This document shows, piece by piece, positions 1-64,000 of a stretch of 64,000 bases of DNA. Origin of the DNA: a virus; IMG/VR virus record IMGVR_UViG_3300032883_000188, positions 1 through 64,000 of that record; one strand, given 5' to 3'. Position 1 is the stretch's first letter, and each line of letters starts with the position of its first letter. A program made the position numbers and the translations under genes. The notes below the pieces were generated by a model. It saw only the letters and a list, made by a program, of their open reading frames with translations, searched no databases and was not told the DNA's origin.

Positions 1-174
1 AGCTGGCTTCCAATAGAATTTGCAGAATCCATGCGACTATTAAAATTGCAGAATGATGATGGAACATGGAGCGATGGCTGGATGGTGCAGGAAATATACG
101 GGACACACACCAAGGAATTCGTACTGGAACATGAGAGAGACTTTGCAAGGCAAAGAAAGGCAAGCGACATATAA
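1..174 (+). CDS. Hypothetical protein, C-terminal fragment
   Basis: The frame is open from the window edge and ends at TAA 172-174, leaving the last 57 residues (C-terminal end Arg/Lys-rich, ...KASDI). The start lies outside the window. No family is recognised. It reads into promoter 178-206, so it closes the preceding transcription unit. Confidence 0.6.
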   Translation, partial: SWLPIEFAESMRLLKLQNDDGTWSDGWMVQEIYGTHTKEFVLEHERDFARQRKASDI

Positions 175-177
175 AGC

Positions 178-206
178 TTGACAAATACACGAAAGTGTGG
201 TATAAT
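178..206 (+). promoter_or_regulatory. Consensus sigma70 promoter P1
   Basis: TTGACA at 178-183, a 17-bp spacer ending in GTGG, and TATAAT at 201-206. TGG directly before the -10 is an extended -10 (TGn). It should start the transcript for the genes from 236 onward. Confidence 0.9.
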
Positions 207-235
207 AAAAGTAACATTTTATCATAGGAGATATA

Positions 236-637
236 ATGAAATCAAACGTAACATATAGTAAAAGTAGTGGCATTACATCTAATGGCAATTGGATTTCTCT
301 TACCCCACTTCCAGTAACAACCAAGGATATAGATAAGCGTACACTTCTTCCAAAATCCGTTGATGTGCTGGATGACAGAAGCATCACCTTCAAGTGGGAA
401 GACGGGGATGTGATTACTGTTGTATGTGACCCGGAAGATACCTTCTCTCTTGACGTTGGCTATGATATTGCTCTTACTTATAAAATATTTGGTGGCAAGC
501 GTGAATTCAAAGACCGCTGGCTAAAGAAAATTGTCAAGATGGCTAAGTTCCATTATACTGACACTAATGTTAAAGCAGATAGGCTGTTGACTAAAGGAAG
601 ATTGGTCAAGAAGTTAAAAAAGGCTAAGGTAAAATAA
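236..637 (+). CDS. Hypothetical early protein, 133 aa
   Basis: First gene behind promoter 178-206, with AGGAG at 226-230. The middle of the protein is beta-rich and acidic, and the last 20 residues are strongly basic (LVKKLKKAKVK), which could suit nucleic-acid binding. No family is recognised. One base separates it from the next gene, so the two are probably translationally coupled. Confidence 0.7.
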   Translation: MKSNVTYSKSSGITSNGNWISLTPLPVTTKDIDKRTLLPKSVDVLDDRSITFKWEDGDVITVVCDPEDTFSLDVGYDIALTYKIFGGKREFKDRWLKKIVKMAKFHYTDTNVKADRLLTKGRLVKKLKKAKVK

Positions 638-638
638 C

Positions 639-839
639 ATGTCTAAGTTGACGATTGAAGAAGTTGGAAAAGATGTAATCAAGCATACCCTCGGGCACTC
701 GATTGATATGCATATTACTGCCGGAGAGATAGAAGACCCTGAATTGTCTGCGCTCTGGTCTGATGCAGAAACAGCCATGAACGCTATTCAATTATTTTTA
801 GAAGAGAAATTGGGTGTAGATTTCTTTGATGTAATATAA
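639..839 (+). CDS. Hypothetical acidic protein, 66 aa
   Basis: Small acidic protein starting one base after the previous stop. Its predicted helices run through the second half (ALWSDAETAMNAIQLFLEE). No family is recognised; it is called on operon position and coupled start. Confidence 0.6.
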   Translation: MSKLTIEEVGKDVIKHTLGHSIDMHITAGEIEDPELSALWSDAETAMNAIQLFLEEKLGVDFFDVI

Positions 840-863
840 AATTATTTTAAATAGGAGACTGAG

Positions 864-1184
864 ATGGATAACTGGTTTAGATTTCCCAATGGTTTGGAAA
901 TTCGTGGTTCGCATGAAGCCATTGTTTATGCCGCAAGAAAATTGGGTTTTGGTGCTATGTTCGATGGCGAATATTATAATTCTAGCACCAAGGGGCTTAT
1001 CAGGATTGATGAAATGGATACAACCCACTTGCGCAATGCCATTCTAAAAATGCATAAGGATTGGGTCGATGGTCTGCGTGAAATAGTTGACCCGGAGAAG
1101 TTGATTTTTTGCTTGAAAAATGATTGCCAAGACCTTAGTTACAAGGCAATGGTAAGAGAATATAGCACTCGTGACCCTGAGTAA
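864..1184 (+). CDS. Hypothetical protein, 106 aa
   Basis: ATG follows TAGGAGACTGAG, a good Shine-Dalgarno. The protein is a mixed alpha/beta chain with no signal peptide or membrane segment; no family is recognised. It is the last gene before the hairpin at 1194-1226, so the first operon probably ends here. Confidence 0.65.
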   Translation: MDNWFRFPNGLEIRGSHEAIVYAARKLGFGAMFDGEYYNSSTKGLIRIDEMDTTHLRNAILKMHKDWVDGLREIVDPEKLIFCLKNDCQDLSYKAMVREYSTRDPE

Positions 1185-1193
1185 AGCAATTTT

Positions 1194-1226
1194 GCACAAC
1201 CCCTTGACAAACAAGGGGTTTTGTGC
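1194..1226 (+). terminator. Long hairpin overlapping promoter P2
   Basis: GCACAACCCCTTG (1194-1206) pairs with 1212-1226 around a 5-nt loop, with a TT bulge. A short T-run (1219-1222) lies inside the 3' arm. The hairpin contains the -35 box and spacer of the next promoter. It could end the upstream operon, but the lack of a clear terminal U-tract makes termination uncertain. Confidence 0.55.
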
Positions 1227-1232
1227 TATAAT
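1204..1232 (+). promoter_or_regulatory. Consensus sigma70 promoter P2
   Basis: TTGACA 1204-1209, 17-bp spacer, TATAAT 1227-1232, with TGC before the -10 (extended -10). It starts the second early operon (1278 onward) and lies within the inverted repeat 1194-1226. Confidence 0.9.
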
Positions 1233-1277
1233 TAGAACAGATTAAACTTGTCGTTTTATGCGACTAAGGAGAAAACA

Positions 1278-1448
1278 ATGACACACGAAGAGAAAATTAA
1301 CAACATTGTTAGGATATTAAAAAGTTGGGAATCTCAGTTATCTGATGGATACGAGTGGTATTGTCCTCGCAGGGAGGCTGGAGTGGATGAAACTTTGAGA
1401 AAAATTGCAGTCGAGATTTATAACTCAACAGTAGATGATGCTGTATAA
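1278..1448 (+). CDS. Hypothetical protein, 56 aa
   Basis: Start chosen at ATG 1278 because AAGGAG lies 7 bases upstream; an upstream in-frame TTG at 1248 has no ribosome site. The predicted protein is helical and acidic. No family recognised. Confidence 0.65.
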   Translation: MTHEEKINNIVRILKSWESQLSDGYEWYCPRREAGVDETLRKIAVEIYNSTVDDAV

Positions 1449-1462
1449 AATATGCGTTTTAT
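1445..1462 (+). repeat. ATAAAA-N6-TTTTAT palindrome, copy 1
   Basis: ATAAAA 1445-1450, loop TATGCG, TTTTAT 1457-1462. It covers the stop of the preceding gene; the Shine-Dalgarno GGAGA of the next gene follows the 3' arm. Confidence 0.75.
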
Positions 1463-1475
1463 TTGGAGATAGATT

Positions 1476-1652
1476 ATGGCGACAGAATATGACAGAATTG
1501 AGCATCTTGAGTATCAAGAGTTTCTTTTAGATAAAAAAATTATAAAGGTAGAGTATGATGCTTATTGGATTACTTTAACTCTTTATTTTGATGATGGGAC
1601 GTGTGCTGAAATTTGTCCCTCATATGCACAAGACATATCTATTCATTTATAA
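1476..1652 (+). CDS. Hypothetical protein, 58 aa
   Basis: Begins MATEYDRIEH, behind TTGGAGATAGATT. A single domain with alternating beta-strand pattern (WITLTLYFDDGTCAEI) is visible. Unrecognised; supported by the ribosome site and tight placement between neighbouring genes. Confidence 0.6.
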   Translation: MATEYDRIEHLEYQEFLLDKKIIKVEYDAYWITLTLYFDDGTCAEICPSYAQDISIHL

Positions 1653-1661
1653 GAGGTTACA

Positions 1662-1868
1662 ATGAATGATAAACAAATAGTTAACGCGATTGCCTTCTTT
1701 ACAGCTACACCCGCTTTTGTTGGGGTAGCACTTGGGAGCATCCTGCTTATTGCTTGGGGGCTTGAATGGTGGAAAGTGTGGATAATTTCAACAATCTTTT
1801 TATTTTCCGGTGCTTGGGCACTGGCTTGTGGACAAACAAGGGATAAAGAACTTAAGGAGTTAAAATGA
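1662..1868 (+). CDS. Small membrane protein, 68 aa
   Basis: Two hydrophobic segments (about residues 10-32 and 38-56) separated by a Trp-rich turn (WGLEWWKVW), then a charged tail. AAGAGG precedes the ATG. Its stop overlaps the next start (ATGA), so the two membrane proteins are coupled. Function unknown. Confidence 0.65.
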   Translation: MNDKQIVNAIAFFTATPAFVGVALGSILLIAWGLEWWKVWIISTIFLFSGAWALACGQTRDKELKELK

Positions 1869-2017
1869 ATACTGTTGTAATCTCAATTTCTTTCGCACTT
1901 GCCGGAGCAAATCTAGCTTGTATGCTTAGTAAACAAGTTTCTTTTCCTGTTCGGGTTTTTAATGGAATTGCTTTTGGACTTTGTTTGGCACTTGGTATTA
2001 CTTCATTAATAAAATAA
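1865..2017 (+). CDS. Small membrane protein, 50 aa
   Basis: Two hydrophobic stretches (residues 4-20 and 33-48) joined by a short basic loop (SKQVSFPVR). Starts in the ATGA overlap with the previous gene. Its size and topology would allow a holin-like or superinfection-exclusion role, but nothing specific is recognised. Confidence 0.6.
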   Translation: MNTVVISISFALAGANLACMLSKQVSFPVRVFNGIAFGLCLALGITSLIK

Positions 2018-2026
2018 ATCTTTTAT
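2009..2026 (+). repeat. ATAAAA-N6-TTTTAT palindrome, copy 2
   Basis: ATAAAA 2009-2014, loop TAAATC, TTTTAT 2021-2026, overlapping the stop of the 1865 gene. Confidence 0.75.
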
Positions 2027-2046
2027 GCGAGGCTAATAGGTAAAAA

Positions 2047-2232
2047 ATGACCGAATTCTTAACAGTTTTTTGCGCCAAGATGTTTATATTCTGGTTCAAC
2101 CTGTTAGGCAGACTTGACCCGGACTTGGCGTTCGGTTTGCTTAATTCCATGAATGAGACTGTTGTGTGGATGAGAGAAAAAGATAAAATACAGGAAAACT
2201 ATTTGAATGCTGTGAAAGGAAAAGCAAAATGA
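2047..2232 (+). CDS. Hypothetical protein, 61 aa, one hydrophobic helix
   Basis: Hydrophobic N-terminal half (residues 4-20, Phe/Trp-rich) followed by a charged helix. The stop overlaps the next start (ATGA). A membrane-anchored small protein is likely; no family recognised. Confidence 0.6.
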   Translation: MTEFLTVFCAKMFIFWFNLLGRLDPDLAFGLLNSMNETVVWMREKDKIQENYLNAVKGKAK

Positions 2233-2447
2233 CATTTAGAGATGTGTTTGAAGTACTTAGAGAAATGCTTGGAACAATTATCTTCTTTCTAATTTACCCA
2301 TTCCTGCTCATTTACGATAATATTGCTGATGATATCCGTTTTAGAAAAGAGCAAAAGGAATGGCTGGCTAATTCCTTTCTGTTTGATGGATGTCGTTATA
2401 GCAAGGATACCTTTAAAGTAGTCGATGAAAAGATTGAATTCAAATAA
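2229..2447 (+). CDS. Small membrane protein, 72 aa
   Basis: A hydrophobic helix at residues 14-30 (TIIFFLIYPFLLIYD) is followed by a charged cytoplasmic-type tail. Coupled by ATGA overlap to the gene before it. Function unknown. Confidence 0.6.
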   Translation: MTFRDVFEVLREMLGTIIFFLIYPFLLIYDNIADDIRFRKEQKEWLANSFLFDGCRYSKDTFKVVDEKIEFK

Positions 2448-2470
2448 AATACATAATTTAAGAGGTTAAT

Positions 2471-2749
2471 GTGAGAACAATTTGGAAATATCATCTCGAA
2501 GTAGAAGATAAGCAAACAATAGAAGTTCCATGGGGAGCAGTACCTATATCTCTCCAAACACAGTTTGAAATACCCTGCGTATGGGTAGATGTTCCGTATT
2601 CAGATACAGAGTTAAAAAGCAATATTACTTTCCTAACTTTTGGAACAGGTCACCCAATAGAAGGAAATATGGATTATTATACTTTTCTTGGCACATATCA
2701 ACTTACAGGCGGAAGCTTGATTTTTCATGTTTTTTATAACATAAGGTGA
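2471..2749 (+). CDS. Conserved phage protein, DUF7352-like
   Basis: GTG start behind AAGAGG. The pattern WKYxLEVxDKQTIEVPxGA ... PCVWV ... FGTGHPI ... TYQLTGGSLIFHVF matches a small beta-rich protein common in phage early regions that I know as DUF7352. No biochemical role is known for that family. Confidence 0.65.
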   Translation: MRTIWKYHLEVEDKQTIEVPWGAVPISLQTQFEIPCVWVDVPYSDTELKSNITFLTFGTGHPIEGNMDYYTFLGTYQLTGGSLIFHVFYNIR

Positions 2750-2753
2750 GATA

Positions 2754-3038
2754 ATGAGTGAATACATGGTTGGTACGGCATATGCTCTTAAAGTAAACAT
2801 GCTTGGTAATCTGGCTGGCACGATTGGTTATGTATTTAACCAGTACGAAGATTATGATGATAAAACCAAGTTAGGAGTTCAAATAATATTTCCAAACGGG
2901 GAATATGATGGCTTCTCTGCAAAAGAACAGGAGAGATTTTTAGAGGTTGTTGGTTACAAATGGGAATACTGTACCTACCAGTTCACAAATGTTATACAGG
3001 TGGGTATCGATTTTGCCAAAGGATATTGGAAATGGTAG
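2754..3038 (+). CDS. Hypothetical protein, 94 aa
   Basis: Beta-rich acidic protein; begins five bases after the previous stop with GGTGAGATA as ribosome site. Its stop overlaps the start of the zinc-ribbon gene (ATGGTAG). No family recognised. Confidence 0.6.
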   Translation: MSEYMVGTAYALKVNMLGNLAGTIGYVFNQYEDYDDKTKLGVQIIFPNGEYDGFSAKEQERFLEVVGYKWEYCTYQFTNVIQVGIDFAKGYWKW

Positions 3039-3196
3039 ATAACATCATTGCCACATATGCAATATGTCCTGATTGTGGCGAGCATACCCAACTCTGTGAT
3101 GAAGAAATGAGAGATGGTTATGTAAAGTGCTCCGGCTGTGAGCGCATACTTTTTCTTGGTGACCCGCTTGTGAAAATTTATGAGGAATTGGAGTAA
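3032..3196 (+). CDS. Zinc-ribbon protein, 54 aa
   Basis: Two CxxC knuckles (CPDC and CSGC) about 20 residues apart form a likely zinc ribbon. ATG 3032 is preferred over an upstream in-frame start because it overlaps the preceding stop, the usual coupling here. Likely a small nucleic-acid or protein-binding domain. Confidence 0.6.
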   Translation: MVDNIIATYAICPDCGEHTQLCDEEMRDGYVKCSGCERILFLGDPLVKIYEELE

Positions 3197-3202
3197 TAAG
3201 AA

Positions 3203-3586
3203 ATGGGAAATAAATATTATACCAATGTAAATTCTACGGCATCAAACTTATATGGTTTTGATAGCGCTACAACGGGAACGTATAGTTGGGAAAATACTAC
3301 CATAACTTATCCACAAAAACCATCCATTATATATCAAAACGATGATAGTGAATCGAAAGCTCTTAAAGAAAAGGTAAACCAGCTTGAGGCGTTATTCTTC
3401 CGCAAAGTGGTTTCCAAATGTCCTGCCTGTGGGCAGTGGGGCGCGGCACTGTGCGAGTGCAAGCACTGCGGACATCCTATTGACATGGGTGAAGCCCCCA
3501 AGGGCGTAGAAGCCCCGCCAGCACGACAGGATATTGCTGGACGAACATTTGTGGCAAATCCAATAACAGGAGTTAAATATGGCTGA
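3203..3586 (+). CDS. Protein with C-terminal zinc ribbon, 127 aa
   Basis: Low-complexity Ser/Thr/Tyr-rich N-terminus, a short coiled coil (about residues 48-70), then CPAC ... CxCxxC ligands of a zinc ribbon, and a Pro/Ala-rich tail. The end overlaps the next gene by eight bases. Function not recognised. Confidence 0.6.
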   Translation: MGNKYYTNVNSTASNLYGFDSATTGTYSWENTTITYPQKPSIIYQNDDSESKALKEKVNQLEALFFRKVVSKCPACGQWGAALCECKHCGHPIDMGEAPKGVEAPPARQDIAGRTFVANPITGVKYG

Positions 3587-3779
3587 GTTATCTGAACAAA
3601 CCAAGAAAATTCAAGAACGCATTGAAGAGATGAAGGGCGAAGAAGAACCTCGTATAAAGAGGGAATACTGCCCGATAATGAGTCGGCGCACAGGGGATGA
3701 TTATGTTGCATGTTTAAGAGACAAATGTGCAATGTGGAGTAATTATTATAGCATGTGCGGGCTTATACGTCCAGTTTAA
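3579..3779 (+). CDS. Small cysteine-containing protein, 66 aa
   Basis: Charged helical N-terminus followed by a Cys cluster (YCPIM ... ACLRDKCAMW ... SMCG), possibly a metal-binding knuckle. AGGAG lies at 3569-3573 within the preceding gene. Small Cys-rich proteins of this type are common in phage early operons; no function is assigned. Confidence 0.55.
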   Translation: MAELSEQTKKIQERIEEMKGEEEPRIKREYCPIMSRRTGDDYVACLRDKCAMWSNYYSMCGLIRPV

Positions 3780-3792
3780 AAAGGTGATTTTA
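3777..3792 (+). repeat. TAAAA-N6-TTTTA palindrome, copy 3
   Basis: TAAAA 3777-3781, loop AGGTGA, TTTTA 3788-3792. The loop holds the Shine-Dalgarno and the 3' arm runs into the ATG at 3792. Confidence 0.7.
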
Positions 3793-3950
3793 TGTTATAT
3801 TCCGTGATTGCCCTTATCAGTTTTTTTATATTTGGTTTTATATTTGGTTTTTTTCTTGCTTGTAAGGCAGTGAGCGAATTAGCCAAAGAAAACAGATGCT
3901 ATATAAAAGATAAGAAAGGCGTTTGGTATCCTAAAAATCCAACTCAATAA
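3792..3950 (+). CDS. Single-pass membrane protein, 52 aa
   Basis: Hydrophobic helix at residues 2-24 (Phe/Gly rich) and a basic tail, giving an N-anchored topology. Its ribosome site lies in the loop of the palindrome just upstream. Unknown function. Confidence 0.6.
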   Translation: MLYSVIALISFFIFGFIFGFFLACKAVSELAKENRCYIKDKKGVWYPKNPTQ

Positions 3951-3964
3951 AAGGGTAATTTTAT
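3947..3964 (+). repeat. ATAAAA-N6-TTTTAT palindrome, copy 4
   Basis: ATAAAA 3947-3952, loop GGGTAA, TTTTAT 3959-3964; contains the stop of the upstream gene and the first bases of the ATG at 3963. Confidence 0.75.
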
Positions 3965-4181
3965 GACATATAAAGAATATAAAAAACCAAGAAAAACGGT
4001 AATAAACAAAAGAGATTCCAAGGCAGGAGAATATCATGTATATACCGTTACCTGTCCTTTTTGTAATACCAGAATGCAAGGGGATTTTCATGGAACACTA
4101 ATGTTCCAATGTTGGACTTGTAAAAACTCGATAGACCTTCGTGGAAAAGACGGTAAACCTGTTTATAAAAAAGAAGATTAA
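3963..4181 (+). CDS. Zinc-ribbon protein, 72 aa
   Basis: CPFC and CWTC knuckles (about residues 31-34 and 50-53) form a zinc ribbon between basic N- and C-terminal tails. Possibly nucleic-acid binding. ATG sits on the 3' arm of the palindrome. Confidence 0.6.
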   Translation: MTYKEYKKPRKTVINKRDSKAGEYHVYTVTCPFCNTRMQGDFHGTLMFQCWTCKNSIDLRGKDGKPVYKKED

Positions 4182-4194
4182 AAGGAATATTTTA
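4179..4194 (+). repeat. TAAAA-N6-TTTTA palindrome, copy 5
   Basis: TAAAA 4179-4183, loop GGAATA carrying the ribosome site, TTTTA 4190-4194; ATG follows at 4196. Confidence 0.75.
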
Positions 4195-4195
4195 T

Positions 4196-4480
4196 ATGGA
4201 TGAAAAATTTACGATTCAATGTGATGGCAATAATATTATTATTAAATTACCAATTGACCTTTTGGTTTTTACCCAAGAACATAGAAATGAACCACCATAT
4301 ATCATAACCAATAAAGAAGAAATGGTTGAACATTTTAAAAAATATTTTCTTGAGTTCTATCAAACAAGAATGACTGACGAAGATGCATCTGATTTTGAGT
4401 ATGCAATTGATAGTTATTTTGATTTTGCATATGAAAACGGTGAAACTTGGATTGAAGAAGAAGAGATAAACGCTGAATAA
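4196..4480 (+). CDS. Hypothetical acidic protein, 94 aa
   Basis: Starts MDEKF, as does the next gene, and shares with it the upstream palindrome, suggesting a duplicated leader. Strongly acidic C-terminal half (DEDASDFEYAID, EEEEI). Small acidic phage proteins are sometimes DNA mimics; nothing specific supports that here. Confidence 0.6.
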   Translation: MDEKFTIQCDGNNIIIKLPIDLLVFTQEHRNEPPYIITNKEEMVEHFKKYFLEFYQTRMTDEDASDFEYAIDSYFDFAYENGETWIEEEEINAE

Positions 4481-4494
4481 AAAGGATATTTTAT
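4477..4494 (+). repeat. ATAAAA-N6-TTTTAT palindrome, copy 6
   Basis: ATAAAA 4477-4482, loop AGGATA (Shine-Dalgarno), TTTTAT 4489-4494, directly before ATG 4495. Confidence 0.75.
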
Positions 4495-4707
4495 ATGGAT
4501 GAAAAATTTAAACGCGTAAATTTAGACAAAGTTCTTCGCGCAGATGCCGATGGTATGCCAGTATTCAGAAATTGCTTTGAACATGAAATACTCATGAATT
4601 TTTATGATGATGACGGCGCATATGAATTTGAAGATTGGTGGAATCTGGAAGGAAGCGCGTTATTTTATAAATATTTGGAAAATGCGAATCACTGGCTTGT
4701 TGGATAA
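4495..4707 (+). CDS. Hypothetical acidic protein, 70 aa
   Basis: MDEKF start and 5' leader resemble those of the 4196 gene, but the bodies differ. Acidic/aromatic centre (FYDDDGAYEFEDWW). Called on its ribosome site and tiling with neighbours; no family recognised. Confidence 0.6.
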   Translation: MDEKFKRVNLDKVLRADADGMPVFRNCFEHEILMNFYDDDGAYEFEDWWNLEGSALFYKYLENANHWLVG

Positions 4708-4726
4708 AAAAACAAGGAGAAATAAA

Positions 4727-4951
4727 ATGGATTACGATTTAAATGTACGCTTTACATATCACAAACCTTTTGGAAATCAGCCTGCCCGATATGAAGAAAT
4801 TCGTGCAAGAGCATTAGATTTCGCTGATTATCTTATAAAGCATTGCCCCGATAGCAGGGAATTTTCTTTGGCTCTTACTAAATTAGAAGAGGTTGTCTTT
4901 TGGGCAAATGCGGAAATTGCTAGACACGAAGAAAATACAAGCGAGGAATAA
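4727..4951 (+). CDS. acb2: Acb2/Tad1-type cyclic nucleotide sponge (anti-CBASS/anti-Thoeris)
   Basis: The 74-residue protein matches the Acb2 family pattern: FTYHKPFGNQPARYEEIR, then CPDSREFSLALTKLEE and WANAEIARHE. It is a compact helical hairpin. Known Acb2 proteins form hexamers that bind the cyclic di- and trinucleotides made by CBASS (and some Thoeris signals), blocking effector activation. ATG 4727 is chosen because AAGGAG lies 9 bases upstream; an upstream in-frame ATG at 4604 lies within the previous gene. An early position fits an anti-defence role. The ligand range of this copy is inferred. Confidence 0.85.
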   Translation: MDYDLNVRFTYHKPFGNQPARYEEIRARALDFADYLIKHCPDSREFSLALTKLEEVVFWANAEIARHEENTSEE

Positions 4952-4964
4952 AAGGATGCTTTAT
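4947..4964 (+). repeat. Palindrome, copy 7 (5-bp arms)
   Basis: ATAAA 4948-4952 pairs with TTTAT 4960-4964 around a 7-nt loop AGGATGC holding the ribosome site for the ATG at 4963. It is a slightly shortened version of the other copies. Confidence 0.65.
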
Positions 4965-5196
4965 GGATGAAAAAGCACTAAGACAATTTGATTATCATCT
5001 TGCGGTTATCGGTTGGCATACGATGGCGATGAAGGCTCACACCAAGGAAATGCCAGAGAAAAGAATTTATATGCATTCTCTTCCTATAAACGTATTTTCA
5101 TCTAAGCTAATAAACCAATATACAAGTTCTTTGGAGAAAGAATTGAATGCTTTTCTCGATGGCAAGCCTTCTCCCTTTGAACCACAAAAGAAATAA
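4963..5196 (+). CDS. Hypothetical protein, 77 aa
   Basis: Again begins MDEK. Helical N-terminus (LRQFDYHLAVIGWHTMAMKAH) and a Pro-rich tail (PSPFEPQKK). Follows the sponge gene by 11 bases. No family recognised; an anti-defence role is only a guess from position. Confidence 0.6.
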   Translation: MDEKALRQFDYHLAVIGWHTMAMKAHTKEMPEKRIYMHSLPINVFSSKLINQYTSSLEKELNAFLDGKPSPFEPQKK

Positions 5197-5197
5197 G

Positions 5198-5359
5198 ATG
5201 AAGAATATGAAAAAAATAAAATGTCCTGATTGCAATAGAGGAAATTTAAGGGCAACACGTAGCATTGGAGGAGTGAAACTAATGTATTGCGGGGTATGCC
5301 ATCTTCTAAAATGGTTTCACCCTTTTGAACTAAAAGAATTAAAACAAATTGTTAAATAA
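5198..5359 (+). CDS. Zinc-ribbon protein, 53 aa
   Basis: CPDC and CGVC pairs about 20 residues apart form a zinc ribbon on a basic background. ATG 5198 follows the previous stop by one base; an alternative ATG at 5207 would remove three residues. Confidence 0.6.
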   Translation: MKNMKKIKCPDCNRGNLRATRSIGGVKLMYCGVCHLLKWFHPFELKELKQIVK

Positions 5360-5373
5360 AAGAGGCATTTTAT
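5356..5373 (+). repeat. ATAAAA-N6-TTTTAT palindrome, copy 8
   Basis: ATAAAA 5356-5361, loop GAGGCA (ribosome site), TTTTAT 5368-5373, overlapping ATG 5372. Confidence 0.75.
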
Positions 5374-5578
5374 GACAAATAAGGCAAAATATATTTTAGT
5401 AAACGGGGATTATGTAATGGGAATTGTCTATGAAAGTGATACATATGGAAGAACTCTTGTTTTGGAAAGACACTTAAATCCAAATTATCCATTACAAATT
5501 CATGAAATACATGGAAACCCGGTTATAGTAAAAGATGTTGATTTAATGGAATTTATTCATAGTCTACTTCCAAAATAA
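5372..5578 (+). CDS. Hypothetical protein, 68 aa
   Basis: Short beta-rich chain (YILVNGDYVMGIVYE ... RTLVLERHL) with an acidic helix at the end. Unrecognised; start fixed by the palindrome-embedded ribosome site. Confidence 0.6.
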   Translation: MTNKAKYILVNGDYVMGIVYESDTYGRTLVLERHLNPNYPLQIHEIHGNPVIVKDVDLMEFIHSLLPK

Positions 5579-5591
5579 AATTCTTGTTTTA
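5576..5591 (+). repeat. TAAAA-N6-TTTTA palindrome, copy 9
   Basis: TAAAA 5576-5580, loop TTCTTG, TTTTA 5587-5591. Here the ribosome site (GAGG, 5593-5596) lies just after the hairpin. Confidence 0.65.
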
Positions 5592-5601
5592 CGAGGCACA
5601 A

Positions 5602-5919
5602 ATGACATACACTAAAAAGATGCATGATGCGGCAAGGCGTGAAACGATAGGAAAACATAATATTGTAACCGACTTGCTGGACGAAATTGAACGTTTACAA
5701 AACAAAAAACACGGGTATGTGCACCAAACCGATGACGGCGATTGGTATCTTGTGCCAGAAGATGAAACTGAATTATTTTTAACCTGTATTGATAGATTTC
5801 AAAGTGGTTGGAGCGCCGATGAGTTAAGAGATTGGCTTAACCTTTTTGATACAAAATTCAAAAAGTATCGTCTTTCTGGCGGTGTTGAATCTTTGAGCAT
5901 TCCAATGGAGCTAGAATGA
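5602..5919 (+). CDS. Hypothetical protein, 105 aa
   Basis: ATG 5602 is preferred to the upstream TTG at 5584 because GAGG lies 5 bases before it. Helical N-terminal part (DLLDEIERLQNKK), then a Trp-rich region. The stop overlaps the next ATG. No family recognised. Confidence 0.6.
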   Translation: MTYTKKMHDAARRETIGKHNIVTDLLDEIERLQNKKHGYVHQTDDGDWYLVPEDETELFLTCIDRFQSGWSADELRDWLNLFDTKFKKYRLSGGVESLSIPMELE

Positions 5920-6158
5920 GTTGGGTCAGACCTGAAATGATTAAAGCATGGGAAGCGGAGTGGAAAGATATGCCCGAGTACATACAAGAAGACCTTGAAC
6001 CTGTAAAGGACATCATGGTGCACTTCGAAACAATTGAAGACATGGAAGCCTTTGCCGAGTTGGTGGGACAGGAAATCACGCTTAAGACAAAGGGTATATG
6101 GTATCCAGCCCACGAACGAAGAAGCAGAATAAACAAGGTATACATAGATGAATCCTAA
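5916..6158 (+). CDS. Conserved phage protein, 80 aa, upstream of glycosyltransferase
   Basis: A compact alpha/beta protein whose core reads IMVHFETIEDMEAFAELVGQ followed by TKGIWYP. I recall similar proteins next to phage DNA-modification genes, but their function is unknown. It overlaps the glycosyltransferase gene by 11 bases, so a joint role is likely. Confidence 0.65.
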   Translation: MSWVRPEMIKAWEAEWKDMPEYIQEDLEPVKDIMVHFETIEDMEAFAELVGQEITLKTKGIWYPAHERRSRINKVYIDES

Positions 6159-6978
6159 CTATCCCGTATATATTATATCCAAGGGCAGGTGGGAAAAGCG
6201 TCTCACTGCTAACTCCTTTGAGAAGATGGGTGTACCTTATCATATTGTGGTCGAGCCACAGGAATATGATAACTACGCGCAATACATTGACCCCGAAAAA
6301 ATATTTGTCCTGCCGTTCAGTAATTTGGGGCAAGGGTCAATACCAGCACGCAATTGGGTGTGGGAACATTCTATTGATACCGGGGCAAAGCGCCACTGGA
6401 TACTGGACGATAATATTGCAGGTTTCATCCGGCTTAATCGCAACGAAAGAATACCCGTTGCCTCCGGTACAATCTTCAAAGCCGCCGAGGATTTTGTTGA
6501 CAGATATACTAACATAGCCCTCGCTGGCTTCGGCTATCGCTTCATGGCAGGTGGACACAGGCGCAAGAAACCACCCTTCCGTCTTAATACCGGGGTATAT
6601 TCCTGCATCCTGATTAAAAATGATATTCCGTTCAGGTGGCGTGGACGCTACAATGAGGATTCAGATTTATCAATCAGAGTGTTAAAAGCTGGCTGGTGCA
6701 CATTGATATTCAATGCTTTCATGCAGAATAAAATGGCAACCATGTCTATGAAAGGCGGTAACACGGATGAGTTGTATGCGGGTGATGGACGCTTGAAGAT
6801 GGCACAATCCTTGCAAGAACAGCACCCGGATATTGTCACTGTACAGCGTAGGTTTAATCGCTGGCAACACGTAACTGATTATCGACCTTTTAAAAGAAAC
6901 ACGCTTATAAAAAAGGAAAACATATACATCCCTGACCGAGTAAATAATTACGGGATGATATTAGTTGACAAAAATTAA
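6148..6978 (+). CDS. TET-associated-type glycosyltransferase (TAGT-like)
   Basis: GT-A-fold enzyme of 276 residues. The N-terminus has PVYIISKGRW, then VVEPQEYDNY (residues 35-43), IPARNWVWEH, and WILDDNI with the DDN metal/nucleotide-sugar motif at 87-89. E170/D171 lie in GRYNEDSDLS, the usual acidic second motif. This set is typical of the phage TAGT family predicted to glycosylate modified pyrimidines in phage DNA. No TET/JBP oxygenase or base-modifying enzyme is visible here, so one may lie outside the window, or the substrate may differ. Promoter 6965-6993 begins inside its 3' end. Confidence 0.75.
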   Translation: MNPNYPVYIISKGRWEKRLTANSFEKMGVPYHIVVEPQEYDNYAQYIDPEKIFVLPFSNLGQGSIPARNWVWEHSIDTGAKRHWILDDNIAGFIRLNRNERIPVASGTIFKAAEDFVDRYTNIALAGFGYRFMAGGHRRKKPPFRLNTGVYSCILIKNDIPFRWRGRYNEDSDLSIRVLKAGWCTLIFNAFMQNKMATMSMKGGNTDELYAGDGRLKMAQSLQEQHPDIVTVQRRFNRWQHVTDYRPFKRNTLIKKENIYIPDRVNNYGMILVDKN

Positions 6979-6993
6979 TTTTTGTGGTATAAT
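6965..6993 (+). promoter_or_regulatory. Consensus sigma70 promoter P3
   Basis: TTGACA 6965-6970, 17-bp AT-rich spacer ending TTGTGG, TATAAT 6988-6993, extended -10 TGG. Drives 7012 onward; overlaps the end of the glycosyltransferase gene. Confidence 0.9.
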
Positions 6994-7011
6994 AAAATAA
7001 GAGGAGAAAAA

Positions 7012-7170
7012 ATGTATTATATTGTTATAGGAGCACTTGCTACTTTCGGACTTGGCTGGTTGTTATGCGCGTTATATCCGCACACCGCCCTGTACGTCAT
7101 AGGTACTTGTTTGGCTCTCATCGTAGGCATGGCGGTATTCGCCAACAGAAAAAAGAAAGGGTCAAAATGA
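7012..7170 (+). CDS. Small membrane protein, 52 aa
   Basis: Two transmembrane helices (residues 3-20 and 25-43) then a KKKGSK tail. GAGGAG lies 7 bases before ATG 7012. Overlaps the next gene by ATGA. Function unknown. Confidence 0.65.
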   Translation: MYYIVIGALATFGLGWLLCALYPHTALYVIGTCLALIVGMAVFANRKKKGSK

Positions 7171-7346
7171 TAGAAATGCAAAAAATTATAAAACCAAAAC
7201 CGGAAAATAAAGATACAGATGCAACAGTAAAAAAGATGTTGGACACATGGGATAAAATCAAATGCCATTATTGCGGCAAAGAAATCTCCATGTTTAACGC
7301 AAAACCAGTTGAAAACGGAAAATGGCTTGTTTGTAGGGAGCATTAA
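7167..7346 (+). CDS. Small zinc-binding protein, 59 aa
   Basis: One CxxC (CHYC) near residue 44 and a terminal CREH could complete a treble-clef-type knuckle. Lys-rich N-terminus. Starts in an ATGA overlap, which fixes the start. Confidence 0.6.
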   Translation: MIEMQKIIKPKPENKDTDATVKKMLDTWDKIKCHYCGKEISMFNAKPVENGKWLVCREH

Positions 7347-7347
7347 A

Positions 7348-7608
7348 ATGGTACAATTCCACTTTCTTATGCTTGCGGCAGGTGAAGTTTTGAAGCACGA
7401 TAAATATGTCAACGCGCAGAAGGTGCAGGATTATATCCAGCAAGACGAATCTTTTGGAGTAAGACCACCTCTCGGTGAGTGCAGATTGGCACTAAGATTG
7501 CTGGAAGATTCTGGTTTTCTCATGCCAAGCGATACCAAGGAAGGGGATGAGCAAAAGTATGAACGCGCAACCCTGCTGATGGTATACGATAAGTGGAACA
7601 TCAAATGA
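7348..7608 (+). CDS. Hypothetical winged-helix-like protein, 86 aa
   Basis: ATG 7348 has TAGGGAG 8 bases upstream. The order helix - helix - helix (VQDYIQQ ... GECRLALRLLEDSGFLMP) - charged hairpin resembles a small winged helix, so DNA binding and a regulatory role are possible. Not assigned to a family. Confidence 0.55.
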   Translation: MVQFHFLMLAAGEVLKHDKYVNAQKVQDYIQQDESFGVRPPLGECRLALRLLEDSGFLMPSDTKEGDEQKYERATLLMVYDKWNIK

Positions 7609-7841
7609 ATGAAGCCGAACAATATGTGCTAGGTTTGACTGATGAATTGGAAAGAATAAGGCAGAGGAAAGGCATAGGCTTATTCAAGGTGCACGAGAAA
7701 TTGACCAACAATATTGTTATCGAGATAGAGAGAACCTTTGGTACAAATCCTGCTTATTCTTTGGACATAAGAAAATGTCCACAGTGCACTCATGAATACG
7801 ATATAATTATAACAATAAGGTACACAAATGCCCAACTATGA
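7605..7841 (+). CDS. Hypothetical protein, 78 aa
   Basis: ATG 7605 overlaps the previous stop (ATGA). Helical N-terminus with many charges, then a CPQC pair near residue 61 and a beta-rich end. Ends 14 bases inside the next gene. Unrecognised. Confidence 0.55.
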   Translation: MNEAEQYVLGLTDELERIRQRKGIGLFKVHEKLTNNIVIEIERTFGTNPAYSLDIRKCPQCTHEYDIIITIRYTNAQL

Positions 7842-8307
7842 TTTTAGTAAAGACCTGCCAGTTGCAATAAAAACAGAACAGGAAATAGCCGAAAGGCTGG
7901 AAAAAGTATATGGGTCTGTCATAATGCAGTTTGAAAAAACCAATAAATATGATTTATTGGTGCGTGCAAACGGTCTTGATTATGACCCAACCAAGATACT
8001 AAAAATAGAAATAAAAGAAGATTTCACCTGCGAGCGCACGGATAACGTTGGGCTTGAGTTCCAATGCAGGGGAAAACCATCCGGCATAAATGTAACCGAG
8101 GCAGATTATTATATCTACAAGTTGCATACCAAAACGGACGGAATCCAATATGTCATGCACTCCGTTCCCGCCCTTAGAAAAAAGATAGCTAACGGAGAAT
8201 ACTTTCGTATAGTTAGCGGCGGGGATGAAGGCTCTAACAGCATGAACTATTTGTTTAAGCGTAATATCTTTCTGAAAGACGGAAAAATACTGCCTCTTGA
8301 CAAATAG
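7828..8307 (+). CDS. Predicted PD-(D/E)XK-type endonuclease, 159 aa
   Basis: The central section reads KYDLLV followed by ILKIEIKED, a spacing that fits the D ... ExK signature of the PD-(D/E)XK nuclease fold. An acidic helix with Glu lies upstream (TEQEIAERLEKVYG). It could be a small Holliday-junction or repair nuclease. The motif is short, so the nuclease call is tentative. Promoter 8297-8325 begins in its last codons. Confidence 0.5.
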   Translation: MPNYDFSKDLPVAIKTEQEIAERLEKVYGSVIMQFEKTNKYDLLVRANGLDYDPTKILKIEIKEDFTCERTDNVGLEFQCRGKPSGINVTEADYYIYKLHTKTDGIQYVMHSVPALRKKIANGEYFRIVSGGDEGSNSMNYLFKRNIFLKDGKILPLDK

Positions 8308-8325
8308 GGTAAAGTGTGGTATAAT
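8297..8325 (+). promoter_or_regulatory. Consensus sigma70 promoter P4
   Basis: TTGACA 8297-8302, 17-bp spacer ending AAAGTGTGG, TATAAT 8320-8325, extended -10. It is nearly identical to P1 and begins the replication operon. Confidence 0.9.
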
Positions 8326-8377
8326 AGTAGTAATATATTATTAGAAAAGGAGGTAGCTGGCAACTTAAGATAGATAT

Positions 8378-8740
8378 ATGAAATTGATAGTAATTACAGA
8401 TGGTAGTACGGAAAATTTTGAAAAAATGCTCGACATAGTGGGGAAAACGAAAATCCCTTCGCTTTTTATAATCACAAAACTTTGTGATGAAACGAGCGAA
8501 TACAACTTTCTACTTGATAATATCAAGTGGTTCTCGGAAAAAGGCGACCTGCAATTATTGGTTGCTAAATTCTCAGGCAGGGAAACCGTTGCCAACGAAT
8601 TGGGCGATGTGTGTCCTGAAATGATTGTCCCGCTTAGTTATAATAAACAAAGCAGATATTATGCGGAACAACCTGTAAAAACATTTTTAGACTTGGTTCA
8701 CATATTTAATAGAGGAGACTTAAATGGCATTAGAACTTAG
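8378..8740 (+). CDS. Hypothetical protein, 120 aa
   Basis: First gene of the replication operon. Begins MKLIVITDGSTENFEKMLDIVG, an alpha/beta pattern resembling a nucleotide-binding or TOPRIM-like sheet, but no motif is decisive. A strong AAGGAGG (8346-8352) lies about 25 bases before the ATG, too far for normal spacing. It overlaps the ATPase gene by 17 bases. Confidence 0.6.
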   Translation: MKLIVITDGSTENFEKMLDIVGKTKIPSLFIITKLCDETSEYNFLLDNIKWFSEKGDLQLLVAKFSGRETVANELGDVCPEMIVPLSYNKQSRYYAEQPVKTFLDLVHIFNRGDLNGIRT

Positions 8741-9722
8741 AAAGGCACAACGTAGTAAAGCATACCTGAAATTAGGTCTGTCTGCTCCGAGTGGTGGTGG
8801 CAAGACTTTAGGTGCGCTCTTAATCGCTTATGGCTTGATGAAAGAGAAGTACCCCAAGGCAACTGACGCCGAACGTTGGAGCAAGATTGCAATTATCGAT
8901 ACCGAGAACGGTTCTGGTGAACTGTATGTCGGCAAGGAAATTTCTGGCATCAAAATCGGTGTATACGATGCAGTCACACTACATGCCCCATTTGAAGCAG
9001 ACAAGTATACTGAGGCGATTGCTTTATGCAAAGATAGCAATATTGAAGTCTGCATTATTGACTCCACCACCCATCTATGGAGTGGTGAAGGCGGCTTGCT
9101 CGAACAGCAAAACGCCGCCGCAAAACGCGGGGGCAACAGTTATACCGCATGGCGCGATATTACCCCGCAACACAACCGTTTTGTAAACGCCATGTTACAG
9201 ACCCCCATTCATATCATTGCAACCATGCGCGCCAAGCAAGAATACGTACAAGAAAAGGACTCGACTACCAATAAGACGACTGTCCGTAAACTTGGACTTG
9301 AACCTGAACAACGCAAGGGCATGGAGTACGAATTTACCACATTCTTGGACATTGATGCCGAGCATACCGCATTTGGTTCAAAGGATAGAACCAGCCTGTA
9401 TGACCAGAAGTACTTTAAGATTACCCCTGAAATCGGGACGGTAATGATGAAGTGGCTGGAAAGCGGCGTTGATAATGCACCAGAAGTTGTGGCTGTTTCC
9501 GTACATCCTGCCGAAAAGAAAAGTGCAATGACTGAGGTTGAAGACGATATTATTAATCGTTGCAGGGCGCTTGGCGGTAGTAAGAATGAAGCATTAATGG
9601 CGTTGGTTATGAAATACGCCCCCAACAAAAACCCGAAATCAATTAAGGACGAGGCAAAACTTGCCGAACTGCGCTCAGAGATAATTGAATTCGAGAAAGC
9701 AACCGCACCTACTGCGGCATAA
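8724..9722 (+). CDS. RecA-like ATPase, Sak4-type recombinase
   Basis: 332-residue P-loop ATPase. Walker A APSGGGKT at residues 21-28; Walker B VCIIDSTT around residues 110-117, followed by a Trp-containing sensor region; then THRMRAK-like IIATMRAKQEYV. It fits the AAA_24/Sak4 single-strand annealing recombinases that phages place next to SSB, which follows 35 bases downstream. Likely role: strand annealing or exchange in phage recombination and repair. The C-terminal 80 residues are a charged helical extension. Confidence 0.75.
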   Translation: MALELRKAQRSKAYLKLGLSAPSGGGKTLGALLIAYGLMKEKYPKATDAERWSKIAIIDTENGSGELYVGKEISGIKIGVYDAVTLHAPFEADKYTEAIALCKDSNIEVCIIDSTTHLWSGEGGLLEQQNAAAKRGGNSYTAWRDITPQHNRFVNAMLQTPIHIIATMRAKQEYVQEKDSTTNKTTVRKLGLEPEQRKGMEYEFTTFLDIDAEHTAFGSKDRTSLYDQKYFKITPEIGTVMMKWLESGVDNAPEVVAVSVHPAEKKSAMTEVEDDIINRCRALGGSKNEALMALVMKYAPNKNPKSIKDEAKLAELRSEIIEFEKATAPTAA

Positions 9723-9757
9723 TAGACTAATCGATTTATATTTAAGGAGACTATAGA

Positions 9758-10180
9758 ATGGCTAATCAAATTCAAAGACTTATGTACGAGGGTTATTTGG
9801 CAGAAGACCCTGATATGCGCTACACCCCTTCCGGCAAGAGCGTAACAAATTTTCGCATGGGGTCAAACCGTAGCTACAAGAATTCCAACGATGAAGTAGT
9901 CAAGGAAACCACTTGGTTGAAAGTGACCGCGTGGGGTAAGCTTGGCGAAATCGTCAGTCAACTTTGCGCCAAAGGTGCGCACGTGATTGTGGAAGGTATA
10001 CTGCGTGTTGGGGAAAACGGCTCACCCAATGTTTATCCACTAAAGAACGGAGAATATGGTGCATCCTATGAAGTCACCGCAAGTTCTGTGCGCGTTCTAG
10101 ATGGTAAGAAACCTCGCACCGAAAGCGGCGAATCTGCTCCAAGCGATGAACCAGCAGACAATAGCGACATTCCCTTCTAA
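9758..10180 (+). CDS. ssb: Single-stranded DNA-binding protein
   Basis: 140 residues with an OB fold at 1-110: LMYEGYLAEDPDMRYTPSGKSVTNFRM, TTWLKVTAWGKLGE, and HVIVEGIL strands are characteristic. An acidic, disordered linker ends in SDIPF, the bacterial SSB tip that recruits replication and repair proteins. Sits between Sak4-like ATPase and the replication genes, and is followed by a strong terminator. Confidence 0.95.
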   Translation: MANQIQRLMYEGYLAEDPDMRYTPSGKSVTNFRMGSNRSYKNSNDEVVKETTWLKVTAWGKLGEIVSQLCAKGAHVIVEGILRVGENGSPNVYPLKNGEYGASYEVTASSVRVLDGKKPRTESGESAPSDEPADNSDIPF

Positions 10181-10194
10181 GTAACATTGTATAG

Positions 10195-10235
10195 AAAAGC
10201 AGGGGCTATGAAAGACAAGGTAGCCCCTGCTTTTT
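10195..10235 (+). terminator. Rho-independent terminator after ssb
   Basis: AAAAGCAGGGGCTA (10195-10208) pairs with TAGCCCCTGC plus T-tract (10221-10235) around a 12-nt loop. Strong GC stem and TTTTT tail. It may reduce transcription of the helicase and polymerase genes relative to ssb, since no new promoter of the P1 family follows. Confidence 0.85.
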
Positions 10236-10248
10236 ATGAAGGAGCAAT

Positions 10249-11076
10249 ATGAAACTTACAAAATTTGTAATTGACCTCGGTAGACCCGTTGCGTTCTATC
10301 CGGGGCTGAAAAAGATAACTGGTTCGACAACTGCTACTATAATGTTGTGCCAGTTTCTTTATTGGTCAACAAGGACAACGAATGATGGTTGGACTTGGAA
10401 GACAAGTGATGATATAGAAAATGAAACAGGCTTGACCTATAACGAGCAAAGAACAGCCAGAGAGATACTGGTTGATAAAAAACTACTTGAAATTAAAATT
10501 AAAAGAGATGAGCATCTTACTTATTACAGGGTTAACGAGGAAGAACTGAATAAGCAGTGGGAAGAGGAACAAGGCAAAGCCTCCGAACCAATTACACCAG
10601 TACATCAGCCATCCGAACTGGAAATACTTATGCTTAAAAGACCTGATGATTTAAATGTCAAGGAAAAAGAGCCTAGAGAGATTCCAGCAAAGAAGGGCGA
10701 CTTGGTGGACTTATTTATTGACCAGCGCAATTCCCCGGGCTACCTTAAAATGGAATCCAAAAAACTCATTAAGAGCAAGCTAGAAAAGCGCTTGCACATC
10801 AATGCGGACAGTAAGAAATGGGAAGAATTCATCGAGTTTATTTGGGGCAGGGAAACCAGAGAAAAAGAAAGTGTGGATACCTTCTTGAATTGGGCGGTAA
10901 AGGATTTTAATCCGATTTACTGGACACCAGAGAAGATGAAAACCCTTTGGCCTCAAGCTTTCCTGTATAATGATGCTTCAATTTTGGATGAGTTTGTTAA
11001 AACATCACCAGAAGAACCAGAAGAAGAAACCGCACCTATGCCAGAAGATTTGGGACGAGAAAAGAAATTATTTTAG
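10249..11076 (+). CDS. Phage replication protein with N-terminal winged helix
   Basis: 275 residues. N-terminal residues 15-90 have the pattern of phage replication-initiator winged helices (FYPGLKKITGSTTATIMLCQFLYWS ... TSDDIENETGLTYNEQRTAREILVDKKLLE). A variable acidic linker follows, then a helical domain (residues 145-245) similar in style to DnaD/DnaT-like helicase loaders. It directly precedes the primase-helicase gene. Likely role: origin recognition or helicase loading; the family name is uncertain. Confidence 0.7.
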   Translation: MKLTKFVIDLGRPVAFYPGLKKITGSTTATIMLCQFLYWSTRTTNDGWTWKTSDDIENETGLTYNEQRTAREILVDKKLLEIKIKRDEHLTYYRVNEEELNKQWEEEQGKASEPITPVHQPSELEILMLKRPDDLNVKEKEPREIPAKKGDLVDLFIDQRNSPGYLKMESKKLIKSKLEKRLHINADSKKWEEFIEFIWGRETREKESVDTFLNWAVKDFNPIYWTPEKMKTLWPQAFLYNDASILDEFVKTSPEEPEEETAPMPEDLGREKKLF

Positions 11077-11084
11077 GAGACTAT

Positions 11085-13337
11085 ATGGCAAACATGCTTT
11101 CCGAAGCTTTAGATTATGCCAACCGAGGCTGGTATGTATTTCCCTGCCGAGAGAAGCCGGGTGAACCTTATATCAGAAACGGAGAGACCGTTACACCCGC
11201 TGAGAAGACCCCTTATACATCCAAAGGTTTGGATGATGCTACGCTAGATAAAGACCAGATTACCTCTTGGTGGACTAAATGGCAAAACGCCATGATAGGC
11301 ATCAATGCAGGAAAATCTGGTTTATTTGTCGTTGACATTGACCGAAAGCATGTCAACGGGCTGGATACTTTTACCACATGGAATATTAATGATGGTGCTG
11401 GTTTGCATTCCACAACCCCTTCGGGCGGTATGCACATCATTTTTACGGGCACAGGCAAGTCCAGCACCAATGCCAAGACAGGAATTGATACCCGCGGTGT
11501 AGGGGGTTATTTCATTGCGCCTCCGAGCAAGATATTAGTGGGCGAGAATCCCGGGGATTACAAGCGCTTTGATGATTGGAACAGGACACCCGGGGTCATA
11601 CCTGATGGTTTATTAGGAAACTTATTTCCAGATAAGACCATTGAATATGTAAAAGGCGCGCCTCTTCCTCCCGGGGTAACCAAGCAACTTTCCAGAACAA
11701 GCCTTAATTTTCTGGCAAACGGCGCACCCGCGGGAGAACGCAACAGCACACTATTCAAGGCGCTGGCTGATTTTGCTGGTTGTGGCTATACAAAGGAAGC
11801 CGCTAAAGAGGCAACCTTTAATGTTGCTATTCGTATAGGTTTGACCGAATCCGAGTTTGTGCAGGTATTGGAACACGCTTATTCCAAGCCTAGAACATCT
11901 TCCATACCCGATTCCATACAGGAAAAAATAATGGAGGGCGGTACAAAGGTTGTCAGTAAGATTACACCGGAAGAACAGGTGATAATGGAAGACGCACTAC
12001 TGGCTACCATGTTGACCAACAATACAATCATCCCGACCATTAATGATATCTTGAACTTTGATGATTTTCGTATATTGAAGAACAGGATGATTTACAAAGC
12101 CATAAATAGAATTGTTAAGTCTGGCATGAAAGCAGACCATATCACGGTTTCCAGCGAAGTAGAAAAGGAAAGTAAGAAGGTTACGCTGGATGATATTTCC
12201 AAACTGACCGAGCGTTACTTTATTGATATTGAAAATGCCATCACTTACGCACGTATCATCAAGGAAAAATCTGCCATTCGCAAACTTGAATCCGTACTGG
12301 ATAACAAGGCTGAATATTTAAAGAAGGGCAACCTGCTTGAGATAATCAACAATATTGAAAAGGATGTTTCAAATGTCGCGGTATACGGAGGCGCTAAGTC
12401 CACCAATGTATTGACCGCAGAACAAGCGTCCGATATGGTAATAGAACGCACCAAGCAGTTGATGAGTGGTGAAATTGAACAACTGAAAATTGGTTTCAGT
12501 GAGTATGACACCAAAGTTGGCGGGTTGGATTCTAATGAAATGGTAGTGCTTGCCGCACGTTCAGGAGATGGAAAATCAGCATTGCTCTTGAGCATCCTGA
12601 ATAACATTGCACTTGTACAGAATAAACCCTGCTTGTTGTTTTCTCTTGAAATGGCAACCCATGAGTCTGTTAACCGCCTTGTCTGCCAGTTGACGGGTAT
12701 TCCATATAAAAAAGTAAACCATGGAAAACTATCCCCGGATGAATGGAAAAGATATAAAGAAGCCATGGAGCGTATTAAGGACAGCAAATTATACTTTGAC
12801 GATAGTTATGGTATGACCGTACCTGAGATACGTTCCAAAATCAGACAACTGATGGAAAAAGACATTGTGCTTGTGGGCATCGACCAGCTTGAGCAGATAC
12901 AGGGTTATGCGGGTATGGCAACCCATATACGCTATGATAACATAGCCTATGATGTAAAAAATCTGACACAGGAGTTTAATATTCCTGTAATCTTAAATCA
13001 CCAGTTCAACAGGGGCATAACGGATAGAAGCTTAAAAAATCCAGAACCACAATTGGCTGACCTTAACCAAGCAGGTGAAAAACCAGCCAACCAAGTTTGG
13101 AGTATTTCCCACTTGAAGGATGAAAAGGGAGATATACTCCGTTCAAAAATAAAGGTCTTAAAGAACAGAAATGGGCCTAGAATTGAGTTTGCAGTAATGT
13201 TCGTTGGTGAGAGAATGCTGTTTTCAAGCCCTGCCCGGGAAGAGGATAAAATTGTGTTTCAATCAAAGGATTATGATGATGATATTGTTGGGCATGACCC
13301 CGAACCATTTTGGTCAAAACCAGATGAAGGTCATTAG
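11085..13337 (+). CDS. Bifunctional primase-polymerase / DnaB-type helicase fusion
   Basis: 750 residues. Residues 1-200 are an AEP (Prim-Pol) domain: DID at 84-86 and H117 in GGMHIIF are its metal and nucleotide ligands. Residues 300-400 resemble the DnaB N-terminal helical domain (EDALLATMLTNNTIIPTI). The C-terminal RecA-like helicase has Walker A ARSGDGKS at 491-498, Walker B VLVGIDQLEQ near 600 and a motif with NHQFNR. A single protein thus unwinds DNA and primes synthesis at the phage fork, feeding the polymerase two genes downstream. Confidence 0.9.
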   Translation: MANMLSEALDYANRGWYVFPCREKPGEPYIRNGETVTPAEKTPYTSKGLDDATLDKDQITSWWTKWQNAMIGINAGKSGLFVVDIDRKHVNGLDTFTTWNINDGAGLHSTTPSGGMHIIFTGTGKSSTNAKTGIDTRGVGGYFIAPPSKILVGENPGDYKRFDDWNRTPGVIPDGLLGNLFPDKTIEYVKGAPLPPGVTKQLSRTSLNFLANGAPAGERNSTLFKALADFAGCGYTKEAAKEATFNVAIRIGLTESEFVQVLEHAYSKPRTSSIPDSIQEKIMEGGTKVVSKITPEEQVIMEDALLATMLTNNTIIPTINDILNFDDFRILKNRMIYKAINRIVKSGMKADHITVSSEVEKESKKVTLDDISKLTERYFIDIENAITYARIIKEKSAIRKLESVLDNKAEYLKKGNLLEIINNIEKDVSNVAVYGGAKSTNVLTAEQASDMVIERTKQLMSGEIEQLKIGFSEYDTKVGGLDSNEMVVLAARSGDGKSALLLSILNNIALVQNKPCLLFSLEMATHESVNRLVCQLTGIPYKKVNHGKLSPDEWKRYKEAMERIKDSKLYFDDSYGMTVPEIRSKIRQLMEKDIVLVGIDQLEQIQGYAGMATHIRYDNIAYDVKNLTQEFNIPVILNHQFNRGITDRSLKNPEPQLADLNQAGEKPANQVWSISHLKDEKGDILRSKIKVLKNRNGPRIEFAVMFVGERMLFSSPAREEDKIVFQSKDYDDDIVGHDPEPFWSKPDEGH

Positions 13338-13340
13338 AAG

Positions 13341-14126
13341 ATGAGTTCATTCGACTTTACTATTTCAAATATTCGTTTCTCATACTCATCGGTCTCTTCT
13401 TTTGACAACTGCCAGTATTCATTTAAGCTGGCATACATCGATGCAGTACAACCTAGAGCCAACAATTATTTTGGTGAATACGGTACACTGGTACATGAAT
13501 GCTTTGAGAAATATTTTTCCGGTGAACTGGATGTATTCGAGCTATCTCAATACTACAATGAGCGGTATAGGGAAATTATAAAAACACCAGCCCCGCACAT
13601 TTCTCCGGGGCTGGAAGAAAAATATCGTTTGCAGGGGCAAAACTTTTTTGACAATTTCTCGTTTGATAAGGAAGCTTACGATATTTTACTGGTTGAAGAT
13701 AAAATTGATTTTAAGTTGAATGATATAGACGTTGTGGCAAAACCAGACTTGGTTTTGAAAGAGAAATCCAGTGGAAAAATCTTACTATACGATTACAAAA
13801 CAGCCACACCGTTTTGGACTAGCGCCGCAGGAAAGGAAATGTCGGACAAAAAGAAACTCGAGGGTTATTACAAACAGATGCATCTTTATACTTATGCCCT
13901 GCGGGAAACAAAGGGCTTTAATATTGATGCTGTTTCCCTGTGGTTTGTCAGGCTTGGAAAAATAGTTACAGTTCCATGGGACAAGGAACTGGAAGACACA
14001 GCCATTGGAAATTTCACTCAGACTGTGGAAAAAATAAAGAACGAAGAAATTTTTGCTTATAATAACTCAAGCCCGTTCTTCTGCAATGAACTCTGTGGAG
14101 TAAGGGAGTTCTGCAAATACAGATAG
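13341..14126 (+). CDS. Cas4/RecB-like PD-(D/E)XK nuclease with Fe-S cysteines
   Basis: 261 residues. Motifs: GTLVHE (His), KPDLVL (Asp) and LLYDYKTA (DxK), then QMHLYTYAL (Gln/Tyr helix), as in the RecB nuclease domain. C24 together with C248, C252 and C258 form the four-Cys iron-sulfur pattern known from Cas4/AddB. Likely an exonuclease in recombination or end processing; it starts 3 bases after the helicase gene. No CRISPR genes are near, so a spacer-acquisition role is unlikely. Confidence 0.8.
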   Translation: MSSFDFTISNIRFSYSSVSSFDNCQYSFKLAYIDAVQPRANNYFGEYGTLVHECFEKYFSGELDVFELSQYYNERYREIIKTPAPHISPGLEEKYRLQGQNFFDNFSFDKEAYDILLVEDKIDFKLNDIDVVAKPDLVLKEKSSGKILLYDYKTATPFWTSAAGKEMSDKKKLEGYYKQMHLYTYALRETKGFNIDAVSLWFVRLGKIVTVPWDKELEDTAIGNFTQTVEKIKNEEIFAYNNSSPFFCNELCGVREFCKYR

Positions 14127-14133
14127 GTGAACC

Positions 14134-16410
14134 ATGAGATATGTTTATGATATTGAATGCTTGAAGAATCTGTTTACTGCAACTTTCGTTAATGTTGAAA
14201 ACGAAAGTGATATTCACGTATTCTATATTGGGCTGGATAGACCGGATTATACCGACTTATTGAAATTTCTAAAACAGGAAATGACCCTTGTCGGCTATAA
14301 CAATCGTTCTTATGACGACCCTATGCTCAGGTTTGTTATGGGTTACAACGGGGCAAAGATAAACACAGACCTGCACAACCTATCCGAAAAATTGGTCGAT
14401 GACAATTTCAGGGATGATAAGACCATCATTGAACTGCGCTATCCGCGCAGGGTAATTTATCCTTGGAATTCCATTGACCTTATGACCATCCTTGCCTTTG
14501 ACAAATTGGGTATTTCCTTGAAACAAACTGCCATCAATTTGAAGTGGCATAAGATTCAGGAAATGCCAATTAACCATAACGCTAGTGTACAGGATGTACA
14601 ACTGCCGGATGTTCTCTCTTATAACCTTAACGATGTTTTAATAACCAAGAAGTTATATGAAGAGATTACCCCTCTCAGGAAACTGCGTGAAAGCCTGAGT
14701 GTGATTTATGGTGTAAATTTAAACTCGGCTTCTGATTCCAAGATGGCTAATCTTATCTTGGAACAAATTTACGCCAGTGAATTAAAGATGGATATCCGCG
14801 CTGTACGGGACATGCGCACCAAGCGCTATAAGGTGTTGCTTGGCAACTGCATTGCAAAGTTTGTGCAGTTCCAGAGTCCCGAATTGAAAGAAATGCTGGA
14901 CAGAATATCCACCATGTATGTCTATGACTACACGTATTATAAATATTCTGAAAAGGTTTATTTTGCGAACAACACCTTTTCTCTCGGGATTGGCGGATTG
15001 CACAGCGAAGACGAGGCGGGTAAGTTTGAAACGGATGATAAACATATCATTCAGGATATGGATGTATCCAGTTATTACCCGAACCTTATCATCAACAATA
15101 ATTTTTATCCAGAGCATCTTGGAACTGACTTTATCAAGGTGCTAAAAAGGATTACCGAAGAACGCTTAGCCGCCAAAAAAGCCAAGGACAGGGTTAAGGC
15201 AGACGGTTTAAAGATTACCGTCAACTCTATTTTTGGAAAGATGGGTTCTGAGCATTTCTGGTTGCAGGATGCCAAGCAAATGCTTTCCACCACCCTGAGC
15301 GGACAGTTGGGTTTGCTGATGCTTATCGAGGGATTGCACTTAAACGGCATTCCAGTTATCAGTTGTAATACGGATGGAGTTGTTTGTAAGATACCAAGAG
15401 AACTGGAAAATAAATACTACGAGGTCGCCCACGCGTGGGAAAGGGCAACGCAGTGCGAGTTGGAATTTACACAGTATAAGAAATATGTAAGAAGAGATGT
15501 TAACTCCTATATCGTTGAAAAACAAGATGGTACTATCAAAGAAAAGGGAGCATTCCTTAAAGAAGTTGACCTTAAGAAGTCCTACCACATGCCGATTGTA
15601 GCCAAGGCGCTATACGGTTATTTCATCAAAGGTACGCCTATCAGGGATACCTTGAAAAACTGCAAGGATATCATGGAGTTTTGCATTTCCCAAAAGAGCG
15701 GGGCAGACTTTGAAATCGAATTGCATAAGATTAACAAGATAGAGCACCTGCAAAAGACCAACCGCTTCTACATCAGCAACAAAGGCGGCAGTCTGATTAA
15801 AAGGCAGATATACAGTAAAAAATTAACGGGTTTATACGTGGGGCATTTGGCAATGATATTAAATGATTACGACCCGGCTACGCCATTCAGGGAATACGAT
15901 GTTAATCTAGCTTTCTATGAGAAGGAAGTCATGAAGATAGTGGATGCCATCGAGCCACCTCAGCTTTCTCTATTTGAATTAGGGATTAACGAAAGAGGCA
16001 TAAAAACAAAGATGAGCGTTCCTGCTCATGATGATATTAATATGGGTTTATTTGATAGTCGAATTTCGGAAGATGTTATAACTGTTGATAGATTAAATAA
16101 ACTTGGAAAAAATCAGTTGGCAAAACGTCTGGAATCAGTTGTAGGAGATAATAAAAAGATAGGGAAAATAAGCCCCCGTTACATCTACATAATGGAATTC
16201 GATGCCAGAACAATGACTGCTGATATTTATTGCCTTGCAAAAGGCATTCAGCAATCCATCGGAATAAGCAAGGCGGCTTACAAGAAAAACAGGTTACAAA
16301 AGGGAGACCTTGTTTACTGTAGCAGGTTTGAGAAGATGGCTCGTGGACACATCATAGCTGACTATCGCATAACCGAAAAGATTGAGATAGATAAGAATCA
16401 GCTCATGTAA
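14134..16410 (+). CDS. Family B DNA polymerase
   Basis: 758 residues. N-terminal exonuclease-type region begins with YDIECLKN (Exo I DxE), then GYNNRSYDDPML (Exo II-like). Polymerase motifs: DVSSYYPN (motif A, near residue 310), KITVNSIFGK (motif B, near 360) and CNTDGV (motif C, near 412). The gap between motifs A and B is short for the family. The C-terminal 150 residues are a charged extension. It is the replicative polymerase, completing a replication set with SSB and primase-helicase. It is not a family A enzyme, arguing against the aminoadenine-genome group. Confidence 0.9.
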   Translation: MRYVYDIECLKNLFTATFVNVENESDIHVFYIGLDRPDYTDLLKFLKQEMTLVGYNNRSYDDPMLRFVMGYNGAKINTDLHNLSEKLVDDNFRDDKTIIELRYPRRVIYPWNSIDLMTILAFDKLGISLKQTAINLKWHKIQEMPINHNASVQDVQLPDVLSYNLNDVLITKKLYEEITPLRKLRESLSVIYGVNLNSASDSKMANLILEQIYASELKMDIRAVRDMRTKRYKVLLGNCIAKFVQFQSPELKEMLDRISTMYVYDYTYYKYSEKVYFANNTFSLGIGGLHSEDEAGKFETDDKHIIQDMDVSSYYPNLIINNNFYPEHLGTDFIKVLKRITEERLAAKKAKDRVKADGLKITVNSIFGKMGSEHFWLQDAKQMLSTTLSGQLGLLMLIEGLHLNGIPVISCNTDGVVCKIPRELENKYYEVAHAWERATQCELEFTQYKKYVRRDVNSYIVEKQDGTIKEKGAFLKEVDLKKSYHMPIVAKALYGYFIKGTPIRDTLKNCKDIMEFCISQKSGADFEIELHKINKIEHLQKTNRFYISNKGGSLIKRQIYSKKLTGLYVGHLAMILNDYDPATPFREYDVNLAFYEKEVMKIVDAIEPPQLSLFELGINERGIKTKMSVPAHDDINMGLFDSRISEDVITVDRLNKLGKNQLAKRLESVVGDNKKIGKISPRYIYIMEFDARTMTADIYCLAKGIQQSIGISKAAYKKNRLQKGDLVYCSRFEKMARGHIIADYRITEKIEIDKNQLM

Positions 16411-16411
16411 C

Positions 16412-16440
16412 TTGACAAACACAGCAAAATATGCTATAAT
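16412..16440 (+). promoter_or_regulatory. Consensus sigma70 promoter P5
   Basis: TTGACA 16412-16417, 17-bp spacer, TATAAT 16435-16440, with TGC extended -10. It begins immediately after the polymerase stop and drives the nucleotide-metabolism block. Confidence 0.9.
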
Positions 16441-16453
16441 AAGAGGAGATAAA

Positions 16454-16720
16454 ATGATTAGGAAAATAGAACGGTTCAATTATTCAACCCCATTTGGGAG
16501 GGTATATTCCTTACCTGACTTCTTTGCGCAGGTTGAGAAAAGGAAGATTACCCCACAAATGGGCACAATTTCAGAAGTCCTTATTGACGGGCAGGTTACA
16601 AATATCCTGATTGAGAATTGGGATATGTACCAGATAGACCCGGATTGTGAGATTATGAGTTTGCGGGAATTTGAAAAGCTTGATGGGTTAAAAGAAATCC
16701 TTTGGATTGCTAAAAAATAG
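16454..16720 (+). CDS. Hypothetical protein, 88 aa
   Basis: ATG 16454 follows AGAGGAGAT. A longer frame from TTG 16412 would begin in the promoter itself and is rejected. The chain is alpha/beta with a central IDGQVTNILIENW strand pair. No family recognised. Confidence 0.65.
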   Translation: MIRKIERFNYSTPFGRVYSLPDFFAQVEKRKITPQMGTISEVLIDGQVTNILIENWDMYQIDPDCEIMSLREFEKLDGLKEILWIAKK

Positions 16721-16728
16721 GAATTAAA

Positions 16729-17118
16729 ATGATTCTATTCATCCTTCAAAACGCATATCGTTCTGAAAAATATAAATTCAAGAACAATGCAGAGTGGTTT
16801 AAAGACCTTGCACGTTCACATACCGGGCGCAGGTTAATGGAAATGATACCCGATGGTGCTGAGGCATATGTAATCAATTCTACACCGCTTATTGGAGATG
16901 ATGCCAAGAGTTGTTTTAAGTCCGACACTGGTTATATGAAGCTTATGATAGAACAGTATAACCCGATGGTTATTTGTGCCTGTGGAAAAATTGCGCAAGA
17001 AGGTTGTGAGAAACTAGGCGTAACACATATTAAAGCCCCACATCCTGCATGGCGCAGACTTTCTAAAGAAATTACGAGCGATATTAGGAGGCAGATTTAT
17101 GAGCAGACACGAAGTTAA
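16729..17118 (+). CDS. Uracil-DNA-glycosylase-like protein
   Basis: 129 residues with a Rossmann-like layout seen in the UDG superfamily: a first strand ending LFILQNAY, YVINSTPLIGDD, then VICACGKIAQEG and a KAPHPAWRR segment comparable to the HPS(P) motif. It is shorter than bacterial UDGs and the catalytic Asp/Asn of motif 1 is not evident, so activity is uncertain. A role in removing damaged bases or in handling modified phage DNA is possible. Confidence 0.5.
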   Translation: MILFILQNAYRSEKYKFKNNAEWFKDLARSHTGRRLMEMIPDGAEAYVINSTPLIGDDAKSCFKSDTGYMKLMIEQYNPMVICACGKIAQEGCEKLGVTHIKAPHPAWRRLSKEITSDIRRQIYEQTRS

Positions 17119-17452
17119 AATGCAAGACGGTACAGCGATAGCCTACGGGTTTGATGCACCTACAGGTGGTTTTTTCTTTCAACTTTATGTCGATGACCCT
17201 GAGGCAAATTATAATGAACTTGATTTTAAAAACAGTTTAACATTAACCGCCCTTGTTGATGCTCTTGCTCTGTATAATATAGTTGTTCCAAAACAGGACT
17301 TGATTAAAGAATTCATCAAGACCGAAAAGCCAACACCCTTGCAGATAAATGTTGGTAAAATGTTTGGCAAGGATGTTATTGATATGCTTTCAAAGGTAGG
17401 TCTGGATATAATGGAAAATTATAGTCTGTTCTTACCTAGCGGTGAGCCATGA
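17099..17452 (+). CDS. Hypothetical protein, 117 aa
   Basis: AGGAGG at 17086-17091 lies 7 bases before the ATG, inside the previous gene, with which it overlaps by 20 bases. The first half is beta-rich with aromatic residues and the second is helical. Not recognised. Confidence 0.65.
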   Translation: MSRHEVKMQDGTAIAYGFDAPTGGFFFQLYVDDPEANYNELDFKNSLTLTALVDALALYNIVVPKQDLIKEFIKTEKPTPLQINVGKMFGKDVIDMLSKVGLDIMENYSLFLPSGEP

Positions 17453-17931
17453 GAAATAGCATAATTGATTGGGAGAAAGCCCACCTGTTCATGCCCCATG
17501 AGGGCTGGTGCGGGGTTTCTACAATAAAGATGATATTCAATGCAACCGGAATTGAAGAACCAATTGATGAGATTGCCAGATATACGTGGAAGTGGTGGTA
17601 TGGTACGCCTTATATCCTGATGGTGGCTTATCTTAATAAATTCTTCTGGCTGGTAAACTACCGTACTGGCGCAACTCTTGAAGACATTAAAAAACATTTG
17701 AAAGCGGGGCATATTTGCATAATCAATTTTCAAGATGGGGATGATGGGCATTATGCGATTGTATCCAATTATAAAAAAGGTCTTCTTACCATTGTAGATT
17801 CGTCTATGGAAAGAAAGTGGACATATACCATGACACCCGCCGTTCTTCGCCAGCAATGGTATGATAATTTGACTGATTCCCTGTGGCACGAAAGGTTGTT
17901 GATTTGGGTTGACCCCAAGACAAAGAAGTAA
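17449..17931 (+). CDS. C39-like cysteine peptidase
   Basis: 160 residues. GWCGVSTIKMIF places the nucleophile at C21, DGHYAIVSNY the histidine at H101, and LLTIVDSS the aspartate at D117, the C39/papain-like triad of bacteriocin-processing and related peptidases. No signal peptide or transmembrane segment. Located in the nucleotide block rather than with lysis genes, so it more likely cleaves a host or phage protein than peptidoglycan, although a lysis role is not excluded. Confidence 0.7.
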   Translation: MRNSIIDWEKAHLFMPHEGWCGVSTIKMIFNATGIEEPIDEIARYTWKWWYGTPYILMVAYLNKFFWLVNYRTGATLEDIKKHLKAGHICIINFQDGDDGHYAIVSNYKKGLLTIVDSSMERKWTYTMTPAVLRQQWYDNLTDSLWHERLLIWVDPKTKK

Positions 17932-17939
17932 GGAGGCAC

Positions 17940-18137
17940 ATGCCGCTATACGAATATCAATGTAATAAGTGTGACAAAGAATTTATCATGTCGGCTGATA
18001 AGCCACCTAAGACAAACCCAACCTGTCCGAACTGTGGCAGTGAGAATACAATGAGATTGTGGAATGCTCCGACAGTAATATTTAGAGGAAACGGTTTTTA
18101 CACAACCGACAATAAGGAAAAGAAAGATGATACCTAA
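17940..18137 (+). CDS. FmdB-family zinc-ribbon protein
   Basis: MPLYEYQCNKCDKEF followed by CPNCGSENTMRLWNAP is diagnostic for the FmdB-type zinc ribbon (about 65 residues). In bacteria these are putative regulators; in phages the role is unknown. AAGGAGG precedes the start and the end overlaps the nucleotidase gene by 11 bases. Confidence 0.85.
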   Translation: MPLYEYQCNKCDKEFIMSADKPPKTNPTCPNCGSENTMRLWNAPTVIFRGNGFYTTDNKEKKDDT

Positions 18138-18678
18138 TACTGTGATTGCCTGTGATGTAGACGGGGTAATAGCCGATGTACTTACCAATTGGCTGGCTCG
18201 CTATAACCGAGACTATAACGATAATTTGAAACACGATGATATCACCGCATGGGATACATCTATTTTTGTGAAAGCCGAATGTGGTAAAAAGATATTTGCT
18301 TATCTTGACGACCCTAGCCTTTATGATGATGTTTTGCCTTACCCCGGGGCGCTGGATGCCGTTAAGGAATTAAAGAAACTCGGAAGGGTTGTTTATGCTA
18401 CATCATCCCCCGCTAAATCTTATGGCAGAAAATTCTTCTGGTTAAAAGAGCATGGCTTTTTAAGTGACCAGTTGGATTACTTCGAAACACGAGATAAAAG
18501 TTTGGTAAGGGCAGATTTCCTGATAGATGATTATTACAAGAATTTGGATACCTTTGTAGGCAAGAAAATTTTGCTTGCGCAACCATGGAACTACAGTCTT
18601 GAAAAAGACCCCGACTATGTCTATGGTACTTCTTGGAAAAAGATAATAGGATATATAAAAAATGACCTCGGACTATGA
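18127..18678 (+). CDS. HAD-family 5'(3')-deoxyribonucleotidase
   Basis: 183 residues. HAD motif I DVDGVIAD (nucleophile D10, acid D12), motif II YATSSPAKSYG, and motif III-IV region ADFLIDDYYKN fit the cytosolic deoxyribonucleotidase (NT5C) branch. It removes phosphate from dNMPs, trimming nucleotide pools together with the adjacent GMP reductase-like enzyme and ribonucleotide reductase. Overlaps its neighbours on both sides. Confidence 0.85.
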   Translation: MIPNTVIACDVDGVIADVLTNWLARYNRDYNDNLKHDDITAWDTSIFVKAECGKKIFAYLDDPSLYDDVLPYPGALDAVKELKKLGRVVYATSSPAKSYGRKFFWLKEHGFLSDQLDYFETRDKSLVRADFLIDDYYKNLDTFVGKKILLAQPWNYSLEKDPDYVYGTSWKKIIGYIKNDLGL

Positions 18679-19603
18679 CCACATTCATTTGATACCTAAA
18701 GAAAGAAGTCAACTAGCCCACAGGGGAGATGTGGATTTAAGAAGTTCTCTTTATGGACTTTACCCAATCATCTCTTCCCCAATGAGGGGCATAAGTGGGG
18801 CTAGGCTGGTTATTGAAATGGGGAAAAATAATTGCTTGGGAATCTTGCATCGTTTTGGCAGTTTCAATGAGAGATTTGATTCTATTGTTAAAGTAATCGA
18901 GGCAAAAGTTCCCTTCGGACTTGCCATTGGTTTTGGAAAAGATAAGAACGAATTTATAAATTCAGAAATGAAACTAGCTAAGATGGCTGTTGATGCCGGA
19001 GCAATTATGCTTTGCGTGGATGTTGCTAATGGATATCTGCCACAGCACAAAGAACGCGGAGAATTATTAAGAACACTATTTCCAAGTATACACCTTATGA
19101 GCGGAAACGTTGTAACCCAAGAAGGGGCATACTATTTATTAAATTCTGGTTTTGATTATGTTCGTGTTGGAATTGGGCATGGTGCTAACTGTACCACCAG
19201 AAAAGCAACCGGAATAGGCAGAAATCAACTGGCGGCGCTCAAAGATTGCTCTGCTGTTGACGCACATTTGGTCATAGATGGGGGCATTGATGAAGCAGGT
19301 AAAGCGGTAAAGGCTTTTGCATTCGGGGCTGAGTTTGTAATGGTTGGAAGACTGCTTGCTGAAAGTCTTGAAGCCGAACATGAAGGCATACTGTACGGCA
19401 TGGCTTCTGTTCATAATATGATAGTAAACGGCATGGAAATTAAATCTGTTGAGGGCAAGGAAACAAAGGTTGAAAAAATAAAACCCCTCAAGGACATATT
19501 AACAGAATTTTTGTGGAACATAAGAAGTGCGTGCACATATTTAAACGCAAAACATTATACCCAAATAGGGGTTAAAGCACATGTTGTGGAGGTGAACGAG
19601 TGA
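18662..19603 (+). CDS. GMP reductase-like enzyme (IMPDH/GMPR family)
   Basis: 313-residue TIM barrel without CBS domains. The catalytic Cys is C177 in GANCTTRKATGIG, where CTTRxxTGxG is the GMP reductase form rather than the IMP dehydrogenase form. DGGI, GAEFVMVG and the ILYGMAS flap follow, and the C-terminus has IRSACTYL as in GuaC. Known GMPRs convert GMP to IMP with NADPH, linking guanine to adenine nucleotides. In this phage it sits with deoxynucleotidase, class II RNR and MazG, consistent with purine-pool control. Confidence 0.8.
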   Translation: MTSDYDHIHLIPKERSQLAHRGDVDLRSSLYGLYPIISSPMRGISGARLVIEMGKNNCLGILHRFGSFNERFDSIVKVIEAKVPFGLAIGFGKDKNEFINSEMKLAKMAVDAGAIMLCVDVANGYLPQHKERGELLRTLFPSIHLMSGNVVTQEGAYYLLNSGFDYVRVGIGHGANCTTRKATGIGRNQLAALKDCSAVDAHLVIDGGIDEAGKAVKAFAFGAEFVMVGRLLAESLEAEHEGILYGMASVHNMIVNGMEIKSVEGKETKVEKIKPLKDILTEFLWNIRSACTYLNAKHYTQIGVKAHVVEVNE

Positions 19604-19740
19604 TTATTGTAGGATTACTTATTCTATTTGCTCTGATTATACTTGGGGTTATTTGGTATGTTGCAAGAGAAGGTTTAAAAATAATAAACGCAATAGATAG
19701 ATTTGAAGCAGAATTGAATGACGAGCCGAAACTAGACTGA
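19600..19740 (+). CDS. Small single-pass membrane protein, 46 aa
   Basis: GTG start within GAGGTGAACGA, overlapping the preceding stop. Residues 2-22 form one hydrophobic helix (Ile/Leu rich), then a charged tail. Function unknown. Confidence 0.55.
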   Translation: MIIVGLLILFALIILGVIWYVAREGLKIINAIDRFEAELNDEPKLD

Positions 19741-19744
19741 TGGA

Positions 19745-19762
19745 ATAAAATCCGTCTTTTAT
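19745..19762 (+). repeat. ATAAAA-N6-TTTTAT palindrome, copy 10
   Basis: ATAAAA 19745-19750, loop TCCGTC, TTTTAT 19757-19762, in the leader of the ribonucleotide reductase gene and 10 bases before its GGAGG. Confidence 0.75.
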
Positions 19763-19775
19763 AAAATGGAGGACG

Positions 19776-21482
19776 ATGGAAAATATTACTTTTGAGAACG
19801 TTAGACCTTTATCTCAAACCGCAAAACAGATACTAAACAAAAGGTATATGCAAGAAGGCGAAAAGACTTGGGATGAACTTGTTGATAGGGTAATGAATAC
19901 CATTGTTCCCAAGGAAAGTGATGACTTTTTACCTACTAAGGAAATGATTAGTCATCGTTATTTTCTTCCTAATTCCCCTTGTCTGGCTAATGCAGGAAAA
20001 GAAGGGGCTGGTTTATGCGCTTGCTATGTGGTTGATTTTAAAGATACTACCGAAGGCATTATCAAGACCAAAGCCGACTTTATTTATGTCGCCCGTAAAG
20101 GAGGCGGCTGTGGCACAAGCTTGAGCAAATTACGTCCAAAAGGCTCTATTGTTGCACATAGTTCGCATGGCTATGCGGGAGGGCCGGTGGGTTTCGCTGA
20201 TACGATTTCACACGACATGAAAGTATTTACGCAGGGAGGTTTGCGTGGCATGGCAATTATGTTTACCATGTCTGTTTATCATCCTGATGTGATTGATTTT
20301 ATACAAGCCAAACAAAACGAAGAGGACAGGAAAATAGAGAATGCCAACATGTCCGTGGTGGTTGACAATCGCTTCATGGAATTGGTTAAGGCGGATGCTA
20401 AATACTGGACTGAATTTAATGGAGTAAAGTACAAGGAATATAACGCTCGAGACATTTTTAACTTGATTATAGAAGGCGCATGGAGAAATGGAGAGCCGGG
20501 ATTATTGTTTCAAGACGCCATCGATAACTCCCCCTACATGCACACCGGACAGAAAATACAGGCTACGAACCCGTGCTCTGAACAGCCCTTGCCCCCAAAC
20601 GGGGTTTGTAATCTAGGTTCGCTAGACCTTTCAAAATTTGTTGGCAAAGATAAAATAATGGATTTTTCCAAACTGGAATATGCCACCCGCTTGGGTACAC
20701 GCTTCCTTGATAGAGTAGTGGACAAGTCTGTTTATCCGACACCTGAAATCAGCGAATGGGCGCAGGAAAATCGTGCCATTGGTATGGGTATCATGGGTTT
20801 TGCGGATTATTGTTTGATGAGGCAGATTGCCTATGGCTCAGAACAGTCCATATTAGAACTGGACTATATTTTGTTTAATATATACGCATGGACAAGAGAT
20901 GAATCCGAGAAATTAGGCAAGACTCTCGGAGTACCCAAGGAATGCAGAAAATTACCCGCTCCCCGCAGGAATATCACGATTACAACTGTTGCCCCAACTG
21001 GTACGGTAAGCCTTATAGCGGGATGCTCGAGTGGAATTGAACCCATCTTTTCAGAGATTACTATACGCAATGATAAAACTGGTACGTATGTTTTCGAAGA
21101 TAAGCTGGCAGATAAACCCTATTTTCGTTGTGCGGTTTCAGCCAACGGCGCGCAGGAAGTTACTTGGGAAGAGCATGTAAGTGTGCTGGCAACCGCACAG
21201 AAGAATGTTGACTCCGGCGTAAGCAAGACCATTAACTTCCCAACCATGACCCACAGGGACACGATTTCAAAAGCTGTCTTTATGGCGTGGGAGAAAGGCT
21301 GTAAAGGTATTGCGGTTTACCGTAATGGCAGTCGCAAGATTGAAGTTCTTACACCTAAGAACATCAAGCAGGACAAGTGCCCGAACTGCGAAACCCCGCT
21401 GGTGATGATTGCCAATGTAAGAAGTTGTCCTTCCTGTGGTTGGAAGGTTAAGATTGAGACCGAAGTTAAAGTAGAGGCATAA
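19776..21482 (+). CDS. nrdJ: Class II (B12-dependent) ribonucleotide reductase
   Basis: 568 residues, compact for the family. N-terminal NSPCLANAGKEG and ACYVVDF hold the redox Cys; GGGCGTSLSKLRPKG, NPCSEQPL with C267/E269, and PTGTVSLIAGCSSGIEP are hallmark RNR sequences. A C-terminal CPNC ... CPSC zinc ribbon carries the reactivating tail, as in NrdJ. It makes deoxynucleotides from ribonucleotides with adenosylcobalamin and works with or without oxygen, so the host must supply B12. Followed with no gap by mazG. Confidence 0.95.
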   Translation: MENITFENVRPLSQTAKQILNKRYMQEGEKTWDELVDRVMNTIVPKESDDFLPTKEMISHRYFLPNSPCLANAGKEGAGLCACYVVDFKDTTEGIIKTKADFIYVARKGGGCGTSLSKLRPKGSIVAHSSHGYAGGPVGFADTISHDMKVFTQGGLRGMAIMFTMSVYHPDVIDFIQAKQNEEDRKIENANMSVVVDNRFMELVKADAKYWTEFNGVKYKEYNARDIFNLIIEGAWRNGEPGLLFQDAIDNSPYMHTGQKIQATNPCSEQPLPPNGVCNLGSLDLSKFVGKDKIMDFSKLEYATRLGTRFLDRVVDKSVYPTPEISEWAQENRAIGMGIMGFADYCLMRQIAYGSEQSILELDYILFNIYAWTRDESEKLGKTLGVPKECRKLPAPRRNITITTVAPTGTVSLIAGCSSGIEPIFSEITIRNDKTGTYVFEDKLADKPYFRCAVSANGAQEVTWEEHVSVLATAQKNVDSGVSKTINFPTMTHRDTISKAVFMAWEKGCKGIAVYRNGSRKIEVLTPKNIKQDKCPNCETPLVMIANVRSCPSCGWKVKIETEVKVEA

Positions 21483-21841
21483 TGGATATATATGAATATA
21501 TGAAGGAAGTGGAAAGAACCTGCCCCCGATTAAAAGGGGAGTTCTATGATGAACTCCATATGGCAATTGGTGCGGCTACAGAAGCAGGAGAACTTTTGGA
21601 TGCATATAAAAAAGACTTTGCTTATGGTAAACCGATTGATAAAATAAACGTTGCAGAAGAGATAGGCGACCAATTATGGTATCTTGTGAATCTAATGCGC
21701 ATGTTGGATTTAGACCCTGCCGATGTGTTTGAAATAAACCTAAATAAACTTCGTGCAAGATATCCAGAAAAATTTACAGAATATAATGCATTAAACAGAG
21801 ATTTAAAAAAAGAAAGAGAGATATTGGAAAATGGCGGATAG
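21482..21841 (+). CDS. MazG-like nucleotide pyrophosphohydrolase
   Basis: 119 residues with the all-alpha MazG signature: ATEAGELLDAY (ExxE) and AEEIGDQLWYLV (ExxD) about 30 residues apart, which bind the metals. It hydrolyses (d)NTPs to (d)NMPs and pyrophosphate. Its ATG overlaps the nrdJ stop by one base. With the deoxynucleotidase this can limit particular deoxynucleotides; alternatively it may lower host alarmones, as proposed for cyanophage MazG. Confidence 0.85.
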   Translation: MDIYEYMKEVERTCPRLKGEFYDELHMAIGAATEAGELLDAYKKDFAYGKPIDKINVAEEIGDQLWYLVNLMRMLDLDPADVFEINLNKLRARYPEKFTEYNALNRDLKKEREILENGG

Positions 21842-22121
21842 TATTGGCGTTGGTTTTGGTCTAGCCTTGGCTATGCTCAAAGAGGGAAGGCGAGTATATC
21901 GCATGGGTTGGAATGGCAAAGGCATGTGGCTGGTGATTGCTTACCAGACAGCAAATGAATTCAAAAAAGAAAAACCTATTAAATTCAATAAACAATATGA
22001 AGATATGGATGTGCTATATCTTGAAAACTTTATTGCTATGAAAACAGTGGATGGTAAACTTGTGCCATGGTTGGCTTCTCAAACCGATATACTCGCAGAA
22101 GATTGGTGTATGATAGATTAA
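21831..22121 (+). CDS. tad2: Tad2-family anti-Thoeris protein (DUF2829)
   Basis: 96 residues. GFGLALAMLKEGRRVYRMGWNG and FIAMKTVDGKLVPWLASQTDILAEDW match the Tad2 (DUF2829) family throughout. Known Tad2 proteins are tetramers that sequester the cyclic-ADP-ribose-type signals of Thoeris. It overlaps mazG by 11 bases and ends the + strand block. With the Acb2-like gene at 4727 the phage carries two sponges from unrelated families. Confidence 0.85.
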   Translation: MADSIGVGFGLALAMLKEGRRVYRMGWNGKGMWLVIAYQTANEFKKEKPIKFNKQYEDMDVLYLENFIAMKTVDGKLVPWLASQTDILAEDWCMID

Positions 22122-22134
22122 AATGAGCTTTTTA
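22119..22134 (+). repeat. TAAAA-N6-TTTTA palindrome, copy 11
   Basis: TAAAA 22119-22123, loop TGAGCT, TTTTA 22130-22134; covers the stop of tad2 and has no gene after it, only the terminator. Confidence 0.65.
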
Positions 22135-22152
22135 TAACCTTCAAAACAGTAA

Positions 22153-22190
22153 AAAATACGGTATGCTGTGTTTCAAGCATACCGTATTTT
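22153..22190. terminator. Bidirectional rho-independent terminator
   Basis: A perfect 15-bp stem (22153-22167 with 22176-22190) and 8-nt loop, with A-tract on one side and T-tract on the other, so it can act in both directions. It separates the converging + and - transcription units, 32 bases after tad2 and touching the last - strand gene. Confidence 0.92.
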
Positions 22191-22376
22191 CTATTTTATA
22201 TATGCGGAGAAAGCAATATTATCAAGGCGAGATTGCAATTCTTTTAACTCCCCTTTTATTTTTTCAAGTTCATTTTTTTTGGCACATTGAGAACTGGTAT
22301 TTAATATATAACCAAAAGAACACACGCCCGATAAAAACCCTAGAAAAGAAAGAATTAGTAATCCAACATCGTTCAT
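22191..22376 (-). CDS. Small membrane protein with coiled coil, 61 aa
   Basis: One transmembrane helix (residues 5-25) then a short coiled coil (KKNELEKIKGELKELQSRL). The last gene of the - strand late block, in a group of three membrane proteins. Its layout is similar to small spanin- or antiholin-like lysis accessories, but no family is recognised. Confidence 0.6.
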   Translation of the reverse strand: MNDVGLLILSFLGFLSGVCSFGYILNTSSQCAKKNELEKIKGELKELQSRLDNIAFSAYIK

Positions 22377-22387
22377 GAATACCTTCC

Positions 22388-22735
22388 TTACAGGTTTAAC
22401 TTTTTCTCCTTTGCTTTTTTCTCTGGATGTGCAATAGCGTCTGGATGAACCGGGTCACCAAATGCGCTCATTTCGGGTACATCGATGTTGTGGTCAACCA
22501 AAATTTTTCGAAGCATAAGAACGCAACTATAGAGATTGTCATACTTCGTGCGCCAGTTTTCATTGGCGGAAGTAAGCTGTTCTACACGCTCCTGTAGGCG
22601 TGAAACTTCGTCTCTAAGTAAGGAAATTTCATCCCTGTGTGCCGCTCGTTTATCGACAGCACGGGAACTGATGAAGGCAAGGATACCAGTTATAATACCG
22701 CCGATGGCGAGAAGCAGGGTTGCATCTATTTGCAT
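22388..22735 (-). CDS. Membrane-anchored coiled-coil protein, 115 aa
   Basis: An N-terminal transmembrane helix (residues 5-23) is followed by a coiled coil (residues 35-65, heptads around DEVSRLQERVEQL) and a soluble tail with basic end. The layout fits an inner-membrane spanin-type or tail-associated anchor. Its start overlaps the 4-TM gene by 10 bases, so both are co-translated. Confidence 0.65.
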   Translation of the reverse strand: MQIDATLLLAIGGIITGILAFISSRAVDKRAAHRDEISLLRDEVSRLQERVEQLTSANENWRTKYDNLYSCVLMLRKILVDHNIDVPEMSAFGDPVHPDAIAHPEKKAKEKKLNL

Positions 22736-23124
22736 ATTGACCTCCCTTTTCTTCTCATATCAGCCAGTATCTCCATGTAGCCAAGCCACGCGCAAATACC
22801 GAACACAAACATGTTAATAACGCCTGTACTTCTAAAATCCCCGAAGGCATATAATACCATCATTGTAAAACAGGCGAACATGGATAAACCCGCCATAACC
22901 ATACGAGGGGTTAAACTGCCTTTGAAAACAAAGAATAATTGGAATAAACCAATTAGCATAACGGTTAATCCCCATACCCATTCTGGCGCAAGTGAGTTCA
23001 TAAAGACATATGCGCTCGAAGCGTGAAATGTTTCCCACCAAGGGGAAAGTACCCACAGACCCCATAGGGAGAGAAACAGCCCGGGTATAAATTCAAGCTG
23101 TTTCTTTTGTATTGTAAAAGTCAT
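22726..23124 (-). CDS. Polytopic membrane protein, 132 aa (holin candidate)
   Basis: Four hydrophobic segments (about residues 12-27, 50-68, 76-94, 100-118) and a basic tail (MRRKGRSICK). Size and position at the end of the late operon, beside two small membrane proteins, would suit a holin, but the sequence does not identify a family. Confidence 0.6.
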   Translation of the reverse strand: MTFTIQKKQLEFIPGLFLSLWGLWVLSPWWETFHASSAYVFMNSLAPEWVWGLTVMLIGLFQLFFVFKGSLTPRMVMAGLSMFACFTMMVLYAFGDFRSTGVINMFVFGICAWLGYMEILADMRRKGRSICK

Positions 23125-23154
23125 TTTGCATTACCTCCTTATAAAAGTCTGAGT

Positions 23155-23919
23155 TTAATATGTTACAGTAATTTGTGGCTCTGTGTAAGTCACATTATCC
23201 CAAGATGCCGCATATCTATAACCCGTTGTGGGTAAGCTTCCACGCGTAATCCATATGCCAACTGTCTTTCCTGCACTACCTCCGCCCCAACTGGCAAGCT
23301 TTATTATTTCCTGTACCTGCCCGGTAATATCGAAAGTATATAGTGTGCCAGCCACCCAAGACGGTAGAGCATCCACAGATGTAACTGCGGCAGTCGGACT
23401 AACCGCACTCAATTCGTTATAATTGGTTGGTGCTACGGCGTTTGCTCGGTTATCGCCATATATTTTTATACTGACATCGCTGGAACTGCTTTCCGCCGCA
23501 TATATTTTCAAGGTTGCCGATTTAATAGTGCCTCCCTGCGTCAAATCAGAAGCCACAAAAGGCATCCAGTTCTTGTAATTTCCTGTTACCACACCTCCTG
23601 TAGTTTCACTACCAATCCATAAACCCAATCCTAGCGTACTGAAAGAGTCGGCTCTACCCTGCACAATACCACAGTCTGCGGTAGTTGTGCTGTAGGTTTT
23701 AGTCGTTGTGCCTGTAGTTACCGCACTGCTTGTGGCACTAAGAGTTGGTTTATTTGACACCATCGCCGCTGATACTCCTGCCGCCATGGTGGGAGTAGCC
23801 ACAAGCGCAACGGGATTTACCACCATTCTGGCGGCAGTGTTTTGCTGAGTGAACTGGTTGGATATAGATATAGTAAGAGCGTTGGTTAAATTCCTTTTGA
23901 TGGTAAATGTATCTGCCAT
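23155..23919 (-). CDS. Tail fibre/surface protein, beta-rich, 254 aa
   Basis: Ser/Thr/Ala-rich N-terminus, then a beta-sandwich pattern from residue 90 (GIQ-like strands, SATLKIYAAESSSSDVSIKIYGD, LYTFDITGQVQEII) similar to DNRLRE-type carbohydrate-binding or structural modules. In transcription order it is the last of a run of tail-fibre-like genes, so it is probably a virion appendage. Confidence 0.65.
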   Translation of the reverse strand: MADTFTIKRNLTNALTISISNQFTQQNTAARMVVNPVALVATPTMAAGVSAAMVSNKPTLSATSSAVTTGTTTKTYSTTTADCGIVQGRADSFSTLGLGLWIGSETTGGVVTGNYKNWMPFVASDLTQGGTIKSATLKIYAAESSSSDVSIKIYGDNRANAVAPTNYNELSAVSPTAAVTSVDALPSWVAGTLYTFDITGQVQEIIKLASWGGGSAGKTVGIWITRGSLPTTGYRYAASWDNVTYTEPQITVTY

Positions 23920-23928
23920 GGTAAACCT

Positions 23929-24360
23929 TTAGATTGTAATTACAATCGTGGCACTGGCAAACGTAACCTGCGTACCGACCTGTACAACGATGCTTGGATT
24001 AAGAATTATATACCATAAAATGTTTCCAAGTCTTGTGGTAGCGTTATCTGATATAAAAAGACTCTGCATTGTGCCCCAAGGACTGCTTGAACAAGATGGA
24101 AACTGTACGTTATGCGCATTGTTTAATGTTTGCGCGGTTGCGTTGCTCCACCATGCTGTCTGGCTGTTGGTAAAAGAAACTCTGGCATAACCGTTGCCCG
24201 AAGGTTCGGCTGTACCAATGGTTGACCCAAGTACAATGGTTGGGTCAAGAATGCTGGTGCACATCCCCCAATACATTGTAGCGGGGTTAGCCGGGTTATA
24301 AGTCACGATACCAAAGTTGTAGTTTAAAATGTTGTTAAGTGTTACATTGGTTGCTGGCAT
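23929..24360 (-). CDS. Tail-associated protein, 143 aa
   Basis: Begins MPATNVTLNNILNYNFGIVTYNP; a beta-rich protein with a Trp-rich centre. It has a GGAGAAAATAA leader and lies in the tail-fibre series, so it is likely a baseplate or fibre component. Similar proteins in phages are annotated only as structural. Confidence 0.6.
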   Translation of the reverse strand: MPATNVTLNNILNYNFGIVTYNPANPATMYWGMCTSILDPTIVLGSTIGTAEPSGNGYARVSFTNSQTAWWSNATAQTLNNAHNVQFPSCSSSPWGTMQSLFISDNATTRLGNILWYIILNPSIVVQVGTQVTFASATIVITI

Positions 24361-24381
24361 TTATTTTCTCCTTTCTATATA

Positions 24382-25152
24382 TTATATAGTATAATTTCCA
24401 CTAAGGTACATGGTTCTTCCGTCACCCCCGGGATAACCATTGCTATAAGTTACACAGCCCATATTCTCTGATGCAAATGATACGCCCTGTAATAAATATC
24501 CTGTAGAGGTTATTTCCCGACCTTGGATTACAATATTAGTGGTGGGTGCTATTGGTAGTGTTAAGTTAACAACGCCAGCCGCAGTTCCATTGGTTGTAAT
24601 AGTAATCGTAATTCTTACAAAAACGTTTCTTCCAACAAATACATAATGTCCTATTGACGAAACAGTTGTAAATGTTCCGCTGGCGGCGGTTATTGTCGGC
24701 GTATAATAGAAGAAAGCCGGAAAAGCAACCGGAGTTGCGTCTTTACTGAAATATGTATTTGTTATTGCACCTCCGGCAAAACTATTTCCTATAATATACA
24801 TGAAGTTGGCGTCCAGTATATTTGCGACATATCCACATTTATATGATGTTGAATCATCTTTCCATCTAACTTTATCTCCAATACTGTATGCGCTTGTGGT
24901 AGTAGCAACTACTGACCCGGAGTAATATAACCATTGATAAGGAGTAGCAATCCATCCATCATGCGTTCCTTTAAATAGAGGAGACGAATATACTTTATTT
25001 GTTAAAGTTTGTGTATATGAACCGATGGCACTCATGATGGTTGCCCATGTTTTACTCTTATGATTGTGAGTAGTAGATACATTCTCTACTGTGGGCAATA
25101 TATCTGTGTCAACAGGAGTGGTAGAACTGACAGTTAATTGGTCTAATCTCAT
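24382..25152 (-). CDS. Tail fibre paralogue A, 256 aa
   Basis: The N-terminal 60 residues (RLDQLTVSSTTPVDTDILP, then VSTTHNHKSKTWATIMSAI) are shared with the next two genes; the rest is beta-rich and diverged. A shared attachment domain with variable distal domains suits receptor binding. GGAGATGATAAA precedes its ATG. Confidence 0.7.
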   Translation of the reverse strand: MRLDQLTVSSTTPVDTDILPTVENVSTTHNHKSKTWATIMSAIGSYTQTLTNKVYSSPLFKGTHDGWIATPYQWLYYSGSVVATTTSAYSIGDKVRWKDDSTSYKCGYVANILDANFMYIIGNSFAGGAITNTYFSKDATPVAFPAFFYYTPTITAASGTFTTVSSIGHYVFVGRNVFVRITITITTNGTAAGVVNLTLPIAPTTNIVIQGREITSTGYLLQGVSFASENMGCVTYSNGYPGGDGRTMYLSGNYTI

Positions 25153-25167
25153 TTTATCATCTCCTTT

Positions 25168-25947
25168 TTAAATCATATACATCCCGCTCAACCAGCATCT
25201 ACAGTTAGTTCCCCCCGGAAAGGTATTGTTATATTTTCCAATATCCATGCTTGCTCCCCCATAAGTACCCCCAAATAGTAATACTCCTCCCGATAATATG
25301 TCTTCTCTTCCAACAATAACTGCCGCATCAGCAGATGCAATCGGCAATGTTGAAATATATAAACCCGATGCTGTGCCAGCATTGGTTATAGTAAAAGTAA
25401 AATTAACAAAAATAGTCTTTCGATTCAAAAAGCAATATCCGGAAGAAGTATAGGATGTAATACTCCCTGCGGAGGCGGTTATTACAGGCGTCCATGTAAA
25501 AACCTGTGGAAAACCAACTGGCGTTAAATCGTGGCTATAATAGTTGGACGAAAGGGTAACATTTGTTACCGCGTTTCCTAAAACAGTTAAAGTAGTGTCT
25601 GCAACACCCACTACATACGCATATTTTTGAGAAGCACTTGCAGTCCATGTTATTCTATCTCCAATGGCATATTTTGTTAATCCACCAGAAGGAATAGTTA
25701 TTGTTGTTGCAGAAGCATATGCCCATGTTTCATTTGGATTTACCCAACCATCAACTATACCAATAAAAGCAGTTCCACCACCAATTGTTTTGTTTGTCAA
25801 GCTTTGCGTATATGAAGCAATGGCGTTCATGATGGTTGTCCATGTTTTACTCTTGTGAAGGTGAGTGGTAGATACGTTTTCTACTGTAGGAAATATATCT
25901 GCACCAACCGGAGAAGCGGTACTTGGAGTTAATTCATCAAATCTCAT
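25168..25947 (-). CDS. Tail fibre paralogue B, 259 aa
   Basis: Same layout as its neighbours: RFDELTPSTASPVGADIFP, then HLHKSKTWTTIMNAIASYTQSLTNK, followed by a diverged distal beta domain ending in a conserved CRCWLSGMYMI-type strand. Middle copy of a tandem triplication. Confidence 0.7.
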   Translation of the reverse strand: MRFDELTPSTASPVGADIFPTVENVSTTHLHKSKTWTTIMNAIASYTQSLTNKTIGGGTAFIGIVDGWVNPNETWAYASATTITIPSGGLTKYAIGDRITWTASASQKYAYVVGVADTTLTVLGNAVTNVTLSSNYYSHDLTPVGFPQVFTWTPVITASAGSITSYTSSGYCFLNRKTIFVNFTFTITNAGTASGLYISTLPIASADAAVIVGREDILSGGVLLFGGTYGGASMDIGKYNNTFPGGTNCRCWLSGMYMI

Positions 25948-25962
25948 TTTATCTTCTCCTTT

Positions 25963-26745
25963 TTATATCACGTAATAACCAGACATTAGAATGGTTCTAC
26001 CAGTTGCCCCTGAATATGTAGTATCATAATTATAAATGTATAAATTTGTACCAGTTATATAGCCTTCCTGCTGGTTGCCTGTTGATGTTACTTCTCTTCC
26101 AGTGATAATACAAATATAAGGGCATGATATTGGCAGAGTTGCAAGTATATAAGTTGCGGCTGTTCCATTGGTTGTGATGGTAACAGTAACAACCACGTGT
26201 ATCAGGCGTGCATTCATTTGATAAGTGCCTGTTGCCGAAACGGATGTAAACGTTCCGCTTCCAGCAGTTATTGTCGGTGTATATGAAAAATATGCCGGAA
26301 AATTCTTAGGACTTACTTTTTTACTATAAAAATTATTTGTGATAGTATAGTTTGTTACTGCATTTCCCAAAACTGTCAAAAGAGTACTTGTAACTCCTAC
26401 TACATAAGCATAAAGTACAACACTATTAGCAGTCCACATTATTCTATCTCCAATAGAATATTTCAGCGTAGCGTTTGATGGTACAGTGATTGTTGTGGAT
26501 GATGCATAAGTCCAAGTTTCATTCGCACTAATCCATAAGTCTGTTAGACCACTATAACTAACAGGAGAGGCAATTGTTTTATTTGTATATGTTCCGCCCC
26601 ATGCTCCAACCGCGCTCATTATGGTTGCCCATGTCTTTCTTTTATGGTCATGAGTAGTGGCTACATTTTCAACTGTTGGAAAAATATCCGTATCAGCGGG
26701 AGTTGTGGCACTTGAGGGTAATTGGTCTAATCTTAAATTTGCCAT
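25963..26745 (-). CDS. Tail fibre paralogue C, 260 aa
   Basis: First transcribed of the three paralogues (LRLDQLPSSATTPADTDIFP, then HDHKRKTWATIMSAVG). It ends in RTILMSGYYVI, comparable to the last strands of the other two. Conserved ends with variable middle parts suggest swapping of receptor-binding parts. Confidence 0.7.
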   Translation of the reverse strand: MANLRLDQLPSSATTPADTDIFPTVENVATTHDHKRKTWATIMSAVGAWGGTYTNKTIASPVSYSGLTDLWISANETWTYASSTTITVPSNATLKYSIGDRIMWTANSVVLYAYVVGVTSTLLTVLGNAVTNYTITNNFYSKKVSPKNFPAYFSYTPTITAGSGTFTSVSATGTYQMNARLIHVVVTVTITTNGTAATYILATLPISCPYICIITGREVTSTGNQQEGYITGTNLYIYNYDTTYSGATGRTILMSGYYVI

Positions 26746-26757
26746 CCGTCACGCTCC

Positions 26758-27117
26758 TTAACTATGAATAGCAGGGGATATGAATACAAGTCCTTGCCCG
26801 GGTCTGAATACTTTTCCAGAAACATCTTGTATGGAAAGTTGCTGTATATATTTACCACTAAAACTGGTGGTATCTGTATCAAGAATTGTTATCGTAAACA
26901 CACCGTTGGTTGGGTCTGTAAGTGTACCTGTCTTTTGCAGACTAATGATACTCGTTTGCCCCCACGGGCAGAGATACCATGTTACGGTTGCTCCGGTTAA
27001 ATTTACCTTGTCTATACCGTTTTCTGCATAGCAGGTAAAGGTGAGGGTTTTATCTGTCCCGGCTATAAAAGGTAAGTCTGCTATATTATTAACAGAATCA
27101 TATACTGTAATTGGCAT
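26758..27117 (-). CDS. BppU-like baseplate/Ig-like protein, 119 aa
   Basis: Pattern of a phage baseplate upper protein N-terminal domain: FIAGTDKTLTFTCYAENG, TGATVTWYLCP, a GVFTITILDTDT strand, and GKYIQQLSIQD with a closing GLVFISP. Single-domain length. Likely connects fibres to the baseplate. Confidence 0.65.
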   Translation of the reverse strand: MPITVYDSVNNIADLPFIAGTDKTLTFTCYAENGIDKVNLTGATVTWYLCPWGQTSIISLQKTGTLTDPTNGVFTITILDTDTTSFSGKYIQQLSIQDVSGKVFRPGQGLVFISPAIHS

Positions 27118-27486
27118 TTAGCCCTCCTTATTTTCTGGTTCGAACATCCATTCAACCAGCAATAAATCGAATGCAGAAATACCAGAAAGCTTTTCTGGAT
27201 TTATGGGTAGAATGTTTATTTCAACTTCTTGCTCTAACACTATATTGAATTCTTTAAAATAAGCGTCTTTCTTATCGTCCAACACTTCTATATCCCCGTT
27301 TTCTTTTGGTGTACCATATCTTTTTACAAGTTCCAATCTTGCTTTTTCTATATCTTCCAATTCTGCTCCTATAATTTTTATGTTTTTATAGAGCCTGTAA
27401 GATGTTACACCATCGTTGAACGTCATCAGTCCTAACTTTTCAATGATGTTTTTAGAATCCAATAGATTAAATAATTTGACTTTCAT
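27118..27486 (-). CDS. Hypothetical tail protein, 122 aa
   Basis: Charged alpha/beta protein lying one base after the BppU-like start and two bases before the next gene. The C-terminus is acidic (FEPENKEG). No family recognised; position suggests a tail or fibre-assembly role. Confidence 0.6.
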   Translation of the reverse strand: MKVKLFNLLDSKNIIEKLGLMTFNDGVTSYRLYKNIKIIGAELEDIEKARLELVKRYGTPKENGDIEVLDDKKDAYFKEFNIVLEQEVEINILPINPEKLSGISAFDLLLVEWMFEPENKEG

Positions 27487-27487
27487 C

Positions 27488-27802
27488 TTATTTTCCTTTT
27501 TCTAGAATTTCTATTCTTTCAAGTAATTGCTGAACTGCTACTGTGAGCATGGAAACCATTGCGCCCAAGTCCCTTCCTTCTATTGTTTCTTGTCCTGTTA
27601 TTACATTTTCTGGCGGAAGGATTTCACCGTGTTGGTCTTTCAATGGTTTTCCATGTTTATCTAATGGTTGAACAAGTTCTTTTATATCTTTTTTTATATT
27701 TCTTTTTGCAAATGTTGGAACGGTTGACATGTCCAAATGACCATCAACAGTTCCTTTTATTTGTTTTATTTCGCTTAAAGCATCTCCAAAATAATATCCC
27801 AT
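27488..27802 (-). CDS. Fibre-associated chaperone-like protein, 104 aa
   Basis: Has the segment DMSTVPTFAKRNIKKDI, seen in trimer-associated C-termini of tail fibres, and a closing coiled coil (AVQQLLERIEILEKGK). Coming directly after the giant tail protein gene, it may help that protein fold or trimerise. This is inference. Confidence 0.5.
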   Translation of the reverse strand: MGYYFGDALSEIKQIKGTVDGHLDMSTVPTFAKRNIKKDIKELVQPLDKHGKPLKDQHGEILPPENVITGQETIEGRDLGAMVSMLTVAVQQLLERIEILEKGK

Positions 27803-27814
27803 TTTACTCTCCTT

Positions 27815-30800
27815 TTATGGTCTATCTGTAAACGATAAGGCAGAACAATTATTATCAATCCAACAGTTTCCACCATAATCAAAAAAGAACCTCCCATCGG
27901 GGTATGGGCCGCCGTTGAATGGGGCTAGATATATTCTAGTATGGGTATCATCATCTTGCCTTACTGCATAAACTCCACCCGCTAACTGAGGATTCGTCAT
28001 ACCAGTATCTTGGAAGGAAAACAGAATACCAGCGCCAAAACCATTAGCCATATCCCCTGTTGTATTCACATTAAAAAGCGAAACTCCGCTCCAACCTGAT
28101 GTAGTTCCTGTCTTCATTCTTGTAAATCGAGCGGCATAATTATATGTGGTAGTGCTGGTATCTCCTGCAACATCCAAAGGATATATTGGAAGAGATGTGC
28201 CAATACCAATTCCATTAGAATTCAATCTTACTATTGAGTCTGTTGCTGTTCCGGCAATAAGTGTACCATCGGTATCAACATAAAGTTGTGTGGTTGTACC
28301 ACCGCGGAAATTAAGCCGTTTTGTGGAAATATCCCATAACATGTTGGCATATCCGGTTGTATTGCTTCCAAACAAGATGTCTCCCGCACCCATAGCTTCT
28401 CCGTTATAAGTTTGGGCTGTATGAAATATTGTAAATGCGGTTGAGTTCGCAGATGTAACATCATCTCCAAAAATAGTAATATCTTTTGTTAAATGAGCGT
28501 GTACTGACAAAGAAGACCAAGGAAAACCATCATGAGTAAAGATATCAAAAGTTGGGGCTGAAACAGATGACATGGAGATGCCTCCCCCGCCAACTGTCCC
28601 ATAACTAACTACTGCTTGTCCTTTTTTCCAAGCAGGATTTGCATCTGCACCATAGGCAGATGCCATGTCTCTTCTGACGCTGTAGGTAGGGGCTGAACCA
28701 GTATAAAGAACGGATAACCATTCATCATCAATACCGTCTTTCATTCTAAGAATATCGTTTTGAGAAAAGGTCGTATCCCCGGAAATAGTAATGCTTCCAA
28801 GAATTTCTGTATTTAAGCTTGTTCCGTTTTCCTCTGTTAGAGTATTGGAACTTTCATCGGTAAAAACAACAGATGCGCCACCATCAGATGCGGTCATATC
28901 AGCGGATAAAACGTCTGAGTTAAGCACGAGTAATGACCCGCCAACGGCTGAAACAATATCCTTTTCAAAGACAGTACTTTTTAATTTTCCTCTAATGACT
29001 ACGTTGGAAAACTCTGCATCACCCGTATCAGAATTAATATTAAAACCAGTATAACCTGTTAGGAAGTTGCTGGAACGGATGCGTTTACTAGCACCATCGA
29101 TAAGAATGTAAGTTCCCGCGGTGTCTCCAACCTTGATTACTGGAACAGAACTGTCCATGCTGATTCCGACATTTGCGGCAAGGCTGTAAATTCTGGTTGC
29201 ATCAATCGTCCAGCCGCCAATATGTCCTGTCAAGGCGGTAATATCTCCGCTCAGGGTGGCGCTGGTAGCTGTGATGTTACCGAGAGAATCAAGAGTAAAG
29301 TTTACAGCACGCACCAAAAGTTTTGTACCGTCCCATTGCAAATAGTTTTTTTCGTTTGAGTAAAGGGATATTTTTGGCGCATTTGAATAACCTAACCAAG
29401 CCCCAACATTATTGCCGTACTCGGATGGAGGATTTACACCAAAAGAGATATATCCTTTGCTGTTTATCTGAGCATTGGGCAGGGAAATACTGCCGATGTT
29501 TACCGTCCAACCCGCAATCGAACCCGCATTAAAGGCGCTTGCGCCCGTATTACTGCCAAGTTGTCCGGCTGTACCCAATATATCCGAATAGATGAAGGAA
29601 GAATTGTCCAAGCGCAAACTGTTCCCAAAGGTCATGGCAAAAGATGATGGGTCATCGTATGTAATGGAGAGTTCCAAAAGAGCCGCTTCTATGGTAGCCT
29701 GTGTATCGTCTTTCTTTATATTAATTACTTTTCCCAAGTCCAATGCGCTTGTGAACGCCGCGTAATCGGTAAGTGATACAAAATTTGCAAAATCTCCGGT
29801 AAATTCGTATCTCGGTTGGGATGTTTTTGCAAGAACTGTAACGGCTTGGTTATATAATATTTGTGATTGTGACTGTATTTCTGCGGGAGTCATAATATCC
29901 GTGGTGATAATGTTGTTGTTTGTATATGTATTGTCATAAATATATGATGTCAATTCCAGATGTTGAGCGTCCGTCATGTTGCTTGGATAAGAAATTATAT
30001 CCAAATAGGCGTATAATTTTGTAAGTATATCTTCCAGAGAAGCGGTGATGGTAGTGGTAGGAATAATGCTCATGAATGCGGCATATAGACTTCCCACTTC
30101 GCTTATTAAATCGTTAATATAATTTGTCAGTGTAGTAATGTCTGCGGCTACAGGAGGATAGGAAGAGAATCCTGCGGCTATAAAATTAAAAAGCGTGTTT
30201 ATATCTATACGAATTACTTCCAGAAGATTGGTAATCGTTGGGGTTAAAGCTGTTAAAGTAGCAGGGTTGAAGTTTGGAAAAGTGGATGTAGAATTATAAA
30301 TATTTGTCCAACTGGTAATAATATTTCCAATGGTCAACTGCATGTTTGCCACATCTTCTTCAAAGTTATGATAAGAAACCCTGCTGGTAAAGAACAGACT
30401 GTGAACTATCCTTCTTAATATTATTTGTACAGTATCAGAAAGCCCCTGCATGTTTTCTATATCTATTTGTTTGGTGGCAAGCAGAATTTTCTGTGCCGCA
30501 ATCTGTGCATCAATTTCGGTGGTATCCAACTGCTGTTGTGTTCTAGCCTCTTTAATATCCAACATGCTTTTTAATTGATTGTTCAAATCAGTAAAATCTG
30601 ATTTCATAGCAACCAATTGAATGTTGTAATTCTCCAAAAGAGTCAACTTTGCTGTATAATTCGCCTGATTTGCCGCTACTTTAGCTTCCCATGTTGTGAG
30701 AACATTGATAAGCGCTTGACTCATCCATTGCGATGTTTTAAAATAACTAAAATTGTATATTACGTTATTTCCAGTAGGATTGACATAATGAATATCAAGA

Positions 30801-31489
30801 CCAGCGCCCCCATAGCAGTAGAGTGCTGTGCAAATTTCGGATGTGATTTCCTTAAACTGAGTACTTTTTACAAGATTGTCAAAGGAAAGCAATATGTTCG
30901 TATTTGCGCCGGAGAGTACGTTTGTCTTGGCTGATACGGTTCTAGCAATCGTATCGAATACAAATATGCACCCGTAGGCTTTTTCCATATCGTTGACCAA
31001 GAAGTTATAAGCCGTATTGTTATTGGATGAGAAAGTTCTATAAAGAGGAAGCAGAGATGCATCAATCGTACCGATTGTCCAAGCGGGTTTAAGGTCTAAC
31101 ACGGTTTGCAGTAATGTTTCAAACTGGTATGTACCTATAAAACCCGTAAGTCTTGGAGAAAGAAGTTCTGCTTCCAAGGAAAGGCAGGTCACGTTTTTAA
31201 CGGGCACACTTCCAGAATTATCCTCGGGGCAACTATCAATTATGTAATAACCAACCCCCTCTACAAAGACAATCATCTTGCCCTTAATAAACACATAAGC
31301 CGGGTCAATGGTTGCACCTGCGTCAGCGGATTGTGGATATACAAAGGTAAGTTCTGAGATTGCGTTATAACGTAATGTATTTTTTATTGTATATGCCAAA
31401 CCCAAGGAATAAAGCTTGTCTAGGTGAGGAGTGCATAGTGTTAGGGCAGGAACTTCTGCTTGGCTGTAGTAGTTAAATAATTGATTCAC
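27815..31489 (-). CDS. Tal-like tail tip/central fibre protein, 1224 aa
   Basis: Residues 1-200 match the phage tail-associated (Tal/gp27-like) hub pattern: DKLYSLGLAYTIKNTLRYNAI, MIVFVEGVGYYII, NDMEKAYGCIFVFD. A long coiled-coil section (about 260-340) follows, then beta-helical fibre repeats (GNITATSATLSGDITALTGHIGGW) and a beta-rich tip. No peptidase motif is obvious. It follows Dit, the usual order, and should form the tail tip that contacts the host. Confidence 0.8.
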   Translation of the reverse strand: MNQLFNYYSQAEVPALTLCTPHLDKLYSLGLAYTIKNTLRYNAISELTFVYPQSADAGATIDPAYVFIKGKMIVFVEGVGYYIIDSCPEDNSGSVPVKNVTCLSLEAELLSPRLTGFIGTYQFETLLQTVLDLKPAWTIGTIDASLLPLYRTFSSNNNTAYNFLVNDMEKAYGCIFVFDTIARTVSAKTNVLSGANTNILLSFDNLVKSTQFKEITSEICTALYCYGGAGLDIHYVNPTGNNVIYNFSYFKTSQWMSQALINVLTTWEAKVAANQANYTAKLTLLENYNIQLVAMKSDFTDLNNQLKSMLDIKEARTQQQLDTTEIDAQIAAQKILLATKQIDIENMQGLSDTVQIILRRIVHSLFFTSRVSYHNFEEDVANMQLTIGNIITSWTNIYNSTSTFPNFNPATLTALTPTITNLLEVIRIDINTLFNFIAAGFSSYPPVAADITTLTNYINDLISEVGSLYAAFMSIIPTTTITASLEDILTKLYAYLDIISYPSNMTDAQHLELTSYIYDNTYTNNNIITTDIMTPAEIQSQSQILYNQAVTVLAKTSQPRYEFTGDFANFVSLTDYAAFTSALDLGKVINIKKDDTQATIEAALLELSITYDDPSSFAMTFGNSLRLDNSSFIYSDILGTAGQLGSNTGASAFNAGSIAGWTVNIGSISLPNAQINSKGYISFGVNPPSEYGNNVGAWLGYSNAPKISLYSNEKNYLQWDGTKLLVRAVNFTLDSLGNITATSATLSGDITALTGHIGGWTIDATRIYSLAANVGISMDSSVPVIKVGDTAGTYILIDGASKRIRSSNFLTGYTGFNINSDTGDAEFSNVVIRGKLKSTVFEKDIVSAVGGSLLVLNSDVLSADMTASDGGASVVFTDESSNTLTEENGTSLNTEILGSITISGDTTFSQNDILRMKDGIDDEWLSVLYTGSAPTYSVRRDMASAYGADANPAWKKGQAVVSYGTVGGGGISMSSVSAPTFDIFTHDGFPWSSLSVHAHLTKDITIFGDDVTSANSTAFTIFHTAQTYNGEAMGAGDILFGSNTTGYANMLWDISTKRLNFRGGTTTQLYVDTDGTLIAGTATDSIVRLNSNGIGIGTSLPIYPLDVAGDTSTTTYNYAARFTRMKTGTTSGWSGVSLFNVNTTGDMANGFGAGILFSFQDTGMTNPQLAGGVYAVRQDDDTHTRIYLAPFNGGPYPDGRFFFDYGGNCWIDNNCSALSFTDRP

Positions 31490-31501
31490 CTTTCCTCCTT
31501 T

Positions 31502-32305
31502 TTAGCCGCCTACTTTAACGGCAATAGGGGTTGTAATCTCAATCTTATATACATTTCCACTAATACTAAGAGTGTTAACTCCCGGCAATAATCTCAGCCA
31601 ATGCTGATTCAATAAATTATAAAGCGGGTATGTAACCAATGTTGAAGATATAATCTGATGGTCGCAGTCCAAGGTTACAACCTCATTTGGAAGAACATTT
31701 AGAGTAAACACTCTACTGTTGTCCGTGATATTGGTAATGGTAACACTACCACCAAATGTGTTGGCTGTAATCTTTAATGGGGTCGGATAAGTGTAGAAGC
31801 CATTTGCGCTTTCGTTTAAAAATGATACAGTATCCGAAATACTATATGAATTAGGATTATAAGTATAACTATAATATTTTGGAACTTTCCAGCCCCACGG
31901 TGCATCACAAGTAACCGTAGTGGTAAAACCACGTATGATGTTTCCTTGACGCACCACTTGCGGGGCTGTTAGAAAGCAGTTAAAATAAACATCCTGCATG
32001 TCCGGTTGACAAATTCTTAATTTTTTATAAGCTTGTTGTGCAAACAACCATGTCGAAATGGTCGAATACTGCATGGCATCAATTTCTTTTGCATCCGAAT
32101 ACATGGAAAGAGGGAACTGTAACACCGGGGTTTGCTCCGCGCCCCAAAACAAAGGCACGGGTCTGCGGAATAATTTAAGAGTAAGTAGAGATAAATCGTT
32201 GCTTGCGGATGTTGTAGCATCTCCTGACCCGCTGAATTCCCCAAGATATAAGCTGTAAAATTCTGACGGTTTATCGTCAAAGATGAACGTTTTTGCATAA
32301 AACAT
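31502..32305 (-). CDS. Distal tail protein (Dit)
   Basis: 267 residues with the Dit layout: N-terminal FIFDDKPSEFYSLYLGEF beta domain forming the hexameric ring, RPVPLFWGAEQTPVLQFPLSMY, then CDAPWGW at the start of the C-terminal galectin-like domain. Lies between tape measure and Tal, interrupted from the former by a homing endonuclease gene. Confidence 0.8.
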   Translation of the reverse strand: MFYAKTFIFDDKPSEFYSLYLGEFSGSGDATTSASNDLSLLTLKLFRRPVPLFWGAEQTPVLQFPLSMYSDAKEIDAMQYSTISTWLFAQQAYKKLRICQPDMQDVYFNCFLTAPQVVRQGNIIRGFTTTVTCDAPWGWKVPKYYSYTYNPNSYSISDTVSFLNESANGFYTYPTPLKITANTFGGSVTITNITDNSRVFTLNVLPNEVVTLDCDHQIISSTLVTYPLYNLLNQHWLRLLPGVNTLSISGNVYKIEITTPIAVKVGG

Positions 32306-32308
32306 ATT

Positions 32309-33001
32309 CTATCCTCCTTTTATATAATCGTTTGGAAAATTTAATTTTGCTTCTTTTCCATATAGAAAAAAGGCGGCAGAATCATATGCTTTAGCCGCAT
32401 CACTTTCGGAATAATATGCACCAAGTCTAAAAACCATCTTTTCGTATGTTATTTGAACTTCAAACTTTTTTCTGTATTTTCTTTTACATACACCTAAATA
32501 ACTGCTGGTTTTTATTTTTTTCTTACCGCGTTGTTTTCCAAGCATTGCTTCTGATATTTTTCTATTTTCTTCGACTGTGTGGATTCTTTTTTTACTATAA
32601 ATAGAAATTGTTTTTCTAACTTCATCCGAACGAATTTTTCCTTTATTTGACAAAGATGCTTTCATTCTAGACTCTTCGCTAGGAATACGCCCCAATGTTC
32701 CCTCTCCACCGTCTGTTAAATTATAACCAAAGTCTCTATTTTTTGTTTTATATTTTTTTATAAAATGTATTTCTTTTATTGCTAAAGAATCTTTTTCACA
32801 TTTTTCTAAAATATAAAAGTTAAAATTTTTTATTCCATATTTGTTATAAGAATATTGCAGATATGGATTTGGGTGTCTGTTTTCATGCAAGTCTCTTTTA
32901 TGCCCGGTAAATCTATAAGAAATATCAATTGATTTTCCTATATATTTTTTATTATTAATTATATTTTCAATACAATAAATTCCGGCTATTTTTTCTTGCA
33001 T
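32309..33001 (-). CDS. GIY-YIG homing endonuclease with AP2 DNA-binding domain
   Basis: 230 residues. GIY (7-9) and YIG (20-22) with R and E catalytic positions further on; NUMOD-type helices in the middle (ASLSNKGKIRSDEVRKTIS); and a C-terminal AP2 domain (SSYLGVCKRKYRKKFEVQI ... RLGAYYSESDAAKAYDSAAF). It is free-standing and AT-rich, inserted between tape measure and dit. Such enzymes cut homologous genomes lacking them and spread by repair. Confidence 0.9.
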   Translation of the reverse strand: MQEKIAGIYCIENIINNKKYIGKSIDISYRFTGHKRDLHENRHPNPYLQYSYNKYGIKNFNFYILEKCEKDSLAIKEIHFIKKYKTKNRDFGYNLTDGGEGTLGRIPSEESRMKASLSNKGKIRSDEVRKTISIYSKKRIHTVEENRKISEAMLGKQRGKKKIKTSSYLGVCKRKYRKKFEVQITYEKMVFRLGAYYSESDAAKAYDSAAFFLYGKEAKLNFPNDYIKGG

Positions 33002-33019
33002 TTTTATTCACCGCCTTTC

Positions 33020-36000
33020 TTAGTTAACGTACTGGTTGGTCGCTCTGGTTACGCCTCTTTTGCGAAACGTATCATTCATTTTTTCCATCAACTTGTCTGC
33101 AATACGCTCAATATCGGGTATAACATTCTTGTCCAGATTACCCATTACCGTGATTGGCATGGAAACACTTGCGTTACCCATGCTCCCACTCTTGTTCAAG
33201 TTATTTAGTGCGGATAGACCAATGGAATCTACGATGTTTTTCCTTAGAACGAATTCTCCGGGCATCAACATAGTATTAACAGAATCTTGATTAGGAATAC
33301 CACCTGTAATTAAACCGCCCTCGGCTACTGGCGTAGCTATTGGTCTCATCGGTGTTGCTTTTTTACGTCTACTTACAGTTATAGTACCGTCAGACCAAGC
33401 AGTATCACTTATTTCATATGTCTTATCGGTGGGGTCTGTTCTCCATGCTGATATGCTCATTGGTGTTCTTTGAGTCTTTTGAGTAGTACCACCACCAACA
33501 CTTCCCCCTACACCCCCTTTGTTACCCATTTTATCTAGAATTTCTTTTAAGGCTTCTCTAAGCTTTTCTATGAATTTGTCAATCAAGTCTATTTGAGCAT
33601 TTATCATGTCTTCATAGATTCTATATTCTTTATCCAAGGCTTCAACTTGAAGGTTGTAGCTTCTGTCGGCTTGGGTTTTTTCCAAGTCCGCCTGTGCTTT
33701 ATCCAAATTTTCCTGTAATTGCAAGCGCTTTGCCTGTGCTTCTTCGCTGTTGTCGAGTGAAATGGCAAGTAATTCAGCTTGTATCTTGGAAACACTTTTC
33801 TGTTTATCACGCAGGGTATCTTGATAATCAGATTCGTCTTTCATAGCCTTTAAGATGGCTTTACGAGCATCGATGATTTTCTTAAAGCCTTCCAGTTTAT
33901 CTTTTAAGGCTTTCTTTTCGTTTTCGGCATCTTTTATTTTCAGGTCATATTCGTCTTGAATCTTTTTTCTAGCCGCATCTGCACCGCCTCCGCCCCCACC
34001 CCCACTAGCAGAAGCTTTCCCAAGAGAATTCAATTGAGCTACAAGTGCTTGTATTTGCAACACTTGCGCGTGAGTCATTCTTGAGCCTACGGCTTCAATT
34101 TCCGCAAACACATACAAACCATTGGCGGCTACTTTAAGAGCACCAACAAGATTATAAAGAGCAAGTTGATGATTTATTAATTCTATCAGATGGGTCTTTG
34201 CGGATTGTGTATCAAAAATAAAAGCATCTCCAACCATGGTTATATATTGTGCCAGTTGAGGATATTTACTAATAAGGTTATTAACAGTATCCGCGGTTAT
34301 TGAATTGTTCTTTGCTTGCTCTATTGCCGCATTATTTATAGCATCGAATTCAGAGTTAAGTTCATCAAATGTTGGAATTGCCGAAGCAACACTATTGTTT
34401 AAATTAATAACAGCATTGGCGGCGCGCATTTGAGCATCTGTCAAATCATTAGCACCAAATATCATATTCATTAATGTTTCTGAATATGATGATGCAGATT
34501 CATTTCCTATTTCCCATTTACCGTTTACATTGTCTATTCTTACGCCCAATACTTCCCAATCTTCTATTTCTTTTGAAGTAATAGTTCCCTTGCTAATTTT
34601 ATCCTGTAAATCCCTAAAGTCTTTCCAAGCCGCTTGCAGTTTTGCCATACCAACAGCAAAACCAGATGGGTCAAGCGTTGGCTTTATTACTGGTTGAGCG
34701 CCAAATTCTGCTTCTCTTGCCTTAGCATACAAATTGTAAAGATTTTCAGTATTTGTTTTTGTTGCCTCATCCCACATGCTCTTATAGAAATCTGAAAATT
34801 CCTTTTTCAAATCAGGGTCTACAAGTTTAGCCATAAAAGCTTTTTGGGCTTCCATACCCATATTGCTAAAATCAACTTTTGCCTTTGCAATAGCTTCTCT
34901 GTACTCTGCTTCTTCCATTGGGGTAAGTTTATTTTTTGAAACCCAACCTGTTCCACCGCTCTTCCCCCCGGGTTTGTTAAGAGTATATTTTGCTTCATTA
35001 AGAGCCTGTGCTTCCAAATTATAGGCTTCTTTATTTTGTAAATCTAGAAGCGCTTTCTTCGCATCTATTTCCTCTAAAATTGCTTGCGTTTGGGCTTTTA
35101 TACTATCGGTACTGGTGATTATGAAGTTTCCATAAGTGTCATAATAACCTATCAACCCCGGCAAGATTGATTTTAATTGATTTTGAACATCAGTTAGTCT
35201 TTGTGTTTCGTCCGCTGTTTTCTTTGTATTTGCGCTTAAAGTTTTAAACTCTTCTGAAAGATTATAAATACTTTTTTTGTTTGCATAAAGGTCGTCAAGC
35301 ACTGTTTTAGTATCTTTTATTTCGCCCTGTATATCAACTAATTCTTCTTTTGCACTTTTTGTATTTATTATAAATAATGCAAGAGCACCAATCGCTAAGG
35401 AAAGAACTAGTCCTATTCCTCCTGCGCTTGTAAGAAAAGCGAGTACTGATGCTGTAACCGTATCTATTGCCCCGGCTGTTATCCATAAAGCCGCATCTAA
35501 AACTGAAAGTCCTGCGGCATCAGCCAGTGCCGCCGTAACCATACCCACAAAACTAATAATAAGTTTTCCAACCTGTTCTCTATAAAGTATTGTAATAGCA
35601 ACCCCTAATGCTATTATAACAGCCTTTAATCCACCAATCTTTGTTATCCAGTTAACGATAGATGCCAAAGTATTATTAAGGGTTATAATTAAACCATTAA
35701 AATCTTTTCCGCTTTGTACAAGTCCCTGAAAGGATGCCTTTAATCTGTTTTGTGAGGCTTCAACATTTCTCAAATAAATGGAATATCTATCCATTGCCAA
35801 ACCAGCGGAATTAGCTTCTATTCCCTGTAACTTTAAAGCCATGTTCATGTTCTGCATGAGAACATTAAACATGTTACGCTGACGTACACCCGCGATTGCT
35901 TTACCAATATTCGCCTGTTCTACTTCGTTAAGAGTATTCCATTTACCAGCAAGTTCTTCAAGCACTGCACTAAAATCTCTAAAAGAGACATCGCTATCAC

Positions 36001-37324
36001 GTAATTTTATGTTTACTCTTGATAAAGCAATTTCAACATTGTTTATACCTGTTGCACCATCTAGACCGCCTTGCCTAATATCCTGCATACGGGTTAAAAT
36101 GGTCTTCATTGCCTGACCGACCATTTCAGCATTCTGTCTGGTTACAGAAGATACAGTACCAATATAAGAAACAAGTTTATCAAAAGATACGCCTACTTCG
36201 GATGCGGCGGCGGCAGAATATCTCAACGCCGTTGCCAATTCACCAGCACTGGTGGCGCTTTGGTTGTCTACTGCTACCAGTTTGTCAACCACAACGGCGG
36301 CTTCATCTACACTCATTGCATAAGAGTTAATTGTTGAAGTTAAATAGTTGGTTGCGTCTGCTGAACTTAATGCGCCAAGTTTAGAAAGCATTAGAGATGC
36401 TTGTAATAGTTTTTGGGTTTCTGCAATAGTTCTACCCTGTCTTAACCACTCTACACTTCCCTGCGCAACTTCAAGAGTCGTAACACCCATTTGCTGTGCT
36501 AATACATTAAAAGATTGTGCCAAAGAATAAATTTGTTCCGGGGTTTGTGCTCCTGCTACTTGCAATACTTGAATCTTTACCATTTCTTTGTTAAGTTCAA
36601 TGGTATATTGTATAGCATCATTTAATAATTTTTGTGCTTCTCTTACTACACCTAAAGAAAGACTATAAGAGATAGTCTGCATAAAAGCGCGCTGAATGTT
36701 AGCCGCCCAACTTTGCATGGCGGTAGCCGCTCTTTTAGTAACAGATGTAGTGGCTTCAAACTCTCCGTTTAATTTCTGAATACTAGGTATAAGTTTTTGC
36801 GCCGCGGCTGTTTGTCCGGTTTCTGCAAGTTGTTTGTAAAGATTTATCTCATTCATCAAAGCAGTGGCGCTTCCCTGAATGGCTTTCTTTTCGGTCTCTC
36901 CCATGCTTTGTGCACGGTTAGCCCAATCTGCCGCTTTCTTACCCATGGCGTCAAACTGCGTTATGTTCTTGGTGATGCCAGTTAAAGTATTGTCAATATT
37001 CTTGCTGAATGTACCAACTTCGCCAGTTGCACCTTTAAAACTACCACTCAAACCAACTATTTCTACTTTTAATTGTCCGGTAGCTGTTTCCATTAGTTGT
37101 AGTTTTGTGGTTACACCTGTTAATACTCCGCCCTCCGCCTTGACAGAAGTATTAAAAGCATCAAGTGCTTTTTGAGCGGCGCTTGTATCAACACCAGAAA
37201 GTGCCTTTACACCACCAAGATTGAGGGGATTATTCTTTAAATCACCGGAGAAAACCTTAAGGCTCTCTGTCAGTGATTTGGTATCAGCTTTAAAACCTAC
37301 ATTAAAGGTAAACGCATTTGCCAT
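33020..37324 (-). CDS. Tape measure protein
   Basis: 1434 residues. N-terminal half is long helices with a TP901-type core (EVGVSFDKLVSYIGTVSSVTRQNAEMVGQAMKT region). A hydrophobic segment lies at about 560-670 (several possible membrane helices). A poly-Gly linker precedes a C-terminal coiled coil of about 150 residues. Sets tail length; at about 0.15 nm per residue the tail would be near 215 nm (rule of thumb, not measured). Confidence 0.92.
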   Translation of the reverse strand: MANAFTFNVGFKADTKSLTESLKVFSGDLKNNPLNLGGVKALSGVDTSAAQKALDAFNTSVKAEGGVLTGVTTKLQLMETATGQLKVEIVGLSGSFKGATGEVGTFSKNIDNTLTGITKNITQFDAMGKKAADWANRAQSMGETEKKAIQGSATALMNEINLYKQLAETGQTAAAQKLIPSIQKLNGEFEATTSVTKRAATAMQSWAANIQRAFMQTISYSLSLGVVREAQKLLNDAIQYTIELNKEMVKIQVLQVAGAQTPEQIYSLAQSFNVLAQQMGVTTLEVAQGSVEWLRQGRTIAETQKLLQASLMLSKLGALSSADATNYLTSTINSYAMSVDEAAVVVDKLVAVDNQSATSAGELATALRYSAAAASEVGVSFDKLVSYIGTVSSVTRQNAEMVGQAMKTILTRMQDIRQGGLDGATGINNVEIALSRVNIKLRDSDVSFRDFSAVLEELAGKWNTLNEVEQANIGKAIAGVRQRNMFNVLMQNMNMALKLQGIEANSAGLAMDRYSIYLRNVEASQNRLKASFQGLVQSGKDFNGLIITLNNTLASIVNWITKIGGLKAVIIALGVAITILYREQVGKLIISFVGMVTAALADAAGLSVLDAALWITAGAIDTVTASVLAFLTSAGGIGLVLSLAIGALALFIINTKSAKEELVDIQGEIKDTKTVLDDLYANKKSIYNLSEEFKTLSANTKKTADETQRLTDVQNQLKSILPGLIGYYDTYGNFIITSTDSIKAQTQAILEEIDAKKALLDLQNKEAYNLEAQALNEAKYTLNKPGGKSGGTGWVSKNKLTPMEEAEYREAIAKAKVDFSNMGMEAQKAFMAKLVDPDLKKEFSDFYKSMWDEATKTNTENLYNLYAKAREAEFGAQPVIKPTLDPSGFAVGMAKLQAAWKDFRDLQDKISKGTITSKEIEDWEVLGVRIDNVNGKWEIGNESASSYSETLMNMIFGANDLTDAQMRAANAVINLNNSVASAIPTFDELNSEFDAINNAAIEQAKNNSITADTVNNLISKYPQLAQYITMVGDAFIFDTQSAKTHLIELINHQLALYNLVGALKVAANGLYVFAEIEAVGSRMTHAQVLQIQALVAQLNSLGKASASGGGGGGGADAARKKIQDEYDLKIKDAENEKKALKDKLEGFKKIIDARKAILKAMKDESDYQDTLRDKQKSVSKIQAELLAISLDNSEEAQAKRLQLQENLDKAQADLEKTQADRSYNLQVEALDKEYRIYEDMINAQIDLIDKFIEKLREALKEILDKMGNKGGVGGSVGGGTTQKTQRTPMSISAWRTDPTDKTYEISDTAWSDGTITVSRRKKATPMRPIATPVAEGGLITGGIPNQDSVNTMLMPGEFVLRKNIVDSIGLSALNNLNKSGSMGNASVSMPITVMGNLDKNVIPDIERIADKLMEKMNDTFRKRGVTRATNQYVN

Positions 37325-37343
37325 ATAACCTCCTCAACTCAAA

Positions 37344-38342
37344 CTATATTTTCAAATTTTCTAATTCCTTGTATGTCCTGTCCTTCGCGGAAGAATCATC
37401 ATAAACCGAAACCATGCTTAAATCTGACCACCCGAATATTTCCTTAATAAGAACGTGGGGTATATTCTGCTTGGAAAGCAGAGTGGTCAGATAATGTCTT
37501 AGCGCATGAGTATAAAATGGGACTTTTAAGCGCTTTTCAAACGCTCTTACCCACCCGCGCACGGTTGCGCCAGTAGCCGGAGTGCCATTCAGTTTAACAA
37601 AAAGAAAGTTATGATTTAACTTCTTGGCTTTTAAAAGTTTGGCACGCTCGAGTAACCACGCCTTGTAATAAGGCAGGAATTTTTCAGCCAGTATATACTT
37701 GTAAAGAAGTTTACCCGCTTTACCCCTGCCCTTGGTCTTTAACTGGCGGGTTGTTTCCAAGAACAACGTACCAAAAGCAGTCCTGTTTTCGTCTATCATG
37801 TCTGTTTCGAAGATTAGTAATTCTGAAAACCTAGCCCCACTACAAATCGCCAGTGCCAGCCAACAAGCCTGTTGCTTGTTGTGCTTTGACAGATATTTAA
37901 GAAGACTTTCAATTTGCTCGGCTGTCAGAATGGTTTTCTCTCTGCGCATCTCTTTTGGAGTAGATTCGACTACACGCAGAATAACATTGCGGAAAGTTGG
38001 GTATTCTTCATCGTAAAATTTTTCAATAAATGTTGACAGAGATGATAACACACTGCGCATATTATTTAACTTGGAAGAACCAACCCGTAATTCATCAACG
38101 GCAAAACTAAAGAAGTCTGCAAATTCCAACTTCTTGATATCTACAAAGAACTTGTTCTCGTTGTGTAACAAGTTCCACGTAAAGAACATTTTTAGATTGG
38201 ATTCGTAGACCACAATGGTTTTGTCGCTTGTGCGGGTGGATTTCTCTTTTAGAAATCTTTGCATCAAGTCGATATTCTTTGGGTTTATCTGTTTAGTCAA
38301 TTCGTCCGAAGTTATCTTGTTACGAAAAGTTATTCTTGGCAT
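37344..38342 (-). CDS. Tyrosine recombinase (integrase/XerC-like)
   Basis: 332 residues. N-terminal SAM-like core-binding domain (30-120), then catalytic residues R171 (SGARFSEL), Lys around 202-211, H279xxR282 (THALRHYL), W305 in GWSD, and nucleophile Y314 (SVYDD). All catalytic positions look intact. Could integrate the phage or resolve genome multimers. Location within the tail genes is unusual, and no attachment site or repressor is recognised in the window. Overlaps the RuvC-like gene by 23 bases. Confidence 0.85.
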   Translation of the reverse strand: MPRITFRNKITSDELTKQINPKNIDLMQRFLKEKSTRTSDKTIVVYESNLKMFFTWNLLHNENKFFVDIKKLEFADFFSFAVDELRVGSSKLNNMRSVLSSLSTFIEKFYDEEYPTFRNVILRVVESTPKEMRREKTILTAEQIESLLKYLSKHNKQQACWLALAICSGARFSELLIFETDMIDENRTAFGTLFLETTRQLKTKGRGKAGKLLYKYILAEKFLPYYKAWLLERAKLLKAKKLNHNFLFVKLNGTPATGATVRGWVRAFEKRLKVPFYTHALRHYLTTLLSKQNIPHVLIKEIFGWSDLSMVSVYDDSSAKDRTYKELENLKI

Positions 38343-38805
38343 TATGATAACCCCCTGTAAATTTAAAATAAGTTATACCAACCGCAAAGGCGTCTGATTC
38401 ATCAAAACTATTAAATTTAATATCAGGATTTTCTTTTAGAATGACATTTCTTAGTTCTTCCTTACTCATATTACCCTTTCCACCAACAACTTTTTTAACC
38501 GTAGTAGCCGGATAATATATTTGTTCATAATTACAAAAAATATAATTTGCAATGCCGTGTACTCTGAATATTGCCTGAGTGCTTTTATTATATAGGGTAA
38601 AACCCTGCTCGATAACAATTACCTCAGGCGTGTATTTTTTAATTAATCTAATAAATTCTTTACCAATCATTCTAAGTTTCAGCTTGGATTCATCCTCGCT
38701 TTTCGTGTCTATGGTTATCGCTTCTACGAATTTACCATCATTGGTAAAAATACAAACACCTGTGGAATTAAGGGATAAGTCAAGTGCGTAAACGTATGTT
38801 TCCAT
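38320..38805 (-). CDS. RuvC-like Holliday junction resolvase
   Basis: 161 residues, RNase H fold: D9 in YALDLSLNSTG, E66 in VIVIEQG, and E136/D138 in FDESDAFAVG form the acidic active site. ATG 38805 is chosen because GGGAG lies 6 bases before it; the ATG 12 bases earlier lies right against a terminator and has no ribosome site. It likely resolves branched DNA before packaging. Confidence 0.8.
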   Translation of the reverse strand: METYVYALDLSLNSTGVCIFTNDGKFVEAITIDTKSEDESKLKLRMIGKEFIRLIKKYTPEVIVIEQGFTLYNKSTQAIFRVHGIANYIFCNYEQIYYPATTVKKVVGGKGNMSKEELRNVILKENPDIKFNSFDESDAFAVGITYFKFTGGYHNAKNNFS

Positions 38806-38815
38806 GTGTGCTCCC

Positions 38816-38852
38816 ATAAAAGGAAGGGTGAGGCGTTTTGCCCCACCCTTCC
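38816..38852 (-). terminator. Terminator after the holin-like gene
   Basis: On the - strand GGAAGGGTG ... CACCCTTCC forms a GC-rich stem (38822-38850) with an inner GGC/GCC pair, followed by TTTTA. It ends the transcript carrying 38860 onward and limits read-through into the RuvC-like and integrase genes. Confidence 0.8.
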
Positions 38853-38859
38853 AAATTAT

Positions 38860-39069
38860 TTATTTTTTCAATGCGTCTTTAAGACCGGAAACAACAGCTT
38901 TTGCCGCCTCTTCAACGGTTAAAGAACCGATTACCACAAGCAGGATAGCATCGATGGCTACCCAAATATCCTGCGGTACTTTGAAGTAATTAAGCACAAG
39001 CGTCTGTAGCAGAGCTACAACTGCCAGCCAAAAAGTTCTATTCTTAAGTAATGCTAAAATTCCACTCAT
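38860..39069 (-). CDS. Small holin-like membrane protein, 69 aa
   Basis: Two hydrophobic helices (residues 11-29 and 34-50) and a Lys-rich amphipathic tail (KAVVSGLKDALKK). This is the layout of small phage holins often annotated only as membrane proteins. Immediately followed by a terminator. No endolysin is adjacent. Confidence 0.6.
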   Translation of the reverse strand: MSGILALLKNRTFWLAVVALLQTLVLNYFKVPQDIWVAIDAILLVVIGSLTVEEAAKAVVSGLKDALKK

Positions 39070-39085
39070 TTTTTATTTCTCCTTT

Positions 39086-40015
39086 TTATGATATTACATC
39101 AAAACCGAATTCTGTTTTTCCTGAAATAAAAGCTAACTTCATTTCCTTCATTAATTTCCAAAAGTTAGCTCTTTCCCCGGCATTTGTTTTTATGTCGTTT
39201 AACAAATCGAGATGATATAGATATAGTTTTGCAAATTTATATATATCGTTTATTTTTACTATACTTATTTTTACAGTAAAGGCTTTTTTTAATTCTTTTT
39301 TGTTCCATTCTCCGCTATCAGACCAGACAACATTGTCATACATTTTTCCGTAAATCATATCATATAATTTTTGTAAAATTAAAACCATATGTAAAGTAAT
39401 CTCTTTAAACCCCATATGTATAACACCATTACCCATAACAGGTTCTATTTTAAAAAACAAAAAGTTTTGCATTTTTATTACCATTTTATATAAAGAAATA
39501 AGTTTTTTAATTGCGGCTTTGTCTCCTATTGTTTCGGTTTCTGAAAAATTATATACCGTAACACCACCAACAGAAAGAATATCTTTTTTACCAGAGTGAA
39601 CTTTAATTTCTGTTGATATTGCTAATAAGTCAGCCATCGGGTTTGTGCTTTTTTCCAAGCCAAACAATTTTGCTTCTATAAATTCCCCATACCAACCGCC
39701 CATTGCTCTTGCGTCATGTATGTTTTTAAATTGAGATGTTTCTACATCTATGTAAGATTTTTCAATCATTTCATTCAAAAGGTCAACCGACATAGCCGCC
39801 GCAATATTTTCTTTTACATAATTTATTATAATTTCTTTTTTATCAAGATACATTTTTTGAAATTCATTTCCGGGGGTAAACTTTTTTCCGTCTGCATCTT
39901 GAAGTAATGTTGCCGCCTGTTCTTTTATCTTTTTATCAAGCCATTGCTCCAACTCGGGGAGGGTCATGGTTTGTCCGGTCTCTTCGTTGGTTACTGTTAT
40001 ATCGTTATAGGGCAT
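39086..40015 (-). CDS. Predicted endonuclease-like protein, 309 aa
   Basis: The section GGWYGEFIEAKLFG ... MADLLAISTEIKVHSG has the E ... D ... ExK spacing of restriction-type PD-(D/E)XK nucleases. The gene is markedly AT-rich, rich in Lys/Ile/Asn codons compared with the tail genes around it, suggesting recent acquisition. It may be a free-standing invasive endonuclease or a small restriction-type nuclease; no methylase is adjacent. Confidence 0.5.
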   Translation of the reverse strand: MPYNDITVTNEETGQTMTLPELEQWLDKKIKEQAATLLQDADGKKFTPGNEFQKMYLDKKEIIINYVKENIAAAMSVDLLNEMIEKSYIDVETSQFKNIHDARAMGGWYGEFIEAKLFGLEKSTNPMADLLAISTEIKVHSGKKDILSVGGVTVYNFSETETIGDKAAIKKLISLYKMVIKMQNFLFFKIEPVMGNGVIHMGFKEITLHMVLILQKLYDMIYGKMYDNVVWSDSGEWNKKELKKAFTVKISIVKINDIYKFAKLYLYHLDLLNDIKTNAGERANFWKLMKEMKLAFISGKTEFGFDVIS

Positions 40016-40032
40016 AATCCCTCCTTACAAGG

Positions 40033-40239
40033 TTAAATCTCTTCTTCTTTTCTGCGTCTCCTCTTTTGTTCCACTTCCCGCTCATACTCACAGTTCTTGT
40101 TCGAACAGGAGATATGCTCCTTGGGAGTGGTAACCCGTATTCCATCGATTAATGTTACGATGTCCAGCACCCTTACTTGTAGTACTTTCCCGCATTCAGG
40201 ACAGCGCTCTTTCAGGGTGTGTTTCAACCTGCCAATCAT
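40033..40239 (-). CDS. Zinc-ribbon protein, 68 aa
   Basis: CPEC and CSNKNC pairs about 27 residues apart form a zinc ribbon, followed by a strongly basic and acidic tail (RRRRKEEE). It begins right after the tail-chaperone gene. No slippery heptamer was found that would fuse the two, so it is treated as a separate protein. Confidence 0.6.
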   Translation of the reverse strand: MIGRLKHTLKERCPECGKVLQVRVLDIVTLIDGIRVTTPKEHISCSNKNCEYEREVEQKRRRRKEEEI

Positions 40240-40241
40240 GG

Positions 40242-40778
40242 TTACGCTGTACCCTTAATGGCATCCTGCAAAATAGAAGAATTCTCGATTTTTTCGGCAA
40301 GTTCCTTGGTGTTCTTTTGAAGCGTTTCAATTTGCTCCGGGCTGACATTGGCAACCTTGTCCAGCAAGTCCTGCAATTTCTCAATGAAATTGGTAAGAAC
40401 TGCGCCAGCAGTCTTTTGTGCCTTGACCTCATCAATAACATATCTCAGTTTTTGCATGAAAGCGCCATAATTTACAATGCGAGAAGTTATTGCGTCTACA
40501 AAATCAGGGTCAGCATAGAGTTCTTTATCGAGACTTTCCACTTCCAAATTTGTATTGGCTTGAAAGATATAGTTCAAAAGTTCGAACTGCGCCTCAAAGT
40601 ATGCATACTTAGAACCGGAAACAACCCCATCCACGGTTTCGAAGTAGGTTGTCAAGTAATGATTTACCAGAAACGCCTGTTCTGCCATGGTCAAGAAGGG
40701 GTCTATTTCAATCTCAACACCCTTATAAACCGCCCTTATCTTTTCCATGGGCTTGTATTCGAATTTAACCTTATCCAT
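40242..40778 (-). CDS. Tail assembly chaperone
   Basis: 178 residues, helical, between the tail tube gene and the tape measure side of the cluster. The second ATG (40778) is used because GGAGA lies five bases before it. Pattern EKIRAVYKGVEIEIDPFLTMAEQAFLVNHYL is typical of phage tail-chaperone N-termini. Position rather than motif supports the call. Confidence 0.65.
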   Translation of the reverse strand: MDKVKFEYKPMEKIRAVYKGVEIEIDPFLTMAEQAFLVNHYLTTYFETVDGVVSGSKYAYFEAQFELLNYIFQANTNLEVESLDKELYADPDFVDAITSRIVNYGAFMQKLRYVIDEVKAQKTAGAVLTNFIEKLQDLLDKVANVSPEQIETLQKNTKELAEKIENSSILQDAIKGTA

Positions 40779-40800
40779 TTGAATCTCCATATTGGGAATT

Positions 40801-40838
40801 AAAAAAGTACACCGCTGTCTTTAGACAACGGTGTACTT
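40801..40838 (-). terminator. Terminator between 40844 gene and tail chaperone
   Basis: On the - strand AAGTACACCGTTGTC pairs with GACAGCGGTGTACTT around TAAA, followed by six T. It should lower chaperone and downstream expression relative to the tail tube gene. Confidence 0.88.
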
Positions 40839-40843
40839 ATTGT

Positions 40844-41080
40844 TTATAAAGGGATAATATCCCCTATTTTTGCTTTCTTGTTTTCTTCGGTAATGCCAAC
40901 TCTGTAGCCATTACCATTGCTGTCCACCAGATACAGGTGTCCCTTTGCAATACTGTAAACTTTCGCCTCTAGTTTTTTGGAGGCGGGTTTACTCCTGACG
41001 GGTTCTTGTACGGGTTTGTCCTCTTCTTTGAGAACATCCTCGTCCTCGAAAATATTCATTTCGTCTTTCTTTTTAGCCAC
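40844..41080 (-). CDS. Hypothetical protein, 78 aa
   Basis: GTG start with GGAGG 6 bases upstream. Highly charged N-terminus (acidic then Lys-rich), then a beta-rich SH3-like segment (AKVYSIAKGHLYLVDSNGNGYRVGI). Sits between tail tube and tail chaperone; role unknown. Confidence 0.6.
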   Translation of the reverse strand: MAKKKDEMNIFEDEDVLKEEDKPVQEPVRSKPASKKLEAKVYSIAKGHLYLVDSNGNGYRVGITEENKKAKIGDIIPL

Positions 41081-41101
41081 TTTTTACCTCCAAACAAGAG
41101 G

Positions 41102-41120
41102 GCGGGTTACCCCGCCCAAT
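41102..41120 (-). repeat. Intercistronic GC hairpin, copy 1
   Basis: On the - strand GGGCGGG-GTAA-CCCGCCC, a 7-bp perfect stem with a 4-nt loop, after the tail tube gene. The same 18 bases recur at 45432-45449. No U-tract follows, so it probably affects mRNA stability or partly slows transcription. Confidence 0.7.
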
Positions 41121-41129
41121 TTTAGATTG

Positions 41130-42245
41130 TTATGGTACTACTGTTACAGTAACGAATGTGTCAATTCCGGTATTGCCGTGGATTTTTGCACTGAATTGTG
41201 CTGTACCCGTTTGTAATGCCGCAGTGATGACACCCGTGGTTGCATTGATGGTTGTGCCTGTAGCAGTTGGAGAACCAACCAAGGCAAAGTCAATTTCACC
41301 ACCATAAGGGGCTTTGAAAGCCGCACCTGATGTTGGAACTGCATAAACGTTCAGGGTAGAGTTAGTGCTCTTTGGCATACTGAAATCACCGCCAATTACG
41401 CTCAAACCGATAACATTATCGTACCAGTTGGCGGCTGAGATGACTTCAATAATCTTGGCGTAGTAAGGCTCGTTCGCGCAAGCGTCCGTGCCGGGCGCGC
41501 CGTTATAAGCCAATGCACTTGCGGTCAAAGGTGTGTTGGACACGCCATCAGACTTCATTGAGATAGTGAAAGCACCAGACAGGGTTACGGTTGGAGCAAT
41601 AATCTGCACAACACCAATCTTGTTGGTGGTAACATCAGCAGAGTTCAACTGAGTTTCCATGACAAGTTTGATAACTTTTGGAATCATGTTGGCACTGACG
41701 GTTACGTAGCTTGCCGCAGACTTCAAAGCGTAATAGCGAACACAAACCTTATCTCCTGTTGTTACAGGGTCTTTACCACCACTAAGAACGTTAGGGGAAG
41801 TATCGGAAGTAAACGCCTTGGCTGTGAAAGTACCGGGATAAGTATAACCCGCGGCGGTAACAGCCCAACCCAAAATGGCAACTTTGCCATACTGTACAAG
41901 CGGAGTGTCGGTGACGTTGTTCAGAACAAACGGAGACGCGCCGCCACCGCTGGCAACTGTAACACTTTCTTCCTCATAAATATTAATACCTGTACCAACA
42001 TCTGAACCAATTGTTGCGCCCAACATCTGCAAGTTCCATTGGGTATCTGTCAGATTGAACTTCATTTCGCCAGTGTGGTAATAGACATATTGCAACTGAT
42101 TACCACGCCCACCACGTACAGGCGTAGAACCGAGAGTAACATCAATGGAGCTATCCAGCAATGTTTTCGCGGTGAATACAATAGCATCGTTATTGTCATA
42201 ACCATAGACATTAGCGACACTTGTCAAGAATTTTCTTATAGCCAT
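41130..42245 (-). CDS. Major tail tube protein with Ig-like domain
   Basis: 371 residues. The N-terminal 270 residues are beta-rich with a tube-protein feel (GEMKFNLTDTQWNLQMLGATIG). The C-terminal 90 residues form a BIG2-like Ig domain (FALVGSPTATGTTINATTGVITAALQTGTAQFSAKI). Such tail-tube Ig domains are known in phages such as lambda (gpV) and help surface attachment. Good GGAGG leader suggests high expression. Confidence 0.75.
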   Translation of the reverse strand: MAIRKFLTSVANVYGYDNNDAIVFTAKTLLDSSIDVTLGSTPVRGGRGNQLQYVYYHTGEMKFNLTDTQWNLQMLGATIGSDVGTGINIYEEESVTVASGGGASPFVLNNVTDTPLVQYGKVAILGWAVTAAGYTYPGTFTAKAFTSDTSPNVLSGGKDPVTTGDKVCVRYYALKSAASYVTVSANMIPKVIKLVMETQLNSADVTTNKIGVVQIIAPTVTLSGAFTISMKSDGVSNTPLTASALAYNGAPGTDACANEPYYAKIIEVISAANWYDNVIGLSVIGGDFSMPKSTNSTLNVYAVPTSGAAFKAPYGGEIDFALVGSPTATGTTINATTGVITAALQTGTAQFSAKIHGNTGIDTFVTVTVVP

Positions 42246-42260
42246 AAGATTTCAAACCTC

Positions 42261-43061
42261 CTAATTTTGTGGTAGAGCACTCTTTTTAGCGCTCTCTAAA
42301 GAAAGGATATTTTCAATTGTAGTTAACTCTACGGAAACATCCTTGTATTTATTATCTTCTAGTCCAGACAGCCAGTGTTTTATAAATGACTTGTCCTTGA
42401 ATTCAACCATGCCAGACATGGAAGCAGATAGAAAGATTTTGTAATGAATATAAGTATCCAGCCTTCTGAGACATTTTGTAAATTTCTTCACGCTCATGGA
42501 GTAAACATACTCGAGCGTCCAACCTGTGACGATAGAAAGTGAGACGATGTAATCCTCAAGGGAAGCCTGTGTTTCACCGGATATTTTTCTTTTATATTCC
42601 TTGGCATCATCCAGTGAATCTCTTACCTCTTTGGATACATTTTCATCCGGTATTTCTATGTCATTCTGCAAACAGATTATCTTTTTTAACTCATCATAAT
42701 CTTTGCTGTTATATTTCCTGTTTCCAATCGTGAAATACGGTTTTCCTTTTTCATCATAATTGAATCTGGTTATGCTCTTTTCAGGTTCTTTGAATTCATC
42801 GGCATTGTCTTTTAAACAAAGCCCCAAGAGCCTGTCGAACAAAACCAATGGTGCATTCACCTCCGCTTGTTGGGTAAGATAGAACAGGTATTCCAGTTCG
42901 GTCATTGTCAGTATTTTTGCATCTGGAATGCTGTTTTTATCCAGCAAAAAGCATTGCTCATAAGTCATCAGGTTCATATAGTCTTTTAGATATACCGGAT
43001 ATAAGGTTAAGTCCTTATAAGTAATTGGCAAATCAAAGGTAATGCTGTTTGTAATGTCCAT
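42261..43061 (-). CDS. Hypothetical protein, 266 aa, in the head-tail cluster
   Basis: Mostly helical, acidic; contains a bipartite layout with a charged middle (KKIICLQNDIEIPDENVSKEVRDSLDD). It lies between tail completion and tail tube genes. Unrecognised. Could be a tail terminator or assembly factor; position is the only support. Confidence 0.6.
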   Translation of the reverse strand: MDITNSITFDLPITYKDLTLYPVYLKDYMNLMTYEQCFLLDKNSIPDAKILTMTELEYLFYLTQQAEVNAPLVLFDRLLGLCLKDNADEFKEPEKSITRFNYDEKGKPYFTIGNRKYNSKDYDELKKIICLQNDIEIPDENVSKEVRDSLDDAKEYKRKISGETQASLEDYIVSLSIVTGWTLEYVYSMSVKKFTKCLRRLDTYIHYKIFLSASMSGMVEFKDKSFIKHWLSGLEDNKYKDVSVELTTIENILSLESAKKSALPQN

Positions 43062-43070
43062 TTTTGTCCC

Positions 43071-43640
43071 TTATGCTGAATAGGTTGAGAAGAATATCTG
43101 TTTGCCTCCAAAGGGTATCTGCCCTGTTGAAATTGCTCTGGAACTCTGGTCAGCCATTTTGTCAAAACTTAAAAGTCCCAAACCCCCGATATCCACACCA
43201 TTAAAAAGAGCAAGTAACTCTTCGGTAATCGTATCGACCCGGGTCTGGTAATTTGTCAGGTGGTTTATTTTATAGTGCGCATATACTTCCATGCTAACCT
43301 CTATATAACCAAGAGTTCTGTTCATGCCAATTGCCCCGTAAGGGCATATCCTTACCATGGCAACTTCTTTTGTTAAAACGTCCGGCTGTTTTACATCCAT
43401 GAAGACATTAAATTCGGATGTATCTTTTTGTCCAGCATATATCAACGCCCCTTTTTCTACCTGTGTTAAATCTGGTTTACTCCAAGCATCCGGGGTCGTA
43501 TGTTTTAACAACTTCCAAATCAATTCATTGTTATCCATCATGTATTTTACACAATTGTAGGATAGTTTTGAAAATTGTCTGAACTTATTATAGGCGTCCT
43601 CCCCAATGTCGGGGATTGGAATTAGATTAGGCAATGTCAT
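43071..43640 (-). CDS. Tail completion/terminator-like protein, 189 aa
   Basis: Alpha/beta protein with a regular strand pattern (YIEVSMEVYAHYKINHL ... RVDTITEELLALFNG) like head-tail joining and tail terminator proteins. Overlaps the previous connector gene by 14 bases. Assigned by order and overall pattern. Confidence 0.6.
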   Translation of the reverse strand: MTLPNLIPIPDIGEDAYNKFRQFSKLSYNCVKYMMDNNELIWKLLKHTTPDAWSKPDLTQVEKGALIYAGQKDTSEFNVFMDVKQPDVLTKEVAMVRICPYGAIGMNRTLGYIEVSMEVYAHYKINHLTNYQTRVDTITEELLALFNGVDIGGLGLLSFDKMADQSSRAISTGQIPFGGKQIFFSTYSA

Positions 43641-44940
43641 TCAACCACGCTCCTCTCAGATAAATGTCAAACGCTTTTATGTTTGCTCCGCTTGTGCAGG
43701 TTATGGTTAGATAGGAATCAACACATCTCAAAACATTTACGATTGAGAAATGATTACCATCGGTCTCCAAGAACCTGTAACTGGTTGCAGGTACACTGCG
43801 CGCATTTATCGAATAAGTAAAGGTATCTGTTTGTATAGCATTGTCCTCATATAAATAGACAGTGAACGCCTGTGTAACGCCTTCCAAGACATAGTTAATG
43901 TTTGGATTAAGCACCACATCGTTGTTTATTGCTGGTGTAGCTTTAACTGTTACCGAACAAGTATCGCTTGTCGTGTTGTCTACAATGTTTACAGTAATAG
44001 TACAATTACCGTTCTTAATAAACGTGACCAAGCCTGTAGCACTTACTGTGGCAATGGTAGTATTACTACTTGTCCATGCAAGTGGTCTTGTAATTGTATC
44101 GCCGTTATAAGTAACCACTGCGGACAATTGAAATGTATCTGCCACTGCGCCTTCAAGAGCATCCCTGCTGATGGTCAGCGTATAAAGATTCTTATAAACA
44201 TCCGCAATACCATTAACAATATCGTCCAGCGAATCGTTGACAAAGTTTGCCGCTAAATCCAGCGACAAAACGTTGGCACTGCTATTATCAAGGGTTTCCT
44301 GATTTTTAAAATCATTCAAACCTGTTGCCACAACCTTGTAGCAAGTCCAATGCTCACGATTACCGAATAGGAAACGCTGGTTTTCGTTTATAAGATTGGT
44401 TCTTTCGTTAAACTGTGTAAAAATCTTGACGAAGCCCCCGGGTGTCATGAACGGAGAACCGCCTGTGGCATAATCCCTTGGCTCTTTGACCATATATTCG
44501 ATTGAGCATGGCTCTATATAATAAGCACCTGTTTTTTCATCAAGCCACCTGAGAGTATTATTGCATCTACGAATAGTTGCTGTACCAGCAAGGTTCTTTA
44601 TCACTTCCGTGTTGATGGTAAGCCAGTAGTTGTTATCGAACTTGTAATATTTTCCAAGTTCTATTTCGTGGTCTATATCTCTGAACAGCAAAGACTTCCA
44701 GTCATCCCCCAACTTTAAACCTGTTTCAGCATTAATAAGTGTGGTAATGCGAACATCCATTGGTTGATAAACTTGAGAACCAATAGCTGTTTCTTCCTCT
44801 ATGTTCCACCAATCGGAAGAATTGTAAAACTGTTGATTCAAAGTTTCTTGAAACAGGTCAACATATTGCTTCTTCGGGTCTGTGCCTCCCGCTGGTTGAG
44901 CGGCTTGGGAAGCAGGTATGTATTTATAGTTATAGCTCAT
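43627..44940 (-). CDS. Head-tail connector protein with BIG2 Ig domain, 437 aa
   Basis: Residues 20-220 look like a stopper/head-closure protein (VDLFQETLNQQFYNSSDWWNIEEE, DVRITTLINAETGLKLGDDW). Residues 250-335 form a BIG2 Ig-like domain (LSAVVTYNGDTITRPLAWTSSNTTIATVSATGLVTF). A further beta domain follows. Such decorating Ig domains on the neck or tail are thought to bind surface carbohydrate. Confidence 0.65.
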   Translation of the reverse strand: MSYNYKYIPASQAAQPAGGTDPKKQYVDLFQETLNQQFYNSSDWWNIEEETAIGSQVYQPMDVRITTLINAETGLKLGDDWKSLLFRDIDHEIELGKYYKFDNNYWLTINTEVIKNLAGTATIRRCNNTLRWLDEKTGAYYIEPCSIEYMVKEPRDYATGGSPFMTPGGFVKIFTQFNERTNLINENQRFLFGNREHWTCYKVVATGLNDFKNQETLDNSSANVLSLDLAANFVNDSLDDIVNGIADVYKNLYTLTISRDALEGAVADTFQLSAVVTYNGDTITRPLAWTSSNTTIATVSATGLVTFIKNGNCTITVNIVDNTTSDTCSVTVKATPAINNDVVLNPNINYVLEGVTQAFTVYLYEDNAIQTDTFTYSINARSVPATSYRFLETDGNHFSIVNVLRCVDSYLTITCTSGANIKAFDIYLRGAWLNDIA

Positions 44941-44942
44941 GG

Positions 44943-45398
44943 TTAGCCCCCAAATTCTTGATTACGCCATTCGTCCCAAGTGACTCTTTTATAGCCATAA
45001 TCCTGTAACAGTTGAGAGCACTGTTCTTTGATAACATTCAAATATGAAGCTTTTTCCCTTAGGTTCATTGACTCGGAAGCAACCTTAAAGTCCCTATCCG
45101 TGACATGCAGGTTCATTTGAGTTATATCATTTACATTCTTTTGTAACCAATACTTCATCATCAGGGTAGCTAGTATGATTTTATTCTCTCTGGTCAAAAT
45201 AACGGTAAACAAGCCCGTCTCTTCGTCATAATCTAAAGCTTGGTCGCATATGCTGAACTCAGCAATTGAGTATTCCAGCCATGCTTGAAGATAATTTTCG
45301 AAATCTGGTTCTGAGGTATTGAAGAGGTCAATTAACCTGTAGTCATTAACGAGTTGCATGAAGAGGTCATAGACCTCGCTTACATAAGTATTTGCCAT
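44943..45398 (-). CDS. Head-tail adaptor protein, 151 aa
   Basis: All-helical, acidic, with order and length typical of the connector that binds the portal (gp6/gp15-like). The start has AAAGGAGG. Its stop overlaps the next start. Assigned mainly by position between capsid and connector genes. Confidence 0.6.
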   Translation of the reverse strand: MANTYVSEVYDLFMQLVNDYRLIDLFNTSEPDFENYLQAWLEYSIAEFSICDQALDYDEETGLFTVILTRENKIILATLMMKYWLQKNVNDITQMNLHVTDRDFKVASESMNLREKASYLNVIKEQCSQLLQDYGYKRVTWDEWRNQEFGG

Positions 45399-45431
45399 CA
45401 GACCCTCCTTTCTTCAATTATCAAATATGTA

Positions 45432-45449
45432 GGGCGGGTTACCCCGCCC
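45432..45449 (-). repeat. Intercistronic GC hairpin, copy 2
   Basis: Same 18 bases as at 41102-41120 (GGGCGGG-GTAA-CCCGCCC on the - strand), between 45462 and the adaptor gene. Confidence 0.7.
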
Positions 45450-45461
45450 ATTTTATTTGGT

Positions 45462-46100
45462 TTATTCTCTTGTTGGTTCTTGTATTGGGGCTGATTCAGG
45501 AGATATTAAAAATCTACCGTCCTCTACCTTTTCCATTATCTTAACGCCGGAAGCACGACTGAGTTTGTCGATAATATTCAAATCAATACTGTTTGGGTAT
45601 TGAATAAGTTTGCTTACGACCAAATCAATGATGACGCTCTTTTGCTTATCGTTAGCGGAAGTATAGAGTGCTACAGTCTCAGAAGACCCTTCAAGAATTT
45701 GTTCGATTTTTTCCTTGGTGAGAAGTTTATTGTACGCCTCGTCAAGTCCATGGATACGAACGACCTTCGGGTTAAGGATGATAAAATAACCGTTTTTTAG
45801 GAATTCAGCATTAACTTCAATGATATCTACCAAATCCGAATATATTATTCTTTTAACTTGATAAAGATTATCGAACCTGTAAACTTTACCCTGCCCTCTT
45901 TCACGAGTGCATAAGTTAAGACGCCAGCCCAATAAGCTCATTACCTTGATATATTCAGTTTGACCGACAACAAGGTTATCTTCTTTGTCAAGACTTTCCT
46001 TGCTTTCATATACTGCCAATCTGTCTTCCAGTTCTTTCACGTAAGCGTTGTGGTCATTGCCAGCCGCTACTTTTTTAGTACCATTAGTACTTCTAGCCAT
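45462..46100 (-). CDS. Hypothetical head protein, 212 aa
   Basis: Short coiled coil (residues 18-40) followed by an alpha/beta region (YIKVMSLLGWRLNLCTRERGQGKVYRFDNLYQVKRI) and a Pro-rich end. Located between capsid and adaptor genes and separated from the capsid by a terminator. Possibly a head completion or decoration protein; unrecognised. Confidence 0.6.
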   Translation of the reverse strand: MARSTNGTKKVAAGNDHNAYVKELEDRLAVYESKESLDKEDNLVVGQTEYIKVMSLLGWRLNLCTRERGQGKVYRFDNLYQVKRIIYSDLVDIIEVNAEFLKNGYFIILNPKVVRIHGLDEAYNKLLTKEKIEQILEGSSETVALYTSANDKQKSVIIDLVVSKLIQYPNSIDLNIIDKLSRASGVKIMEKVEDGRFLISPESAPIQEPTRE

Positions 46101-46120
46101 TTTAAACTCCTTGGTTTATG

Positions 46121-46145
46121 AAAGGGCTGGCATTTCGCCAGCCCC
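46121..46145 (-). terminator. Hairpin after the major capsid gene
   Basis: On the - strand GGGGCTGGC-GAAAT-GCCAGCCC with a short T-rich tail. It would allow the capsid message to be ended or stabilised, giving high capsid levels relative to downstream genes. Confidence 0.7.
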
Positions 46146-46158
46146 ATTCATTATAAAA

Positions 46159-47298
46159 TTAAGCAATATTAATTCTTGCACCAACAGCGTTGGTTGCAAT
46201 AGCAGAACCCCAAGACTTAGTTAAAGTAGAGGTCTGTAGTAAGTTTGCATTTGCATATACATCCGTGGTGTAAGCAAGGGTGCTTCCTTCCAATACTGCC
46301 TTTACAAGTTTCTGTGAAGAAGGAGAGATGATGTAAATATCAGTATCAGAAAGCTTCAGTGCAAATGGGTTAGTCCAATCGGCAATCTGTGGGATAACCA
46401 TAAGGTCAACACCAGCAAGAGTGCGGATATAGCCAATCTTCAGGTATTCGCTTTCAACATCATAACGATAGTTAGCATCGTTAGGGAATACGGTAGAAAG
46501 GGCATTCAGTGTGCCAATAGCAATAGCCTTAGCGCCACCATTCCATGCGGTAACTTTCTGTGAAAGATTGACGAAATCGGACTGTGTATAACCAGTTACC
46601 TGTAAACCAGTTACAGCGGTAGAGCTAAGAGCCGCCATAGCGGTTGTGAAGGTGCTGTATACATCGTATGTAAAGGCAAGTTCCATAGAGCGAACAACCT
46701 TGGCTACGAATTCGGCAAGGGATTCCTTACCAGCAAGAACACGGTAGAGTGAAACACCAACGGTGATTTCACGTGGCTCAGGATTGATGACAACCTGCCC
46801 CTTGAACTGCTTGCGCATTTCGGTAGAGCGCTTGCCACGACCAGCCTTGCTTACTACGAACAAATCACGAGGCTCAACATCGAATGCGGCAGAATCGCCC
46901 CATCCGATTGCACGTACATCACTGTACATGCCGATGCTCTCGATGATACTTTCAGGCAAAATCATGTCCACCATTGCAGAAACGATGGCGAAGGTAGCCC
47001 ACTTCAACATAGGGTGTGAAGCCCATGTTTCCAGAGGGAACTCGGCAAAGTTTGTAACATTGGCGATACGCATAACTTCGCGCTTGAAAGCGGCGTTCAT
47101 AGCCTCTTCCTTCTCAGCGAATGAGATGGAGACAACCTCGCCCTTATCGTTTACGGTTGTGGTCTGGAATTCAAGGTTCTTCGCCTTCTCGTTGATAGTG
47201 CGATACTGATTCCAGTAATCACGGAACTGCTTGTAAACTCCAAGATGCTCTTCACCACCTGCGAACAATACTACGTTTGCGGGAATTTTATAAGACAT
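46159..47298 (-). CDS. Major capsid protein (HK97 fold)
   Basis: 379 residues. ATG 47298 is preferred over an upstream in-frame start because GGAGG lies 9 bases before it. Helical N-terminal arm (GGEEHLGVYKQFRDYW), then a beta/alpha P-domain and A-domain pattern, with RDLFVVSKAGRGKRSTEMRKQFKGQVVINPEPREITVGVSLYRVLAGKESLAEFV in the middle. Follows decoration-type genes and protease/scaffold in standard head order and has hairpins at its end. Confidence 0.8.
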   Translation of the reverse strand: MSYKIPANVVLFAGGEEHLGVYKQFRDYWNQYRTINEKAKNLEFQTTTVNDKGEVVSISFAEKEEAMNAAFKREVMRIANVTNFAEFPLETWASHPMLKWATFAIVSAMVDMILPESIIESIGMYSDVRAIGWGDSAAFDVEPRDLFVVSKAGRGKRSTEMRKQFKGQVVINPEPREITVGVSLYRVLAGKESLAEFVAKVVRSMELAFTYDVYSTFTTAMAALSSTAVTGLQVTGYTQSDFVNLSQKVTAWNGGAKAIAIGTLNALSTVFPNDANYRYDVESEYLKIGYIRTLAGVDLMVIPQIADWTNPFALKLSDTDIYIISPSSQKLVKAVLEGSTLAYTTDVYANANLLQTSTLTKSWGSAIATNAVGARINIA

Positions 47299-47326
47299 TG
47301 TATTTTTCCTCCTATATGAATTTTGA

Positions 47327-47881
47327 TTAAAGACCCACAACTTCCATCGTGTAAGCGAGTAGGCGTTGTTCGTCTATAGCACCAGTAGCAATACTGATGT
47401 AATCGGTTGATAAATATTTGACAGAAAGTACAGAGGCGGTTTGAGAAGCACCCCATACGAATTTCCACTGTCCGTTCGTTGCATTTCCGTGGGTATTTCC
47501 AGCCCCACCCTTTGCACCCGTGAAGCAATCTGAACTCATTAACAAAATGTCATGAAGTTGTGGCAGAAATGCTGTAAATACATAGCGGGATGAACCGCTT
47601 GTTGCAGGTACAAGGAAGTTACGAACATCAGGGTCTAACCCACGATAGTTACCTGTCCTGACAAGTTCAGGCTCGTAAGCCATCCAAAGGTCAGTCAAAT
47701 GTGAGCCAGCCGCGGCTGGTTGTGTGGCAACCCATACTTCGCTTTCATCTGCAACAGCAGACTTGGTAAGCAGAGCCATGATATTGCCATTTTCTACTGC
47801 CGTTGCACAATATGCGGAACGTACCCAAGCATCTACGTTACTTGCGGCAATAAGTTTTGGGATAATAACACCATAAGCCAT
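47327..47881 (-). CDS. Capsid-associated paralogue 1, 184 aa
   Basis: Related throughout to the next gene: shared IPKLIAASNVDAW, LTDLWMAYEPELV, NYRGLDPDVRNF and an ending like LLAYTMEVVGL. Beta-rich, no membrane segment. Between scaffold and capsid genes, so a decoration or head-stabilising protein is likely. Confidence 0.65.
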   Translation of the reverse strand: MAYGVIIPKLIAASNVDAWVRSAYCATAVENGNIMALLTKSAVADESEVWVATQPAAAGSHLTDLWMAYEPELVRTGNYRGLDPDVRNFLVPATSGSSRYVFTAFLPQLHDILLMSSDCFTGAKGGAGNTHGNATNGQWKFVWGASQTASVLSVKYLSTDYISIATGAIDEQRLLAYTMEVVGL

Positions 47882-47913
47882 TAAATTTTCCTCCTTAGAT
47901 TATTGAGTCGCCG

Positions 47914-48453
47914 TTATACGTGAACGACTTCGAATTGATAGGCTACTATGCGCTGAGTATCGATACCACCAGTACCCAAGCTAAAGTAGGTTTTCTTTAA
48001 ATACTGCGCCGCAAAAATGCTTGAGCCAGCGCTCGCCGCCCATTCCATTTTTACACCACTTGCATCAGTACAGTTAACAAAAGCGCTTTCCGCTCCTGTG
48101 CCTGTTGCCAAACCATCACCAGTAATGGTGAATATGTCGTGAGCACGTGGTTGATAGATTGACATAATTCTAGTTGCTTTAACATAGAAGTTACGTACGT
48201 CAGGGTCAAGACCGCGATAGTTGCTAGTCCAGACAAGTTCAGGGTCATAGACCATCCAAACATCTGTCAGTCCAGCGCCTACAGACGGAGCAATTGCTGT
48301 CCAGACTTCTTTCTGTCCAGCGGCTACACCATAGGTGCTCAAAAGAACAATGTTGCCATTGTCCAAGTCCACCGCAGATACAGCAGAACGATTCAATGAA
48401 TCAATATTCGTTGCGGCAATCTGGTTGGGAACTAAAATTGCATGAGTTGCCAT
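47914..48453 (-). CDS. Capsid-associated paralogue 2, 179 aa
   Basis: Shares LVPNQIAATNIDSL, LTDVWMVYDPELV and SNYRGLDPDVRNF with the adjacent gene, showing tandem duplication. AAGGAGG leader suggests strong expression. Probably decorates the capsid with its paralogue. Confidence 0.65.
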   Translation of the reverse strand: MATHAILVPNQIAATNIDSLNRSAVSAVDLDNGNIVLLSTYGVAAGQKEVWTAIAPSVGAGLTDVWMVYDPELVWTSNYRGLDPDVRNFYVKATRIMSIYQPRAHDIFTITGDGLATGTGAESAFVNCTDASGVKMEWAASAGSSIFAAQYLKKTYFSLGTGGIDTQRIVAYQFEVVHV

Positions 48454-48471
48454 TGTTTATTTTCCTCCTTG

Positions 48472-49212
48472 TTAGTCTTTCTTAGTACCCGCCCAAATAT
48501 CATTCTGAGGTGCAGGAATCTTTGTAGTAAATGGTAAACCCATTCTTACAATTTTTTCTTCGCCCTTAGCGGGTTGCTTTACGGCGAAATCGTACACTTT
48601 AGCCTTGCACTCGTTTTTCCAAGCGTCAATCTCAGCATAGGAGAATTTTTCAGCACTTGCGCGCATTTCAGCCATGGTCTCATCAGGAATAACGACTTTT
48701 TCAGCCATTTCCTTTAAGCACATTTCGACTTCTTCTTTCTTTTGATTGGCTTCGGCATCTGCCTTGTACTTCCTGAGTTGCGCCATTTCCTCTTCTTGCT
48801 TTGCGAACTTGGCGCTCAACTTGCACATCTTGGCATACATTGCGGACATGATGCTGGCAGGATTGCAGTATTCTTTAGCCATTTCTTCCTTGGCTTCGGC
48901 ATACTTGGCAACCATTTCCGCGTTATCATCCGTCTCTGCTTCCAAATAGGCAAGCATAGCCGCAACATCCAGATAAGCATCCAAAGACATGCGCTTCATG
49001 GATGGCTTATCTTTCATTTCATCACCATCCGGTTCAGCTTCCATCTTCTCTTCCTTATCTTCTTTCTTTTCTTCCTCAGGAGATTCGGTTTTTTCTTCCT
49101 CGGGGTCTTCTCCCTTCTCTTCGGGAGCGGCGGCTTCCAGTTTCTCTTCTTCCGCCATTTCTTCCTTTGGTTTTACTTCTTCCGCCATCTCTTCTTTTTC
49201 CTTATCGGACAT
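48472..49212 (-). CDS. Internal start: scaffold protein within the protease gene
   Basis: An in-frame ATG at 49212 has AAGGAGG at 49218-49224, 5 bases upstream, as strong as any site in the cluster. It would give 246 residues: a Glu/Lys-rich repeat region and coiled-coil C-terminus, the properties of scaffolding proteins. This copies the lambda C/Nu3 arrangement. Confidence 0.65.
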   Translation of the reverse strand: MSDKEKEEMAEEVKPKEEMAEEEKLEAAAPEEKGEDPEEEKTESPEEEKKEDKEEKMEAEPDGDEMKDKPSMKRMSLDAYLDVAAMLAYLEAETDDNAEMVAKYAEAKEEMAKEYCNPASIMSAMYAKMCKLSAKFAKQEEEMAQLRKYKADAEANQKKEEVEMCLKEMAEKVVIPDETMAEMRASAEKFSYAEIDAWKNECKAKVYDFAVKQPAKGEEKIVRMGLPFTTKIPAPQNDIWAGTKKD

Positions 49213-50298
49213 ACTTTCCTCCTTGTTTTTCTTTACCCACTTGCCATCTACAACTTTGTGAGTTTTCTTAAAGCTAGAAATGGCAACAGCCCATCCGTTT
49301 ACCTTGTCGGTTGTGCCAACGGCATCGGCTTGTTTTGCTATTTCATTGGCTTGCCCTAAAGTAATCGGAGGGGTAATACCCTTTAAAGCAGGGTTAATTT
49401 CACTTACATTTTTATAGGGCATTGTAAGTAATCCTCCTTCGCCAAAGTAGCTTTGGCTAGAATCAATTTTTTCAATGGCATCAAAAATATCCTTGCTCCA
49501 CAACGCGCCTTCCTTGCCGCCAAAAAAGTTGACACGAGTATCAACTGGCTTGCTAAAGAATTTAACCATCTGGCGCACAATTGTAGGAGTTACTTTTTCA
49601 TTTGTTGCCAGATATTCAGCCATTGCCAAAGAAACAGATGTTGCTTTTATGCTATTACTGTGATGTAATTCCAAAGCCATCTGCACGTTTTTCTTCACAT
49701 CCTCGGGAATAGCAAAGTCAATGCCTTCATATTTTGCAAATTCCTTATTATAGGCATCTTTGTATTCCTTAGAGAATTGAAGAACGGTAGCCTTTGCCAT
49801 GGGAATGGCGGGAGTTACGAACGTACCCAATACCGTCACTGCTTCGAACCTGTAGTCTTTCAACTCGATAAGGTTACCCTGCATTTGGGCGGAATCCAGT
49901 ACATTCATTTCAACACTGACGGGTTTTTCCCCGTCCCTCTTGAAGAAATCCAAGAGTTTACCGCTGTATCTTTTCCAAACATAGGACAAGACACTCAGCA
50001 TGGTTCTACCATCGTCCATCTTTCTGCTCTTTATCTCTGTATCCTGAGGAATAAACCCGCATGGGGCTTCCTCAGGGTCATGTGTGCCTATATCATCCAA
50101 TATCGGGTCATACTTCCAAACAACCGGGCAATTTTTAATTGTATCGGCTGTTTTCAGTAATGTCTCTTCGGAAACATAAGTATCATGTTTGTTCTTTCCA
50201 GAGGCAAAGAAATCCAAGGAAAGAAGGGCAAAGCTAGAGTCCGGGTTTTCATTTACGAGTTCTGCATTGCTAATTGTAAAACTAAGTTTTTGGGTCAA
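48472..50298 (-). CDS. Head maturation protease-scaffold fusion
   Basis: 608 residues, TTG start after GGAGG. Residues 1-190 match a prohead protease (VVWKYDPILDDIGTHDPEEAPCGFI, a TMLSVLSYVWKRYSG strand, VSVEMNVL, ELKDYRFEAVTVLG). A middle domain (200-350) has a DKVNGWAVAISSFKKTH motif seen near other phage proteases. A highly acidic repeat (KEEMAEE, PEEEK units) and coiled coil form the scaffold. The protease cleaves scaffold and capsid arms during head assembly. Confidence 0.75.
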   Translation of the reverse strand: MTQKLSFTISNAELVNENPDSSFALLSLDFFASGKNKHDTYVSEETLLKTADTIKNCPVVWKYDPILDDIGTHDPEEAPCGFIPQDTEIKSRKMDDGRTMLSVLSYVWKRYSGKLLDFFKRDGEKPVSVEMNVLDSAQMQGNLIELKDYRFEAVTVLGTFVTPAIPMAKATVLQFSKEYKDAYNKEFAKYEGIDFAIPEDVKKNVQMALELHHSNSIKATSVSLAMAEYLATNEKVTPTIVRQMVKFFSKPVDTRVNFFGGKEGALWSKDIFDAIEKIDSSQSYFGEGGLLTMPYKNVSEINPALKGITPPITLGQANEIAKQADAVGTTDKVNGWAVAISSFKKTHKVVDGKWVKKNKEESMSDKEKEEMAEEVKPKEEMAEEEKLEAAAPEEKGEDPEEEKTESPEEEKKEDKEEKMEAEPDGDEMKDKPSMKRMSLDAYLDVAAMLAYLEAETDDNAEMVAKYAEAKEEMAKEYCNPASIMSAMYAKMCKLSAKFAKQEEEMAQLRKYKADAEANQKKEEVEMCLKEMAEKVVIPDETMAEMRASAEKFSYAEIDAWKNECKAKVYDFAVKQPAKGEEKIVRMGLPFTTKIPAPQNDIWAGTKKD

Positions 50299-50315
50299 TA
50301 GAATTACCTCCTTTC

Positions 50316-50513
50316 CTACAATATTTTTTCAGAAACAGAAATCCAAATAGGTACTTCTTCCAGTGCCTTTTCTAGCGCAGTTGTTTTAGCGAAGTACCAT
50401 ATGTTTCCCTCCCGGGCAAGCAGGGGAAGATTCTTATTATATATCAGAAATCTGGCAAGATGTTTTTTGCAAGCATATTTTTTAGGGATGGTCTCGGGGT
50501 TTGTTATATACAT
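50316..50513 (-). CDS. Hypothetical basic protein, 65 aa
   Basis: Lys-rich N-terminus (PKKYACKKHLARF) then IWYFAKTTALEKALEEVPIW. Lies between the ferritin and protease genes. It may be a small head accessory; unrecognised. Confidence 0.55.
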   Translation of the reverse strand: MYITNPETIPKKYACKKHLARFLIYNKNLPLLAREGNIWYFAKTTALEKALEEVPIWISVSEKIL

Positions 50514-50521
50514 ATTCTACC

Positions 50522-51007
50522 CTACTTTTGTCCGTCCCAAACCATGACCTTGAACCAATCTGTACCACAGATTTGAGCATGGTCGTTCCAATCCATTGCC
50601 TCTTCGTATTCAGCCTGTTGCAATAAAAGCATCTGGCGCATACGTTCTTCAACAACCGGATTGCCATCGTCTATCGCTTGCCTTTTAATTTCATCAAGGG
50701 AGGTCGTAGTGATTATCTCCCTTTCCAAATATGCGCTGGCGATATCGGTTACAAAACCGATGCGCAGGATAACTTCATCAACCCTGTGTAACATCACAGG
50801 TGCATTTAAATCCGTCAACAAATTATAAATAATCAGAGAGTGCCCGGTCTCTTCCTCGTGTTGCTGTTCAAAATGCTTGGCGAGATTATTGAAGCCCCTG
50901 TTTTTAAGGTCAGCGGCAATAAACAAATAGATATTCGCATTATATTTTTCTGCCGCTAATTGCTGACAGAGTGATGCGCATAGACCATCATTAATTAATT
51001 TTATCAT
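50522..51007 (-). CDS. Phage-encoded ferritin with complete ferroxidase centre
   Basis: 161 residues forming a ferritin-like four-helix bundle. E20, E53, H56, E97, Q130 and E133 occur at the same spacing as E17, E50, H53, E94, Q127 and E130 of bacterial FtnA, and Y27 matches Y24. Family proteins oxidise Fe2+ and store Fe3+ in a 24-subunit shell. It overlaps the portal stop and sits between portal and protease, so it is expressed with head proteins; it may enter the virion or hold iron in the infected cell. The fold and residues are seen; its role is inference. Confidence 0.85.
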   Translation of the reverse strand: MIKLINDGLCASLCQQLAAEKYNANIYLFIAADLKNRGFNNLAKHFEQQHEEETGHSLIIYNLLTDLNAPVMLHRVDEVILRIGFVTDIASAYLEREIITTTSLDEIKRQAIDDGNPVVEERMRQMLLLQQAEYEEAMDWNDHAQICGTDWFKVMVWDGQK

Positions 51008-52689
51008 CTAGGCTTACCTCCTCTACTTACATTAGCACCTGTTGCCCTTGTTTGTGCGCCTTCTTCCCCCAATTTGGACGCTGGCTTTTTAGGTCTGCCA
51101 GCAGAACCGGCAGGTTCTTTTAGAGCTACAGGCGGCTTAACTCCCGCACCGCCCGGAGCGGGTGGTTTAGGCTGTGCTTTGATTACTGCAATCTGGTTGG
51201 CAACCATAGGAGGCGTAAGTTTCTTCATAAAGTCCTGTGCGGCGGCTTCTTCCATATGCCTTCTAAAATCAGCAGGTTTCATACCCAATGCGGCGGAAAT
51301 TTTCTGCGGCATTATAATACCCTTTTCGAACAGAGCCATTGCTTTTTCAAATCTTGAATCCCTGTCCAAGAAGAAGTCCGTACCTTCAAACGCTAGTCTG
51401 AATTTGAATGTCTTTGTCAGTTTGCCAATAAAGTAGTTCATAAAATCTTCGAACTGTGGATACAGCCCTTCCATCATCTGTTCATCAACGTTCAGGCTCA
51501 ACTGCGTTTCGATTGCATTTGGCTTGACATTGCTGGTAAAGATAAGGTTGGTGTTAACACCGCTTAAAGCATAAACAGTCCTAGAAAAACTGTCATACAT
51601 GTTTACTTCTGTATCAAAACTTATACCTTTCATATTGGTAAGAGGCGCAGATGCAACCTTGATTGCTTCGGAGATGGCGCTTTTCACCAGCGACATGAAC
51701 TTGCCTAGCAAGTCAGGGCTGATGGCAATGCTGTCCTTTACAGTAGCCTTGGCAGTTTTGTCAAGCATGGGTACTTCACCCATAATCAACTTGCTTGCCG
51801 CCGCCATATTCATGTTCTTTTGCAGATTACGCATAAGCGGTTGCAAAATTAAATCATTGAACAAAGGACTGAAATAAGGCAGTCTTGTAGCCAGTTCAGG
51901 TGTCAGCTTAAAGCAAACACCAAGCGTGGTTGGTACATCCACCCAATAAATCCAAGTAGACCTGCTTCTTGCTTCGGGTGGCAGGGATGGATTATAAGTT
52001 CTGGTTGGGTCTCCATCACCCCATAATTCTTTGTATTTCTTTGTAAAGAATGGGGGGTACATATCAAGAGAAACGCCCGGTTGCAAGAACCAATACATAT
52101 TAAAGCTGAACAGGAAACCGCCTTCCCACCTGCCTGTTATTTTACAGTATTCGGAAGGAAGTTCTTGTAGCACATACTGGTTACCAGTATCCATAAAACA
52201 CGCAAAGAATGCGTCATTTCTTAACATCTCTTTTACAGCTAAACGGAGTTCTTTTTTATATTCGAACTTTTCCAGAAAACTCTCTACAGCTTTAAGGTCT
52301 TTCTTGTATTTTGGAGTATCATAATCATCTGGTTCTGCGTTGGCTGTATAAGTCACATCGAAAGCCAGCATGTCTGCCAGATAAGAAATCAACTTCTTAT
52401 AAATCATGGAACTGAGTTCAAAATTCTGTGAGAATTCTTGCAGTTCCTTTTCACTTGATTTTGGACTTGTCAGAGCCTTGTCCAACATGGCTTGTGTTGC
52501 CGCCATCGGATTAAGCGTAATATCCTGCATACGTGCAGAAACCAAATCAGGTGTCAAGATAGTTGCGCCGTAAATGCCGCCGCTGTAACTTCTTGCATAT
52601 TCGATAATACTCCAAACTTGCTCTTCGCTAAGGAGGGGCTTGTCTTCAACGGGAGCAACTTTTGTTTTATTGTTAGTTCCTTTTGCCAT
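51004..52689 (-). CDS. Portal protein
   Basis: 561 residues. Pattern and position directly after terminase identify the portal: helical N-terminus, LPSEYCKITGRWEGGFLFSFNMYWFLQPG wing, FSPLFNDLILQPLMRNLQKNMNMAAASKLIMGEVP near the tunnel helix, and a Pro/Ala-rich C-terminal tail. Forms the dodecameric ring for DNA packaging and tail attachment. Confidence 0.85.
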   Translation of the reverse strand: MAKGTNNKTKVAPVEDKPLLSEEQVWSIIEYARSYSGGIYGATILTPDLVSARMQDITLNPMAATQAMLDKALTSPKSSEKELQEFSQNFELSSMIYKKLISYLADMLAFDVTYTANAEPDDYDTPKYKKDLKAVESFLEKFEYKKELRLAVKEMLRNDAFFACFMDTGNQYVLQELPSEYCKITGRWEGGFLFSFNMYWFLQPGVSLDMYPPFFTKKYKELWGDGDPTRTYNPSLPPEARSRSTWIYWVDVPTTLGVCFKLTPELATRLPYFSPLFNDLILQPLMRNLQKNMNMAAASKLIMGEVPMLDKTAKATVKDSIAISPDLLGKFMSLVKSAISEAIKVASAPLTNMKGISFDTEVNMYDSFSRTVYALSGVNTNLIFTSNVKPNAIETQLSLNVDEQMMEGLYPQFEDFMNYFIGKLTKTFKFRLAFEGTDFFLDRDSRFEKAMALFEKGIIMPQKISAALGMKPADFRRHMEEAAAQDFMKKLTPPMVANQIAVIKAQPKPPAPGGAGVKPPVALKEPAGSAGRPKKPASKLGEEGAQTRATGANVSRGGKPR

Positions 52690-52703
52690 TTATCCTCCTT
52701 TGC

Positions 52704-54533
52704 TTAGTATACTCTCGCAAATTCGAGAAATTCTTTTTCACTGTCACCATCGTATTTTTCCTTTAGAAGTTCAATATCCATTAATGAAACATAGTAATTC
52801 AGATAGCTACAAGAAGTATATCTATCTTTTCTTGCGCCTTCTGGTTCTATTAATTTTATTAAACCGTTGACCATTGTCATTTCAAGAGATATGGATTCGT
52901 TTATTAACAGGCTTGTTTGTAAATTTGCCTGTAGTAAATAAGCACGCATAGCCATGTCTTCGTCTTGGTCTAGAATATCCTTGTTACCGGACTTTATTAA
53001 AAATTCTTCCTCGGAGTTATCGTCAACCAAGAAGCTGACCAACTTCTTCTTGAGCCTTTCCTTGAACTTTACTGCAATAAGCGAGTTTAAACCCGCATTT
53101 GCATAGATTGGAAAGATACAACCGAGAGCATCCTGTCCAAGTGTTCTGCTAATCAATTCTTCGTAAACTTTATCATCCACGTTTTCAGAATTCATTACGG
53201 TATAAGCAGGATATTCAACCCCGCGCACTTCATCTTTGGTAACAGAAGAAAGCGCATCAAAGACGCTGATACCTGCGTTAGCAATATCCAGTACAAGAAC
53301 ATCCCCTTGAAACTCCTGATATATCTGTTTTACCCTTAGTGCCTGAGAGTTTGTATTTTTACCATTATGGGATTCCAAATAAACTATTTCTGTAATCCAA
53401 CCTTTTTTACTCGGTAGAAGTCTTGCACAAGTAATAATCGTATTATCGTTCGTAGCACCCGCACGCATAGCCACATCCACGGATACAAGACGCATCTCAT
53501 CGGATAATTTAATAATGTCATACGGGTTTTTTCTGGTCTCTATATAAGTTTCATCCTTTATGGGACGCCATGCCCTTTTAATGTTGCGATTAAAAAGACC
53601 AAGCTTGTAAAAAGATGTTGTAGATGAGCCATATGGGATATTCCCATATTCCATCAAGAATGTGATAGGGTCTAAGTTTTCCTTTTCGCTTATCATCTGC
53701 TTCTTGGTTTTAATGCCGTGACGCAGTAAGATAAAGTAATCAAGGAAGATAGCCTTTACATCCGGGTCACCGTTTGCAATCTTTCTCAAGAATCTCTTTG
53801 TTTCAGCCCACCACTCGTATGACTTGTAGTGCGCGCTGGTGATGATTATTTCCTGTGGCTCTTCTTTAAGTTCTTCAATTTCAGCATATTCTGGTTTTTT
53901 CAAATAGGCTGGCTGTCTGGCGACCAAGAAAGGGCGGATAATAGAATCAATGATAATATTTGGAATCAAACGTCTTTCTTCCAAAACAGTAACATGGCTA
54001 CGGTGTCCACGACCACCCTCTGCGGATACCACCACGTTTATCTTTGAACCGTTGTGAAACGTCATTTCCCACTTGTTCTGGTTGGTGACGATATTTGTTG
54101 TTTCTCTCTGGATGTTCGGATGCTCATCATGGAGCATCTGGCATTTTTCAGAGATAATCAAACCTGCCTGTGCCTTTGTAGAGGACGCAAGTGCGACAAT
54201 CGTGCCCGGGTACAAAATGCATCTGGCAATTGAATAAACTCCAATCAGCCAAGATTTTGCACTGGCACGGGAAGCAATTCCTATAAACTCGGTAGAGCGC
54301 GCAATCATGTTAATCCAAAAACGCTGATATGGATAAAGAGTAACCCCCATATAATGTTCCACGAAATAACTTGGGTTCTTGCGATAAAAGGTTATCCAAG
54401 ATTTGAGTCTTTCTTTTTTCTCTTTAGCTATTTCCACCTCGGTCAGCATTTGATTGACTTTTTGGTTTGCTCTTGTAAAAGGCTTCATTCCTTTCAAATA
54501 AGGAAACGGCTTTATTTGCGTTTTTTTGGACAT
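52704..54533 (-). CDS. terL: Terminase large subunit
   Basis: 609 residues. N-terminal ATPase: Q-motif-like LYPYQRFWI, an atypical Walker A SRASAKS (88-94) in place of GxxxxGK[ST], and Walker B VTVLEE. The RNase H-like nuclease half has VSVDVAMRAG, VLVLDIANAG and later Asp residues (DILDQDEDMAMR). It cuts and pumps DNA into the head. Confidence 0.92.
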   Translation of the reverse strand: MSKKTQIKPFPYLKGMKPFTRANQKVNQMLTEVEIAKEKKERLKSWITFYRKNPSYFVEHYMGVTLYPYQRFWINMIARSTEFIGIASRASAKSWLIGVYSIARCILYPGTIVALASSTKAQAGLIISEKCQMLHDEHPNIQRETTNIVTNQNKWEMTFHNGSKINVVVSAEGGRGHRSHVTVLEERRLIPNIIIDSIIRPFLVARQPAYLKKPEYAEIEELKEEPQEIIITSAHYKSYEWWAETKRFLRKIANGDPDVKAIFLDYFILLRHGIKTKKQMISEKENLDPITFLMEYGNIPYGSSTTSFYKLGLFNRNIKRAWRPIKDETYIETRKNPYDIIKLSDEMRLVSVDVAMRAGATNDNTIITCARLLPSKKGWITEIVYLESHNGKNTNSQALRVKQIYQEFQGDVLVLDIANAGISVFDALSSVTKDEVRGVEYPAYTVMNSENVDDKVYEELISRTLGQDALGCIFPIYANAGLNSLIAVKFKERLKKKLVSFLVDDNSEEEFLIKSGNKDILDQDEDMAMRAYLLQANLQTSLLINESISLEMTMVNGLIKLIEPEGARKDRYTSCSYLNYYVSLMDIELLKEKYDGDSEKEFLEFARVY

Positions 54534-54543
54534 GCTTGCTCCT

Positions 54544-55542
54544 CTAGTCTAGTTCACCATCCTTAATTAAATCATTGTCCATCCTTGTAGCGGTTTCAAC
54601 CAATTCATCATCAACCTCTTCTGAATCATCGATATTGAAGTCCTTGCTACCTGTTATGGCATTTTTTAATGGACGAACTATGAACTTTTGAAAATACTCT
54701 TCCGTATTGCCGACATCCCTGTATATATCCCCGCGCGGGTCTGTTTTCAACCATTGTGCAGGTTCACTGCGTTCGATATCTGCTATCCATAAACCAAAAG
54801 CATCTCCGCCCTGCGCTCCCCCCGTTGCTTTTGTGTTAGGGGAAACAGCCAGAGTTTTCATCAATGTCTGTAGTTCTTTTATAAGGTCGCTCGTATCGTG
54901 GTCGGCTTTTCTTTCATCTTCTATTTTAAGAAGAGTATAACATACCTGTTTTAATAAAACTATTTCAGCATATGTTTCTGCTTTATGGGTTTGCTTGAAA
55001 TTAGCATATTGCATTTCCAAGAATGGTATTTTTTCTCTGCTTATACTATCACCCCAAAACTCAAGTACGTCTTGAGGAATAGGTGTTTCCTTGGTATTAA
55101 TTGCTTTGTCGGTAAAAATAGTACCCACATCCTCATAGGTATTATCTTCCATGGCACTCTTGTCCATGCTTTTATTGGTAGCAATAAGCTTCTGCCTGTA
55201 AATTCCGAAAATCGAAGTTACATTCTTGCCTCCCTGTATAAGCGTATTGATATGCGCTTTGGTGGCATCCATGGCTTCATTCGAAAACTTTACATTCAAA
55301 GACATGCACATCTTGTGCACGGTCTTTTCCATGCTTTGATTTTGTGCAAAGAGTTCATCATATATCTTTTGTATGCATTCTTTACATACACTAAATAAAC
55401 CGTTGGCGTCTATAAAACCTTTATCGTTACATTCGTGAAAGTCTTTTGCCGGAAGGCTTTTCATACACTTGCGACAATAACTTAAGGTTACCGTCTGTCC
55501 CGTCTTGGTAGTGACCGCCTCGGGTGGTTTGATAATTGGCAT
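54544..55542 (-). CDS. Terminase small subunit-like protein with zinc ribbon
   Basis: 332 residues. ATG 55542 follows GGAGG; upstream in-frame sequence lacks a ribosome site. N-terminal CRKC ... CKEC knuckles (residues about 24-60) form a zinc ribbon; the rest is helical and acidic at the end. Adjacent to terL, so a DNA-recognition role in packaging is likely, although it is larger than usual small terminases. Confidence 0.6.
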   Translation of the reverse strand: MPIIKPPEAVTTKTGQTVTLSYCRKCMKSLPAKDFHECNDKGFIDANGLFSVCKECIQKIYDELFAQNQSMEKTVHKMCMSLNVKFSNEAMDATKAHINTLIQGGKNVTSIFGIYRQKLIATNKSMDKSAMEDNTYEDVGTIFTDKAINTKETPIPQDVLEFWGDSISREKIPFLEMQYANFKQTHKAETYAEIVLLKQVCYTLLKIEDERKADHDTSDLIKELQTLMKTLAVSPNTKATGGAQGGDAFGLWIADIERSEPAQWLKTDPRGDIYRDVGNTEEYFQKFIVRPLKNAITGSKDFNIDDSEEVDDELVETATRMDNDLIKDGELD

Positions 55543-55575
55543 TTTTTCCTCCACGAAATAAAATTCGTATTTTAA

Positions 55576-55600
55576 ATGCTTAGGGGAGAATTGAACTCCC
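55576..55600 (-). terminator. Hairpin between peptidase and small terminase genes
   Basis: GGGGGAG and CTCCCC arms around AATTGAA; no clear U-tract, so it could slow transcription or protect the mRNA. Confidence 0.55.
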
Positions 55601-55618
55601 CCAAACACCAGTTAAGCA

Positions 55619-56335
55619 TTAAATTTTTCTAAACATTCCCAAGAATGCGGCAAAACAACCGTTTGGTTTAGGAGGTTGTGGAACGCCATTAACCTTTTCC
55701 ACAGCCGCCAGTGCTTCACCGCCATATCTGAATAAAACTGAAAATTCTGAAATCGGTATGTAGGCTCTGCCCATTATACCCCATTCATTGCCCCAAGAGT
55801 TCTGAATACCGAATAAGGCGTCATCTTTGACCTCGTTAATAAGGTAAGCGTGCCCTCCGGCAACATCCCCTGTTGGGTGAATTACGTTTTCGGAATCCGG
55901 GGTGAACATATCATTTGTCCAATCCGTACCAATAATCAGTGGGCCTTTGTTCACCAGCCAGTATTTAATTTCATTGACAGAGGAGGCAAATGCATAAGCA
56001 TCAATCATGCCTTCCTGCCTGAGTACAGTTGCCGCAGAACGAACGGTTGAACCATTTTCCTGCTCGGGTTCGCCATCCACAATCTTGCATTTGTAATAGA
56101 AACTGTGTCCGTTCGCATTTGTAAAAGCATCCTGTACAGGAAAGCAAATGCCCCAATCTGCCATGGAAAATCCAACACAGTGTCCGGTGTCACCTTGGTT
56201 CAATGTAGGGAGCGCAAACTCCCAACGTGTATCAGGTGCAACAAAAGCATTCGCGCCTTTTCTCGGCATGAATGCTGAAAGGGAATAATCCCTTGCATCG
56301 AACTTGGAGCGATTTCTACCTAAAGGATATATCAT
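55619..56335 (-). CDS. Papain-like C1A cysteine peptidase
   Basis: 238 residues. Oxyanion Q47 and catalytic C53 in LNQGDTGHCVGFS, H162 in GGHAYLI and N179 in IQNSWGNEWG, all intact. N-terminal DARDYSLS resembles the start of C1A peptidases of phages and bacteria. No signal peptide. Between fibre-like and terminase genes, so it could process a virion protein, or be delivered with the virion. Confidence 0.85.
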   Translation of the reverse strand: MIYPLGRNRSKFDARDYSLSAFMPRKGANAFVAPDTRWEFALPTLNQGDTGHCVGFSMADWGICFPVQDAFTNANGHSFYYKCKIVDGEPEQENGSTVRSAATVLRQEGMIDAYAFASSVNEIKYWLVNKGPLIIGTDWTNDMFTPDSENVIHPTGDVAGGHAYLINEVKDDALFGIQNSWGNEWGIMGRAYIPISEFSVLFRYGGEALAAVEKVNGVPQPPKPNGCFAAFLGMFRKI

Positions 56336-56349
56336 AAACTGCCTCCTGC

Positions 56350-56373
56350 TTTGGGGGAGGAATTAACCTCCCC
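56350..56373 (-). terminator. Hairpin between fibre-like and peptidase genes
   Basis: GGGGGAGG and CCTCCCCC arms around TTAATT on the - strand. Lacks a U-tract on that side; possible attenuator or mRNA-stabilising hairpin. Confidence 0.55.
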
Positions 56374-56385
56374 CTTATATATTGT

Positions 56386-57042
56386 TTAGATAACCACAAA
56401 GTACAAATCAACGAATTTTACGCCGTTGAGAGTACCAGCAGGTGTATAAAGGCTGGTAGGAAGAGTACCGCTAGTTGCAACTGTACCTGCATCTACTGCG
56501 CCATCGAAGTTCTTAACAAGTACCTGTCCTGTATTATAAACAAGAACAGGTAGACCAATCTGGTCATGCACACCAATGGATACGGTGTCTGTACCGCCAT
56601 GTGTTTCAGGTGGTACATGAATGTTAGTAACAGTCTTGAAGGCTTTTACACCATCAATCTCACTAGCACCGCTTAAAGCGATTGTGTCTGTAATAGCCGC
56701 ACCATTAAAATCAGTACCACTAATTACAACGTTACCAGAGCATCCACCCGCATTAGCCTTAGCGCTAACAATACGGGGTACATCCGGGTTAGTGATACCT
56801 GTGGTAATGTCCTGTCCACCACCAGCGGCAGTCAGCGGAATAGCGGCATGTACATAAACAGCAGTACCCAAAACAGGTGCAGTTCTATATTTAACTACAG
56901 ATGCAGGTGCTATGCTTCCCGCGGCGGGGCTGGCAACACCGCCATATTCCAAACTATCAATACGAGTACCTAAAGTACCCTTTTGTGCGGCTTTATTCAT
57001 ATTGTTTAACTGTGTCTTTTGCTTAGTTGTTAATCTTGCCAT
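56386..57042 (-). CDS. Beta-rich head-fibre/decoration-like protein, 218 aa
   Basis: ATG 57042 follows AAAGGAGATTTATA; the longer upstream frame has no ribosome site. Short helical N-terminus (KQKTQLNNMNKAA) then Gly/Ala/Thr-rich beta repeats (GNVVISGTDFNGAAITDTIALSGASE) typical of phage head fibres or capsid-decorating proteins. First gene of the late operon after the tRNA/Ro60-like region. Confidence 0.6.
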   Translation of the reverse strand: MARLTTKQKTQLNNMNKAAQKGTLGTRIDSLEYGGVASPAAGSIAPASVVKYRTAPVLGTAVYVHAAIPLTAAGGGQDITTGITNPDVPRIVSAKANAGGCSGNVVISGTDFNGAAITDTIALSGASEIDGVKAFKTVTNIHVPPETHGGTDTVSIGVHDQIGLPVLVYNTGQVLVKNFDGAVDAGTVATSGTLPTSLYTPAGTLNGVKFVDLYFVVI

Positions 57043-57073
57043 TATAAATCTCCTTTTATTAGCCATGTATTTT

Positions 57074-57090
57074 ACGGGGCACGCCCCCGT
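57074..57090. other. Small hairpin in leader of the 57042 gene
   Basis: ACGGGG pairs with CCCCGT around CACGC. It lies in the 5' leader between the terminator and the late gene. No matching P1-type promoter is visible here, so the late promoter may be of another kind. Confidence 0.4.
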
Positions 57091-57141
57091 GATAACGACA
57101 TAGCGCAAGGCGGCTACAGCTTGCACTCAAATCCGATAGCA

Positions 57142-57168
57142 AAAACCCCTGAATTAATCAGGGGTTTT
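57142..57168 (-). terminator. Terminator after the tRNA-Thr-like gene
   Basis: AAAACCCCTGA pairs with TCAGGGGTTTT, 11-bp stem, loop of 5. U-tracts on both sides. It ends the Ro60-like transcription unit 3 bases after the tRNA. Confidence 0.85.
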
Positions 57169-57170
57169 AG

Positions 57171-57243
57171 AGCCTCCAGATGGGCATTGAACCATCATCC
57201 TCCGCTTACAGGGCGGTAGCATCTCCGTTTATGCTTTGAAGGC
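57171..57243 (-). tRNA. tRNA-Thr-like (anticodon UGU), unusual
   Basis: 7-bp acceptor stem (57237-57243 with 57172-57178, one G-T), D-stem GCAT/ATGC, anticodon stem CCGC/GCGG with loop CCTGTAA (anticodon at 57208-57210), and T-stem GATGG/CCATC. Deviations: C at position 33, an 8-base T-loop, and an A-A pair at the top of the anticodon stem. Discriminator U, no encoded CCA. It may be degenerate or adapted; Tyr is excluded by the short variable loop. Confidence 0.6.
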
Positions 57244-57246
57244 AGA

Positions 57247-57272
57247 TGCAAGGATTAATCACAATCCTTGCA
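57247..57272 (-). other. Hairpin at the end of the 57437 gene
   Basis: TGCAAGGATT and AATCCTTGCA arms with a 6-nt loop overlap the stop codon and lie just before the tRNA-Thr-like gene. Could be a processing site that separates mRNA from tRNA. Confidence 0.5.
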
Positions 57273-57437
57273 ATTTATTTCTGTAACATGTCTGCTTACG
57301 ACAAAGACAATGTTTTTCCAATGTGCCTTTGTTCTGGCAGGTAGCTCTTCCCATTTTGCCACATCATCGTTGTTTATTCCAACATGGGCTTCATAGGCTT
57401 TTTGAGCCAATTTGTTTATTTCATCTTCTTCTAACAT
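57255..57437 (-). CDS. Hypothetical protein, 60 aa
   Basis: ATG 57437 has AAAGGAGG directly upstream; the longer frame from 57485 has none. The pattern AQKAYEAHVGINNDDVAKWEELPARTKAHW resembles a RyR-type small domain (helix with E...W...L..R..W), which in phages has unknown function. Lies between the Ro60-like gene and tRNA-Thr. Confidence 0.6.
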   Translation of the reverse strand: MLEEDEINKLAQKAYEAHVGINNDDVAKWEELPARTKAHWKNIVFVVSRHVTEINCKDCD

Positions 57438-57582
57438 TTTCCTCCTTTTGGTAGAGTAAACGGGCGGGGAGGGGTTCTGCGCCAATTAGTCTATCTAAAA
57501 ACTGCCACCCCGAATAAACGGAATAAACAACTAATAAATAGGATTCCCACTTTGTAAGCTGGCGAGGCTTGCCCGACTACGC

Positions 57583-59142
57583 TTATATCGTAACAGCGCT
57601 GTACTCTTCGGAGTTCAATACTTCTAGCATTGCGTCATAGGCAGTTACACCTACGGCGTTTAAAATGCCCTTAAATACACTTGGAGACTGTCCGCTTGCA
57701 AGCTGGATACCGTGCTCATCCTTGGTGGCGTGAAACACGTTGCCGTTGCGGGAGTCAACATTCCAATAAACCATGTCTGGTAGTTCGTAACCAGCATGTG
57801 CGAATCTGGTCTTTAGCTCGGTAGTGAAGTCAACCTTGCGGCTGGTGCTACGACTATTACGGCTCATGAAACTATAACCGTTTTGAACACTATCGATTTC
57901 CATATCGGAGATAACCACAATCTTTGCTGGCATGTCTTCCTGAGAAACCTTGTTCTTTACAGCAACATCCAGAAGCAGTTCGAAAACAGCTTCCAAGTTG
58001 GTGTTGGAGTCGTCATGGTCAACGCAAGCAACCTTGTCCTTAAGAGTTGCACCCTTAAGCGTAATGAAATGAGGTGTGCTTGAGAAGGTCATGAACTGGT
58101 TGTGGAACTGCCCCTTATTGTGCTCGGCAAAGTAAATACCAAGACCAATGGAGGTGCAAACAGGACGACCCTGCATAGAACCGGAAGTGTCCGCAACAAT
58201 CAAGACATTCTCCCCGTTTTCCACATAATTAGGAAGAGCATTCCACTGTGCTTCAAGAGTCTCATCCCAAGAGGCAAGACCGTATACATCATGACGACCA
58301 CTATAATAACCGCGTCTTCCATCCGTATAGTAACCTGCGCTCAAACCAGCCTTTTCCAAGATATCGTAAGGGTAAAGAGTTGCAGAGTGAATAACTGCAT
58401 CACCCTTCTTGACAGCCTCAAGATACTTGACAAAACGCTCACCATCGTGCTTTGAGAACGCCTTACGGCTGTTCGTCATAGCCTTACTGCAAACCTTCTC
58501 GAAATCAATTTCATTCCAGTTGTTTGCAGACATTTTCTTTTCAACAACCGCATTACCCAACGCACCACGAATGTTGGAAAGGATTCTGCGGTAATCGCGC
58601 TCGGAGAAACCCAACTTGTTGGCGGTATAACGTCCCAAAGCGCGGGTCTTCAAAGAAGATGAGTTAACGGACTTGAGCCACTTTGCAAGCAAAGAAGGAC
58701 TCTTGCCCTTGGTACGGATTGTCTTAATATCCTCTACCAATTGGGTGCTAATAAAGCCCCACATCTCATTTTCTATTGGAGTATCAATGAACATATACAG
58801 GTCGTCCCAACGTCCAAAGACAGGAACAAGGTGCATGTTCTTTTTCATGATTTCTGGTACGTTAATAGCCAACCAGCGCCACATGAAACGGCTGACAGTA
58901 CGCTCACCCAAGCCACCGCGAATGTTACGTGCATAGAAACTTAACTTGGTAGCAAGCAAGCGGTCTTCCGCAAAAGCGGATGCGAACATGTCGATTACAT
59001 CGCCCGGGCGGGTGCGCAATGCACCAACCGTGCCATATAAATCGAGTAAAGAACTTCCAGTGCTGGAACGAGCAATCTGTCCGTTCTCCGTGAAAGTCCA
59101 GTTGAATTCCTCACCCAATAGAGTTGCGAAATTCTTGTTCAT
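57583..59142 (-). CDS. DUF2828/Ro60-like protein with vWA domain
   Basis: 519 residues. Residues 30-290 are a helical-repeat region with KLSFYARNIRGGLGERT and VFGRWDDLY (110-116), as in DUF2828, which has a TROVE-like ring architecture. Residues 310-519 are a vWA domain with a full MIDAS: DTSGSM (318-323), T381 and D413. TROVE-vWA proteins (Ro60, Rsr) bind Y RNAs and misfolded RNA. Eight structured RNA elements lie upstream, six of them apparently forming its own leader from promoter 59664-59692. Similarity to DUF2828 is seen; RNA binding is inference. Confidence 0.75.
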   Translation of the reverse strand: MNKNFATLLGEEFNWTFTENGQIARSSTGSSLLDLYGTVGALRTRPGDVIDMFASAFAEDRLLATKLSFYARNIRGGLGERTVSRFMWRWLAINVPEIMKKNMHLVPVFGRWDDLYMFIDTPIENEMWGFISTQLVEDIKTIRTKGKSPSLLAKWLKSVNSSSLKTRALGRYTANKLGFSERDYRRILSNIRGALGNAVVEKKMSANNWNEIDFEKVCSKAMTNSRKAFSKHDGERFVKYLEAVKKGDAVIHSATLYPYDILEKAGLSAGYYTDGRRGYYSGRHDVYGLASWDETLEAQWNALPNYVENGENVLIVADTSGSMQGRPVCTSIGLGIYFAEHNKGQFHNQFMTFSSTPHFITLKGATLKDKVACVDHDDSNTNLEAVFELLLDVAVKNKVSQEDMPAKIVVISDMEIDSVQNGYSFMSRNSRSTSRKVDFTTELKTRFAHAGYELPDMVYWNVDSRNGNVFHATKDEHGIQLASGQSPSVFKGILNAVGVTAYDAMLEVLNSEEYSAVTI

Positions 59143-59169
59143 TGTGAATCTCCCTTAGAATTTTAGTCT

Positions 59170-59200
59170 AGGCACATTTCGGAAAACGCTGTTAGTGCCT
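59170..59200 (-). ncRNA. Structured RNA element A (short)
   Basis: Stem AGGCAC/GTGCCT enclosing TAACAGCG. Six base pairs, then two bases and ACAGC, the same geometry as the longer elements. It ends about 28 bases before the Ro60-like ATG, so it might influence translation. Confidence 0.55.
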
Positions 59201-59215
59201 GAATTCTTATTTGGC

Positions 59216-59274
59216 TAGACACCCTTTTCTCCAATTATCATTTGGGTTTTCATTTGGGTTGCTGTAGGCGTCTA
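59216..59274 (-). ncRNA. Structured RNA element B
   Basis: On the - strand TAGACGCC pairs with GGTGTCTA; one pair is G-U, which is only allowed if the - strand is the RNA. Motif TACAGCAACCCAAA follows the 5' arm (59253-59266 on the + strand complement). Confidence 0.7.
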
Positions 59275-59290
59275 ATTTTATAATTGCATC

Positions 59291-59380
59291 AAGACAGTTT
59301 GTTTTTATTAAAAATCGCATTGCAATTTTTCTCGGAATCGAACCAAGTTTATCCAGTTGTTGTGTCGCTGTAACTGTCTT
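59291..59380 (-). ncRNA. Structured RNA element C with tRNA-like T-arm
   Basis: Nine-bp closing stem (AAGACAGTT), motif ACAGCGACACAA, and inside a perfect T-arm mimic: CTTGG-TTCGATT-CCGAG at 59331-59347, next to a hairpin at 59310-59330. Length of 90 nt is close to a tRNA. Resembles the tRNA-like module known in bacterial Y RNAs. Confidence 0.7.
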
Positions 59381-59398
59381 TCTTATATAATCTTATGC

Positions 59399-59457
59399 AA
59401 GACCCGTAAACATTTCACATTAACAGTGTGGGTTTTTTGAGTTGCAGTGAGGGTCTT
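59399..59457 (-). ncRNA. Structured RNA element D
   Basis: Closing stem AAGACCC/GGGTCTT (7 bp), linker TC, motif variant ACTGCAACTCAAA, and an inner hairpin CACA-TTAACAG-like around 59415-59430. Followed by TTGCATAA, as element E. Confidence 0.65.
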
Positions 59458-59475
59458 AAATTTATTATTTTATGC

Positions 59476-59534
59476 AAGGCACTATTAACATTTTCATCCA
59501 TTGAAAGGTTTGTTTGGGTTGCTGTGAGTGCCTT
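59476..59534 (-). ncRNA. Structured RNA element E
   Basis: Closing stem AAGGCACT/AGTGCCTT (8 bp), motif CACAGCAACCCAAA adjoining it, inner region CCTTTCAATGG. Same TTGCATAA flank as D. Confidence 0.7.
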
Positions 59535-59582
59535 CTTACTTGCTGACCATTATCAGCCTTTCTTTCACTCTTTTCTATTTTC

Positions 59583-59650
59583 ACGGCTCATTTTGAAGTG
59601 ACATTCAATTTTTTGGGGTCATTTTGTATTTGGGTTGCTGTATAAGCCGT
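59583..59650 (-). ncRNA. Structured RNA element F, first after promoter P8
   Basis: Closing stem ACGGCTT with GAGCCGT (last pair U-G on the - strand), motif ATACAGCAACCCAAA. It starts about six bases after the predicted start site of promoter 59664-59692. Confidence 0.7.
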
Positions 59651-59663
59651 AATTTATATATTC

Positions 59664-59692
59664 ATTATACCATATTTTTCATATTTTGTCAA
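59664..59692 (-). promoter_or_regulatory. Consensus sigma70 promoter P8
   Basis: On the - strand TTGACA 59687-59692, 17-bp spacer, TATAAT 59664-59669, with TGG extended -10. Drives elements F to A and the Ro60-like gene. Its -35 box overlaps the 3' arm of element G. Confidence 0.9.
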
Positions 59693-59774
59693 GACTCGGT
59701 TTTTAGCCTTTTTTCTCCGTCATGCTTGGGACGCAATATCCATAACTGTAAGTATGAATGCTGTACAAAGTCTT
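59691..59774 (-). ncRNA. Structured RNA element G (diverged)
   Basis: Stem AAGACT(T)/(G)AGTCTT with TGTACAGCATTCATA after it: the motif start is kept but CAACCCAAA is not. Located upstream of promoter P8, so it belongs to the tRNA transcript. Confidence 0.5.
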
Positions 59775-59791
59775 TAGAATATGAATTCGTG

Positions 59792-59821
59792 CCGGGACGC
59801 ATATATTGCGCTTTATCCCGG
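59792..59821 (-). ncRNA. Additional hairpin between elements G and H
   Basis: CCGGGA/TCCCGG stem enclosing a second CGCA/TGCG stem with a one-sided bulge. Not of the repeat family. Could be a separate RNA structure or part of a larger RNA with H. Confidence 0.4.
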
Positions 59822-59860
59822 TGACATCCCATGGATTAGACCCCTACTTTTTTTATATCC

Positions 59861-59947
59861 AAGGCTCGTTTTTTTCGGGGCTAACCCTCGGGATGGCTGT
59901 GCCATCAGACGGTTTTTCAACCAAGTTTGGGTTGCTGTATGAGCCTT
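59861..59947 (-). ncRNA. Structured RNA element H, adjoining tRNA-Gln
   Basis: Closing stem AAGGCTC/GAGCCTT (7 bp), linker AT, motif ACAGCAACCCAAA. The inside holds hairpins including GATGGC-ACA... at 59892-59906. Only four bases separate it from the 3' end of tRNA-Gln, so tRNA processing would free its 5' end. Confidence 0.7.
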
Positions 59948-59951
59948 ATAG

Positions 59952-60023
59952 CTGGCGGGAAAGGATTCGAACCTCTAACCTTGACGTTCAGAGCGTCCTG
60001 CGCTACCGTTGCGCTACTCGCCA
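59952..60023 (-). tRNA. tRNA-Gln (CUG)
   Basis: Acceptor stem TGGCGAG/CCCGCCA with U1-A72 and discriminator G, as expected for Gln. Anticodon CTG (59989-59991 complement) in loop CTCTGAA; T-loop TTCGAAT. No encoded CCA. One A-C pair in the acceptor stem. Confidence 0.85.
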
Positions 60024-60027
60024 ATGT

Positions 60028-60606
60028 TTAAGCACATTTTAATGTGCCATATGCCTTTTGCCTATATGCTATAATATTATCATCCCTTATAACATAAGAA
60101 AAATCGCTTTTTGAAAGTCTTTGCATTTCCCTATTTATTTCAGAAGGATTGCAATTGCGCCATTCAAAAGTAATACTATCTATTGCGTCTACATCGAACT
60201 GCTTCAATATCTCGCAATCATGACCTTCGGCATCTATTTTCAAATAATCAATCTTTTCAACTTTATGTTTTTCAAGAAGGTCTGCAACTGTTATCATTGG
60301 TAGTACTATTTCACTCAAAATGTTTCTTGCATTATCAGTATGGTATTTATGTAAAGAGCCTACACCTCTCATCCAATCTCCCAAATTCATCCTCTTTATG
60401 GTTTCTTGGGTGACATAGTAAAAAGGAAAATTTCCTCTTTCAGTTCCGATAATTGAATTTTCGTAGGATACACCTTCTACACGCTCAATCAGATTAAAAT
60501 ACTCGGGCACTGGTTCTACAACCAAGCCATTCCAGCCCTCATCACGAGCCAGATAAACAAGATTTGAAAAGTAGTTTGCACCAATTTCTACAAAGAATTT
60601 TTTCAT
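60028..60606 (-). CDS. FkbM-family methyltransferase
   Basis: 192 residues. VEIGANYFSNLVYLARDEGW (SAM-binding motif I with ExGANxG-like), VVEPVPEYF, and YLKIDAEGHDCEIL near residue 118-131 are the FkbM hallmarks. Methylates O atoms, usually of sugars. It lies inside the tRNA cluster and may modify surface glycans, or a phage sugar from the nearby glycosyltransferases. Confidence 0.85.
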   Translation of the reverse strand: MKKFFVEIGANYFSNLVYLARDEGWNGLVVEPVPEYFNLIERVEGVSYENSIIGTERGNFPFYYVTQETIKRMNLGDWMRGVGSLHKYHTDNARNILSEIVLPMITVADLLEKHKVEKIDYLKIDAEGHDCEILKQFDVDAIDSITFEWRNCNPSEINREMQRLSKSDFSYVIRDDNIIAYRQKAYGTLKCA

Positions 60607-60625
60607 TGACTCCTCTTAAATAAGG

Positions 60626-60696
60626 CAGGTAGTGAGAGATTCGAACTCCCGTCAGAAGTTTTGGAGACAACTATCCTTCCACTAGACGAACCACCT
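60626..60696 (-). tRNA. tRNA-Trp (CCA)
   Basis: Acceptor stem AGGTGGT/ACTACCT and discriminator G, as in bacterial tRNA-Trp. Anticodon loop CTCCAAA with anticodon CCA (60662-60664 complement), T-loop TTCGAAT. The anticodon stem has two T-T mismatches, so folding or function may be reduced. Confidence 0.8.
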
Positions 60697-60757
60697 GTGC
60701 ATCAGACGCCATTACTGGCGTCTAAAGAACTTTTTGTACACATGGTACATAAGGCTG

Positions 60758-60830
60758 TGGAGCAGGTGGGTTTCGAACCCGCGACCTCTTCAATGCCATT
60801 GAAGCGCTCTCCCAATTGAGCTACAACCCC
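60758..60830 (-). tRNA. tRNA-Ala (GGC)
   Basis: Acceptor GGGGTTG/CTGCTCC with the alanine identity pair G3-U70 and discriminator A. Perfect D-stem (GCTC/GAGC), anticodon stem CTTCA/TGAAG and loop ATGGCAT; T-loop TTCGAAA. The best-conserved tRNA of the cluster. Confidence 0.92.
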
Positions 60831-60834
60831 ATAG

Positions 60835-60907
60835 TGGACTAGACGAGACTCGAACTCGTAATCTTCTCGTTGCGGACGAGACGCGTTCCCGCTTGCGCTA
60901 CAAGCCC
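60835..60907 (-). tRNA. tRNA-Ala (CGC), with C33
   Basis: Acceptor GGGCTTG/CTAGTCC with G3-U70 and discriminator A. Anticodon stem TCTCG/CGAGA is perfect; the loop is TCCGCAA, so position 33 is C instead of the near-universal U. Anticodon CGC (60872-60874 complement), T-loop TTCGAGT. Confidence 0.8.
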
Positions 60908-60925
60908 ATACTAATTGTGTTACAG

Positions 60926-60999
60926 TGGACACGGCGAGACTCGAACTCGCAATTCCTTCTTGCAAAGGAGGCGTTTTCCCGATTGGCTACTACGCGCCC
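60926..60999 (-). tRNA. tRNA-Ala (UGC)
   Basis: Acceptor GGGCGCG/CGTGTCC with G3-U70 and discriminator A. Anticodon TGC in loop TTTGCAA (60962-60964 complement), T-stem GCGAG/CTCGC and T-loop TTCGAGT. The D-stem is poorly paired. Confidence 0.8.
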
Positions 61000-61029
61000 A
61001 TTTTGGGGGATATTATTCCCCCTTTTTTA

Positions 61030-61075
61030 ACTTTTAATTGAGGAGCAGGAGAGTCGTATACCTGCCAATTTAAGC
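61030..61075 (-). ncRNA. Leader hairpin before the tRNA cluster
   Basis: Nested stem: AATTG/CAATT outside and GCAGG/CCTGC inside, between promoter P7 and the first tRNA-Ala. A GGGGG/CCCCC hairpin at 61005-61022 follows. May guide processing of the tRNA precursor. Confidence 0.4.
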
Positions 61076-61084
61076 ATGAATAAT

Positions 61085-61113
61085 ATTATACCACATAAAC
61101 TTGCATTTGTCAA
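61085..61113 (-). promoter_or_regulatory. Consensus sigma70 promoter P7
   Basis: On the - strand TTGACA 61108-61113, 17-bp spacer, TATAAT 61085-61090, extended -10 TGG. Drives the tRNA-Ala, Trp, Gln cluster. Confidence 0.9.
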
Positions 61114-61119
61114 GGGCTA

Positions 61120-61198
61120 TTATCCATAGGCTTGCGAGTATTTATTGACGGACTTTAACCGTCTCAAAACCCATACGGGTTTTCTCATCCTCAATCTA
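61120..61198 (-). ncRNA. Candidate small RNA between tandem promoters
   Basis: Promoter P6 would start a transcript here that folds into AAAACCC-GTAT-GGGTTTT (61161-61178) and GACGG/CCGTC hairpins before reaching P7. No ORF. It could be a short RNA or an upstream leader for the tRNA operon. Confidence 0.4.
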
Positions 61199-61204
61199 TA
61201 TATC

Positions 61205-61233
61205 ATTATACCACACTTTTGTTATTTTGTCAA
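61205..61233 (-). promoter_or_regulatory. Consensus sigma70 promoter P6
   Basis: On the - strand TTGACA 61228-61233, 17-bp spacer ending AAAGTGTGG, TATAAT 61205-61210. Nearly the same spacer end as P1 and P4. First of two promoters ahead of the tRNA cluster. Confidence 0.9.
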
Positions 61234-61251
61234 GGGTATAAAATCTTTATT

Positions 61252-61782
61252 TTAATAGTGATTGGTCAATAACAATCTACCAATTACGGTCTGTTCCCCA
61301 CTGGCTTGATATGTTACATAAACGTGCCATAGCCTTACCGTATAATCCGTATGGCTTCCTGACCATGGATTTACTGGCATAGCGGCATATGAATTGGTAT
61401 CGTCTTTAAATGAATTTTGACCAGTTGTAGTGCCATAGTAAGCCAACGTTGTGGAGGTTGTGCTGGCTTCTGCGCCGAACCAGTACGTAGTATTGTTTGC
61501 CAAAGCATATGGGGTATTGAAGGTTACCGTAAACCAATTAAGTGATATTACTCCAAATGTAGCTTGTCCATTAGCCAAAAGATTGTTTGGAAGATTGCTG
61601 GAATCAGAATATAAAGCAACTTTCATATCTCCGGTAGTAGTTGCATTTAGATACCAACTCATGCTTACAGCATTTTGTCCACTCACAGTACCGTCTGTTG
61701 TAAATTGGGCATATTTTGCCGTACCGCCTGTATCAATATAGGAACTTGCACCACCTGTGTCCTGATTACCAAACCAGCCCAT
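61252..61782 (-). CDS. Beta-sandwich surface protein, 176 aa
   Basis: Jelly-roll pattern: SMSWYLNATTTGDMKVALYSD, WFTVTFNTPYALANNTTYWFGAEAS, TVRLWHVYVTY. This recalls lectin-like or choice-of-anchor-type modules found in fibres. Between the collagen-like and glycosyltransferase genes and the tRNAs; likely virion surface. Confidence 0.6.
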   Translation of the reverse strand: MGWFGNQDTGGASSYIDTGGTAKYAQFTTDGTVSGQNAVSMSWYLNATTTGDMKVALYSDSSNLPNNLLANGQATFGVISLNWFTVTFNTPYALANNTTYWFGAEASTTSTTLAYYGTTTGQNSFKDDTNSYAAMPVNPWSGSHTDYTVRLWHVYVTYQASGEQTVIGRLLLTNHY

Positions 61783-61791
61783 ATTCCCTCC

Positions 61792-62889
61792 TTATATCTT
61801 TTTGAACCATATAGTTCCAAAAACACCATCCGGTTTTCCAAATTTGTCTGTCACCGCTCTTACAACCTCGGGGAAATTATTTGGGTCATAATCATGCCCA
61901 CATATTAATTTTTTTGCTTTAGGATACCAGTTATTGATGTCTGATAATGTTTCTAGATATGTATGCCCCGCATCAATAAAAACCATGTCCACTGATTTAG
62001 TAGTAAATCTCTGTGATGCTTCATTGGTAGTCATTTTTAAAACATTTATATTTTTAAATTCTTTTGTATTTTTCAAGAACTCGGAATAAATATCCTCGCT
62101 TTCGGAAAGTTCTTTTGTTCTATCTCCAATACTTCCAAGCCAGTGGTCTACACACCACACCGTTCCTTTGCAACCGCTGGCTAAAGCGTGTGTACTTCTA
62201 CCTTTCCAAGAACCTAGTTCTACTATACTGTCCATTTGTTTTGCTTGATTATATAAAAACTCCATTTCACTTGGAAACATCCAGCCTTCGATTTCCGGTA
62301 CAACATACTCTGAAACAGCGTAATTATCCACTCCTAATTTTATTTTACCAACATGATGTACGTTCTGGCTTAAATCATGGTCAATCCATATTTTATAACC
62401 ATATTTTCTGGCTAACTCACAAAAATAAATGTCTTCTCCCAAATAATAAGTACCCATCCAAGGCATGTTGAAACGAGGAAGGGGCAGTTTTTTAAGCACA
62501 TCCGTCTTTATTAAAACAAGCCCCATCCCAATCGAATCAACTTCTTGTATACCTGTTTTACCTACTGAACTCACTCCTTGATGGTTTATCATGGCTGTCC
62601 ATTTCTCTTGCTCAACTCTTTGTATATAATTTGCACCAATAATATCTTTATCGCGAGAACGTAACCTTTCAATCGAATCTTTTGGAAACATCATATCGGA
62701 ATCAATAAAAGATAAATGGGTTGCACCTATTTTGGAAACCGCATCCGCCGCGCCTTCTCTTAGTGTTTGTATATAAGAGCCAACAACGGCGGCGAAAGAA
62801 TATTCTGGATTTGTACGAAGCAATTCGACCAAATCACAATGAGTATTTACGTCTATCACATCTCTGGTGAGCGTGCATACGTATATCAT
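61792..62889 (-). CDS. Glycosyltransferase-methyltransferase fusion
   Basis: 365 residues. ATG 62889 is chosen because GGAGA is 10 bases upstream; a GTG three codons earlier lies too close to it. Residues 1-190 form a GT-A glycosyltransferase (FIDSDMMFP with a DxD-type motif, GIGMGLVLIK, YLGEDIYFCELARKYGYKIWIDHD). Residues 215-365 form a class I SAM methyltransferase (IVELGSWKGRSTHAL, VDHWLGS, VDMVFIDAGHTYL), Methyltransf_24-like. It may build and methylate a sugar on virion or host structures. Confidence 0.8.
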   Translation of the reverse strand: MIYVCTLTRDVIDVNTHCDLVELLRTNPEYSFAAVVGSYIQTLREGAADAVSKIGATHLSFIDSDMMFPKDSIERLRSRDKDIIGANYIQRVEQEKWTAMINHQGVSSVGKTGIQEVDSIGMGLVLIKTDVLKKLPLPRFNMPWMGTYYLGEDIYFCELARKYGYKIWIDHDLSQNVHHVGKIKLGVDNYAVSEYVVPEIEGWMFPSEMEFLYNQAKQMDSIVELGSWKGRSTHALASGCKGTVWCVDHWLGSIGDRTKELSESEDIYSEFLKNTKEFKNINVLKMTTNEASQRFTTKSVDMVFIDAGHTYLETLSDINNWYPKAKKLICGHDYDPNNFPEVVRAVTDKFGKPDGVFGTIWFKKI

Positions 62890-62915
62890 TTTTATCACAA
62901 TCTCCTGATAATTTT

Positions 62916-64000
62916 TTAACCAAAGTTACCACCAAAAGCGGCTGTATCTGCACCGAGTTCTGATATACGGAAAAAACTATCAGCCTGTACAAGAACTGTT
63001 GTACCCGGTGCGGCACTAAATTGAAATTGTGGAATAATTGTTCCACCTGTGTTTATTCTCATAATTCCAGAAGCCCTAAGCCACCATGCTGTAGTACCCG
63101 TTGCAACTATAACTGTTGCGGCGGCTGTTTGTACATGGGTACTGCTTTGGGCTGTACCCGTGGTATCCTCGGCAACAAATTGCCCTAAGCCCATATATCT
63201 TATTCTTGTATAGGTTGCCGTACCACCAAAAGCCAAAGCCTTTGTGCATGTGGTTGTACCATTGGTTACAGAAATAAATAAATCAAACCAATAGGTTTTA
63301 TTTGCGGAGGCTGTAAATGCATCATGCGCGGCAGGAAAACACGGTTGTACTGCACCCGAACCACCCGTGTTGTAGCCTGTATAGTCGCCTGTATTAGAAC
63401 ACCAATAAACAGTTGCGCCTGTAGCGCCTACGACACCTGTTGCTCCTGTTATACCTTGTATACCTGCGCCCGTTTGACCTTGGATACCAGTTTGACCCTG
63501 TATACCCGTTTGTCCTGTAGCACCTTGAGTACCACCACCTGTTGTACCTTGTATACCTGTAACACCTGTTAAGCCCTGTAAACCTGTACCTCCCTGAGAA
63601 ACCCATATATCCCATTTTGTAGGAGATGAAGAAGGAGGGTTGCCTTGGTTAGCACCTGTTTTGGAAATATAGGCAGAGCCAGTATAAGATACAGCATCGG
63701 CAGTAGTATAAGTAGTACCTGTAACCCAAGCGCCATACCAAGAACCTTGTACGCTTTGTCCTGTAACACCTGTTAAACCTTGCAAACCTGTAACACCAGT
63801 TATACCCTGCGTACCCCCACCAGTTTGTCCTTGGATACCTGTTTGCCCCTGTATACCCGTTACACCTGTTAAACCTTGCGTACCTGCGCCTGTCTGACCT
63901 TGTATACCAGTTTGACCTTGTATGCCTGTAACACCTGTTAAGCCCTGTGTACCTGCACCAGTTTGTCCCTGAATACCTGTTTGCCCTTGTATACCCGTAA
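62916..64000 (-). CDS. Collagen-like tail fibre protein, N-terminal part outside the window
   Basis: The frame stays open to the window edge, so the start lies beyond 64000. The visible N-terminal portion is Gly-X-Y repeats with a 69-base unit ([16 protein letters not shown]-type, 23 residues). A C-terminal globular domain of about 160 residues follows, ending [19 protein letters not shown]. Collagen-like triple helices are common in phage fibres. The Gly-X-Y register is broken once per unit. Confidence 0.8.

Follow-up and report, generated by a model that had tools for sequence, protein, structure and literature searches.

A small partner protein coupled to a TAGT-family glycosyltransferase in phages: a putative two-part enzyme for DNA glycosylation

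The stretch of DNA analysed here, referred to below as the window, comprises bases 1-64000 of the 81,806-base IMG/VR virus record IMGVR_UViG_3300032883_000188. On its plus strand lie two short, overlapping genes, of which the upstream one (5916-6158, +) encodes a small partner protein of 80 amino acids, with the consensus EWxGMPEFxQ ... VHF ... TxKTKSIWxP ... RYxDE, and the downstream one (6148-6978, +) a TAGT glycosyltransferase of 276 amino acids. The two frames share 11 bases (6148-6158, +), in which the small protein ends with ...DES-stop and the TAGT begins with MNP..., exactly the overlap described in an earlier note on this DNA. The assignment of the glycosyltransferase to the TAGT family, also made in that note, is borne out by a match to Pfam PF20691 that covers the full profile (165 bits against a cut-off of 27.5, E 2.2e-48), by a match to phrog_842 (E 6e-46) and by the presence of all four of the named motifs, ISKGRW, VEPQEY, WILDDN and NEDSD. 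In an alignment of 75 relatives, S11-K12, D87-D88, E170-D171 and G203-G204-N205 are invariant. These positions include the DxD-like donor or metal-site motif DDN (residues 87-89; 6406-6414, +), found as DDN in 74 of the 75 sequences, the catalytic-type motif ED (residues 170-171; 6655-6660, +) and the GGN motif (residues 203-205; 6754-6762, +), the latter two being identical in all 75, while NED-T/S-D is found in 70. To judge from this alignment, such conservation is far from chance.

The AF2 model of the TAGT is of high confidence (pLDDT 91.3, pTM 0.90) and takes a GT-A fold, the nearest folds in the PDB being mostly GT-A glycosyltransferases. The best of these is the hydroxylysine galactosyltransferase COLGALT1 (E 2.3e-6, TM 0.43 by query), a likeness that, from the model, appears to be one of fold level only. 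In the window TAGT the DxD-like motif (DDN) ends in N instead of D. No Pfam or NCBIfam family covers the small protein, which matches phrog_22103 very weakly and is nonetheless conserved, as had been supposed: W16, M19 and P20 are invariant in 74 aligned sequences. Its model is mediocre (pLDDT 80.6, pTM 0.51), with no fold match in the PDB and with matches in BFVD only to uncharacterised or unnamed viral proteins. Sequence searches of the PDB with both proteins gave no credible relative.

The coupling of the two proteins, likewise put forward in the earlier note, was followed from both sides. Scanning viral contigs with the window TAGT gave 549 stretches encoding relatives, and in the best 80 of these 549 a profile of the small protein located the small domain together with the TAGT in 78 loci. 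In the two remaining loci, no more than about 120 bases separate the TAGT start from the contig end. Conversely, viral contigs were scanned with single small proteins as queries: all 23 loci found with the small protein of the window contain a TAGT, as do 75 of the 79 found with that of a relative, a set that shares a few contigs with the earlier ones, and in the four loci without a TAGT the contig runs on for no more than 1.3 kb downstream of the small gene. One tally linked the small protein to a TAGT in 102 of 104 loci, and of about 200 loci, seeded from either side, nearly all have it next to, or in one chain with, a TAGT of this subfamily. Furthermore, where the two genes are split, the exact 11-nt overlap of small stop and TAGT start is found in 57 of 78 loci, as in the window. 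These counts, together with the conserved overlap, indicate that the pair is a conserved unit and not a chance neighbourhood. From sequence comparison, small-TAGT is a distinct and widespread two-part subfamily of TAGT, and the small protein a domain without prior annotation that is a near-obligate partner of the TAGT.

The two parts are also joined covalently, in several arrangements. A number of environmental contigs (L018, L020, L032, L041, L065, L098-L104 and L125) encode the small domain fused N-terminally to the TAGT, and single-chain small-TAGT proteins are encoded by T4-like Aeromonas phages and by phages of Vibrio, Tenacibaculum and Pectobacterium. The order is TAGT and then small in L085 and L087-L096, and Ah1-like phages and POP12 have a second, free small protein downstream of the fused gene. 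Fusions to DNA enzymes include a 1064-aa frame with TAGT, UDG, 3'-5' exonuclease and DNA polymerase A (L005), an ORF with small, TAGT, exonuclease and polymerase A (L041) and a fusion of small, TAGT and a UDG-like domain (L018). The TAGT-polymerase A fusions thus amount to two cases, each architecture being seen once, and L061 has a UDG-PolA fusion without TAGT in the same ORF.

In addition, an N-terminal ParB-like domain is present on the small domain in 29 loci. In L021/L269, where ParB-small is followed by TAGT, the ParB part is 84% identical over 145 aa to that of a protein in L270 that continues into an N6_N4 DNA methylase. One ParB part also matches a methylase model, and in named phages a similar ParB domain belongs to, or adjoins, proteins annotated as DNA or adenine methylases. 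The simplest reading of these sequences is that ParB-small would be part of a DNA-modification enzyme with an exchanged catalytic part, methylase in the ParB-N6/N4 phage DNA methyltransferases and glycosyltransferase in small-TAGT, although the small protein of the window itself lacks ParB. At L304:3686-5018, a divergent TAGT (PF20691 just under the cut-off) overlaps a ParB protein whose C-terminal domain differs, by which the pairing of ParB and TAGT may have arisen more than once. In the L088-L090 group, TAGT-small is followed by another TAGT, a divergent one, and in the L087-L096 clade genes for a UDP-glucose dehydrogenase and an NDP-sugar epimerase lie near TAGT-small. The latter suggest a possible dedicated sugar-donor pathway in L087-L096, and there is a hint that the donor in the L088-L090 clade may be other than plain UDP-glucose.

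In the window, the pair precedes, on the same strand, genes for an AAA ATPase, SSB, a primase-helicase, a PD-(D/E)XK nuclease and a family-B-like polymerase, and in many relatives the module is found just upstream of the terminase genes. A UDG-superfamily-like protein (16729-17118, +), which the earlier note had tentatively tied to base modification, matches PF03167 below the cut-off (21.1 bits against 24.3, E 3.6e-4) and is a weakly supported possible companion. UDG-family matches occur in just 7 of 45 TAGT records, two of the seven having been selected for having UDG, and UDG was accordingly demoted as a general companion of TAGT; what stands of the proposed tie is the triple fusion in L018. 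Four of the UDG matches sit in long ORFs (813-1201 aa), two of these four being shown to be DNA polymerase A.

Several other genes of this genome deserve mention. An ORF resembling the Acb2/Tad1 hairpin (4604-4951, +, with the likely start inside; PF24729, E 4.1e-16), assigned by eye, probably lies about 1 kb upstream of the pair, and a Tad2-like (Thoeris anti-defence 2-like) protein is encoded at 21831-22121 (+; PF11195, best E 1.6e-22), the ORF being assigned by reading the sequence. An IMPDH/GMP reductase-like gene (18662-19603, +), far below the equivalog cut-offs and unusual as a purine gene in a phage, adjoins genes for a 5' deoxynucleotidase (NT5C) and a ribonucleotide reductase. At 57583-59142 (-) lies the probable carrier of a DUF2828/DUF7788 match (E about 1e-35), TROVE/vWA-like by eye. 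The tail region encodes methyltransferase-domain proteins (61792-62898 and 60028-60606, both -) and glycosyltransferase domains (L001:4942-7725, -), and in the same cluster L001:7716-8999 (-) gave no family match. Finally, a 914-aa protein with a GGSDFDGD motif (L001:15804-18548, -; record positions 78804-81548) is a candidate single-chain RNA polymerase of the QDE-1/YonO type; it is probably the source of the RdRP match (PF05183, E 1.5e-14) in the Pfam tally of the genome.

Among known systems, points of reference are the T6/T2 enzyme ggt and a protein of Nonlabens phage P12024L. T6/T2 ggt (beta-glucosyl-HMC-alpha-glucosyltransferase) glucosylates DNA by adding a second glucose onto alpha-glucosyl-hmC (PMC13216743). 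Like the window TAGT it matches PF20691, the T6 protein marginally (E 1e-8); its DD-x and ED motifs are recognisable by eye, and its gene also lies in the replication region. However, T6 ggt is very distant, the window-family profile failing to detect it at E 1, it lacks the small domain, and its gene adjoins that of the gp42 dCMP hydroxymethylase, near the DNA polymerase gene, whereas phages of the window type gave no match of gp42 or alpha-glucosyltransferase type. P12024L gp27 is closer (PF20691 E 4e-21, about 28% identical to the window TAGT, with VEPQEY in common); unlike the window gene, it shares its operon with genes for a Tet_JBP dioxygenase and a DNA methyltransferase, and no small domain was found in the stretch searched. 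The DxD-like motif reads DDD in both T6 and P12024L, compared to DDN in the window family. Considerably nearer are proteins of the phages Aeh1, Ah1 and 65 and of Vibrio, Tenacibaculum and Pectobacterium phages, in which the TAGT domain is 41-48% identical and the small domain is present too, usually in one polypeptide instead of the two overlapping genes of the window. In a tree, the window-type and isolated-phage proteins group together, apart from T6 and P12024L, the latter two sitting on very long branches whose placement is not firm. Six RefSeq records (NC_005260, NC_014636, NC_055733, NC_015251, NC_048827 and NC_049340, Aeh1 among them) label such proteins 'beta-glucosyl-HMC-alpha-glucosyltransferase', and PHROG gives the same T6-type name to the family matched by the window TAGT. 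No alpha- or beta-glucosyltransferase match was found in the examined members of the RefSeq records so labelled. Because the substrate pathway is apparently missing from these phages, the name of the T6 enzyme is not transferable, and the RefSeq naming is a probable over-annotation.

The earlier note named a family predicted to add sugars to oxidised pyrimidines, and this chemistry found no support. Tet_JBP is found in none of 43 records (the 81.8-kb record itself and 42 relatives, many of which may be fragments), while phage P12024L with its TET-TAGT pair, the positive control, matches. Likewise, the thymidylate-synthase fold PF00303, which includes the dCMP and dUMP hydroxymethylases, is absent from all 43, with controls matching in 9 genomes, and the C5-methylase family PF00145 occurs in 2 of the 43 and is absent from the 81.8-kb record. 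A search for T4-type alpha- and beta-glucosyltransferases (PF11440, PF09198), run without a positive control, gave none in the 43 records. The check proposed at the time, for a TET/JBP-like or pyrimidine-modifying enzyme elsewhere in the genome, returned no partner from these families in the 81.8-kb record. Furthermore, when Pfam families were tallied for whatever else the window genome encodes and for one related genome, no base-oxidising family appeared among those listed, with 19 weaker families of the former and 3 of the latter outside the listing. In BLAST-level protein clustering of 18 TAGT genomes plus that of the window, at which very divergent enzymes would escape, only TAGT and small or ParB-small are general and no universal acceptor-making enzyme emerges.

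The isolated phages give a similar picture. The sole PF00303 protein in Ah1, 65, Kuja and henriette is annotated as thymidylate synthase; in PTm1 the CDS in the PF00303-matching stretch is annotated as an HNH endonuclease, with a second, weak PF00303 match besides; and POP12 gives PF00303 matches. The phages 1.124.O and 1.076.O of a Vibrio collection, both small, have neither PF00303 nor Tet_JBP. Gene 42 (gp42) and gp56 are reported absent from Aeh1 and 65 (Petrov et al. 2010, PMC2993671), and T4 relatives without this gene network, which by Table 4 of that study would include Aeh1 and 65, are judged there to have probably no major dCMP modification (PMC2993671). The literature yielded no direct evidence on the virion DNA of small-TAGT phages and no biochemical data for the small-TAGT subfamily. 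Since no known acceptor enzyme was found with the pair, three options are left: a novel route to the acceptor, direct glycosylation of the base, or a target other than DNA. Given the fusions, the last of these is in our judgement the least likely.

These options differ in how well they agree with the evidence. A scheme of the established kind, in which 5-hydroxymethyl-cytosine or -uracil arises by an unrecognised route or from genes off the record and TAGT adds the sugar, has precedents in P12024L, where TAGT lies between the TET/JBP gene and the DNA methyltransferase, and in the T6 gene beside gp42; the catalytic motifs are shared, and the records may be incomplete. The missing hydroxymethylating families, the thymidylate synthase annotations, the reported absence of gp42 and gp56 and the lack of any further general gene family across the 18 TAGT genomes all count against it, and we regard it as a possibility to be taken seriously without being the expected outcome. 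Being itself a version of DNA glycosylation, it does not compete with the confidence placed in DNA as target. Somewhat more doubtful, as a specific proposal, is that small-TAGT would glycosylate DNA without prior base hydroxylation or would use an acceptor made by a novel enzyme; for example, the sugar could go directly onto an exocyclic amino group of the kind that the ParB-linked methylases methylate, N6 of adenine or N4 of cytosine.

A protein target, such as a virion or replication protein, with the small domain as acceptor or protein-recognition part, would make a base-oxidising enzyme dispensable, in line with none having been found. GREB1, a distant relative, has been reported to act as a protein glycosyltransferase, COLGALT1 is among the nearest folds, and the terminase genes follow the module in many loci. 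Yet the module is found fused to DNA polymerase, UDG-like and ParB domains, and the invariant residues of the small domain, W, M and P, are none of the usual O- or N-glycosylation acceptors, which renders a protein target improbable. Least of all do we expect a glycosyltransferase for cell wall, tail or RNA with no role on DNA: this phage does encode other glycosyltransferase domains in its tail region, but those belong to different families, on the other strand and in the late region, while the module lies upstream of replication genes and has relatives fused to DNA enzymes.

We therefore return to DNA, which the earlier note had already named and which is indicated as likely target by the PolA fusions (two cases), the UDG-like fusions and the ParB domain shared with DNA methylases. 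Taken as a whole, it is fairly probable that the small protein and TAGT form a two-part glycosyltransferase acting on the phage's own DNA for protection. The comparisons establish family membership, near-obligate coupling, fusions, conserved active-site residues and the GT-A model, and from these we infer the DNA substrate, the role of the small domain and the protective purpose. The two ORFs would work as one functional unit, in which the GT-A chain of TAGT would bind the sugar nucleotide, probably via DDN and ED, and then transfer the sugar. The small domain, which occurs free, as an N-terminal fusion to TAGT or with a ParB domain attached, would serve as a dedicated accessory that probably binds or positions the substrate. 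The unit would most likely glycosylate the phage DNA during or soon after replication. The alpha-glucosyltransferase of T4 has been proposed to work together with the replisome (PMC13216743), and the TAGT-polymerase fusion would, by analogy, be a covalent version of that association. The resulting DNA glycosylation may protect against host nucleases, a role with which the Tad2-like and Acb2/Tad1-like anti-defence genes in the same genome fit.

In a 2026 study, 288 of 753 phage genomes encoded solitary TAGT homologues and no T4-type glucosyltransferase, and the authors proposed that these homologues are novel transferases (PMC13216743). Part of this solitary set now gains an anatomy, consisting of a partner domain, fusions that point to DNA and a lack of known hydroxymethylating enzymes. 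In addition, isolated phages with small-TAGT are identified, namely Ah1, Aeh1, 65, 1.124.O, 1.076.O, henriette, Kuja, PTm1 and POP12. Direct base glycosylation or a novel acceptor enzyme, if true, would add a new way of producing sugar-modified DNA. If the virions carry sugars, hundreds of environmental phages would use a novel route to glycosylated DNA, with consequences, if true, for the evasion of restriction and CRISPR.
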